NCBI GenBank assembly: GCA_937867415.1 | Contig: CALMKO010000090.1 | Location: forward strand, 1 to 37,909 | From: an uncultured Verrucomicrobiota bacterium | Lineage (GTDB): Bacteria; Verrucomicrobiota; Verrucomicrobiia; Verrucomicrobiales; Akkermansiaceae | Reading direction: 5' to 3' | DNA length: 37,909 nt | Shown: positions 1 through 37,909 of the stretch, one piece after another | How the letters are laid out: each line of letters opens with the position of its first letter | How positions within the stretch are numbered: the first letter of the stretch is position 1 | Notes under the pieces: model-generated | What the model saw: the letters and a program-made list of their open reading frames with translations, nothing else | What the model was told of the DNA's origin: nothing | Database searches by the model: none | Made by a program: the position numbers and the translations under genes

Positions 1-1137
1 CCCCTCGCCGGGCTCACCGTTCTCGACTTTTCCCAGTTCCTCGCCGGTCCGGCTGCGGCGATGCGCCTCGCGGATCTTGGTGCGCGCGTGATCAAGATCG
101 AACGTCCGGGAACGGGCGACATCTGCCGACAGTTATACATTACTAATCTCGGCGTAGAAGGGGACAGCACGCTTTTTCACTCGATCAATCGAAACAAACA
201 AGGCTACGCCGCGAACCTCAAGGATCCTGTGGATCTGGAAAAAGTCCGCCAGCTCATCGCCAAGGCGGATGTGATGATCGAAAATTTCCGCCCGGGTATC
301 ATGGACAAGCTGGGTTTGGGGTATGAGGCTGTGAAGGCCATCAACCCGCGGATGGTTTATGCAAGTGTCACCGGTTATGGGGCGGAAGGTCCCTGGGTGG
401 GCAAGCCAGGCCAGGATTTACTCGCGCAGTCGATGTCCGGTTTGACCTGGCTGAGCGGCAACGATGGCGACGGCCCAGTGCCCATGGGCTTGGCCGTGGC
501 CGATCTCACCGCCAGCGCACACCTCGTGCAAGGCATCCTCGCGTGCCTTGTCCGGCGCGGCATCACCCAAGAAGGCGGGCGGGTGGAGGTGAGTTTGTTA
601 GAGTCTATTCTTGACCTTCAGTTCGAAGTCATCACCACTCATCTCAACGACGGTTTCAAGCATCCGCAGCGCAGTGCGGTAAGGAACGCCCACGCCTACC
701 TCGGTGCGCCTTACGGCATCTATGCCACGGCGGACGGGCACCTCGCCCTTGCCATGGGCTCGATCCCCGTGCTCGGGGAGTTGTTGGAATGTCCTTCCTT
801 GCTCGCCTATCAGGAGCGCCAGTCGTGGTTCGATCACCGGGACGATATTAAAGAAATTCTGCGTCAACACATGGGCACGCGCTCCACTGCGGATTGGCTT
901 GCGGTGCTTGAACCGGCGGATATCTGGTGTGCCGATGTCCTGAGTTGGGAGCGCCTCCGGCAAACGGAGGGCTATCAGGTTCTCGACATGGAGCAGGAGG
1001 TTTTCTGTCCTGGCGGCACATCGCTGAAAACCTTGCGCTGCCCGATCCACATCGACGGCGCGATCTCGAAATCCACCACCGGAGCCCCCGCTATCGGCCA
1101 ACACACCGCTGCCATCAACGCCGAGTTCAACATCTAA
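1..1137 (+). CDS. Family III CoA-transferase (CaiB/BaiF type), 5' end outside the window
   Basis: Family III CoA-transferases move CoA between acyl-CoA and free carboxylic acids through an aspartyl-CoA anhydride. The reading frame is open from the first base: the residues before the first ATG (position 61) read [20 protein letters not shown], the classic start of this family, so the true start lies upstream and only a few residues are missing. Visible hallmarks are [22 protein letters not shown], the GYGxxGP segment, and [12 protein letters not shown], whose Asp (about residue 139 of the visible part) aligns with the catalytic Asp of formyl-CoA transferase. The gene is first in a tight operon with a RhaT-like permease (18-bp gap), a MaoC-like protein and a lactonase-type amidohydrolase. 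That points to a CoA-activation step in degrading a sugar-derived acid. The family is certain; the substrate cannot be told from sequence. Confidence 0.9.
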
Positions 1138-1155
1138 CAGATAAATCTGAAATCC

Positions 1156-2208
1156 ATGTCTTTTCCCATCCTCGGAATCCTTTTGCATGCGGTAGGTGCC
1201 TTCACGGCGGCGATCTGCTTCACGCCCCAGCACAAGGTGCGCAACTGGACCTATGAGTCGTTCTGGTTTTGGATGGCCTTGTCCTCGTGGTTTTTACTAC
1301 CTGTCATCGGATGCTTGCTTTTTATTCCAAATCTATCAGATGTGCTGGCCAATTCGCCACGGGATGCGATGTGGAAATCCTTCGGCTTCGGGGCTGCCTA
1401 TGGTTTCGGTGGGATGGCTTTCGGGTTTGCGATCCTCCATGTGGGATATTCGCTCACCTATGCGTTGGCGGTCGGGTTGTCCGCGGTGCTGGGATTTTTC
1501 CTGACGCCACTGGTGCAGGGGAAGCTTGGTGAGATCACGTCCAGCGCGGGAGGCAATGCGGTGTTGGCTGGTGTGGCGGTCGGCTTCTGCGGGATTCTGC
1601 TTTGCGGCTTCGCAGGGAGGAAAAAGGAGCTGGAGGTTCGTCATTCGGGTGCTGGCAGTGATCATGCATTCCGCCCCGCTATCGGTATTCCTTTGTGTGT
1701 GGTGGCCGGTGTTTTATCTGCTCTTTACAGCCTCGCCCTGGGCTCTGCGGATCCGATTGCTGAGCAGGCGCTTAAGCGTGGCGCGAATCCTGAGTTGGTG
1801 ATGAATGTTCGCTTTCTCTTCGCAAGCACGGGTGCGTTTTTCAGCATTTTACCGATCACTCTTTGGAAGCTTGGCAAGCAAAGCACGCTGCGTGAACTCG
1901 CGGGTAGCGGCATCGGTGGCAGTCCAGCCCCTCGCGCCAATATTCTTTGGGGCTGCCTCGCCGGGCTGTTGTGGTATCTCCAGTTTATCTTCTATGGCAT
2001 CGGCCACAACCGTATGGAGACCCTTGGTGTCGCCAGTTGGCCGCTGCACATGATCATGCTGATTTTGTTCAGTACGCTGGTAGCCATCGCCCGCCGCGAG
2101 TGGGCGGACTGCACGCCCACCACCAAGCGCCTTATCACTGTTGCCATTTCCGTGCTCGTTCTTGCCGTGGTCGTCATCGGCTACGGCAATCATCTCAATC
2201 AACCCTGA
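1156..2208 (+). CDS. RhaT-like sugar/proton symporter (DMT-superfamily permease)
   Basis: A 350-residue, about ten-helix integral membrane protein. It resembles E. coli L-rhamnose/proton symporter RhaT along its length: the start ([25 protein letters not shown]) matches the RhaT N-terminus in pattern, and the late motif [18 protein letters not shown] with downstream SWPLHM mirrors RhaT GLMWYLQFFFYAWGHARI and SWMLHM (from memory). It should import a sugar, probably a 6-deoxy sugar or related compound, across the inner membrane by proton symport. It sits second in the operon, 18 bp after the CoA-transferase stop and 5 bp before the MaoC-like gene. This suggests it feeds the same pathway. Rhamnose itself is not shown: no rhamnose isomerase or kinase is in view. 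Confidence 0.82.
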
Positions 2209-2213
2209 CTCTT

Positions 2214-2729
2214 ATGGACCGCAAACCACACAATACGCCGAAAGAACAACACTCATCCGTCCCGATCTGGAATGCCGAGGACTGGTATTACGAGGACATC
2301 GTCATCGGCCACCAAATCCGCTCGATCCGCCGTACCATCAGCGAGGGCGAGAGCATGCAGTTCAATGCGCTGGTGCTCGACATGCATCCGTATGTCGCGG
2401 ATGAGATTTTCGCGAAGGAAAAAGGTATTTTCGGCAAGCGTTTGGTCGCCGGCGCCTTCGTCTTTTCCGCCGGTCTCGGACTGGTCGCGACGAATTGCGT
2501 GAACGCGTTCAGTTATGGCTACGACAAGCTGCGCTTCATCAAGCCGGTCTTCATCAACGACACGATCTATACCATCAAGACCGATCTCGAAAAATCCCCG
2601 AAGTATCCCGATATGGGGCTCTACCGCGCGTCGTATGAAATTTTCAAGAACGACGGTGAACTGGTGCTTTACTGCGAGCACATCCAGACCGTCAAATACC
2701 GCCAGCCGGAAAACTTCAGCACCAAGTAA
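2214..2729 (+). CDS. MaoC-like (hot-dog fold) acyl-CoA hydratase-family protein
   Basis: A 171-residue hot-dog-fold protein. The ATG at 2214 lies 5 bp after the permease stop; the open frame runs further upstream but only inside the permease gene. MaoC proteins normally hydrate or dehydrate enoyl-CoA thioesters with an Asp-x4-His dyad in a D-x-x-P-x-H-x-D signature. Here the corresponding stretch reads DMHPYVAD (residues 56-63), so the expected His is Val61, while the rest of the region ([17 protein letters not shown]) is typical of MaoC. The following [16 protein letters not shown] also fits the family. Either His58 has taken over, or the protein binds or dehydrates an unusual CoA ester. Its neighbour is a CoA-transferase, so a CoA-thioester substrate is likely. 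The family call is good; the reaction is unknown. Confidence 0.8.
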
Positions 2730-2732
2730 TCC

Positions 2733-3602
2733 ATGGACCGCATCGATACCCACCTTCACCTCATCGACCCGCAGCGTTTCAGTTACGACTGGACGGCGGG
2801 CTTTCCCGCGCTGGCTGGCAGGAACTTCCGGCTCGCGGAGTATCGCGAGGCGGCTGCTGGCTGTGGGGTTTCGCAGGCGGTCTTCATGGAAGTGGATGTC
2901 CCGGAAAATGAATCCATCGGAGAAGCCGCCTTCTTCTGCGGGCTGGCGGAAGATCCCTCGAACGGACTCTCTGGCGTGATCGCCGCTTGCCGGCCGGAGC
3001 GTGAGGATTTTGCAGCCCAGCTTGAAGCGCTGGCCCATCCGAAGTTGTTAGGTTTCCGTCGCGTGCTGCACACCCAGCCGGACGAGCTTTCCACGAGTGC
3101 TTTGTTTCGGGAAAATGTCGCGCGTTTGGGAGAGGCCAATCTCACCTTCGACCTCTGCCTGCTGCCTCGCCAGCTTGCCAACGGAGCCGCGCTCATCGAC
3201 GCTTGTCCGGGCACCCGTTTCATTCTCGATCACTGCGGTGTGCCCGACATCGCATCCGGTGACCTCGCATTTTGGCGCGATCAGCTCCGCGAGATTTCCC
3301 TCCGCCCGCACCTCGCTTGCAAGATCTCCGGCATCATCGCCTATGCTGCGGGCGACATCACGGCAGAAACCCTGCGGCCGGTCGTCGAGCACGTGATCGA
3401 CTGCTTCGGCTGGGAGCGCGTGGTCTGGGGAAGCGACTGGCCGGTTTGCAACCTCACCCGTGACTTCGCAACTTGGTCACGGCTGCTCGACGAAATCCTG
3501 GCAGGATGCTCCGGCGCGGAGCTTGCCCGCTTCTATCATCTCAACGCCCGGCGGATCTATCAGATTGAAGATGCAGGTGAAGCAGTCTGCGGACCTCCGT
3601 GA
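2733..3602 (+). CDS. Amidohydrolase-2 family, sugar-lactonase-like (COG3618 type)
   Basis: A 289-residue TIM-barrel metal hydrolase of the group that includes L-fucono-1,5-lactonase and L-rhamnono-lactonase. Metal and catalytic motifs are visible: HLH at residues 7-9 (strand 1), LDHCG with His167, and the family signature WGSDWP with Asp235. It starts 3 bp after the MaoC-like stop, and its own ATG follows directly. In sugar pathways such enzymes open the aldonolactone made by a sugar dehydrogenase. With a RhaT-like importer in the same operon this role is reasonable here. The last 62 bp overlap the 3' end of the convergent hydrolase gene. The family's usual C-terminal NARRIY motif lies just inside the overlap (about residues 272-277), so the tail of about ten residues after it looks like a late extension. 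Substrate is inferred only. Confidence 0.85.
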   Translation: MDRIDTHLHLIDPQRFSYDWTAGFPALAGRNFRLAEYREAAAGCGVSQAVFMEVDVPENESIGEAAFFCGLAEDPSNGLSGVIAACRPEREDFAAQLEALAHPKLLGFRRVLHTQPDELSTSALFRENVARLGEANLTFDLCLLPRQLANGAALIDACPGTRFILDHCGVPDIASGDLAFWRDQLREISLRPHLACKISGIIAYAAGDITAETLRPVVEHVIDCFGWERVVWGSDWPVCNLTRDFATWSRLLDEILAGCSGAELARFYHLNARRIYQIEDAGEAVCGPP

Positions 3603-5142
3603 GAGTCTCGGGCAGCTCGCAGGATCCGTGCGGGCCGGGAACGATCTTCTCGGATTGCGCGGACTTCAAATGGGAGCTCCAATATTCCACCACTCCATCC
3701 GAGCTTTCCGGGGTGTCGCCCTTGCCGCGGTCACCAATGATCGAGTGGTGAGGGACCTGGATCGGGCGGGTATCAAGCATCTTCAGGGTCGGGTTGCGTG
3801 GGGATAATCCGTCGATGCTGGTAGGCATGCGTTCGGAGTTGCCGGTGATCACGCTGATGGACTCCCCTACCGTGCCTGCGGCGGAGGAAACGATGTCAAC
3901 AGGCAGCGAGATGATGCGGATCGCCAACTCGCCAAGAGTGCCGATGGCCATTTCGCTGCCGCGGTGCGGAGTGCAGATAAAAATGGCTCGGTCCACATGT
4001 GGATTTGCGTTGAAGATTGTGCAGCGTTCGACGAGATCCCCCTTTTTCACATGGGTGAAGAAGCTCTTTGCGGGGTCTTTGCCGATGCTGTCCCAGGCCT
4101 TGCGATCCACGTTGGTGATCTGCGCGCGGGAGAGGATGCCGCCCATGCTGTGGCCGACGAGCACCATGTCCTTGGAGTCCGGATAGAGTTGCTGCACCTT
4201 GGCCAGTTCCTCGCGGAGCCTGAGTGCGGAGTAGAGCGGTGGGTTTCCGGTGGGGTAGGAGAAGAGCCAGCACTGATAGCGTTTGCGAAGCACGGGGTCT
4301 TTTTCGAGCTCATTGATCACGTTGCGCCACATCCGGGGAGTCGAGATCAGGCCATGCACGAAGATGAGCGGGATGCGATCCGGATCGTAGGGCTGGATCA
4401 TGTAGAGCCCGGTGGTTTTCATGTATTGAGAGACACGGATGGCTCCCATGAGGCCCTCAATGGTCTCGTTTTTCTGAGGGTAAAAAGCAAGCGGTGCGGA
4501 AAAATCAGCGTTGAGCGTCCGCTCGCTGCCGGCGATGCGTGCTTGGGTTTTTTCCGTGGGATCGATCAAGGTGAGGGTCGCTTCCTGGCCCTTGAAATCA
4601 AGCGTCGCGGTGACGGGAGCCGTGACCCCGACCCATGGTGAGAACGGTTCCAGCGGGGATGCCTTGCGGACACCCACCAAGGCTGCTCCAACACCGTCCT
4701 GGTGGTTTCTGGACTTAATGGTCTTCAGAGCCACATCAGCGGCGGGCGTGAACGAGGTGAACCGGGCGGGATCCCACACCCCATCGCGGGTTCCCTTGGA
4801 GAAGCGTAACCGATAGTTGCTGCTCCCGGAACTTAAGCTCAGCGGGCGGTTCCAAAGTTGGCCCTGATTTGCCGAGCGTAACAGCACGGTAAGGTCGCTT
4901 GTCGCCTGATTGTAAATCTCCCTTGCTGCGGCACCCGAGGTCGGCGAGTCGAGGAGCGCACTCGCCTCCTTGGCTGATTCCAAACAAAGAGCAAGCCGCT
5001 GCTCGGCGCCCAGCGCCTGCGAGCGTGCTTGTTTCAAATGGCTTACCGCAGAGCCATGGGCACCTTTTTCCTTGGGTAGCGACGAGGGTGCGCAAGCACT
5101 GCAAGCGAGGATGGCAAGAAACGGAAAATGGACAAATTTCAT
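3541..5142 (-). CDS. Alpha/beta-hydrolase lipoprotein (lipase/PGAP1-like esterase)
   Basis: A 533-residue exported hydrolase. The N-terminus is a lipoprotein-type signal (FPFLAILACSAC) with Cys14 or Cys17 as the lipid-attachment candidate. The first 250 residues have no motif I recognise. The hydrolase core follows: oxyanion segment FVHGLISTPRMW around residue 262, nucleophile elbow GHSMGG with Ser332, a likely acid in SSDGVV, and a likely catalytic His in GPHGSC near the C-terminus. The core resembles triacylglycerol-lipase/PGAP1-like esterases; the substrate (lipid, acyl ester or surface glycan ester) is not evident. The gene runs alone toward the lactonase gene and overlaps it tail to tail by 62 bp. 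The 141 bp upstream, before aquaporin, show no clear signal. Confidence 0.8.
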   Translation of the reverse strand: MKFVHFPFLAILACSACAPSSLPKEKGAHGSAVSHLKQARSQALGAEQRLALCLESAKEASALLDSPTSGAAAREIYNQATSDLTVLLRSANQGQLWNRPLSLSSGSSNYRLRFSKGTRDGVWDPARFTSFTPAADVALKTIKSRNHQDGVGAALVGVRKASPLEPFSPWVGVTAPVTATLDFKGQEATLTLIDPTEKTQARIAGSERTLNADFSAPLAFYPQKNETIEGLMGAIRVSQYMKTTGLYMIQPYDPDRIPLIFVHGLISTPRMWRNVINELEKDPVLRKRYQCWLFSYPTGNPPLYSALRLREELAKVQQLYPDSKDMVLVGHSMGGILSRAQITNVDRKAWDSIGKDPAKSFFTHVKKGDLVERCTIFNANPHVDRAIFICTPHRGSEMAIGTLGELAIRIISLPVDIVSSAAGTVGESISVITGNSERMPTSIDGLSPRNPTLKMLDTRPIQVPHHSIIGDRGKGDTPESSDGVVEYWSSHLKSAQSEKIVPGPHGSCELPETLTEVRRLLHLHLQSDRSAGR

Positions 5143-5283
5143 GTAAAGATAAGAGGCGCGCGCATGGCAAATGCACAGTTCGGGAGATGGATCTCAGGAA
5201 GAGCAGCTTGGGCGTGGCAATCAATCGACCGGACCCACGACGGATGCTGGGGTGGCATCGGGTCCGGCTCTCCCCCATTGAAC

Positions 5284-6009
5284 TTAGTTTTTCTCTGATT
5301 TCGAGAACAGGGGATAGACGATGCCTGCGAGGGCGGCGCCGACGATGGGTGCCAGCCAGAACAGCCATAGCTGCGAGATGTAGGCACCGCCTGCGAACAG
5401 CGCGGGTGCGGTGCTGCGTGCTGGGTTCACGGAAAGATTCGTAACCGGGATGCCGATGAGGTGGATCAAGGTGAGCCCGAGCCCGATGGCGACCGGGGCA
5501 AATCCCTGAGGCGCGCGCTTGTCTGTGGCCCCAAGAATGATGAGCAGGAAAAAGAAGGTGAGCACGACTTCCGCGACGAGCGCCGCGACCAAGGTGTATT
5601 TACCGGGGGAAAGCTCGCCGAAGCCATTTGAGGCGAAGCCATCGGCCGCATTGAAGCCGGCCTTGCCACTGGCGATCAGATAGAGGACGCCCGCGCCTGC
5701 GATCCCGCCGAGAACCTGGGCGATGATGTAGGGGATGGCCTCCTTTACCGGATGCCGCCCGCCGACGACGAGCCCGACAGTCACGGCCGGGTTGAGGTGA
5801 CAGCCGGAGATGTGGCCGATGGCGTAGGCCATGGTCATCACCGTGAGTCCGAAAGCCAGCGAAACACCGACAAAGCCGATGCCAAGGTTTACGGGGGAAT
5901 CACCGGTCGTCATGAACATGGCTGCTAGAACGGCGCTACCGCAACCGCCGAAGACAAGCCAGAAGGTGCCGAAGAACTCGGCTATCAATTTATTTTTCAT
6001 CGTGTGCAT
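5284..6009 (-). CDS. aqpZ: Aquaporin Z
   Basis: A 241-residue, six-helix water channel of the inner membrane. Start [20 protein letters not shown] matches E. coli AqpZ closely. Both pore motifs are intact: HLNPAVT with NPA at 73-75 and SVNPARS with NPA at 195-197, and HISGCHLNP matches the AqpZ type rather than the longer glycerol facilitators. Length is normal for AqpZ. Two starts are possible: the ATG at 6009 or the one at 6000 (MKNK). Neither has a strong ribosome-binding site, and the family alignment slightly favours 6000. It lies between two same-strand genes with gaps above 90 bp, so it is probably transcribed alone. Function is confident. Confidence 0.95.
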
Positions 6010-6109
6010 GGTATGAGTGACTCAGGTGAGCCAAGGGCATGATGGTCTGGTTTTACGGATTGAGGCGAGCAAATATCCGCGGAAGTCCGGCGGTTTCTGT
6101 GGGGAAAAG

Positions 6110-6763
6110 TCATTTCAGCTCGCGTGATTTCGCGAACCGGGTCTCAAGATCCTTGCGGACCAAGGGCGAGAGGGCGTCGATTTCCAGGGCGGATTCGATC
6201 GATTTTCGATCTCCTTCTCCCAAGCGATACATTCCCAAGAGGGCCCGCACGGTGATTTTCCGAGGGTCGCGTTCCATGATTTTGATGGCCGTTCCCGCCG
6301 AGATGGAGCCTTCCGTGAGCACCCGGAAATAGAATCCGCTCCGGCCGCTGTGGAGAAACGCCTTCAGGATGTCCGGCTTGTGCAGCTTGTTCCCAAGCTT
6401 GAAGCAGGGGATCCGCGGGCAGGTGACCTGGAGAACCAACCCCCCGAAGGCAAGCACGTCACCGATGCAAAGATCCGTCTCGAGCAGCCCTTGGACGGTC
6501 AGATTTTCCCCGAAAGTTCCGGGTGGAAATGGCGGCGCCGCCAGTTCTGCCTCCCAGTAGCCGTAGTGCTCGACGGGGTAGGCATAGACCGCTTGATAGG
6601 GGCCGCCGTGCACGCTTAGGTCCGCTTGGCCGTCTCCTTCCAAACCGAGTTGATACACGTGGACCGGACCCGCGACGGGTTCTTTATCGATACCGGTCGG
6701 CACGTCTTTCCCTTGGATCAACACGTTGCGTGGCTCGGCGCGATTGACATGAAGAACTTGCAT
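6110..6763 (-). CDS. MOSC-domain protein (YiiM type)
   Basis: A 217-residue MOSC protein like E. coli YiiM, a family tied to molybdenum-cofactor sulfur chemistry and reduction of N-hydroxylated compounds. Motifs are LGLEGDGQAD (39-48), VHGG (51-54), AYPVEHYGYW (61-70), FGENL (84-88) and CPRIPCFKLG with the conserved Cys120. The C-terminal third fits the YiiM tail. I chose the ATG at 6763 because the YiiM homology begins there; the open frame continues upstream, and an alternative ATG at 6808 would add 15 unconserved residues. No clear ribosome-binding site precedes either. The gene is divergent from the Gfo/Idh/MocA gene across 181 bp. No Moco enzyme is in the window, so its partner is unknown. 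Confidence 0.87.
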   Translation of the reverse strand: MQVLHVNRAEPRNVLIQGKDVPTGIDKEPVAGPVHVYQLGLEGDGQADLSVHGGPYQAVYAYPVEHYGYWEAELAAPPFPPGTFGENLTVQGLLETDLCIGDVLAFGGLVLQVTCPRIPCFKLGNKLHKPDILKAFLHSGRSGFYFRVLTEGSISAGTAIKIMERDPRKITVRALLGMYRLGEGDRKSIESALEIDALSPLVRKDLETRFAKSRELK

Positions 6764-6944
6764 AAACGTGGTGGAGGTTTGGAACACCGCATCCCGCGTC
6801 CAGCACATCACAGACCAACCCTTTGCTGTAAAAAAACCAAACGTGCTCCGGTAACCTGGGACATTCCAAGGATGATCTGGAGGTGTCTGAAAGAATGATG
6901 CCCCCGGTGGACGTAAAGTCTGAATCCTTCCAACCCAGCTACCC

Positions 6945-8276
6945 ATGAACCGACGTTCGTTTCTCAACTCATCGACACTTGCCAGCGCCGGAATGCTGAT
7001 TCTCCCGAGTGGCATCATGGCCGGCACCTCATCGCCGAACAACAAGCTCAACATCGCCCTCATCGGCGTGTGGGGTAGGGGACAAGCCCACTATGATTCC
7101 ATCGCCCACGAAAATGTCGTGGCGCTCTGTGATGTGAATGAAAACTTCCTCCCGGATGCCCTCAAGCGCTTCCCTGGAGCCAAAACTTACACGGATTGGC
7201 GCAAGTGTCTTGAGCAGAAAGACCTCGATGCCGTCGTCATCTGCACGGCCGACCACCACCATGCGTTCATCGCGAACTGGGCGCTCAACCGCGGGCTGCA
7301 TGTTTATTGTGAGAAGCCCCTCGCCATCTCGGTCGAGGAGGCCCGGGTGGTCAGGGCGAACTGGTTGACGAAAAAGGACAAACTCGCCACGCAAGTCGGA
7401 ATGCAGCGCCATGCGGACCCGAATTTCAACCGGATCCGCGAGTTGATCCGGGACGGGGCGATCGGTGATCTCCAGTCGGCCACGGCCTGGGGAAACCGGC
7501 AGCTCCGCCGCAAGGCGTATTTTCCGGCGGAGGGAGCGCCACCTGCCGGGTTTGATTGGGATCTTTGGCTGGGGCCTTCGCCCGTGCGGCCCTATAACCC
7601 CGCTTATTTCAAAGGCTCGTCAGGCATGAATTGTCTGGAATGGAACATGTTCTGGGATTGGGGCACCGGTCAGATCGGAGACATGGGGAGTCATACCATG
7701 GACTTGCTTTGGAATGCCGTGGACGCGGGCCTGCCAATCACCGCCGAGGCCAAGGGCGAGGCGTTCAACCCCGACGTCACCCCGGTCGAGTGTGAGTCTC
7801 ACTTCGAGTTTGCTGCCAACGATTGGCGGGGTCCCATCCGGGTGAGTTGGTATCAGGGCGGGATCCTGCCCCGGTCGCCGAACCGTGCCATCGACTTGAA
7901 AGCGATCGACCACGGTGCCTGGTTCAAGGGGAGCAAGGGCTTTCTCGTCGCGGATTTCACCACCCGCATGGTCCTGCCATTCGGTGGGGACGCGGATCTT
8001 TCCTACTACAAGCCTCGTAGCAAGGAGACCCAGCTGCCGCCGGTCGGTCATTTTCAGAAGCAATGGATCGATGCCTGCAAGAACCCGGCCCTGAAAACCG
8101 CCTGCGATTTCGAATACAGCGGAAACATGATCGAGCAGCTTCTTCTCGGACTGGTCGCCTACCGCGTCGGGAAAAAACTCGAGTATGACGGGGCTGCCGG
8201 GAAAGTCACCAACGCTCCGGAGGCCAACGAATTTCTCAGCCGCAAGTACCGCGACGGCTGGGTGCTCAACGGCTGA
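6945..8276 (+). CDS. Secreted Gfo/Idh/MocA-family oxidoreductase (Tat signal)
   Basis: A 443-residue NAD(P)-dependent sugar-type oxidoreductase of the long, exported class common in Verrucomicrobiota and Planctomycetota. The N-terminus MNRRSFLNSSTLASAGMLIL is a twin-arginine signal (RRSFL), so the enzyme is probably exported folded with its cofactor bound. The Rossmann nucleotide motif is GVWGRG at 41-46 (the usual third residue Gly is Trp here). The family EKP motif is CEKPLA at 122-127. Downstream DWDLWLGPSPVRPYNP and the GTGQIGDMGSHTMD stretch match the C-terminal substrate domain of this class. The gene stands alone; the 181-bp upstream region is shared with the MOSC gene. Substrate unknown: these enzymes act on sugars, inositols or glycosides, and paralogues are usually many. 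Confidence 0.9.
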   Translation: MNRRSFLNSSTLASAGMLILPSGIMAGTSSPNNKLNIALIGVWGRGQAHYDSIAHENVVALCDVNENFLPDALKRFPGAKTYTDWRKCLEQKDLDAVVICTADHHHAFIANWALNRGLHVYCEKPLAISVEEARVVRANWLTKKDKLATQVGMQRHADPNFNRIRELIRDGAIGDLQSATAWGNRQLRRKAYFPAEGAPPAGFDWDLWLGPSPVRPYNPAYFKGSSGMNCLEWNMFWDWGTGQIGDMGSHTMDLLWNAVDAGLPITAEAKGEAFNPDVTPVECESHFEFAANDWRGPIRVSWYQGGILPRSPNRAIDLKAIDHGAWFKGSKGFLVADFTTRMVLPFGGDADLSYYKPRSKETQLPPVGHFQKQWIDACKNPALKTACDFEYSGNMIEQLLLGLVAYRVGKKLEYDGAAGKVTNAPEANEFLSRKYRDGWVLNG

Positions 8277-8295
8277 GATTCCCGGATGGCATGGA

Positions 8296-8682
8296 TCAAT
8301 TGACAAGTCCGCCAAACGCCTTGCGCCCGCTCCAGAGCAGGTAGGCGCTCAAGGCGCAGATCAGCAGGATCGGCGGATCAAGCAGGCCCGCGCCTTTGGT
8401 AAGGAAGACATGAAAGGCGAGGATGTTGACGATGACCGGCCCCAGGATGAGCAGTCCGATGTTCCGCAACTTCGGAATCGCAACAACCACTCCGCCCAGA
8501 ATTTCCAGCACTTTGACAAAGGCGAGGTAGCCGGTCGGGAACAAGGCACCGAAGAACAAGGCGGCAGGTGAACCCTCCGGCGGACCCGGCGGCATGGGGA
8601 TGAATTTGAGGAAAAAGTTCAGACCGAAGATGATGAATAACAGGCCAAGCAGGCCTCCGGCGATGTTAGGCGCGTGTTTCAT
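8296..8682 (-). CDS. DoxX-family membrane protein
   Basis: A 128-residue protein with four predicted helices: NIAGGLLGLLFIIFGLNFFL, a second around the GYLAFVKVLEILGGVVVAIP segment, a third at LRNIGLLILGPVIVNILAFHVFL and a last LLICALSAYLLW. This arrangement, with FPTGYLAFVKVLEILGG, is typical of DoxX-like proteins, membrane subunits linked to quinone redox or oxidative stress in some bacteria. It follows the pirin gene by 33 bp on the same strand, so the two are probably one operon controlled by the divergent LysR. Pirin, DoxX and LysR are a known bacterial neighbourhood. Exact biochemical role is not established. The 3' end faces the Gfo/Idh/MocA gene with a 19-bp gap and no terminator. Confidence 0.82.
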   Translation of the reverse strand: MKHAPNIAGGLLGLLFIIFGLNFFLKFIPMPPGPPEGSPAALFFGALFPTGYLAFVKVLEILGGVVVAIPKLRNIGLLILGPVIVNILAFHVFLTKGAGLLDPPILLICALSAYLLWSGRKAFGGLVN

Positions 8683-8715
8683 TGGGATGGTATGTGTTCG
8701 TTGTTTGATGGGGGA

Positions 8716-9417
8716 TCAGGCAAGGTCGAAGAGGATGGCCTCGGAGTCGGTGATGGCGGTGATGGGGAAGCGTCCCGCGTCTTCGGTGCGGATCGCGTCG
8801 CCCGCGGCGAGCGTGGTCCCAGCCGCGGATAGTTCACCATGGATCAGCTGAAGCCAAAGCCCGCGACCTTTTGCGAGGTCGTGGTCGGCGCTTTCACCCG
8901 CTGCGAGCCGCACCCGATAAATGTCAGCGTCTTGTTGAATCGTGGCCGATCGATCACGCCCGTCCGCAGAGATCACCAACACCTTTGCGGCGCGTTCGTG
9001 TTCGGGTGACGGATGCCACTCGGTGTAGGAAGGCGTGAGTCCTTGGGCGCGGGGTTTGATCCAGATTTGCAGGAAATGGGCGGCCTCGCTTCGGGAAGGA
9101 TTGAACTCGGAATGTGATACCCCCGAGCCCGCGCTCATCAGTTGGATCTGCCCCGGGCGGAGTTGTCGGCCGTTTCCCATGCTGTCCTTGTGCTCCAAGG
9201 CCCCGGAAACGACGTAGGTGAAGATCTCCATATCGCGGTGGGGATGAGTCGGGAACCCACCGCCCGCTGCCACTCGGTCTTCGTTGATTACCCGCAGACT
9301 GCGGAAGCCCATCTGCGTGGGATCATAGTAGTCTGCAAAACTGAAGGTGTGGTGACTGTCGAGCCAGCCATGATTGGCATGGCCGCGTTCTGAGGATTTG
9401 CGAAGCACTGTTTTCAT
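8716..9417 (-). CDS. Pirin-family bicupin (quercetin 2,3-dioxygenase-like, YhhW type)
   Basis: A 233-residue double cupin. Members bind a metal; E. coli YhhW shows quercetinase activity in vitro. The N-terminal cupin has the metal set: HPHRDMEIFTYVVSGALEHKDSMG gives the His-x-His and Glu region, followed by SAGSGVSHSEFNPS with the last His. The first residues (MKTVLRKSSERG, then WLDSHHTFSFADYY) match YhhW. The frame is open for 65 further codons upstream, but the family start and the purine-rich GGAAGG a few bases before the ATG at 9417 support this start. That also leaves a 117-bp divergent regulatory region shared with the LysR gene. DoxX follows in the same direction. The physiological substrate is unknown. 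Confidence 0.9.
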   Translation of the reverse strand: MKTVLRKSSERGHANHGWLDSHHTFSFADYYDPTQMGFRSLRVINEDRVAAGGGFPTHPHRDMEIFTYVVSGALEHKDSMGNGRQLRPGQIQLMSAGSGVSHSEFNPSRSEAAHFLQIWIKPRAQGLTPSYTEWHPSPEHERAAKVLVISADGRDRSATIQQDADIYRVRLAAGESADHDLAKGRGLWLQLIHGELSAAGTTLAAGDAIRTEDAGRFPITAITDSEAILFDLA

Positions 9418-9472
9418 TACCCTTCCACCATCCCACGCCCCAGCCGATCCGGCCAATACTCCTTGCTTTCTA

Positions 9473-9497
9473 AGTTCATGCCGCTGGGTTATGAACT
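9473..9497. promoter_or_regulatory. Candidate LysR operator: AGTTCAT-N11-ATGAACT
   Basis: Two perfect 7-base arms, AGTTCAT at 9473-9479 and ATGAACT at 9491-9497, separated by 11 bases. The site lies in the 117 bp between the divergent pirin (start 9417) and LysR (start 9535) genes. It has the size, dyad symmetry and T-N11-A spacing expected for a LysR-type recognition site, 37 bp before the LysR start. Autorepression of the regulator and activation of the pirin-DoxX operon would be the usual logic. The site also argues against a LysR start at 9463, which would put the operator inside the gene. Confidence 0.6.
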
Positions 9498-9534
9498 GGC
9501 TTGTCAGGCGGCCGATGTTTTTCCAGGCTGCGGA

Positions 9535-10437
9535 ATGGAATTTCACCAACTCCGATACTTCGTGGCGGCGGCTGAGGAAATGAGCATGTCGCGGGCGGCC
9601 GGGCGGGTGCATGTCTCGCAGCCCGCGTTGAGTCGGCAGATCGCTTTGTTAGAAGACGAGCTTGGCGTGTTGCTCTTCGACCGTATCCGCAAGCGGATCC
9701 ACCTGACCGAAGCGGGTGCCTTTTTCCTGGTGAAAGCACGCCAGCTGCTCTGCGATGCGGAGTCCTGCGTGCAGCAGGTGCGTGAGCAGTTCGGTGGGGT
9801 GCGGCGCACCTTGCGGCTCGGCTTCATCAGTCCGTTCCTCGATGATCTGGTGGCACCTGCGGTGAGAGAGTTTCAGCAGCGGCATCTCCACTCGAAGGTA
9901 AGCCTCTTCGATCTATCACCCCGGGCCCAGCTCGACCGGCTCCGCCAGCATGAACTTGATGCGGCGATCCTGGGCAACATCGAGGATCACGAACGCGCAG
10001 ATTTCATCGTCAAGCGCCTCTCCCGCCACCGCATGGCAGCGGTGCTTCCGGAGGCACACCCGCTCGCGGGGCGGAAATCAATCAAACTTTCCGAGCTGCA
10101 CCAGGCCGAATGGATTTCCCTGTCAAACGCATTCTTCCCCGGCAGGCGGGAGTTTTTGAACGACACCTGCGCCCGCGCTGGCTTCAGCCCGCGGATCACT
10201 GCGGAGTTGGATTCGTTGCCGATGATGCTGGCGACCATCGCGACGAGTGGCGGTGTGGGCTTGATTCCGGGTCATGCGAGGAAGCTGCCTCATGGCGGTT
10301 GCGTGATCCTGCCTTTGGCCGCGCCGGTGATCACCACCCGGTTGCTGTTGATTCTACCCAGATCCCCGCTGAGTCCTGAAATGGCCGGTTTGATCGCGCT
10401 GATCTCGGAGCGGGCCGCGGAGTTGAGCGACGTGTGA
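9535..10437 (+). CDS. LysR-family transcriptional regulator
   Basis: A 300-residue regulator of usual LysR length. The N-terminal winged helix-turn-helix reads MEFHQLRYFVAAAEEMSMSR, then AAGRVHVSQPALSRQIALLE and DELGVLLFDR, all textbook. Residues from about 90 form the periplasmic-binding-like effector domain (LRLGFISPFLDDLVAPAV onward, with AILGNIEDHERADFIVKRLS and IATSGGVGLIPGHA). I chose the ATG at 9535 over 9463 because homology begins there and the probable operator lies between the two. It is divergent from the pirin-DoxX operon, the usual layout for a LysR controlling its neighbours. The effector is unknown. Confidence 0.92.
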   Translation: MEFHQLRYFVAAAEEMSMSRAAGRVHVSQPALSRQIALLEDELGVLLFDRIRKRIHLTEAGAFFLVKARQLLCDAESCVQQVREQFGGVRRTLRLGFISPFLDDLVAPAVREFQQRHLHSKVSLFDLSPRAQLDRLRQHELDAAILGNIEDHERADFIVKRLSRHRMAAVLPEAHPLAGRKSIKLSELHQAEWISLSNAFFPGRREFLNDTCARAGFSPRITAELDSLPMMLATIATSGGVGLIPGHARKLPHGGCVILPLAAPVITTRLLLILPRSPLSPEMAGLIALISERAAELSDV

Positions 10438-10559
10438 CCGCCAGCCGTTTCGGTGCCGAAATTCGATTCCCAACTTGCGGTGGGGCCCAAGGTGGTTGAT
10501 CATCAGACCGGCAACGGTGGGAAATTGCCTCCCCACAGGCCCGCCAAACTTCACAAGCC

Positions 10560-10904
10560 ATGACATCGAGACCGATTTTCACCGTCCTCACAGCCGCATC
10601 CTTCGCCGCTTGTTCGCCCGGGCCTGGCTCTGCCATCCCGCAATCAGGCATCGAACGCCAAATGCTCGGTCTGATGCAAAAGTTCGACCGCTGGGATTAC
10701 GATGGAGATGGTGAACTCAACGCTCGTGAAATCGATACCGGGATCCGCACCCTCAAGGGTAGCTCGCGGGCGGTCACCTATACCGCGGACGAGGTCATCG
10801 CGCACTATGACCAAAATGGCAACAAGACCATTTCCCTCCGCGAGGCGCAGGCGGGATATCGTCAACGCACCGACCAACGGGACAACCCACCTGCGGAACG
10901 TTGA
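10560..10904 (+). CDS. Small exported EF-hand protein (possible lipoprotein)
   Basis: A 114-residue protein with two 12-residue EF-hand loops. Loop 1 is D46-Y-D-G-D-G-E-L-N-A-R-E57; loop 2 is D84-Q-N-G-N-K-T-I-S-L-R-E95. Both have acidic or Asn ligands at positions 1, 3 and 5 and Glu at 12, so both should bind calcium. The N-terminus is a short hydrophobic signal ending at SFAAC (Cys18), which could be a lipobox, though Phe at -3 is not ideal. It therefore probably sits in the periplasm or on a membrane. The ATG follows the spacer ACAAGCC without a strong ribosome-binding site. Neighbouring genes do not suggest a role. EF-hand lipoproteins of this kind are common in Verrucomicrobiota and Planctomycetota and mostly uncharacterised. 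Confidence 0.78.
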   Translation: MTSRPIFTVLTAASFAACSPGPGSAIPQSGIERQMLGLMQKFDRWDYDGDGELNAREIDTGIRTLKGSSRAVTYTADEVIAHYDQNGNKTISLREAQAGYRQRTDQRDNPPAER

Positions 10905-11016
10905 CCCTCCAAGGCGTCTCCCTGATTTCTCAAAGGTCCTGATTCATCCCTCGTGGAAATCGTTTGAATCATGTTTCGGCATCGACTCCCCGCCGATGGC
11001 AACGTAGCGTCCCGGC

Positions 11017-11847
11017 ATGGCAAAGATCGGTGAACGTGCATCCCTCCAAATCCTCCACGAAAAGGCGTTCGGGCTCTTTCTCGATGGCGGCGAACTTGGA
11101 GAAATTCTCCTTCCGCGCCGTGAAATGCCTGCCAGATGGGCCCTCGGTGAGAATCTTGACGTTTTCATTTATCTCGACTCGGAAGATCGCCAGGTCGCCA
11201 CCCTCAAAAACCCCAAAGTCATGCCGGGTCGATTTGGCAGGCTGAAATGCGTGGACATCACCGGTGTCGGCGCCTTCCTCGACTGGGGGCTTCCCAAGGA
11301 TCTGCTTGTTCCTTTTCGCGAACAAAAAGTCCGCATGGACGTCGGGAAGCATTACATCGTCTTTGTCATGGTGGATCCTCACACTGGCCGGCTCATCGCC
11401 ACCACCCGCATCGCCCGGCACATGGACTTGACTCCTCATTCCTTCCATTTGGAGCAGGAGGTGGACCTGATGATTTTCGGTAAAACCGATCTCGGTTATA
11501 AAGCGATCATCGATGGTACGCACAGCGGTCTAGTCTTTGCAAATGAGGTGTTCCAGGACTTGCAGCCCGGGGAGTTGCTCAAGGGCTATATCGCGGCCAT
11601 TCGTCCGGATGGAAAAATCAACGTGAGCCTGCACGCCGCCGGCCGGATCAAAGTGGAAGGCTTGGAAGGTCAGATCCTCGCGGAACTGGAAGCCCGCGGC
11701 GGGTTCTGGGCCATCGGCGATCACAGCCCGGCAGCTGAGATCCATCGCGAGCTTGGGGTCAGCAAGCGCACCTTCAAACAAGCCACCGGCGCTCTCTTCA
11801 AAAAAGGCCGAATCACCTTGGAGGGAAACGGGATCAGGACTACCTGA
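11017..11847 (+). CDS. CvfB-like S1-domain RNA-binding protein
   Basis: A 276-residue protein matching the CvfB/YitL family, built of tandem S1-like OB domains and a C-terminal winged helix. The first domain (GERASLQILHEKAFGLFLDG, then GEILLPRREMP) and the later VDITGVGAFLDWGLPKDLLVPF are the family's best-conserved parts. A third OB segment spans the DLMIFGKTDLGYKAIIDG stretch. The end, SPAAEIHRELGVSKRTFKQA then TGALFKKGRITL, is the winged helix. CvfB affects virulence-factor expression in Staphylococcus and binds RNA; the role here is likely post-transcriptional regulation or translation. The gene stands alone, and a perfect hairpin overlaps its stop codon. Confidence 0.9.
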   Translation: MAKIGERASLQILHEKAFGLFLDGGELGEILLPRREMPARWALGENLDVFIYLDSEDRQVATLKNPKVMPGRFGRLKCVDITGVGAFLDWGLPKDLLVPFREQKVRMDVGKHYIVFVMVDPHTGRLIATTRIARHMDLTPHSFHLEQEVDLMIFGKTDLGYKAIIDGTHSGLVFANEVFQDLQPGELLKGYIAAIRPDGKINVSLHAAGRIKVEGLEGQILAELEARGGFWAIGDHSPAAEIHRELGVSKRTFKQATGALFKKGRITLEGNGIRTT

Positions 11848-11850
11848 TCC
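11831..11850. terminator. Perfect hairpin across the CvfB-like stop codon
   Basis: GGATCAGG (11831-11838) and CCTGATCC (11843-11850) form an 8-bp perfect stem with a 4-base loop, and the TGA stop of the CvfB-like gene (11845-11847) lies in the 3' arm. No T-run follows (next bases are GGCCCGCC), so it is not a standard intrinsic terminator. It could protect the mRNA 3' end or be a protein-binding dyad. It is a structural observation without proof of function. Confidence 0.4.
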
Positions 11851-11997
11851 GGCCCGCCGAACACACGAATCACCACTTCAAACCCACCGACGCATCATCA
11901 AACGATTGCCGTGAGGCAAGATGGTCGTGCTTCGGTGTCTCGCTCTCGATCCATGATATCTGCAGTGGATTGCTGGTTGTTAGGGATGGGTCTTCAC

Positions 11998-12999
11998 TCA
12001 GTCGCCACCGCCGCCGCAACCTCCGCAACCACTGCTGCCGCAACCGCTGCTGCCACTGGAATCGCCGCCACCACCGTCGTCGCTCGTGTCGCTGGTGAAA
12101 CTGCTGCCGCAACCGCTGGAGCAGCCGCTGGCGTAGCTTGTGTGCGAGTGATTGCCTTGCTGCGGAGATGGTCTGAAGTGACGTTGGATCAGGGTGGCGT
12201 CTCCCGTGCCAGCCAGCGCGGACGAGCCGAACAAGGCAAAGCCCGACGATAGCGATTCGAGATCGATGGGCGGCGGTTCACTCGGGCTCTGCCTGAGGCG
12301 GTGGTGTTTTGCGCGCGCCTGGCTGAGCACGTGTTTCCCCATCAGGGTGAGCCTGCCGGTCGAGCGAGCGATCACAAGCATGGCGATGATGGTGAGAAAC
12401 AAAAGGGGGCAGAGACCCAGCACGGATTGATCGCGAGCGAGGCCGATCAGGACTAACAGCGCCCCCAGCGCCAGCAAGGCAAACAAAGGCATCACTGCGG
12501 TGAATCCTGCTTGCTTTCGCTCCGCTTCAGTGGGGCGCAGCCCGAGGGTGGCCAGCTTGACTTCGATGGGCCGCATGGATGGGAAAAGCTTTATGCACGC
12601 TTGATTCACCGGGATGCCTCTTTTTCCCGCAGTTTTAACCGCGTTTTTCAGGTGCCGTTCCAATTCGCTGAGTGCTTGTTGGGTCTCAGGGGATTTTTCA
12701 AGCAGAAGCGGTCCTCTGCGGCTTGCGAGCCACTCGATTTCACCCAGCTTGACCAAGCGAAACACGGCCAACTGCGATGTCCGCGAGGCACCGGCGGCGA
12801 GGTAGGCGAGTTCGTAGAAATCGTCGATTTCAGGAAAATACCGCGAGTCCTGATGGCGATCCAGCACCGAACGGACGCGGATGGCGCACCAGACGGTGAG
12901 AATCACCAAGGCGATGAGGTAGTAGATGAAGGACTGCATCGGCGTCCAATCCCAGATTGGTACGGTGGCGGTGATGGATGTTGTTAGGAGGTGGGTCAT
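11998..12999 (-). CDS. TIGR04222-like membrane protein with Cys/Gly-rich tail
   Basis: A 333-residue membrane protein. One helix near the N-terminus (MQSFIYYLIALVILTVWCAI) is followed by a soluble part with DDFYELAYLAAGASRTSQLA, the pattern of TIGR04222 proteins, and a region on basic and acidic helices. A helix pair (FTAVMPLFALLALGALLVLI and LCPLLFLTIIAMLVIA) lies around residues 165-215. The last 50 residues are low-complexity Ser/Gly/Cys ending SSGCGGCGGGGD. The ATG at 12999 overlaps the upstream stop as ATGA, deciding the start: upstream codons belong to the previous gene. Translational coupling to the GRDP-like gene implies joint function. The family has no known function. Domain recognition is from memory of the family pattern and is fairly sure. 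Confidence 0.72.
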   Translation of the reverse strand: MTHLLTTSITATVPIWDWTPMQSFIYYLIALVILTVWCAIRVRSVLDRHQDSRYFPEIDDFYELAYLAAGASRTSQLAVFRLVKLGEIEWLASRRGPLLLEKSPETQQALSELERHLKNAVKTAGKRGIPVNQACIKLFPSMRPIEVKLATLGLRPTEAERKQAGFTAVMPLFALLALGALLVLIGLARDQSVLGLCPLLFLTIIAMLVIARSTGRLTLMGKHVLSQARAKHHRLRQSPSEPPPIDLESLSSGFALFGSSALAGTGDATLIQRHFRPSPQQGNHSHTSYASGCSSGCGSSFTSDTSDDGGGGDSSGSSGCGSSGCGGCGGGGD

Positions 13000-13532
13000 C
13001 GGGGAGTTTTCTGGAAGAGGGATTTCAGGCGCTTGCGGGACACCCACTGCGGACGTGGGATGAGCCAAAAATGGTTAGGGTTGATCCAGCGGCTGGCACC
13101 CGCGTCACTGAAGCGGGCGGAGGATCTGGGCCAGATGTCCGGCGGGGGAGCTTCGCCGAAGATCCGCCGGTAGCTTTCGAGGGTTTTTTCGTACCAATCG
13201 ACAAATTTTTCGCCCTCAGCCCGCCCGCCGTTGGTTGGGCCGTGATGGAGGTCCTTGCCGAGCGTTTCCCGGCAGAGTTTTTGCCAGTAGCTGCGGGTGT
13301 AGATCAAATGAAGATGCCATGCGTGATCGACCTGCTCGGAGGGGGTGACCGGGTGGCCGGCGACCATGGCGAGGTGGATGAATCTCAGATACTCTCTAGC
13401 CACCTTGCCTGCGAAGGCATGGGACCACGCCTGTTCACGGGCAAGGCGGCTTGTGAATGGCAGCGCCGCGCCCGCTTCATCGAGTTGGAAGTTCTCGATT
13501 TTTTCCCGCAGCATCTTTTCTTCCAAGCCCAT
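12996..13532 (-). CDS. Glycine-rich-domain-like (GRDP-type) protein
   Basis: A 178-residue soluble protein. The segment HPVTPSEQVDHAWHLHLIYT (about 60-79) with D69, H70, W72, H73 and H75 is the signature of the GRDP (glycine-rich domain-containing protein) family known from plants and bacteria. The flanking LAREYLRFIHLAMVAG and YWQKLCRETLGK parts are consistent. The His/Asp cluster looks like a metal site, though none is proven. Its stop overlaps the start of the TIGR04222-like gene by four bases, so the two are co-translated. I do not know a biochemical activity. The GRDP domain here lacks the Gly-rich tail; the Gly/Cys tail is on the partner instead. The upstream 113 bp separate it from the divergent UbiA-like gene. 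Confidence 0.7.
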   Translation of the reverse strand: MGLEEKMLREKIENFQLDEAGAALPFTSRLAREQAWSHAFAGKVAREYLRFIHLAMVAGHPVTPSEQVDHAWHLHLIYTRSYWQKLCRETLGKDLHHGPTNGGRAEGEKFVDWYEKTLESYRRIFGEAPPPDIWPRSSARFSDAGASRWINPNHFWLIPRPQWVSRKRLKSLFQKTPR

Positions 13533-13645
13533 GGACGGGAGCGAGGATGGCAGATTCTGCGTGCATTCCTAGGACCGATTTCCGGGGCGAGGGTGTGGTA
13601 GCGGTGGGTCCACTTCTCCACGTCCGGAGGTAATGAGCGCTTGCC

Positions 13646-14533
13646 ATGACGCCGTGGCTCAGGGATGTTCCGCGTGTCGTGCCTTCCACGAATCGTAAGC
13701 CATGGTGGCTCTATCCCAACTTGTTGAGCTTGGATGCTCCGCTTGTGGCCGTCGCTTGGCTTTATATTTTTGCGAAAACGTGGCGGGTCGATTACCTGCC
13801 GACGAACATTTACATCACGCTCGCCCTGGTGGTGTGGGTGATTTATGTGATGGATCGTTTGTTAGATGCGGCCATGAAGGAAGGCAAGGCTGAGAAGCTC
13901 GAAGCCAGGCATGAGTTTCACTACCGGCACCGCAAGGTTTTTTGCGCATTGGCGGTGGTGGTCGGGCTGGTGGCCTTGGTGCTGGTGGTCGGGCAGTTCA
14001 TGACCAAGGTTTACGGATACGCCATTTTCGGAGGGTTGATGGTCAGTGGTTTTTTCACCCTGTCGGTTTTTTCAAATCAGCCGAAGCATGAGATTCCTTA
14101 TTCGAAGAACATCATCGCGGGCCTGGCTTTCGGGTATGGCACGGCGATGCTTGCATTTGCCTACACCGGCTTCGAGGGGAACAAGCTTTTGCAGTCTCCC
14201 GAGCTGATCTGCTTTGTGGTGCTGTGTATTCTCAATATCTCGGCGATCGATCTCTGGGAACACGCCAACCATTCTGCAGATTTGGAAATCAAGGCAACCG
14301 ACGAGCTTGCGCTCACCTTGCCGCTCGCGTTGTTGGGTGCCATGGCATTGATATTCGCCCTGAGGGAGGCCGAGATCAGCACTCGGCCGTTTTTTTACGC
14401 GGTTCTAACGGGAGCTGCCTTGTTGCAGATCTTGAATCGGACCCGGGCACGATATTCTCCTGACGCGCTGCGTGTCCTCGCGGATGTCGCGTTGCTGCTG
14501 CCATTTCTGATTTTCTGGGTCTCTTCGCGTTAG
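13646..14533 (+). CDS. UbiA-superfamily-like membrane protein
   Basis: A 295-residue polytopic membrane protein of about eight or nine helices. A DxxxD motif lies in VIYVMDRLLDAAM (about residues 71-75) and a second acidic cluster in ISAIDLWEHANHSADLE. UbiA-type prenyltransferases use two Asp-rich motifs to bind prenyl diphosphate via magnesium, and the placement fits, but the motifs are not the canonical NDxxD pair and the overall match is weak. It is followed 32 bp later by fmt on the same strand. It may be a lipid-modifying enzyme or an unrelated membrane protein. GGAGG at 13626-13630 precedes a short out-of-frame ATG at 13633; the true start at 13646 is likely but not certain. Confidence 0.5.
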   Translation: MTPWLRDVPRVVPSTNRKPWWLYPNLLSLDAPLVAVAWLYIFAKTWRVDYLPTNIYITLALVVWVIYVMDRLLDAAMKEGKAEKLEARHEFHYRHRKVFCALAVVVGLVALVLVVGQFMTKVYGYAIFGGLMVSGFFTLSVFSNQPKHEIPYSKNIIAGLAFGYGTAMLAFAYTGFEGNKLLQSPELICFVVLCILNISAIDLWEHANHSADLEIKATDELALTLPLALLGAMALIFALREAEISTRPFFYAVLTGAALLQILNRTRARYSPDALRVLADVALLLPFLIFWVSSR

Positions 14534-14565
14534 GGAAGGAGAAAAAGGGGAGGGGATTTTTGACC

Positions 14566-15516
14566 ATGAACGATTCAACACCATTGACGATGCGCACTCT
14601 TTTGATCGCCACCGGCGAAATCGCCATTCCAACGCTCCGTCATCTGGTGGAGCGGGGGCCGCGCCCGCTGGCCCTCGTGACCCAGCCGGACAAGCCTGTG
14701 GGCCGCCATCAGTCGCTTACGCCTCCAGCAATCAAGGTCGAGGCCTTGGCTGCCGGTATTCCGGTTTTCCAACCTGTGAGAATTGGTGACATCACCGCCG
14801 AGCTTGCGGCGCTGAATCCGGAAGTCATCGTGGTGATGGCCTACGGGCAGATCCTGCGGGATGATGTCCTGAATGTGGCAAGCAGGGCGATCATCAATCT
14901 CCACGCCTCGCTCCTGCCACGGTTCCGGGGGGCTGCCTGCATCCAAGCGGCCATCGACTCGGGTGATGAGGAGACCGGCATCACCGCGATGCATGTCGTC
15001 CGTCAATTGGATGCAGGGGACATGATTTTGAAAAAGGTGATCCCGATTCATGCCGATGAGACAGGTGGAAGCCTGCATGATCGCTTGGCCGGGCTGGCTC
15101 CCGAGGTCTTGGGGGAGGCGTTGGGAAAATTGGCGGACGGCACGGCGCTGAGGGAACCGCAGGACCCGGCGGCTTCGAGCTACGTTTCAAAATTGGAGCG
15201 GGATGACGGGCTGCTTGACTGGTCTTGGGATGCCGTGCGGCTTGAGCGCCGAATCCGCGCTTACGATCCGTGGCCCGGGACCTTCACCAGTGTGCTGAAG
15301 GACGCGCGCTTGCAACGGGTGAAAATTTTTCCGCCGACGCGGGTGGTCGATCAGTCGCTTGAGGCTGGCAGCGTCGTTTTTGCCGATGGCCAATGCCTCG
15401 TCGGGTGCGGAAAGGGGGCCTTGGCACTCACCACGGTCCAGCCGGAAGGAACCCGCCGCATGGCTGCGACGGATTACTTGCGCGGGTATCAGCCGCGAGT
15501 CTTCGGCAGGGCTTGA
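14566..15516 (+). CDS. fmt: Methionyl-tRNA formyltransferase
   Basis: Formylates initiator Met-tRNA with 10-formyl-THF. The 316-residue length is normal. Catalytic Asn and His are in [20 protein letters not shown] and the catalytic Asp in [10 protein letters not shown]. The usual family motif SLLPRxRGAAPIQ is altered here, with Cys replacing the Pro, an otherwise harmless-looking change. The C-terminal tRNA-binding domain includes [13 protein letters not shown] chose the ATG at 14566, since a GGAGGGG run ends ten bases before it; a TTG at 14560 is less likely and an ATG at 14590 ([11 protein letters not shown]) is a possible alternative. The stop codon abuts the purH stop on the other strand. 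Confidence 0.95.
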
Positions 15517-17058
15517 TCAGTGCCTGAAGTGGCGATGGCCGGTGAAGATCATCGCCATGCCAGCAGCATCCGCCGCAGCGATGACTTCTGCGTCTCTCAC
15601 GGAACCACCGGGCTGGATGCAAGCGGTGGCACCGGCATCGATGGCGGATTGCAAGCCGTCGGCAAAAGGGAACATGGCATCCGAGGCGACGATGCTGCCA
15701 CTCAGGTCAAGTCCCGCTTCCTTGGCCTTCCAAATGGCGATCCTCGATGAATCCACGCGGCTCATTTGGCCCGCGCCGATGCCGAGGGTCCGGTCTGCGC
15801 TTGAATAGACGATGGCGTTGGACTTGACATGCTTCACGATCCGCCAACCGAAGCGCATGGCGCGCATTTCCTGCTCGGTCGGCGGGCGTTTGGTGACGAC
15901 CTTGGATTCGAGGTTTTCCAGGCCGAGGGCGGTGTGGTCGCGGTCCATGACCATGATCCCGCCTGGGCAGGAGCGGATGACTGATGATTTTTTCTCTGCG
16001 GAGTAGGCCTCGTTCATTTTCATGAGCCGAAGGTTCTTTTTTTTCTGCAGCAGGGCGCGGGCGTCACTCTCGAACTCGGGGGCGATGATCACGTCGGTGA
16101 AGATTTCCGAGATGACCCGCGCCAGTTCGAGGGTGAGCGGTCGGTTGCAGACGATCACGCCGCCGAAGGGTGCCTGGCGGTCGGTTTCGAAGGCCTTTTG
16201 CCATGCGACACGGAGGTCTTCGTCGTCCTGGCCCACTCCGCAGGGGTTGGTGTGTTTGAGAATGGCCACGGTCGGGCGTGCGAAGTCGAGGATGAGGTCT
16301 GCGGCGGCCTCGATGTCGAGGATGTTGGTGTAGCTGAGTTCCTTGCCTTGGACTTGGGTGAAAAACTCGCGGAAATTTCCGTAAAGCGAGCATTTCTGGT
16401 GTGGGTTGTCGCCGTAGCGGAGTTCTTGTTCGAGAGGCAGGCTGAGCGTGAAGTTGCAGCCGGTGCCGGTGCGGCATTGGCCAAGGAAGTCGGTGATAGC
16501 GGCGTCATATTGGGAGGTCCGCATGAATACTTTGACGGCAAGTTGCTCGCGGAAGCCTTTGGTGGTGGCTCCATGGTTCTCTTTCATTTCTTCGATCACC
16601 CGAGGGTAGTCCGCCGGATCCACAATCACGGTTACGCTGGCGTGGTTTTTGGCCGCACTCCGAAGCATGGAAGGCCCGCCGATGTCGATTTTTTCGATGG
16701 CTTCTTCGAGCGTGACGTCCGGCTTGGCGACTGTCTGCTCGAACGGGTAGAGATTGACGACGACCAGATCGATGGTCGGGATGTCGTTTTCTTTGGCTTG
16801 GGCGATGTGTTGGGGGTCGTCCCGGCGCTGGAGGAGGCCGCCGTGGACCTTCGGATGCAGGGTCTTGAGCCGGCCATCAAAGAGTTCCGGTGCGCCGGTG
16901 AATTCCGAGACGTCGACAACCGGCAATCCCGCCTCGCGCAGGGCGGTGGAGGTGCCGCCGGTGGAAAGCAGCTCGACACCCATGAGGTGGAGTTCTTTGG
17001 CAAAATCGGCAAGGCCGGTTTTGTCCGAAACAGAGAGAAGTGCGCGTCTGATTGGCAT
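15517..17058 (-). CDS. purH: Bifunctional AICAR transformylase/IMP cyclohydrolase
   Basis: Catalyses the last two steps of purine synthesis. The 513-residue length is normal. The N-terminal cyclohydrolase domain starts [19 protein letters not shown] and has [13 protein letters not shown] and [13 protein letters not shown]. The C-terminal transformylase domain contains [19 protein letters not shown], the [20 protein letters not shown] stretch and [11 protein letters not shown]. Start is the ATG at 17058, in line with the family; no strong ribosome-binding site is present. It is convergent with fmt and the two stop codons touch: the hexamer TGATCA carries both. Upstream, 118 bp separate it from the ABC permease gene, so it may have its own promoter. 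Confidence 0.97.
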
Positions 17059-17176
17059 AAAGGTGGTGTTTCTCGGGATGAGGGTGGTGCGGCCCGATGT
17101 CCGGACCGCGCCCTTGGGGTAAACGACCCATTGGCACTCGGCAAGCGGAATAGGCGTCTGCTTTCACGCGCGGGGC

Positions 17177-18016
17177 TTATCGCAACCGCTGCGTGAAAAG
17201 CCCGTATTTCGGGCTGAAGAGGTAGGCTGCGACAAAAAGCAGCCCCAGCACGATGACGATCGCCGGGCCTGGTGCGATTCCGAATGTCCCGGAAAGCAGG
17301 ACCGCTGCCACCGAGCCGATCCCGCCAATCAGGCCGCCGCCCCAGAACAGGGCTGAGGTCCGGTCGGTCAGCAGGGATACGGTGGCAGCGGGTGTCACCA
17401 GCAGGCCCACCGACAGGACGCAGCCGACCGCTTGCAGGGAGGAGACGAGTGCCAACACCAGCAGGGCGAAAATCAAATACTGGATGAAACGCACGGGCAC
17501 CCCTTGTGCCGCCGCCACGTTTGGCTCGAAGAGGGTGAGCAGGATCGGCCGCATCAGCAAGTTGGTGATCAACAGGGTGAAGGCTCCGATTCCGAAGGCG
17601 ATCCAGATATCCGTGTTCCCGACAGCGATGATGTCGCCGAAGAGCCAGTGTTCCAGTTCCTGGCGGGTATCCAGCTTCGGCAGCAGGGCGATCCCCGCTG
17701 CAAAAGCCGCGGTGTAGAGTACGGCCAGGGCAGTGCCTTGCTCGACCCGGTTTCCCCGGGCGACGGCCACGGAGCCGAGCCCCACCAACAAGGCCGCGAA
17801 CATCGCCCCGAAGAAGGCATTCCACTGGCTCAGCGCGCCGGTGAGGAAGATGCCCAGCGCGATGCCCGGCAGCATGGTGTGGGAAAGTGCGGAAACCGAC
17901 AGGGCGTTGCGCCGCAATACCACGAAGCCGCTGAAAAAGCCGTTGGCAAAGCCGATGAACCCGGCGGTCGCAAGTGCTCGCTGATAGAATGGATTGTGAA
18001 TGAGCTCGAAGTCCAT
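17177..18016 (-). CDS. Metal ABC transporter permease (ZnuB/MntB family)
   Basis: A 279-residue permease of the zinc/manganese/iron ABC-3 family with about eight to nine helices. FSGFVVLRRNALSVSALSHT and LPGIALGIFLTG match the family, as does the late SVGLLVTPAATVSLLTDRT. It follows the ATPase by 3 bp, in an operon with that gene and a membrane-anchored unknown. No solute-binding protein is encoded here, so one must lie elsewhere or the transporter works without one. The metal (Zn, Mn or Fe) cannot be assigned from sequence. Confidence 0.9.
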   Translation of the reverse strand: MDFELIHNPFYQRALATAGFIGFANGFFSGFVVLRRNALSVSALSHTMLPGIALGIFLTGALSQWNAFFGAMFAALLVGLGSVAVARGNRVEQGTALAVLYTAAFAAGIALLPKLDTRQELEHWLFGDIIAVGNTDIWIAFGIGAFTLLITNLLMRPILLTLFEPNVAAAQGVPVRFIQYLIFALLVLALVSSLQAVGCVLSVGLLVTPAATVSLLTDRTSALFWGGGLIGGIGSVAAVLLSGTFGIAPGPAIVIVLGLLFVAAYLFSPKYGLFTQRLR

Positions 18017-18019
18017 GAT

Positions 18020-18778
18020 CTATTTGCCGACAGGTTCGTAAAACGTACGTGCGATGAGTTCCGGGGTGAGAACCTCGGTTACCGGGCCGAATGCCAGGGC
18101 GCGCGTGGAGAGGATGAGCGCTTCATCAAAGAGCTGTGGAACGGTGTTGAGATCATGATGCGAGGCGAGCACCAGGCGTCCCTCATGGGCAAGCTTTTCC
18201 AAAAGATCGCCAAGCAGGTGTGAGGCGTTCCGATCCAGGCCGGTGAAGGGTTCGTCTAGCAGGAGGACGTGCGCCTCCTGGGCGAGGGCGCGGGCGAGGA
18301 AAGCGCGTTGTTGCTGGCCGCCGGACAACTCGCGGATTTGGCGGTCCTGAAGATCGAGCAGGGCGAGCGATTCCAGCGCCTTGTCCACCGCCTGGTCATC
18401 CGCTGGGGTGAAGTTCCTCCACCATCCGGTCTGTGGATAGCGGCCCATTTCCACAAGGCCGCGCACGGTGATGGGGAACGACCAGTCAACTTCCTCGCGT
18501 TGTGGCAGATAGGCAAACTCGCGAGACCACTTTTTGACGGTCGTGCCACGCCACAGAATCGTCCCTCGGTCGCGGGGGATCAATCCTGCGATGGCCTTGA
18601 GCAGGGTGCTTTTGCCCGCGCCGTTCGGACCGATCAGCGCCACTCGGTTTCCGCATGAGGTTGCAAGTGAAATGTCTTCCAGTGCCACGACCCGGCGGTA
18701 GGATACGGATAAGTCTTTGATCACCAATTCATGGTGATAGCCATGGTGGGCGCAGCTGTCGTGGTGAGTCTCACTCAT
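18020..18778 (-). CDS. Metal ABC transporter ATP-binding protein (ZnuC/MntA-type)
   Basis: A 252-residue ABC ATPase. Walker A is GPNGAGKST (50-58), the signature LSGGQQQR is at 151-158, and Walker B is VLLLDEPF around 171-178. The Q-loop lies in YLPQREEVDWSFPITV, a pattern seen in metal-importer ATPases. The N-terminus is unusually His-rich (ETHHDSCAHHGYHHE), with several His and one Cys, which suits metal binding or sensing. Its ATG overlaps the stop of the upstream unknown by four bases (ATGA), and the permease starts 3 bp after its end, so all three are coupled. Confidence 0.92.
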   Translation of the reverse strand: MSETHHDSCAHHGYHHELVIKDLSVSYRRVVALEDISLATSCGNRVALIGPNGAGKSTLLKAIAGLIPRDRGTILWRGTTVKKWSREFAYLPQREEVDWSFPITVRGLVEMGRYPQTGWWRNFTPADDQAVDKALESLALLDLQDRQIRELSGGQQQRAFLARALAQEAHVLLLDEPFTGLDRNASHLLGDLLEKLAHEGRLVLASHHDLNTVPQLFDEALILSTRALAFGPVTEVLTPELIARTFYEPVGK

Positions 18779-19215
18779 GGCGTCGTGGGTAATGGGAGCT
18801 CGATGAATCCGTCCAGATCTCCCGTGCCATCAAAGGTGTGGCTGATGGTGTTCTGGCCGGGTGCTTCCAAGGTCAGCTTGGCGAAGCGGTGCTCACCGGG
18901 CGGCGTCGGATTTTTCCATTTTACGATGAGGCCCACACGTGGATTTTTCGGGTCGAGTTCCAAGGTTCCGCTAAGGGGGGCGGTGTCGGTGAGCGCCGGG
19001 CGGAAGATCTTGCCAGTGTCGATTTCCACCAGCGAGGGCGGACTGGAGAGTGTCAGTTGAAATGGGGTGATCGATGATTCGGTTTCTCGTGGTGTCGGGG
19101 GGGGCTGTGTCTCAGACGGCATCTTCCCGGTCGAGGTCACACGCATCAGGCCAAGACACGTCGCGGCGAGGGCAAGAGTGAGGAAAAGGAATCGAAGCAG
19201 AGGTGAACCGCGCAC
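18775..19215 (-). CDS. Small membrane-anchored protein of unknown function, coupled to the metal ABC transporter
   Basis: I do not recognise a family. With the GTG at 19215 the protein has 146 residues: a short start, one hydrophobic helix (LLRFLFLTLALAATCLGLM), a Pro/Thr-rich linker, then a beta-rich domain with a TGKIFRPALTDTAPLSGTLE stretch and a VGLIVKWKNPT stretch. It looks like a signal-anchored periplasmic domain. The frame stays open to 19368, but the residues before the GTG look non-coding; the start is the least certain part. Its stop overlaps the ATPase start as ATGA. That tie makes a role in metal uptake, perhaps as substrate-handling or adaptor protein replacing the missing binding protein, an inference only. 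Confidence 0.62.
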   Translation of the reverse strand: MRGSPLLRFLFLTLALAATCLGLMRVTSTGKMPSETQPPPTPRETESSITPFQLTLSSPPSLVEIDTGKIFRPALTDTAPLSGTLELDPKNPRVGLIVKWKNPTPPGEHRFAKLTLEAPGQNTISHTFDGTGDLDGFIELPLPTTP

Positions 19216-19289
19216 GGCGTGACGGTGAAGCGGCTTGATTCGCTTTGCAAGAACCTTGCTCTCGTCCTGTTCATGATACCCCCGATTTG

Positions 19290-19341
19290 GGAATTCCGGG
19301 CGTGGGAAACTTGTGGCGGTTCGGAATTTCTCTGGAATTCC
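19290..19341. promoter_or_regulatory. Paired GGAATTCC palindromes between divergent genes
   Basis: The 8-base palindrome GGAATTCC occurs at 19290-19297 and again at 19334-19341, 44 bp apart, with a near copy GGAATTTC at 19323-19330. All lie in the 151 bp between the metal-ABC operon and ctaA. Repeated symmetrical sites in a divergent promoter region may be operators for a common regulator. No regulator gene is nearby, so this is only a candidate. Confidence 0.3.
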
Positions 19342-19366
19342 TTCGTCGCCCGCGCATCGTCCGCGC

Positions 19367-20368
19367 ATGGGGATGACTCGCTTTCAAAAACTGGCCACGG
19401 CGGCTTTGATCTCAGTGTTGGTATTGATGTTTGTGGGGGCGATCGTGCGGGTGACCGGTGCGGGGATGGGCTGCCCGGATTGGCCGACCTGCTGGGGCTG
19501 CCTGATTCCGCCGACGCGGGTCGAGAATGTGGACTTTGCCAAGCTGCCGATTGAGAAGTTCCAAAACAAGGCGAAGCGGATGGGGCGCGATCCTGAGTCC
19601 ATCACGGCGGCGAGCTTGAAGGCTGAGTTCAATCCACGGCATGTCTGGACGGAGTTTCTGAACCGGCTTACGAGCTTGCCTGTTGGCTTTTTTTCCTTGG
19701 CGACCTTCATCGCCGCATTTTGGCAGCGTGAGAAGCGCCCCTTGGTTTTCTGGATGGCGTTGACCTCGCTGGTCGTGGTGTTGACCAATGCTTGGATGGG
19801 TGCGCGGGTGGTTTACAGCGGTCTTGCACCCGGAGTGCTCACCGCGCATCTGGCCTTGGCCATGAGTCTGCTAGGCACGCTCAGTTACTGTGCATGGCGC
19901 GGGACGGACACGCCGTGGCGGGTGGCGATGGATCCGCGCCCATTGGGACGTTTGCGGCTTGCGCTGACTGTCTTGCTGGTGGCGATCATCGTCGAGGGCA
20001 TCGTCGGTGCGAGGGTGAGGGAAATGACGGATATGATGGCAAAGTTCCACGTCGATGCGCCTCGGGAAACTTGGATGGGCGAACTGGAATCGACATGGAA
20101 ATACCTTTTTCACCGCAGCTTTTCCTGGGTGGTTTTAGGCTCGGCATGGTGGGCGTGGTCGCTGGCCAAGCGGCATTCCACAGTGGGTCCCGGGCGGGTT
20201 GGCAACGTGGTGTTCGGGATTGTTCTCGCGCAAATGGTCCTGGGCCTCGTGATGTCGCAGGTGCATATTTATTCCTGGGTTCAGGTGCTGCACGTCGGGC
20301 TGGCGGCGATTCTTCTGGCCTGTGTCTGGCTGTGGCTTTTTGCGACGGCTCCGGTCCGCAAGATCTAG
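19367..20368 (+). CDS. ctaA: Heme A synthase (CtaA/COX15 family)
   Basis: Oxidises the C8 methyl of heme O to make heme A for cytochrome c oxidase. The 333-residue protein has about eight helices in two four-helix halves. The family start is RVTGAGMGCPDWPTCWGC (Cys36, Cys42 and Cys45). Heme-ligand regions are LTAHLALA (first half), LFHRSFSWVVLG and VLHVGLAAILL (second half). The first-helix ligand motif reads EFLNR at 96-100, where the classic form is ExxHR, so Asn99 replaces the first His; I believe this occurs in some Bacteroidota and related CtaA proteins. An insert of about 45 residues precedes it. Start is ATG 19367, with 19373 as an alternative. It ends four bases inside the malQ gene's end. 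Confidence 0.9.
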   Translation: MGMTRFQKLATAALISVLVLMFVGAIVRVTGAGMGCPDWPTCWGCLIPPTRVENVDFAKLPIEKFQNKAKRMGRDPESITAASLKAEFNPRHVWTEFLNRLTSLPVGFFSLATFIAAFWQREKRPLVFWMALTSLVVVLTNAWMGARVVYSGLAPGVLTAHLALAMSLLGTLSYCAWRGTDTPWRVAMDPRPLGRLRLALTVLLVAIIVEGIVGARVREMTDMMAKFHVDAPRETWMGELESTWKYLFHRSFSWVVLGSAWWAWSLAKRHSTVGPGRVGNVVFGIVLAQMVLGLVMSQVHIYSWVQVLHVGLAAILLACVWLWLFATAPVRKI

Positions 20369-22107
20369 GTGGTCTTTGCCGCGCGGCGGGTCACGCTGAT
20401 GAGGGAGGCAAGCTTTTGGCCGGTTGCGAAGAGATGGGGGTTGCCCTCGATCTCGGCAAGGGTCCAAGGCAGCCTAAACCGCCAATTGTCTCCACCCGTT
20501 GTGCCGGGGTGGTTGAATTGGTCGTCGAGATTGAACACCTCGGTGATCATGAATACCGCGTAGCGCGAATTTGAAGCCAGCAGGGCTTTGACCAGACGAA
20601 GGTGGATGCCCTCGGTATAGGCTGGCCAGGAACCTTGCTCCATCAGCGGGATACCCGCAAACTCGGCAAGTAACCGCAGTGTGTTGTGCGCGCCGTTGGC
20701 ATTCCAGAAGCCCTGCTCGGAGGGTTCTTCCTGCTGGTGCCGGATTGCACGCAGGCAGCTGCGCCAGATGCCGTTGATCGGTTGGTGGTCGTGGGTCGAG
20801 TAGGTGGCGAAGGTGTTTTCCGGAAAGGAATTCCCCGGCGTCGGGTGTCCGTACTCGTTGCAGTCCCAGTGCGGAATGCGGAACCCGGCGATCCCAAGAT
20901 CAGCAAGGTGGGGGCGCACATAGTCGGGAACCCATCCGAGGTCTTCCGCGATCACTTCCGCATCTCCCGCCGCTTTCAGGATGGCCCGGAGGCGTAAGTC
21001 CCCATCCTCGCGGTTTGCCGCTTTGTTTTCGAACGTGTCATCCGGCCTTAAAAACCACCGGGGAAGTCGCCCGTCGTTGATGGCTGCCGCATGGTGGTGA
21101 TCGAGTCCGATGAATTCGTGATTCCGCTCGGGCCTCCAAGGGAAAGCGTAGATCCGGTAGAATCCGAGGATGTGATCGAGCCGGAAAATCTGGAAAATCA
21201 TCGTCAATCGCGCGATCCTTTTCCGCCACCAGAGAAACCCGTTCGATTGCATGTGATCCCAACGATAGAGCGGGATTCCCCAGTTTTGCCCCCACTGTTG
21301 GAAAAATGAATCGTCCTGGCTCATCCCTTCCGGCGGCGAGCCGCCACACCAGTCGAGCCGGAATTCATCCCGGGCGAAAAACACATCGCACGAGTGCCAA
21401 CTGATGCCGATCGGCACATCGCCCATCAGCTTGACACCGTGCTTTTCCGCATGAGCGCGGACAGCCAGCCACTGCCGGAAGCAAAGCCACTGCACGAAAG
21501 CAAAGAATTCCAACCTGGATTTCACGCCGGCCTCATCCTTCTCAAGCAATTTCCTGACAAAGTCCCGAGCCTTATCCGGCGTCTGGCAGGAGGCTGGCCA
21601 TTGATCCCAGGTAAGCTGGGGACCATGCAAATCCATCAGAAAGCGAAACAGGCAGTAATCGTCCAACCATTCGCATTCGTCATGGCAGAACTTTCTGAAC
21701 TCAGCTTCCAAGGTCTGTCCGGCATCTTCAAACTTAGACCATGCAAGCTCTAATAAATCACGCTTCACCGCTCGCACCGCGGGGTAGTTCACCAGCGGAG
21801 ATTCCAAGGCACCCTTGAGCTTTTCACGCGCATGGATCAAGTCGATCTCCCTTAATCCCGGAATCTCAGCAGGATCACAGGAAAGGTAAATCGGATCCAA
21901 TGCCGCAGACGAAATCCCGCTGTAGGGACTTTCCTCCGAACCGTTTTCGTGAATCGGAAGGAGTTGAATAAACCCCACGTGATGCTTTGCCGCCCAGTCG
22001 ATCCATTGTCGCAGCGCGGTGGTGTCGCCAATCCCAAGATCGCCCTCTCTCCGTGGTGAAAAGGCGGGGATCAGAATGCCTGCGAGTCGGTCTGCGGGTG
22101 GATGCAC
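20365..22107 (-). CDS. malQ: 4-alpha-glucanotransferase (GH77)
   Basis: Amylomaltase: transfers maltooligosaccharide segments in starch or glycogen metabolism. The 580-residue length is typical for the shorter GH77 type. Catalytic residues are visible: nucleophile Asp311 in FRLDHILGF, general acid Glu388 in VIAEDLGWVPD and the third carboxylate Asp440 in YSTHDHQP. The start (GILIPAFSPRREGDLGIGD) and the SPYSGISSAALDPIY stretch match the family. A GTG at 22107 starts it; no ATG fits the family N-terminus. The stop overlaps the ctaA stop in CTAG. No other glycogen gene is in the window. Confidence 0.93.
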   Translation of the reverse strand: MHPPADRLAGILIPAFSPRREGDLGIGDTTALRQWIDWAAKHHVGFIQLLPIHENGSEESPYSGISSAALDPIYLSCDPAEIPGLREIDLIHAREKLKGALESPLVNYPAVRAVKRDLLELAWSKFEDAGQTLEAEFRKFCHDECEWLDDYCLFRFLMDLHGPQLTWDQWPASCQTPDKARDFVRKLLEKDEAGVKSRLEFFAFVQWLCFRQWLAVRAHAEKHGVKLMGDVPIGISWHSCDVFFARDEFRLDWCGGSPPEGMSQDDSFFQQWGQNWGIPLYRWDHMQSNGFLWWRKRIARLTMIFQIFRLDHILGFYRIYAFPWRPERNHEFIGLDHHHAAAINDGRLPRWFLRPDDTFENKAANREDGDLRLRAILKAAGDAEVIAEDLGWVPDYVRPHLADLGIAGFRIPHWDCNEYGHPTPGNSFPENTFATYSTHDHQPINGIWRSCLRAIRHQQEEPSEQGFWNANGAHNTLRLLAEFAGIPLMEQGSWPAYTEGIHLRLVKALLASNSRYAVFMITEVFNLDDQFNHPGTTGGDNWRFRLPWTLAEIEGNPHLFATGQKLASLISVTRRAAKTT

Positions 22108-22230
22108 GCGCGGGATCTTGACAAGACCACGGCCGGGAAACGATTCCTTTCTTTGACAAAAACAAATTTTCGTTCACCTTCTATCTGGCACTCGCCGAAA
22201 AAGCGTATTCAAAACCGAATTCAAATTATC

Positions 22231-22683
22231 ATGAAAATCAAACATCTCGTTCCTGTCGTTGCCTTGCCATTCTTGTTCGTGGCTTGCGAAAAGGCGAAAC
22301 AAGTCGCTGACGAAAAAATCGACACCGCTAAAGAAGCCGCGGCGGAAAAAGTAAACGCAGGTGCCGAGACGGTGGCTGAGGGCGTCAAAGAAATGGCTGA
22401 TGCCGCCAAGGCTGATGCGAAGGCCGCCATGGACAAGGTCGAAGAGGCTACCAAGGCGAACGTCGAAGCCGCCAAGGAAACCGTCACGGAAGCAACGGAA
22501 GCTGCCAAGGAAACAACGGAAGCCGCCAAGGAAACCGTTACGGAAGCAGCGGAAGCCGCCAAGGAAACCGTCACGGAAGCAGCCGACGCTGCCAAAGAGG
22601 CTGGAGCGCAAGCCGCCGAGGATGCCGCCAAGGCTGCGCAAGAGGCAGCTGACAAGCTCAAGACTCCTGTCGCACCCGAGTGA
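22231..22683 (+). CDS. LEA-like helical-repeat lipoprotein
   Basis: A 150-residue protein: a lipoprotein signal (MKIKHLVPVVALPFLFVAC, Cys19) followed by a long Ala/Lys/Glu helix. Near-perfect 11-residue repeats AAKETVTEAAE/D occur three times in a row (one interrupted by a 7-residue copy) from about residue 85, a period typical of LEA group 3 and apolipoprotein-like helices. It should form an amphipathic rod or coiled coil tethered to a membrane, possibly against desiccation or osmotic stress, or as a cell-wall spacer like Lpp. The ATG at 22231 is preceded by AT-rich sequence. An intrinsic terminator follows at 22720-22753. Nothing nearby hints at a partner. Confidence 0.78.
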   Translation: MKIKHLVPVVALPFLFVACEKAKQVADEKIDTAKEAAAEKVNAGAETVAEGVKEMADAAKADAKAAMDKVEEATKANVEAAKETVTEATEAAKETTEAAKETVTEAAEAAKETVTEAADAAKEAGAQAAEDAAKAAQEAADKLKTPVAPE

Positions 22684-22719
22684 TTCCGGCTGGATCCTGA
22701 CTTCTGATCCCCATTCATG

Positions 22720-22753
22720 GCGGGCTTCTCTACACGGGAAGCCCGCTTTTTTT
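22720..22753 (+). terminator. Rho-independent terminator of the LEA-like gene
   Basis: A 9-bp perfect stem, GCGGGCTTC at 22720-22728 with GAAGCCCGC at 22738-22746, a 9-base loop, then seven T residues (22747-22753). It is 36 bp after the LEA-like stop. On the opposite strand the stem is not followed by a T-run, so it acts for the plus strand only. The convergent glycosyltransferase gene ends 7 bp further on. Confidence 0.9.
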
Positions 22754-22759
22754 CTGGGA

Positions 22760-24076
22760 TTACGGCGTGCCAGCCGTCGTTTCCACCGTTTCAGCGTCCG
22801 TTCGCTCACATGGGGCGTTCCCAACAGCCAGCAACGACCCGAAAATCCGGTCGAGCTGAGCCCGTGAATGAAGTTGGTGATAGGTCTCAAAATCGGGCAC
22901 CAACGGTCGTCCGTCCTCCGTCTCGCGGGCGATGATCCCTTGGATGGCCGCGTGGGCCGCCTTCGCATCACCTTCGGGGATGGTGCGGCCCAGCTGGTAA
23001 CGCTGGACACGCCCGCCGATGCATTGCCCCTTGGTCGCCAACAAGGGAATCCGGAAGGCCGCTGCCTTGGTCAGGGCGTTGCTGCTACCCTCAAAGTTCT
23101 CGTAAGCCGCCCACACAATGTCGAAAATCGTGAACAAGGCATTGTAGGGCTTGCCGTCTTGAAATCGAGTGCCGCTCAGATCGAGGTGCAGATTGTCCAT
23201 CCGTCCGTCGGCGACCTGCCCCACCATTTCCTCGCAAAATGCAAGCTCTTCCTCGGTGAACGTATCTCGTGCAAATGGCCCGGTCACGACGAAGAACCAT
23301 GGGTCGTCCCGTTCTTTGGCGAGCTTGGCCACCTTGAGAAGCGTCAGCAGCCCTTTCCGTTTCTCGATGCTGATCAGCCCGATGATCTTCCGCCCTCTGG
23401 CTCTGCGACGAATCTCAATCGCTATCTCGGAAGGACTGTCGGGTGGCGTTTCATCCGTCATGTCCGGAAAGGCCAGCACCGGATGCCCCACCACGCTGCT
23501 CAGCTCGGCGTTGAATCTCTCGTCGAGCACATAGATCGCCCTGCAATCCGGAGCCTTCATCAGGGAATCTCCCTTTGCCGCACGTTTCCACCATGGTGCT
23601 GCCGAACGCTGCTCCGCATCAAGGTGCCCGTTGCGCAGATACAACCCGCTCCAAGGCCGCCCGAGCATCCACTTGGGCAATAATGGAAACGGCGCAAATC
23701 GCAGATAGCTGTCCAAATACGGGAAGAACACCAGGTCGGTGGTGAATCCCGAGCGGGCCTCGATCCTCCTCACCGCCCGTCCGGTCGCACGCCAGCGTGC
23801 CAGCGTGCTCAGTGGATCATGATCCCGCTTCTTGCGAATCACGCCCTGATTGCGGTGGATGAACACCTGACAGATGACCCGTTCCGCAGCTGCCCCGGCC
23901 AAGTCCGCGGGTAACGACGCCACAATCTGCGCAGGGTCAAAGCAAATCAAATGAACCCGTGCTCCCAAGCGCAACAGAGAGGCCGTGAACTCCCGCAGAT
24001 ACGTCAGATGGTGGCCTCCCCATCGGGTATCCACCAACGCAACCGTTGGAATGGGAGATGTCGGCGAAGCACTCAT
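22760..24076 (-). CDS. Glycosyltransferase (GT-B, family 4-like)
   Basis: A 438-residue protein with a Rossmann start (VALVDTRWGGHHLTYLREFT) and a C-terminal half with IGLISIEKRKGLLTLLKVAK, WFFVVTGPF and YENFEGSSNALTKAA, the layout of GT-B retaining glycosyltransferases in which the late acidic region contacts the nucleotide. The donor and acceptor are unknown. The ATG at 24076 has AGGAAG six bases upstream, supporting this start. It begins 14 bp after the epimerase-like gene ends, in the same direction, in the polysaccharide region. The end faces the LEA gene's terminator. Confidence 0.78.
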   Translation of the reverse strand: MSASPTSPIPTVALVDTRWGGHHLTYLREFTASLLRLGARVHLICFDPAQIVASLPADLAGAAAERVICQVFIHRNQGVIRKKRDHDPLSTLARWRATGRAVRRIEARSGFTTDLVFFPYLDSYLRFAPFPLLPKWMLGRPWSGLYLRNGHLDAEQRSAAPWWKRAAKGDSLMKAPDCRAIYVLDERFNAELSSVVGHPVLAFPDMTDETPPDSPSEIAIEIRRRARGRKIIGLISIEKRKGLLTLLKVAKLAKERDDPWFFVVTGPFARDTFTEEELAFCEEMVGQVADGRMDNLHLDLSGTRFQDGKPYNALFTIFDIVWAAYENFEGSSNALTKAAAFRIPLLATKGQCIGGRVQRYQLGRTIPEGDAKAAHAAIQGIIARETEDGRPLVPDFETYHQLHSRAQLDRIFGSLLAVGNAPCERTDAETVETTAGTP

Positions 24077-24090
24077 GCGAAACTTCCTGT

Positions 24091-25134
24091 TCAGCGTCTG
24101 CCCCAGGCCTCCACAATCTGACCGATCGTCTCCTCCAGGGAGATCGTGATGTCCCAGCCGGGGTAGTGAGCACGCATTTTGGAAAGGTCGGAAATATAGC
24201 AGATGTGGTCACCCACCCGGTTCTCATCCACGTAGGTGTGTATCTGTTCCTTGCCGGAGAATTTCGCGGCAATGGCGAAGGCTTCATAAATCGAGCAGGA
24301 ATTGTTCCTCCCGCCTCCGATGTTGTATACTTCCGCAACCCGCGGAGCCTTGATGAATTCCTCGATGAATCGAGCCACATCGTGCGAATGGATGTTATCC
24401 CTGACCTGCTTGCCCTTGTATCCGAAGACCCGGTACTCCTTCCCCTCGAGGTTGCATTTCACCAGGTAGCTGAGGAATCCATGCAACTCAACACCTGTGT
24501 GGTTGGGACCTGTCAGACAGCCGCCTCGCAGGCAGCAGGTTGGCATGTCGAAGTAGCGGCCGTATTCCTGAACCATCACATCAGCCGCCACCTTGGACGC
24601 TCCGAACAGCGAGTGCTTGGACTGGTCAATCGAAAACTCCTCCGTGATCCCGTTTTCATACGCTGGATCCGCATAGTCCCAGCGTGTCTCAAGCTCCTTG
24701 AGCGCAATGGTGTTAGGCCGGTCACCATACACCTTGTTCGTCGACATGTGGACGAAGGGGGTGTTCGGACATGCCTGGCGGGTTGCCTCTAACAGGTTCA
24801 GGGTTCCCACCGCATTGGTGTCGAAATCATCGAACGGAATCGCGGCGGCACGATCATGGGACGGTTGTGCGGCGGTGTGAACAATCGCGTCCGGCTTCAC
24901 CTTTTGAAGCAAGGCCAGGACCCCTGCACGGTCACGGATGTCCAGTTCATGGTGTTGAAAGCCCGGCAGATTCTTCTCCAGCCGTTCCTGATTCCAGCGG
25001 GTGTCTCCCTGGGGACCGAAAAAAACCGCACGCTGGTTGTTGTCAACCCCATGGATTTCCCAACCTAAGGCGGAAAAGTGAACGCATACTTCAGAACCGA
25101 TAAGGCCGGATGAGCCTGTGACAAGGAGTTTCAT
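24091..25134 (-). CDS. NAD-dependent epimerase, CDP-paratose/tyvelose 2-epimerase-like
   Basis: A 347-residue short-chain (extended SDR) sugar-nucleotide enzyme. The Rossmann motif is [20 protein letters not shown] (GxxGxxG). The catalytic region reads [12 protein letters not shown], then RWDY and [19 protein letters not shown]: this STNKVYGD-(...)-HSLFG-x-SK set is typical of CDP-paratose 2-epimerase-like enzymes that make tyvelose-type sugars, although the present protein could act on another NDP-sugar. No CDP-glucose dehydratase, pyrophosphorylase or other deoxysugar genes are in the window. Start ATG at 25134 (MKLLVTG). Adjacent genes are a glycosyltransferase and a polymerase. Confidence 0.82.
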
Positions 25135-25320
25135 AAATGAATGATAATCAGTGGTTGTGTGTCTAAGTTGGGATGAAAATTCCCGGGGGGGCTTGATGAT
25201 CCGGCGACACCATGCCAACCGCCGGAACGCTAGTTTTCACGCCCCGGAGTGTCAAGCTCATCGAAGAGCTGCGGATGAGCATCCGAGTGGATTCCATGCT
25301 GCGCTTGTTACCGGGTGGAA

Positions 25321-26694
25321 TCATGGGCGTGAATAGGTGTGAAGCCACGAGGCGCGGATCATGAAGGCTTGCGGCAAGCCGGCCATCATTCCGTATAATA
25401 TTCCTAGCAGACGTTCCTGGAATGGATTGGATGTGAGGCTCTCGCTCAGGATGCAGCAGGTGGCGATGAGCGGCAGGAATGCCAACCATTGGTCGGGCCC
25501 GGGATCAGAGGCATTCGCACGCGCTGCCTTGAGGCTGAATGTGCCAACCCCTGCCAGGAGGGTCACATAACAGATGAAACCAATCACTCCATTCGAAAAA
25601 ATGCTATAGGTCCAGATCGAGTGCCCTGCGAACCAAATGTCGTCGAAATTGTCTTCTCCTTTCGGAATCACCAAGGTGATTTCCGGCAGATACGCGCGAT
25701 CCCAGTAATAGGAAGCCCCGATTCCACGCCCGTTGATGAAGTGGACGGGGTCAGACTTCAGGATCTTCGCCATTGCATCCGCCTCGGCGACCCGCGTGAG
25801 AAATGAGATGTCCTTGCTCAGATTCACCGTTGCGGCGTTGTGAAAGAGCCGCTCATTCCAGCGCTCGACCACGGTGGGCATGGTGATGGCCGCGACGATG
25901 ATTGCGAAAAGCGCGAGCGCGCCGACCGCCGCCACGGGTGCCATCCGTTTGAAGAAGCTCGAAAGCGGCAGCATCCCCCAGTGCACGCAGAGGAAAAAAC
26001 AAACCATGCTCGTGAGACCTCCTGCGACCATCGGGAAAATCAAGGAACGTGTAATGGTGATGAACACCCCGCCGAAGACCACCGCGCAGGCGATGAGTAA
26101 GCTCCAACTCCACCGCCCACGAAGCAGGATGGCGCAGGAGATCCAGGCGATGATCCAGTTGTTCGCTGGACTCATCACTTCGGTCCTCACGGTTTCGATG
26201 CTGACCTCTTTGAACAAAAATCCATGAATGATCCGCCAGACGACATTGATGCATCCCACCACCAATACCGGTGTCACGATGCGTGACGGACGGATGCCGA
26301 CACAACCGGCAATGTGCGAATTCATCATCGCGAACAGACAAAACACAAATGGCAGCGCCACCCGGATCGAGCGGCCCGGCTGCACGCCTTGCAGAACCGC
26401 ATTAGCGATCATGAATCCGACGAACAGCCCCCAAAACGTGATCAACCACGCACCAGGCCGGACGGTGAGGTGCCGCCAACCCAGCGCGACGATTCCCAGC
26501 GTGGAGGCCACGCAGGCCCCGAGAAAGAGGAGTTGGTCCACTCCCGAGCCGCCCGCTCCCTCCCGCGCAAGCGAGGCACGGTAGTCGAAGGCGAAGGAAA
26601 ACAGGAAGACCCAAAGCAAACGTTCCACCCATAACGCCTGCGGGGACTTGGGGATGCTCAGAAGGTCGGGGGGATCTGCGGAAGCGAGAATCAT
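25321..26694 (-). CDS. O-antigen polymerase/ligase-like membrane protein
   Basis: A 457-residue polytopic protein with about ten or more helices, typical of Wzy/WaaL-type polysaccharide polymerases or ligases; a long loop (MKILKSDPVHFINGRGIGAS through FDDIWFAGHSIW) lies in the second half, where this family has its large periplasmic loop with conserved His/Arg. The loop contains NGRGIGASYYWD and AGHSIWTYS. I favour the ATG at 26694 (MILASADPP), since residues before it look non-coding, though the frame runs to 26814. 186 bp separate its end from the epimerase-like start. The role, export polymerisation of a repeat unit, is inferred from topology and neighbours. Confidence 0.68.
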   Translation of the reverse strand: MILASADPPDLLSIPKSPQALWVERLLWVFLFSFAFDYRASLAREGAGGSGVDQLLFLGACVASTLGIVALGWRHLTVRPGAWLITFWGLFVGFMIANAVLQGVQPGRSIRVALPFVFCLFAMMNSHIAGCVGIRPSRIVTPVLVVGCINVVWRIIHGFLFKEVSIETVRTEVMSPANNWIIAWISCAILLRGRWSWSLLIACAVVFGGVFITITRSLIFPMVAGGLTSMVCFFLCVHWGMLPLSSFFKRMAPVAAVGALALFAIIVAAITMPTVVERWNERLFHNAATVNLSKDISFLTRVAEADAMAKILKSDPVHFINGRGIGASYYWDRAYLPEITLVIPKGEDNFDDIWFAGHSIWTYSIFSNGVIGFICYVTLLAGVGTFSLKAARANASDPGPDQWLAFLPLIATCCILSESLTSNPFQERLLGILYGMMAGLPQAFMIRASWLHTYSRP

Positions 26695-27003
26695 GGATGC
26701 AGCTGGGGACCTGGAGGTGTGTGATTTCGCAGTGTCCTTCGTTTCGGAAGCTAGATTGCCTGGATGAAAAAACCCGCAGCCCCGCGATCCTAGATACTCG
26801 CTGCAAGCTGTCAATCCGGTGAAGACTACGTGATCTCGTAGAAAGTCCGGTCACGCCGGCCCGCGGTCCGGATGGTGCCATTCAGGCGGCCTCGTCTTAG
26901 ATTGGCCTTGTTGCATGGCTTCAAATTTCCTATGCCACCAGCGGCGATGTTGAAATGGTTTCAAGGACAAGTGACGGTTGGGTTCAGGATCGTATTCCCG
27001 CGG
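26695..27003. other. Divergent intergenic region between polymerase-like and beta-helix genes
   Basis: About 309 bp hold the upstream regions of the two divergent genes. I see no clear promoter or RNA gene. A short dyad, CTACG-N6-CGTAG at 26826-26841, is present but too small to interpret. Upstream in-frame codons exist for both neighbours (to 26814 and from 26872), so their starts could be further out. Confidence 0.5.
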
Positions 27004-28581
27004 ATGAGACTCGGATACCTCTTCCTGATCCTTGCGGCTGCGCAAGTTTCACAGGCTGCGGATTATTTCATCGATTCTTCAAGTAGCGGAAATGACTCCC
27101 ACCCTGGAACCCGCAAGGACCGCCCGTGGCGGACGCTTTCCAAGGTGAACGATACCCGCTTTCTGCCCGGAGACCGGATCCTCTTCAAGCGCGGCGGCGT
27201 TTGGCAGGGCTTTCTCAGCGTGAACGATCCCGGAATCCCGGGCGCGCCAATCGTTTTCAGCAACTACGGTGAAACCTCCGCCGCGAAGCCCGCCATCGAT
27301 GCCCGGGGGGAGCACGTCGCGGCGGTCTTTGTGAAGCCGGAAGCCAGTCACTGCCGGATCGAGGGCCTGCGTCTCACCAATTGCCAGGACTCGATTTTCA
27401 CCGGGCCTGAAGCGCAGCGGTGCGGGATCCTGCTGGCATACAGCGACTCGGGCACCACAACGGGGATCCAACTGGTCGGGAATGAAATCTTCCACATCGA
27501 AGGGTATAGCAACAAGCCCGACACCATCCCACGGGGTGGGGTGGCCATGGACCCTAACCAACATCAATACGCCAATGCAGGGATCTATGTGAGAAGTTTT
27601 TCAACCAGCAAGCTGCTCATTGAGGGGAATGACATCCGGGACTCCACCTGCGCGGGTGTGATCGTCCAGGCGTTTGGCGGTAGGACCGGGCGTGGCTTTG
27701 AGACGCTGGTTCAGTATAACTCGATCTCTAACGTCGGAGCGGACGGCATCATCCTGATCAATCAAACGGCTCCCTTGATTCAATACAACTCATGCATCGG
27801 CGCCGGCAACAACAGCGGAAAATCCCCCCAGCTCGCTCCTGTCCTTGGTTCCAACGGCTCGGCAGTGGTGGGAATGTGGGCCAGGGGCTGCGATTCCGCG
27901 CTGTTTCAGTATAACTATTGCGAGGGCACCCGGAAAATCCAATACGACGGGCAAGCCTGGGACTTTGATCTGGATAACAAAGGCACCTTGATCTATCAGT
28001 TCAACTACAGCCGCGATAATGAAGGGGGCTTCCTGTTGAGTACTGGCAAGGAGCTCGACCTCACCAAAATCTGCCGCTATAATATCAGTGTCAATGATGG
28101 GGCGAAGCAAAACCTGGATGGACAGGGTTTTTTCAACCGCCATGCGGATTATCATAACAATGTGTTCTATCGGGATGACGGAAAAGGGTTTGAAATGGCT
28201 TCTTACGAGCCTCTCGCGGTGACAGGTGTCTTTTCTAACAATATTTTCTATCTCGGTGCTCCGGCTGCCGTGCCGACGGTTTACCAGGATGGCGGGCGGA
28301 TCTTCAGGAACAACCTGTTTTTCGGACACCAGCCTGCCAGCCCGGGTGAGCAGGCGCAGCTCGCGGATCCCCGGTTCCGGGCGGCCAGTTCCGCGGTGCG
28401 CTTCAAGCCCGCGGCCCATCCTTTCACCCGGGAAAGTTTCCGCAAGGCCCTTGCCGGATTCCAGGTCGATGAAAAGTCCCCCTGCATCGACAACGGTGCC
28501 TCGATTCCCTCGAATGGCACCGGGGATTTCTGGGGAAATCCTCTCGATGGGAGTCCCTCTAACATCGGCGCGCACGAATGA
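27004..28581 (+). CDS. Secreted right-handed parallel beta-helix protein
   Basis: A 525-residue exported protein. With the ATG at 27004 it has a clean signal peptide, MRLGYLFLILAAAQVSQA, cleaved before ADYF. It opens with DYFIDSSSSGNDSHPGTRKD and PWRTLSKVN, common in beta-helix proteins of Verrucomicrobiota and Bacteroidota, followed by repeated short strands with Asn-ladder-like turns (IQYNSCIG, FQYNYCEG, YQFNYSRD). Such proteins are often polysaccharide lyases or glycan-binding proteins; I see no certain catalytic motif. It is next to the polysaccharide genes, with the acyltransferase 49 bp downstream, so it may modify, degrade or bind the same polymer. Confidence 0.78.
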   Translation: MRLGYLFLILAAAQVSQAADYFIDSSSSGNDSHPGTRKDRPWRTLSKVNDTRFLPGDRILFKRGGVWQGFLSVNDPGIPGAPIVFSNYGETSAAKPAIDARGEHVAAVFVKPEASHCRIEGLRLTNCQDSIFTGPEAQRCGILLAYSDSGTTTGIQLVGNEIFHIEGYSNKPDTIPRGGVAMDPNQHQYANAGIYVRSFSTSKLLIEGNDIRDSTCAGVIVQAFGGRTGRGFETLVQYNSISNVGADGIILINQTAPLIQYNSCIGAGNNSGKSPQLAPVLGSNGSAVVGMWARGCDSALFQYNYCEGTRKIQYDGQAWDFDLDNKGTLIYQFNYSRDNEGGFLLSTGKELDLTKICRYNISVNDGAKQNLDGQGFFNRHADYHNNVFYRDDGKGFEMASYEPLAVTGVFSNNIFYLGAPAAVPTVYQDGGRIFRNNLFFGHQPASPGEQAQLADPRFRAASSAVRFKPAAHPFTRESFRKALAGFQVDEKSPCIDNGASIPSNGTGDFWGNPLDGSPSNIGAHE

Positions 28582-28630
28582 TCCGGGCCCGGTCTCATCC
28601 CCTTCACCTTACCATCCACCCCTACTGCCG

Positions 28631-29719
28631 ATGCCTGCCCATCCAGAAACTCCGCCCGCCGCGAGCGGGCCGACCGTGCGGAACGACTTCCTGGACCTGG
28701 TCAAAGGTTGGTTGATTTTCCTCGTGGTGTGCGGGCACTCGATCCAGTTCCTCGGGTTCCGGTCGGTTGCGTTCGATTCCAGCGCGGAGTATTATTTCGA
28801 TCCCCTTTACAAGCTGATCTATTCATTCCACATGGCCTTGTTCATCGGGATCAGCGGTTACTTCGCCTGGGGGGCGATCCAGAAACGTTCGTTCACGGGC
28901 TTTACGAAGGTGAGGGCGGTCCAGATCCTGGTTCCACTGGTGGTATGGTCGGTCATGCGCCACCTGGCAGGCCCTAGTGTGAAGGCTCTGTCCCATCTCG
29001 ACGCGCTGCCGTTGCTGGAGGCGTTTCGCGCCTTTCCGGTCTGGGATCTAGGACTCGAAATCTGGTTTTTATGGGCGGTGTTCATCAGTGGTTTCCTGGT
29101 TTCACTCTCACAATGTTTCGGACGTTGGCGGATGGCTGCGCTTGTGGCGGGTTTTGTGTTTCTGTTACTGCTGCCGCAGGGCGAGGTGATCAAGCTTTCC
29201 GCCTTTACCTACCCGTTTTTCGTGGGCGGCTATTGGATCGCGGAGAAGAAGCTGGCCAAGCTGCCTTCCATGCCCGTGCTGTTAGCTTCCTTGCTGCTGT
29301 GGTGTGTGACGTTGCTGCTTTGGCAACCCGCGACCTTCGTCTACGTCTCAGGCATGGAGTGGCGGGGGAATCTAACCAATCTTGGTGTGCGATACCTGGG
29401 AGGTATCACCGGATCGGTCGTCTTTCTAGCGGCGGTCTGGTGGCTTTCCATCAGATGGAAGCCCTCGCTGGTGATCCGCTGGGGCAGGGAGTCGCTGGCG
29501 ATCTATATCATCCAGACGTACTTGTTCTTCCCACTCATCGAGATGAATCACCTGCTGCGGGACTGGAGGTTTTTTGACATCACGGTGGCGCCGGTTTTCG
29601 CCGCTTTGGTCTGCTGTCTGGGGCTTGTGGTGGCTTGGGCGATCCGGAAGAATCGCTACGCTGCGGCGCTGCTGCTCGGTGTTCCCTTGCCCCTTGGAAA
29701 TCAGGCGCGGAGAATCTGA
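28631..29719 (+). CDS. Acyltransferase 3-family membrane protein
   Basis: A 362-residue membrane protein of about ten helices. The start RNDFLDLVKGWLIFLVVCGH places the catalytic-type His soon after the first helix, as in O-acetyltransferases such as OafA/NodX. SFHMALFIGISGYFAWGA and LVPLVVWSVM match the family. It likely adds acetyl or other acyl groups to exported glycans. It follows the beta-helix gene on the same strand. The open frame continues upstream to 28226 but the family start and the gap after the previous stop place the start at 28631. Its last 19 bp overlap the convergent glycosyltransferase gene. Confidence 0.83.
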   Translation: MPAHPETPPAASGPTVRNDFLDLVKGWLIFLVVCGHSIQFLGFRSVAFDSSAEYYFDPLYKLIYSFHMALFIGISGYFAWGAIQKRSFTGFTKVRAVQILVPLVVWSVMRHLAGPSVKALSHLDALPLLEAFRAFPVWDLGLEIWFLWAVFISGFLVSLSQCFGRWRMAALVAGFVFLLLLPQGEVIKLSAFTYPFFVGGYWIAEKKLAKLPSMPVLLASLLLWCVTLLLWQPATFVYVSGMEWRGNLTNLGVRYLGGITGSVVFLAAVWWLSIRWKPSLVIRWGRESLAIYIIQTYLFFPLIEMNHLLRDWRFFDITVAPVFAALVCCLGLVVAWAIRKNRYAAALLLGVPLPLGNQARRI

Positions 29720-30897
29720 TCGAAGACAGCGGCGGTTTTTTCCACCGGAAAGGTCGCTTCCGCATACGCGCGGGCATTCCGGGCGAGCTCGGCCCTGAGG
29801 GGGGCGGATCCGCGCAACTCGCCGGCTGCTGTCAGGAAGCCGGGGAGGTCGTTCGGCGCCACCGTCAGGCCGGCGCGGTGGTCGCGGGTGATGCGCGCAG
29901 CAAGATTTTCCAAGGGCATGGCGAGCAGCAGCGGGCGACCGGCGCAGAGGTAACTGAGGGTCTTCGAGGGAACCGAAAAAACGCCCGCTTCGGCTTCGAG
30001 GATGCCCACCAGCACATCGCCCGTCGCCAACACGGAAGGCAGGTCATGAAATGGCTGATAGGGCATGATGAGCAGATTGCCCAGCCCTGCGGCGGCGGAT
30101 TCCTTGCGCAGCCACTCGGCGCCGATCCCTTCCGAAACGATCAGGACCCGCACCGAGGGGTCGCCGGAGTGTTTCCGTGCCAGCTCTAACAGCATCGCGG
30201 GGTTGTGCTTCATGCCGATGGTGCCCGAGTAGAGATAGACGAACTTGTCGTGCAGCTCGTGCAGGCGTGACCAGGCGTTGTCCTTCGGGAGGATCGGGAT
30301 TTCCTCGATGAGCGCCCAGTTCGGGACGACTGCCACCTTGGCGGGATCGACCCCGAATTCCTTGGCGAGAATGGGGGTGAAGTCACCGGTGATGGCGATG
30401 ACCTTGGAGCTGCGTTGGAACTGGCGGCGGTCGAGGTGCCGGTACCAGGCGCCGATCCACGCGCCCGCGATCGGGATTTTCTTTCGGAGGATCTGATCCA
30501 CGGCGAGACTGTAGAAATCCTGCACCCAATAATAGAATCTGCCGCCGTGGGCGATCGCCGCTCGGGTGATGGGCTCCTGGGTCTCGGTGGGAGTGTTTCC
30601 AGACAGAACGGCGTCGGGCTTCCACTCGGTGATGAATTTGGCGACTTCCCTGCCGTAGCAAATCTCCATGCTCCGACGGCGGCGAAAGGAATACTTGTAG
30701 CGAACGTATTCCGGGTTCATCGGGATTTCGCGGAACTCGAGGGTGGGCGAGTCGTCGGCCTTCCGCGAGAGTTCGCCGCGCGGGGTTTGCAAGGAGCTTG
30801 CAAAGGCGTGCACGACCTGGTGCCCCCGTGCGGCCAAGGCGCGGCTCAAGGAGATCGGGAAGGCGTGGCCCGCGTAGTCATGAACAACGATTTTCAT
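29701..30897 (-). CDS. Family 4 glycosyltransferase (GT-B, WbuB-like)
   Basis: A 398-residue GT-B retaining glycosyltransferase. N-terminus MKIVVHDYAGHAFPISLSRA followed by LAARGHQVVHAF is the typical acceptor domain. The donor domain carries FVYLYSGTIGMKHNPAMLLE and the later region with GVFSVPSKTLSYLCAGRPLL, in which E/S and P contact the nucleotide sugar. It transfers a sugar for surface polysaccharide or lipid-linked oligosaccharide; donor unknown. Downstream end overlaps the acyltransferase gene by 19 bp; upstream, 106 bp reach pdxH, containing C8 and G7 runs without a clear signal. Confidence 0.9.
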   Translation of the reverse strand: MKIVVHDYAGHAFPISLSRALAARGHQVVHAFASSLQTPRGELSRKADDSPTLEFREIPMNPEYVRYKYSFRRRRSMEICYGREVAKFITEWKPDAVLSGNTPTETQEPITRAAIAHGGRFYYWVQDFYSLAVDQILRKKIPIAGAWIGAWYRHLDRRQFQRSSKVIAITGDFTPILAKEFGVDPAKVAVVPNWALIEEIPILPKDNAWSRLHELHDKFVYLYSGTIGMKHNPAMLLELARKHSGDPSVRVLIVSEGIGAEWLRKESAAAGLGNLLIMPYQPFHDLPSVLATGDVLVGILEAEAGVFSVPSKTLSYLCAGRPLLLAMPLENLAARITRDHRAGLTVAPNDLPGFLTAAGELRGSAPLRAELARNARAYAEATFPVEKTAAVFDQILRA

Positions 30898-31003
30898 AGA
30901 GAGGGGGAGGAAACCACCCGCGAAAGGTCGCAGGCGTGAGCCGTAAAGCTAGATCCCCCCCCAGCTCTGTCAACGCCGCTCCGTCACGCAAACAAGGGGG
31001 GGC

Positions 31004-31639
31004 TCAGGGAGATAGCCGCTCGATTTCCCATTGCCCGCCTGTTTTCCGATAGAGAAACCGGTCATGCAACCTCGCCGGGCCACCTTGCCAGAACTCGACG
31101 CTCTGGGGCACTATGCGGTAGCCACCCCAGAATGAAGGCAGGGGAATCTCGCCGTGGCCGAGTTTTTCGCGCACCTCCGCCAGCTTCTGCATCAGGAACT
31201 TCCGGGAGGTGATGACTTCGCTTTGGTTCGATACCCAGGCACCGATCTGGGACTCGCGCGGGCGGGAGGTGAAATACTTGAGCGACTCGGCGGTGCTGAT
31301 TTTTTCCACACTGCCTTGGATGATCACCTGGCGTTCCAAGGTGATCCATGGGAAAAGCAGGCTTACCCGTGGGTTCTCGGCCATCTGTCTGGCTTTCCGG
31401 CTGCTGTAGTTCGTGAAGAACACAAAGCCGCTGGAGTCGAAGTATTTCAAAAGCACGGTGCGCTGATAGGGCATCCCGGTCTCATCGACAGTGGCTAGGG
31501 TCATCGCGTTGGGTTCGTGCAGCTTCATTTCGGTGGCCTGGGCGAACCACTCGGAAAACTGGGCGACGGGGTCGCCATTCATGTCGGCGCGGGTGAGCCC
31601 GCGGGCGGAGTATTCTTTGCGGAAGTCGGCAAGATCCAT
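31004..31639 (-). CDS. pdxH: Pyridoxamine 5'-phosphate oxidase
   Basis: FMN-dependent oxidase making pyridoxal 5'-phosphate. The 211-residue length is normal. Motifs: NAMTLATVDETGMPYQRTVL, LKYFDSSGFVFFTNYSSRKA (FMN phosphate binding), FPWITLERQVIIQG, the SRPRESQIGAWVSNQSE stretch and the C-terminal FWQGGPARLHDRFLY. The start DLADFRKEYSARGL agrees with the family. It lies 64 bp after the tatD gene's end in the same direction, so it may share a transcript with lolA-like and tatD. Confidence 0.96.
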   Translation of the reverse strand: MDLADFRKEYSARGLTRADMNGDPVAQFSEWFAQATEMKLHEPNAMTLATVDETGMPYQRTVLLKYFDSSGFVFFTNYSSRKARQMAENPRVSLLFPWITLERQVIIQGSVEKISTAESLKYFTSRPRESQIGAWVSNQSEVITSRKFLMQKLAEVREKLGHGEIPLPSFWGGYRIVPQSVEFWQGGPARLHDRFLYRKTGGQWEIERLSP

Positions 31640-31703
31640 GAGCGACCCTTAATCCCTGGCGGACCGCCGCGCAAGAGCTGTAGCTTCGCCTGCCGGATTT
31701 CAC

Positions 31704-32495
31704 TCACCACCCGAAACATTCCCGGGCGTTCTGCCGGGTGATGTCGGCAAGCTTGGCGGCAGGAATCCCGAGCGCGGTGGCAAGGGCGGCCCCGACCGCG
31801 GGGAGGTTCGCCGGGTGATGGTGATCTCCGGGAAGCGGGTGGGTGATGAATTCCGGCGGTGGCAGCATGTCCGGGGCGTCGCTTTCCAACAAAATGCGAT
31901 CCAGAGGCAATGCCCGAAAGACCTCGAGGGTCGCGGATTTCCGAGCGTGCAGAAAATACCCGGAAAAGGAGAAATACGCACCCATGGGAAGCAATCTCCG
32001 CGCCGTCTCGATCGAGCCGCCAAAGGAATGGAGCAGGAATCGGCCGGGTGGGGGACTCTCGGCAAAACACCCGAACAAGGGCTCCCAGGCTTTCAGGCAG
32101 TGAATCGTGATCGGGCGGGCCATTTCCCGGGCCAGCCGGACTTGCTCCAAAAACACCGGGCGCTGGACTTCCAACGGCGGATTCGTGATCCATCGGTCCA
32201 AACCACACTCGCCGATGGAGGCTCGGGGATCATTCCGCAGCAGTTCCCGCAGTTTCTCAAAGCCCTCAGCCGTGGCCGTATGCGCCTTCCACGGGTGGAT
32301 GCCATACGCGGGGAGGATGAAATCAGGGTCACGAACCGCTAGGTTTGCAACCGCACTCCAGTCGTCCTGACAGGTGGCATTCACCACGCAGCGTGTGACG
32401 CCGCTGGCCTTCATGGCGGCAATCAACGGCACCGCATCTCCGAGCCGCTGGTCTTGAAGGTGGTTGTGCGCATCCGTCCAGCCGCTCATGTCCAT
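31704..32495 (-). CDS. tatD: TatD-family metal-dependent hydrolase (deoxyribonuclease type)
   Basis: A 263-residue TIM-barrel metallohydrolase. Metal motifs: DAHNHL near the start (His10, His12), IGECGLD, ITIHCLKAW, FLLHSFGG, and LLESDAPDM. These are the standard TatD set; members are 3'-5' DNA exonucleases or act in quality control. The ATG at 32495 lies 5 bp after the LolA-like stop, so the two are an operon; a second ATG at 32489 is possible. The open frame continues upstream only through the LolA-like gene. Function beyond nuclease class is not known. Confidence 0.88.
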   Translation of the reverse strand: MDMSGWTDAHNHLQDQRLGDAVPLIAAMKASGVTRCVVNATCQDDWSAVANLAVRDPDFILPAYGIHPWKAHTATAEGFEKLRELLRNDPRASIGECGLDRWITNPPLEVQRPVFLEQVRLAREMARPITIHCLKAWEPLFGCFAESPPPGRFLLHSFGGSIETARRLLPMGAYFSFSGYFLHARKSATLEVFRALPLDRILLESDAPDMLPPPEFITHPLPGDHHHPANLPAVGAALATALGIPAAKLADITRQNARECFGW

Positions 32496-32500
32496 CCGTT

Positions 32501-33220
32501 CTAACGGACTCCGCGTGGGGCCACCTTTTTTGGGGTGTCGAAGGTGACGTCGGTGATGGAAATACGCCGCCCCCCGTTGGCGGGGTCGCAGGTGGCGACT
32601 TGCATCTTCCGCAGCGTCCAGACGTTTTCCGCGACTTTCATGACGTCCTCCACCTCGAATTCCTTGATCAGCCCGCCCTTTTTGTCGTGACCGCGGATTC
32701 GCATGAAAGCACCGAACTTGGTGTGCACCCAGACATAGACGACCTCGTAGCGGCCATCCGCGCCGCGGGGCTTGTCGACCCGCAGTTTGTAACAATTCTG
32801 ACCGCCGACGTCTTCCTTGCCTTCCAGCACCGGATTCGGCCAATAGAAAAACCGTAGGGCCAGGTCCTCGTAGGTCAGGTCGGTGCCGGCGACGGGTTCC
32901 ACGATTTTCCCGGCGGGAAACTTCTGCATCTTGCCGTTGACGATCTCGGACAGGGCGAAGTTCTCATCGCCGATTTTCATGTGGAAGCCCCGCCATGGGG
33001 TGTTGTTCTCGCTGAACTGGAACTGGATGTCCTTGCCCTTGAGAAAAAGGGTGATGGGCACATTGGCGCCATTCTTGCGAAGATTGCCGCTGAGTCCCTC
33101 ATCCAGCTGGGTCAGCGTGGCGGAAATACGGGCTCCTTCGAGGATTTGCTGGGCGCTCGGCTCCTGGGCTTGGGCGCAGGCAACCAGCGCGGCCGCGACG
33201 ATCAATCGTTTGAAATTCAT
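32501..33220 (-). CDS. LolA-like outer-membrane lipoprotein-sorting protein
   Basis: A 239-residue exported protein. Signal peptide MNFKRLIVAAALVACAQAQE precedes a beta-rich domain. GLSGNLRKNGANVPITLFLK, MKIGDENFALSEIVNG, LTYEDLALRFFYWPN, KPRGADGRYEVVYVWVHT and the KKGGLIKEFEVEDVMKV region follow the COG2834 (outer membrane lipoprotein-sorting/LolA-like) layout seen in Verrucomicrobiota and others. It probably carries lipoproteins or lipids in the periplasm. It begins the operon with tatD. Start ATG at 33220 is supported by the signal peptide. Confidence 0.78.
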   Translation of the reverse strand: MNFKRLIVAAALVACAQAQEPSAQQILEGARISATLTQLDEGLSGNLRKNGANVPITLFLKGKDIQFQFSENNTPWRGFHMKIGDENFALSEIVNGKMQKFPAGKIVEPVAGTDLTYEDLALRFFYWPNPVLEGKEDVGGQNCYKLRVDKPRGADGRYEVVYVWVHTKFGAFMRIRGHDKKGGLIKEFEVEDVMKVAENVWTLRKMQVATCDPANGGRRISITDVTFDTPKKVAPRGVR

Positions 33221-33389
33221 GGGTGGAAGATGAGTGAATCGCCCGCTTCGACAAGCTTTGCATCAGATTCCTTCAAAAAAAGTTTAGGGAAATGGGTTTA
33301 TTTTAAAAATCCGGTTTTTTGGGGCTTGATGAACCGGATTCAGATGAATTGGATGGGCGTAAGGCGAAAGCCGTTGCAAATCCCTTTTT

Positions 33390-34382
33390 ATGAGTCTCCG
33401 CAAGCAACTAACTGAAATCCTTCCAACCCTTCTCCCTGGAAATCCGGCTGATGCGATCAAAGGAACCGAGCTGATTCGTTTGACCCGCCTCCAGTTGGTA
33501 GGGAACTACTCGGATGCATCGCTGCGCTACCATTTCTCGATCATGTCCTGCGATCCTGCGTCGCCGATCGCCAAGGTGGAGAAGGGCCAGGGCTACTACC
33601 GCCGTAGTAGTCCACTACCCGCGCTTTCAGGGGCCCAGGAACTGCTTGCGCTGACTCAAGGCAGACTCGACGACCTGACGCCTGCGGATCAGGACATGGT
33701 GGATGGCGCCATGCTGAGGATCCGCAAGTTCCGCGCGGTCGTCACCCGGTATTTTGAAATCAACGGCCGCTTTCCCTTCGCATTCCGGCAGGCTTTCGCC
33801 AAGGAGTCTCCTGTCAGCAACCTTTGGAAGTATCCGGAACTCGTGCTGGTCGACTGGGAGACCGGCGGAACGGCGGACGAGGAGATGACGCTCGATGAAT
33901 TGATGTTATCGTTCAAGCAGCGGCTGGGCATCCCACCCTTCCGCCTTCACGCGGCACGCCTGAGAATTCAGCCGTCCTTGCAGACGTATCGCGAGGATTT
34001 TTTCCAAACGCTCGCGGTGTCCATGTGGTCGCAAGGTGGAGAACTCATCTACGCGGCACCCATTGAAGACGAAGCACTTGCGGATAGCCTGCGGCGCCTC
34101 AGCGCGACCTTCGGCGTCGGGGTGACCTCCTTCGGCCTGACTCCCGAGGCGCTCGAGGAACTGCCACGCCCGGCGAATATTCTCAACGCCCACCCCCGCG
34201 AGACGGAGGCGATCATGGCCAAGCTCGACATCAACCGCATCTCCACACCACGCTCGCGCCCGCATCTCGACTGGGCGGCGCTCAGTGCGCTTCGCAATGA
34301 GTCGGAGGAGGCGGAAAAACTGGTCGCATGGCTCACGCGCTGCATTGATGAGCGCCGGGCGGAAGGTTACAAGGAAGAGTGA
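33390..34382 (+). CDS. Winged-helix protein with a degenerate PD-(D/E)XK-like nuclease domain (COG2958-like)
   Basis: A 330-residue protein. The N-terminus (1-72) looks like a winged helix. The rest follows the order I recall for COG2958 proteins, which join an HTH to a restriction-type nuclease fold: NLWKYPELVLVDWE (145-157, for NKWLYPDIVGME), then FRLHAARLRI (184-193, for the SFEVKLLI strand), REDFFQTLAVSMWSQGGELI (201-220), LADSLRRLSATFGVGVTSFG and a terminal LDWAALSALRNES. In this alignment the catalytic D-ExK positions are Glu150, Ala188 and Arg190, so the active site looks lost. The alignment is mine, made by eye. panE overlaps its stop. It is likely a DNA- or RNA-binding protein without nuclease activity; the function is unknown. 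Confidence 0.55.
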   Translation: MSLRKQLTEILPTLLPGNPADAIKGTELIRLTRLQLVGNYSDASLRYHFSIMSCDPASPIAKVEKGQGYYRRSSPLPALSGAQELLALTQGRLDDLTPADQDMVDGAMLRIRKFRAVVTRYFEINGRFPFAFRQAFAKESPVSNLWKYPELVLVDWETGGTADEEMTLDELMLSFKQRLGIPPFRLHAARLRIQPSLQTYREDFFQTLAVSMWSQGGELIYAAPIEDEALADSLRRLSATFGVGVTSFGLTPEALEELPRPANILNAHPRETEAIMAKLDINRISTPRSRPHLDWAALSALRNESEEAEKLVAWLTRCIDERRAEGYKEE

Positions 34383-35308
34383 GCTGGAATTTCCAAAGTG
34401 TGGCCGTCGTCGGCTCTGGGGCGGTCGGCCTTTATTACGGTGGGCGCCTCGCCGCAGCGGGGGAGGATGTAAGGTTCCTGCTTCGCAGCGATTACGAGTC
34501 GATCTCGCAAAACGGCCTGGTGGCAACCAGCGTACACGGCGACTTTCGTGTCGCCAAGCCACACATTGCCCGAAGCTCCGCGGACATCGGTCCGGTGGAC
34601 TTGGTGATCGTGGCGTGGAAGGCCACGGCGAACCATCAGCTCGCGGAGGTGTTAGGTCCGCTTCTCCATGCCGGCACCCAGCTAATCACCCTCCAGAACG
34701 GCCTCGGGAATTGCGAACAGCTCGCAGAAATCGTCGGCCCAGAGCGGGTCTTCGGTGCGTTGTGTTTCGTCTGCATCAACCGGCTTTCCCCAGGCGTCAT
34801 CAACCATAGCGCTGGGGGAAGAATGACCTTGGGTGAGTGGCGGCCCCAAGGAACGAACCGGCATTTGGAACTCGAAAGACGCTTCAAAGCCGCTGGAATC
34901 CATGCCGTGGCGGTGGATGATCTGGAAAAATCGCAATGGGAGAAACTCGTCTGGAACATCCCCTTCAACGGCTTGTCCGTCGCCTCTGGCGGGGTGACCA
35001 CGGACGTGCTGTTAGCCAACAGGGAATCCGAAATGGAAATGCGCCAGCTGATGGCCGAGGTCATCGCCGCGGCGCGGGCGCTGGGCTTCGACCTGGGCGA
35101 TGAGCTGATCGATTCCAACATCGAGCGGACCCGTCCCATGGGCCCGTATCGCACGTCCAGCATGATTGATTTCGTGGAGGGCAGGGACGTGGAGGTCACT
35201 CCGATCTGGGAGGAACCCCTCCGCCGTGCCGCTGTAGCGGGGGTGGCCATGCCACATACCGCCGCGCTGTTGGAGCGGATCCGTGCCAGGATTTCGGCAG
35301 GCCGGTAG
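34379..35308 (+). CDS. panE: 2-dehydropantoate 2-reductase
   Basis: NADPH-dependent ketopantoate reductase of the pantothenate (CoA) pathway. The 309-residue protein has the Rossmann motif VAVVGSGAVGLYYGGRLAAA, the family's TLQNGLGNCEQLAEIVG and GPERVFGALCFVC, and a C-terminal domain with SQWEKLVWNIPFNGLSVAS (the catalytic Lys-containing EKLVWN stretch). The start is a GTG at 34379 that overlaps the previous gene's stop as GTGA, with AAGGAAG just upstream; the protein begins MSWNFQSVAVVG. Some family members reduce other 2-oxo acids, so the precise substrate is likely but not proven. Confidence 0.86.
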   Translation: MSWNFQSVAVVGSGAVGLYYGGRLAAAGEDVRFLLRSDYESISQNGLVATSVHGDFRVAKPHIARSSADIGPVDLVIVAWKATANHQLAEVLGPLLHAGTQLITLQNGLGNCEQLAEIVGPERVFGALCFVCINRLSPGVINHSAGGRMTLGEWRPQGTNRHLELERRFKAAGIHAVAVDDLEKSQWEKLVWNIPFNGLSVASGGVTTDVLLANRESEMEMRQLMAEVIAAARALGFDLGDELIDSNIERTRPMGPYRTSSMIDFVEGRDVEVTPIWEEPLRRAAVAGVAMPHTAALLERIRARISAGR

Positions 35309-35357
35309 CCATTTGCTCGTTGCAGCAGGTGAATGGGACTCTCCTCGGAGGAGCTCT

Positions 35358-35471
35358 ATGCCTGCTTCGCAATTCAACTGCGAGATGGCCCGCAAAAACA
35401 TCACTCTCTCCCACCTCGAATCTTTCCTCTTCAAGTCCGCCGACATCCCGCGCCCGCCACGATCCGGATGA
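35358..35471 (+). pseudogene. Truncated start of a type I restriction methyltransferase gene (hsdM remnant)
   Basis: From ATG 35358 (or 35385) the frame reads KNITLSHLESFLFKSADI, which matches the N-terminus I know for one widespread HsdM class (ITLSxLESFLxxSADILRG), then diverges to PRPPRSG and stops at 35469-35471. A strong SD-like GGAGGAG lies 5 bp before ATG 35358, as if the original start site survives. The remaining 490 or so residues, and hsdR and hsdS, are absent. The rest of the gap to 35774 shows only short unassigned frames, including a LKEHGKLLEEDA fragment and, on the minus strand, a 76-codon frame of unknown kind. It is a decayed restriction-modification locus. Confidence 0.6.
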
Positions 35472-35704
35472 AAAAGGCCAAGACCTAGCTCAAGGAACAC
35501 GGAAAACTCCTGGAAGAGGATGCGTGAGGAAGGGCGATTGTTTGGCTAGGGATTGAGCAGGGCGGTTTTTAGGATGATGCCGGCCATCACCATCGGGCGC
35601 GCCCTCTTCTGCCTCTTCCTTTCGTGTGCGAGACAGCGCTTTACGCTGGTCATTTCAGCTTGCCTCATGTTGGTGGCTACTTCACGCTTTCTCGCACAGG
35701 GACA

Positions 35705-35718
35705 GTTGTGATCACAAC
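35705..35718. promoter_or_regulatory. 14-bp perfect palindrome upstream of FkbM gene
   Basis: GTTGTGATCACAAC is a perfect palindrome, 56 bp before the FkbM start (35775). It contains the TGTGA/TCACA half-sites of CRP-like regulators but without the usual 6-base spacer. It may be an operator or a chance palindrome. No regulator is encoded adjacent to it. Confidence 0.35.
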
Positions 35719-35774
35719 GATCTCGAATCGCTCGTCTTTGTTTCGTGGTGAAAAAAATTATCAAGGATTCAACC

Positions 35775-36608
35775 ATGGAGCGGGAAACTCAATTTGGTCA
35801 CTATCGGCCCAGGCCTATTCTGGCTTGGCTTCTATCCAGCGCGCAGAATGCTCCGCGTAACTGGATAGGCCAACAATATGGTCAGATTGTTAGAAAGATC
35901 TTGGTGAACTTGGGAAGTCTGCCGATAGACCTCAATGTGGGATGTGTCCGCATGAGATGCTATCTTAAAGATAACAATTCGGAATACAAATTCGCCTTCA
36001 TGCCGTGGCGATTTGATCAATTTGAGAGAGATTACCTGGTCAGATCGATTCCTGCCGATGGCGTTTTTTTGGATATCGGTGCGAACGTTGGCATTTACAC
36101 ATTGCACATGGCGACCCATTTGTCTTCTGCTGCACGAATCGTTTCTTTCGAGCCAAATCCACCCGCCTACAAAAGGCTGGAGTTCAATGTCATATCAACA
36201 AAGGCCGTCAGCAAAGAGTGGCCGAAAATTGATCTTTTGCCCTTCGCCGTGGGAGATCGCAGTAAGGTGATCGATCTTCATTTAGGCACGAGAAATTTGG
36301 GTAGTAGCAGTATCGCTAGCCAGAGTCGCGGTGCCGGGGCGGTGAAAGTCGCTTGCAAGCCGTTGCTTACAATCTTGGCCGAATTGGGTATCGAAAAAGT
36401 ACATGCGTTGAAAATTGACATCGAAGGAGCCGAGGACATGGCGCTCGTTCCTTATCTTGGGAATGTCCGTGATGAACATTTACCTGATTGTATCGTGATT
36501 GAGAATTCAGAGCATCTTTGGAAGCAGGATCTTGTAGGCGCCTTGAACAATAGGGGTTACAAATCAGCGTTTCGTAACAAGATGAACACGGTATATCAGC
36601 GTGGTTAG
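35775..36608 (+). CDS. FkbM-family SAM-dependent methyltransferase
   Basis: A 277-residue methyltransferase. SAM motif I is LDIGANVGIYTLHMA (99-113), motif II SFEPNP (124-129), and the family's KIDIEGAE (213-220) is intact. FkbM-type enzymes methylate hydroxyl groups, often on polysaccharides or polyketides. The start is ATG 35775 because AAGGA lies 7 bp upstream; GTG codons at 35745 and 35748 extend the frame without such support. The gene is visibly AT-richer than its neighbours and lies between an hsdM remnant and an IS3 remnant, suggesting horizontal acquisition. No glycan genes adjoin it now. Confidence 0.85.
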   Translation: MERETQFGHYRPRPILAWLLSSAQNAPRNWIGQQYGQIVRKILVNLGSLPIDLNVGCVRMRCYLKDNNSEYKFAFMPWRFDQFERDYLVRSIPADGVFLDIGANVGIYTLHMATHLSSAARIVSFEPNPPAYKRLEFNVISTKAVSKEWPKIDLLPFAVGDRSKVIDLHLGTRNLGSSSIASQSRGAGAVKVACKPLLTILAELGIEKVHALKIDIEGAEDMALVPYLGNVRDEHLPDCIVIENSEHLWKQDLVGALNNRGYKSAFRNKMNTVYQRG

Positions 36609-36644
36609 GGGTGGTGTCTCATGATGGTTTTTCACATGTGAAGC

Positions 36645-37082
36645 TGAGGCGGCCCGGAAAATCCGACCACATAGCGGCTAACCTAATCTAGGGTGAAGGG
36701 ATACGGGGGATTGGTAGGAATCATGGATGTTGGATCAAGCATGGATTGGCGAGGGGCTCGAACTTTGGCTACCGGAGCCTGAAGCGGAGGCAGCTCAAAT
36801 TCGCCGCGCCCGGGGAAGGGGAGTTCTTTGGGTTCATGCGGCTCCCTCGGCGATGGTCTTTTCCCACTCGGAAACCGGCACCGGGTGGATGTCGAATTCC
36901 TTGGCGATCTGCTGGATGGTTTTAGCGCCCTTGAGCGCCTCAAGCGCCACTCGGGCCTTGAGTCCGGGGTCGTGTCTTCTTCGTTTGCCTTTCATGTTGT
37001 GTGTGTTCGGTTTGGTTTTAACGCCGCTCCCACACACCACCATCATCGCTTACCCACTGGCCTGATTTTCGGGGGCACTCCA
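36645..37082 (-). mobile_element. Internally deleted IS3-family element, 438 bp, both ends preserved
   Basis: The left end (for the minus-strand element) is at 37058-37082 and reads TGGAGTGCCCCCGAAAATCA on the minus strand. The right end at 36645-36669 reads TGAGGCGGCCCGGAAAATCC on the plus strand. Compared over 25 bases the two match at 18 positions by my hand count, with a shared CGGAAAATC-like core, so they are the terminal inverted repeats of one element. The interior keeps only the 5' part of orfA; some 800 bp or more of orfA/orfB is missing. No target duplication is obvious (AGC versus TTC at the borders). FkbM ends 36 bp from its right end. Confidence 0.65.
36834..36995 (-). pseudogene. 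IS3-family transposase OrfA, N-terminal fragment
   Basis: From ATG 36995 the frame gives MKGKRRRHDPGLKARVALEA, then LKGAKTIQQIAKEFDIHPVP and VSEWEKTIAEGAA, then a stop. This is the helix-turn-helix start of an IS3-family OrfA, whose normal length is about 90-100 residues; after AEGAA the family usually continues with a leucine zipper and a frameshift into OrfB. Here it stops after 53 residues. It is inactive and sits within the deleted element. A separate frame in the remainder (ending IPTNPPYPFTLD) may be the end of OrfB or non-coding. Confidence 0.75.
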
Positions 37083-37349
37083 TTCGGATCTACGGCATTC
37101 CAAAGGCATCGAAGCGGGTTTGCCGGATGAAAATCAGGTCACCTTCATGCGAAGCGTGCTGCATTTCGGATCTGTGATAGACACTTTTGGCCCGCAGCAA
37201 CCCGTTCAACAAGCACGGCTGGAAACACAAAACGCATACAGATTCGCTGAGGCTTCGGAACGTTGGTAAGGGTGGGTCAAACGTCGCTCCGGGCTTGTTC
37301 AACTAAGGGCATAGTCGAAGACTTCGTTCCTCAGCCTTCGCTATACCCT

Positions 37350-37721
37350 TTATTGTTCGGCATTGGTTGCGTCTATCTGTGCCTGTATCTTCTCTTCGGA
37401 TTCCAACACTCTTAAGCCATATAAAAAGACAGGTCTGGGAGGATCGGTGCTCTCCATAAATCGCTTCAGCTTCGCTAGATCTGCCTCAGTCTTGACCTCA
37501 CCGATCGCTGAAAACATGCCGTTGCCTCCAGTAAAAGAATAGAATCTCACACCTTCAAAACCGCTGTTCTCGCGCTGGAATTCCTGCCATTCCGGTTGAA
37601 TCTTCGATATGTGACTTTGAATCCGCGGCAAGTTCATCATCTGCGAATTCCAAATGATGAAAAACGTAGTGATCAGCACGCACGCCAGAAATATTAGGAG
37701 CTTGCGATCATTTGGTTTCAT
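37350..37721 (-). CDS. Small membrane-anchored protein of unknown function
   Basis: A 123-residue protein. One N-terminal helix (LLIFLACVLITTFFIIW) is followed by a soluble part with WQEFQRENSGFEGVRFYSFT, GNGMFSAIGEVKTEADLAKL and KRFMESTDPPRPVFLYGLRV, the sequence of a compact alpha/beta domain. I recognise no family. Composition is AT-richer than the chromosome upstream. It may belong to the accessory region. The ATG at 37721 is 19 bp from a 97-bp inverted-repeat structure. The 267 bp before it, down to the IS border, show no gene. Confidence 0.6.
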   Translation of the reverse strand: MKPNDRKLLIFLACVLITTFFIIWNSQMMNLPRIQSHISKIQPEWQEFQRENSGFEGVRFYSFTGGNGMFSAIGEVKTEADLAKLKRFMESTDPPRPVFLYGLRVLESEEKIQAQIDATNAEQ

Positions 37722-37740
37722 TTTGGCCGAACGCAGAGCG

Positions 37741-37837
37741 ATGGCACCACCACTAGCGGGGGCTGACGCTGAACGCGGGGTTGAGGTTGTAGTTACGGGA
37801 AAACATGAAAAACAGCGGGGCTAGTGGTGGTTGCCAT
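37741..37837. repeat. Long inverted repeat with 62-bp spacer
   Basis: ATGGCACCACCACTAGC (37741-37757) pairs with GCTAGTGGTGGTTGCCAT (37820-37837): 17 paired bases and one bulged base. The spacer is 62 bp. The bases just outside are GCG on both sides, compatible with a 3-bp direct repeat. It may be a small non-autonomous mobile element or a hairpin-forming regulatory or recombination site. It lacks the GTTRRRY/RYYYAAC ends of integron attC sites. Confidence 0.5.
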
Positions 37838-37909
37838 GCGCGTCTTGTTCTGCCTCTTGAATTCAGAAAGTAAGTGCAACGTTTCGGCTTGAATGAATAA
37901 GGGCTGGGG

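Follow-up and report, generated by a model that had tools for sequence, protein, structure and literature searches.

Two overlapping minus-strand genes from an uncultured bacterium of the Akkermansiaceae raise the question of why a small soluble protein should be coupled to a membrane protein that ends in a Cys/Gly/Ser tail. The pair lies in a contig of 37,909 nucleotides, analysed over its whole length and hereafter called the window. An initial annotation, made from the sequence alone, assigned the soluble partner (P0002) to the GRDP-like family (PF07173, DUF1399) and the membrane partner (P0001) to TIGR04222.

The gene pair and its two families

The features read from the locus are borne out. 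The two genes share an ATGA stop/start overlap, P0002 carries the VDHAWHLH motif with core residues that are invariant across its family, and P0001 ends in a Cys-containing tail (Table 1). Both supported flanking ORFs lie on the plus strand (11017–11847, S1/CvfB-like; 13646–14533, a weak prenyltransferase-like match), so the minus-strand pair forms a unit of its own. A promoter scan found none, a terminator scan found three against 2.3 expected, and Rfam gave no match. Elsewhere in the window, 17177–18778 encodes what looks like a metal transporter, an ABC ATPase whose start is rich in His together with a permease of the ABC-3 type, about 4 kb from the pair, and 10560–10904 encodes a small EF-hand protein of 114 aa with two EF-hand stretches.

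Table 1. Features of the gene pair, in window coordinates
Feature	Position	Strand	Remarks
Soluble GRDP-like gene (P0002, 178 aa)	12996–13532	minus	Helical domain, residues 1–143
TIGR04222 membrane protein gene (P0001, 333 aa)	11998–12999	minus	
ATGA, stop/start codon overlap of the P0002 and P0001 genes	12996–12999	minus	
VDHAWHLH motif of P0002	13308–13331	minus	Asp69, Trp72, His73, Leu74, His75 invariant in 20/20 family members
HHGPTNGG motif of P0002	13224–13247	minus	His97, Pro99, Thr100, Gly102, Gly103 invariant in 20/20
TIGR04222 domain match in P0001	12211–12921	minus	Profile match
Predicted membrane segment 1 of P0001	12880–12930	minus	Hydropathy
Predicted membrane segment 2 of P0001	12436–12486	minus	Hydropathy
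Predicted membrane segment 3 of P0001	12370–12420	minus	Hydropathy
Cys/Gly/Ser tail of P0001	12001–12129	minus	Last 43 residues, 5 Cys

The assignment of the membrane partner is clear. P0001 matches TIGR04222 at 103.7 bits (cut-off 43) over model positions 2–229 of 229, and a low-complexity tail follows the domain, the protein ending in SGCSSGCGSSFTSDTSDDGGGGDSSGSSGCGSSGCGGCGGGGD with its five Cys. A CGGCGG-coding pattern occurs four times in the genome against three for the reversed control, and only the match within the window closes a long ORF. With three rows as input, the AlphaFold2 (AF2) model of P0001 reached a mean pLDDT of 40.6, and this poor model was set aside. Both families had been described as lacking a known function. 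This description needs revising for TIGR04222, subsets of which are proposed as putative MNIO substrates in the available text of PMC12452194; demonstrated function is lacking for both families.

The soluble partner proved more distant from its family than the initial annotation implied. P0002 does not match the Pfam GRDP-like model at E ≤ 1 or reach its gathering score, and neither Pfam nor NCBIfam gives it any meaningful match. A PF07173 search of its own genome was also silent at E ≤ 1, which shows little alone, as control genomes were silent too. Among five relatives, one reached 22.3 bits against this model, just short of the cut-off of 22.7 (E 2.3e-4); a second reached 14.5 bits, and the other three gave no match. 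PF07173 matches at E ≤ 0.1 were found in 4 of 20 family members (best 9.5e-5), and 10 of 17 proteins in a mixed wider set also matched (best 3.3e-6). A profile of the 20-member family matched a separate wider bacterial set of 10 members with a probability of 99.5 (E 2.5e-23), and one wider-family member, L103, exceeds the Pfam cut-off at 26.6 bits.

Predicted structure points the same way. Our AF2 model of P0002 (11 rows, pTM 0.74, mean pLDDT 76, residues 144–178 unreliable) was compared by Foldseek with predicted viral structures; three matched at E ≤ 0.001, and all three are giant-virus proteins. One is a Harvfovirus "Glycine-rich domain-containing protein-like" model (E 1.2e-4, prob 1.00, TM 0.55/0.69), the comparison being between two predictions. 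A sequence search of the PDB with P0002 returned nothing, and what fold comparison gave was helical and weak, with a Foldseek E of 0.61 at best and a top Z of 3.3 among 260 chains; these matches were set aside. By family profile and predicted fold, then, P0002 is a remote GRDP-like relative, although the Pfam model itself does not detect it.

Linkage and architecture in other genomes

If the coupling matters, the two families should be linked elsewhere, and they are. In a survey of 387 genomes of the host phylum we counted at least 18 strong GRDP-like genes in 17 genomes, judged from at most 10 or 11 candidates per genome, so that further copies are possible, and leaving out two weak matches (G013 and G086). 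TIGR04222 genes above the cut-off occur in at least 10 of the 387, judged likewise from at most 7 or 8 candidates per genome and leaving out seven genomes with matches below the curated cut-off. In 10 of 10 such cases a GRDP-like gene lies directly before the TIGR04222 gene or in frame with it. Counted by genome, such an overlap has a chance probability of about 1e-15; counted by genus it has one of 5e-8, the fairer figure because the genomes are related.

Alphaproteobacteria, the class of Aurantiacibacter, gave a further case. Across 337 genomes of that class, scored within the same limits per genome, at least one TIGR04222 gene above the cut-off was found, adjoining a GRDP-like gene in the genome of locus L007; this genome is the centre of the draw and so counts as a single further case, not as an independent sample. 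The GRDP-like search of this class left out 11 weaker wider-family places of 16. A scan of a genome collection yielded two loci, from Aurantiacibacter zhengii and an uncultured member of the Sphingomonadaceae, in both of which the pair is four bases apart. Across the two surveys, 11 of 11 TIGR04222 genes above the cut-off adjoin or are fused to a GRDP-like gene. The linkage is shown for these two groups only; Actinomycetota, which according to the available text of PMC12452194 hold most TIGR04222 proteins, lay outside the survey. Two outcomes named beforehand as refuting the proposed pair, unlinked families and a wrong assignment, were thus tested and neither occurred, the GRDP-like assignment holding remotely.

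No neighbour family besides the partner is common to many loci; an ABC ATPase group occurs in four and a Nudix-like group in three viral loci. We found no report of the pair in the open literature searched. The main text of PMC12452194 does not contain the terms glycine-rich, GRDP, PF07173 or DUF1399, and that of a second paper on TIGR04222 is likewise free of glycine-rich, GRDP and DUF1399. The coupling of a GRDP-like domain to a membrane-anchored Cys/Gly tail is well supported.

The coupling takes four architectural forms. In form (a), the split pair with TIGR04222, are 8 of the 18 host-phylum genes together with the Aurantiacibacter zhengii and Sphingomonadaceae loci. Form (b) joins GRDP-like domain, TIGR04222 and tail in one protein, as in G187, G199 and two cyanobacterial plasmids, one from Planktothrix agardhii and one from Gloeothece verrucosa, with TIGR04222 confirmed in all four natural fusions. 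In form (c) a single protein runs from GRDP-like domain through membrane segments to tail without TIGR04222; this form accounts for another 8 of the 18 host-phylum genes, for 7 of 9 viral loci (L066 repeating L065), and for copies in Rhizobium gallicum and in G606, G696 and G648 of the Aurantiacibacter class. Form (d), a split pair whose tail sits on a small one-helix protein other than TIGR04222, is found in the other two viral loci, L070 and L071, both of which have a phage-family DNA polymerase nearby. PHROGs matches of the small L071 protein to spanin and holin were taken as single-helix similarity. Two forms coexist in genome G189 (L060, L061), where a TIGR04222 split pair is found alongside a single-protein form encoded separately.

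Mobile elements carry these forms too. A terminase is present on three of eight viral records, of 306, 363 and 374 kb, which indicates that jumbo phages encode form (c); INPHARED phages gave no match to the viral form, and a search with P0002 matched one unannotated faecal contig. On the 374-kb viral contig, which carries a terminase, a gene for a TPM-domain protein directly precedes the GRDP-tail gene (L072:3259-4977). Eight plasmid records matched, and five places were examined, leaving out H4–H6 and H10–H18; the match H8 belongs to the wider family, and the L007 TIGR04222 protein matched no plasmid. In the copy on a Deinococcus sp. KNUC1210 plasmid (L084:3953-4837) the Cys/Gly tail letters are out of frame with the domain, a break that is either sequencing error or decay.

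Because TIGR04222 is missing from 8 of 18 phylum genes and 7 of 9 viral loci in which domain and tail occur together, and because the remaining two viral loci use another tail protein, the recurrent partner of the GRDP-like domain is the membrane-anchored Cys/Gly tail. The pairing with TIGR04222 first noticed at this locus is thus a genuine linkage but not an essential one. The initial annotation had also held that a Gly-rich part fused to the domain in plant GRDPs is here split off, which fits the relatives that keep domain and tail in one protein. A tree of 35 domains, its bootstrap not settled, counts seven changes among the four architectures, with starred branches forcing one per group, and suggests repeated splitting or fusing of domain and tail.

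Tails are specific to these genes in their surroundings. Of the 407 non-overlapping ORFs that surround the loci, 26 have a tail by a criterion of at least three Cys and at least eight Gly within the final 40 residues. All 26 listed are either proteins that join domain and tail or the immediate partner of the domain gene; this count misses real tails in L049, L051, L054, L082 and L084 through threshold or ORF choice. The tails are low in complexity and variable in length and composition, and Cys recurs in nearly all that were seen.

Topology and relation to known systems

Where would domain and tail meet? Where form (c) proteins have two predicted segments, Lys and Arg ahead of the first segment and beyond the last outnumber those in the loop in 16 of 16 cases; the count took in 18 form (c) proteins, two of which show one segment, and its loops are shorter than the flanks, which favours the result. 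The charge pattern suggests that domain and tail lie together in the cytoplasm in the single-protein form, rather than at the surface. For TIGR04222 proteins, the first three predicted segments would place the large middle part inside, and a weak fourth hydrophobic stretch leaves the side of the tail ambiguous. Periplasmic tails are predicted for TIGR04222 proteins in the available text of PMC12452194.

In 11 of 22 single-protein forms, namely 4 of 4 TIGR04222 fusions and 7 of 18 others (L045, L047, L048, L053, L056, L057, L058, L060, L081, L082 and L083), the membrane segment that first follows the GRDP-like domain carries a lipobox-like motif (such as LAGC, LASC or VTGC) at its outer end, a motif that resembles an internal lipoprotein signal.

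The TIGR04222 (near_uncomplex) proteins described in PMC12452194 share with P0001 the membrane protein and a Ser/Gly-rich C-terminal tail with Cys, although in the available text more than a quarter of them have no Cys near the end. They differ in company: the constant neighbour here is a GRDP-like gene rather than an MNIO gene. Bufferins, MNIO-modified Cys-rich precursors, share a Cys-rich product and a possible metal link, but they have signal peptides and MNIO and DUF2063-type partners, and no MNIO was found in the present genome.

Plant proteins offer a further parallel. As presented in the accessible part of PMC4299439, AtGRDP2 combines DUF1399 with an RNP motif and ends in a Gly-rich domain through which Cys residues are scattered (consensus [CG]GGGCGG[GC]); AtGRDP1 is built from the same parts. 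A GRDP domain and a Cys-containing Gly-rich C-terminus are thus common to both, but AtGRDP2 is a protein of 787 aa with no membrane part described in that text, while here two proteins share the parts and the tail is membrane-anchored. Going by this text and the Pfam family, the domain-tail coupling may reach plants.

In layout, there is an analogy with borosins, self-modifying RiPP precursors whose acting domain and substrate tail are likewise fused or split (PMC7878506, PMC8429565 and PMC11395268, in the parts available). Borosin enzymes are N-methyltransferases, and P0002 has no methyltransferase match. By this analogy the GRDP-like pair may work like a self-modifying precursor of borosin type, yet it is no borosin family member.

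What the domain may do to the tail

We tentatively favour, with somewhat less than even confidence, a split self-acting protein in which an Asp/His domain binds and matures the Cys/Gly tail. The pair would be the split form of a two-part protein, made up of a cytosolic GRDP-like helical domain that bears the invariant Asp/His set and a membrane-anchored Cys/Gly tail. The domain would dock on the tail at the inner membrane face and, probably with a bound metal, mature it by a covalent change of Cys or by assembly of a metal centre on Cys, acting in trans in the P0002/P0001 pair and in cis in fused relatives. A metal site is suggested by the invariance of Asp, His and Pro; the domain-tail contact, the cytosolic tail and the kind of maturation are likewise inferred. 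As to chemistry, Cys maturation is our leading guess, closely followed by metal loading that leaves the tail covalently unchanged. In favour of this reading stand the constant coupling with TIGR04222, the natural fusions, the TIGR04222-free forms, the confinement of such tails to this system, the scarcity of other shared neighbours, the invariant Asp/His residues, the charge pattern and the published make-up of plant GRDP2.

Several observations count against maturation of the tail. No enzyme of known structure in the PDB shares the Asp/His set of P0002, and no PDB fold match was usable. Tails are absent or doubtful in places: the partner ORF of G243, of form (a), stops near the contig end with no tail seen, the G606 tail has a single Cys, G648 has a second, tail-less copy, and the Deinococcus tail is out of frame. 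The wider-family members L096, L100, L101 and L005 have no Cys end, and two Arabidopsis DUF1399 paralogues have no tail in the accessible text of PMC4299439. A periplasmic tail, as predicted in the available text of PMC12452194, would part tail from domain.

Metal handling without covalent chemistry is a somewhat less likely alternative: a soft metal such as copper, zinc or iron would be chelated by the Cys tail and loaded, unloaded or sensed by the Asp/His domain, making a membrane-tethered buffer or sensor. A Cys-rich tail beside invariant Asp/His residues suits such a role; bufferins, other Cys-rich bacterial products, chelate copper according to the available text of PMC12452194, and a metal-type ABC transporter is encoded nearby in the window, though as a unit separate from the pair. 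Yet no metal resistance or uptake family is common to the loci, and plain chelation leaves the constant company of one specific helical domain unexplained. The variable, low-complexity tails could also be disordered, sticky or acylated membrane-proximal segments serving as a structural or regulatory tether, with the GRDP-like domain as a protein-binding scaffold or sensor and no modification at all; plant GRDPs, known from the accessible text of PMC4299439 by growth and stress phenotypes without biochemistry, would be at home here. We think this improbable, since the invariant Asp, His and Pro look more like a site than a scaffold surface, and Cys is found in nearly all tails seen.

Modification of the TIGR04222 tail by an MNIO enzyme, with the GRDP-like protein as a PME-like recognition partner, is the classical route and here a very unlikely one. 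The available text of PMC12452194 links Cys-tailed TIGR04222 subsets to MNIO genes and reports that at least 10% of TIGR04222 clusters include a PME-type 2 partner and that MNIO genes are absent from a third of TIGR04222 genomes. In the present genome (95.75% complete) PF05114 is absent at E ≤ 1, and control genomes matched. Of 19 carriers, 12 lack it too. Two of the seven that have it carry it on the contig of the locus, at a distance of about 117 kb or 1.6 Mb, and five on a different contig, none being shown at the locus. GRDP-tail proteins are present in phages too. P0002 does not match the Pfam DUF2063 (PME-type 2) model, and no such protein is among the PDB fold matches listed, although the soluble protein may still have a PME-type 2 fold. 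Given the absence of PF05114 from this genome and from 12 of 19 carriers, MNIO is not the general explanation for this group, and the pairing suggests that TIGR04222 tails have a role that needs no MNIO.

Extended to the whole family, the self-acting reading would make the GRDP/DUF1399 domain an ancient tail-maturing enzyme of bacteria, jumbo phages and plants, working in cis or in trans and forming a new self-modifying or metal-assembling class outside MNIO chemistry. This generalisation we consider unlikely as it stands. Even so, the recurrent tail companion gives a testable hypothesis for the domain, and the bacterial and phage module may connect to plant GRDP proteins with growth and stress phenotypes.

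The wider D..WH family shows variants of its own. Read by eye, short Cys-containing ends (CGC..C, C..C..C, MCGG) occur in 8 of 11 alphaproteobacterial-class members (L095, L097, L098, L099, L102, L103, L104 and L106), and also in L085, L086 and L006. In L085:3812-5790 (Rhizobium gallicum, near nifW and nifS) and L086:490-2766 (a human faecal contig), a D..WH..F protein with a CxGCxGC end is followed by a glycosyltransferase-like gene. The protein of L103:730-1887, which lies above the Pfam GRDP-like cut-off, ends in MCGGMLKDD-type repeats that resemble a multi-core precursor, and a SET-domain gene comes after it.
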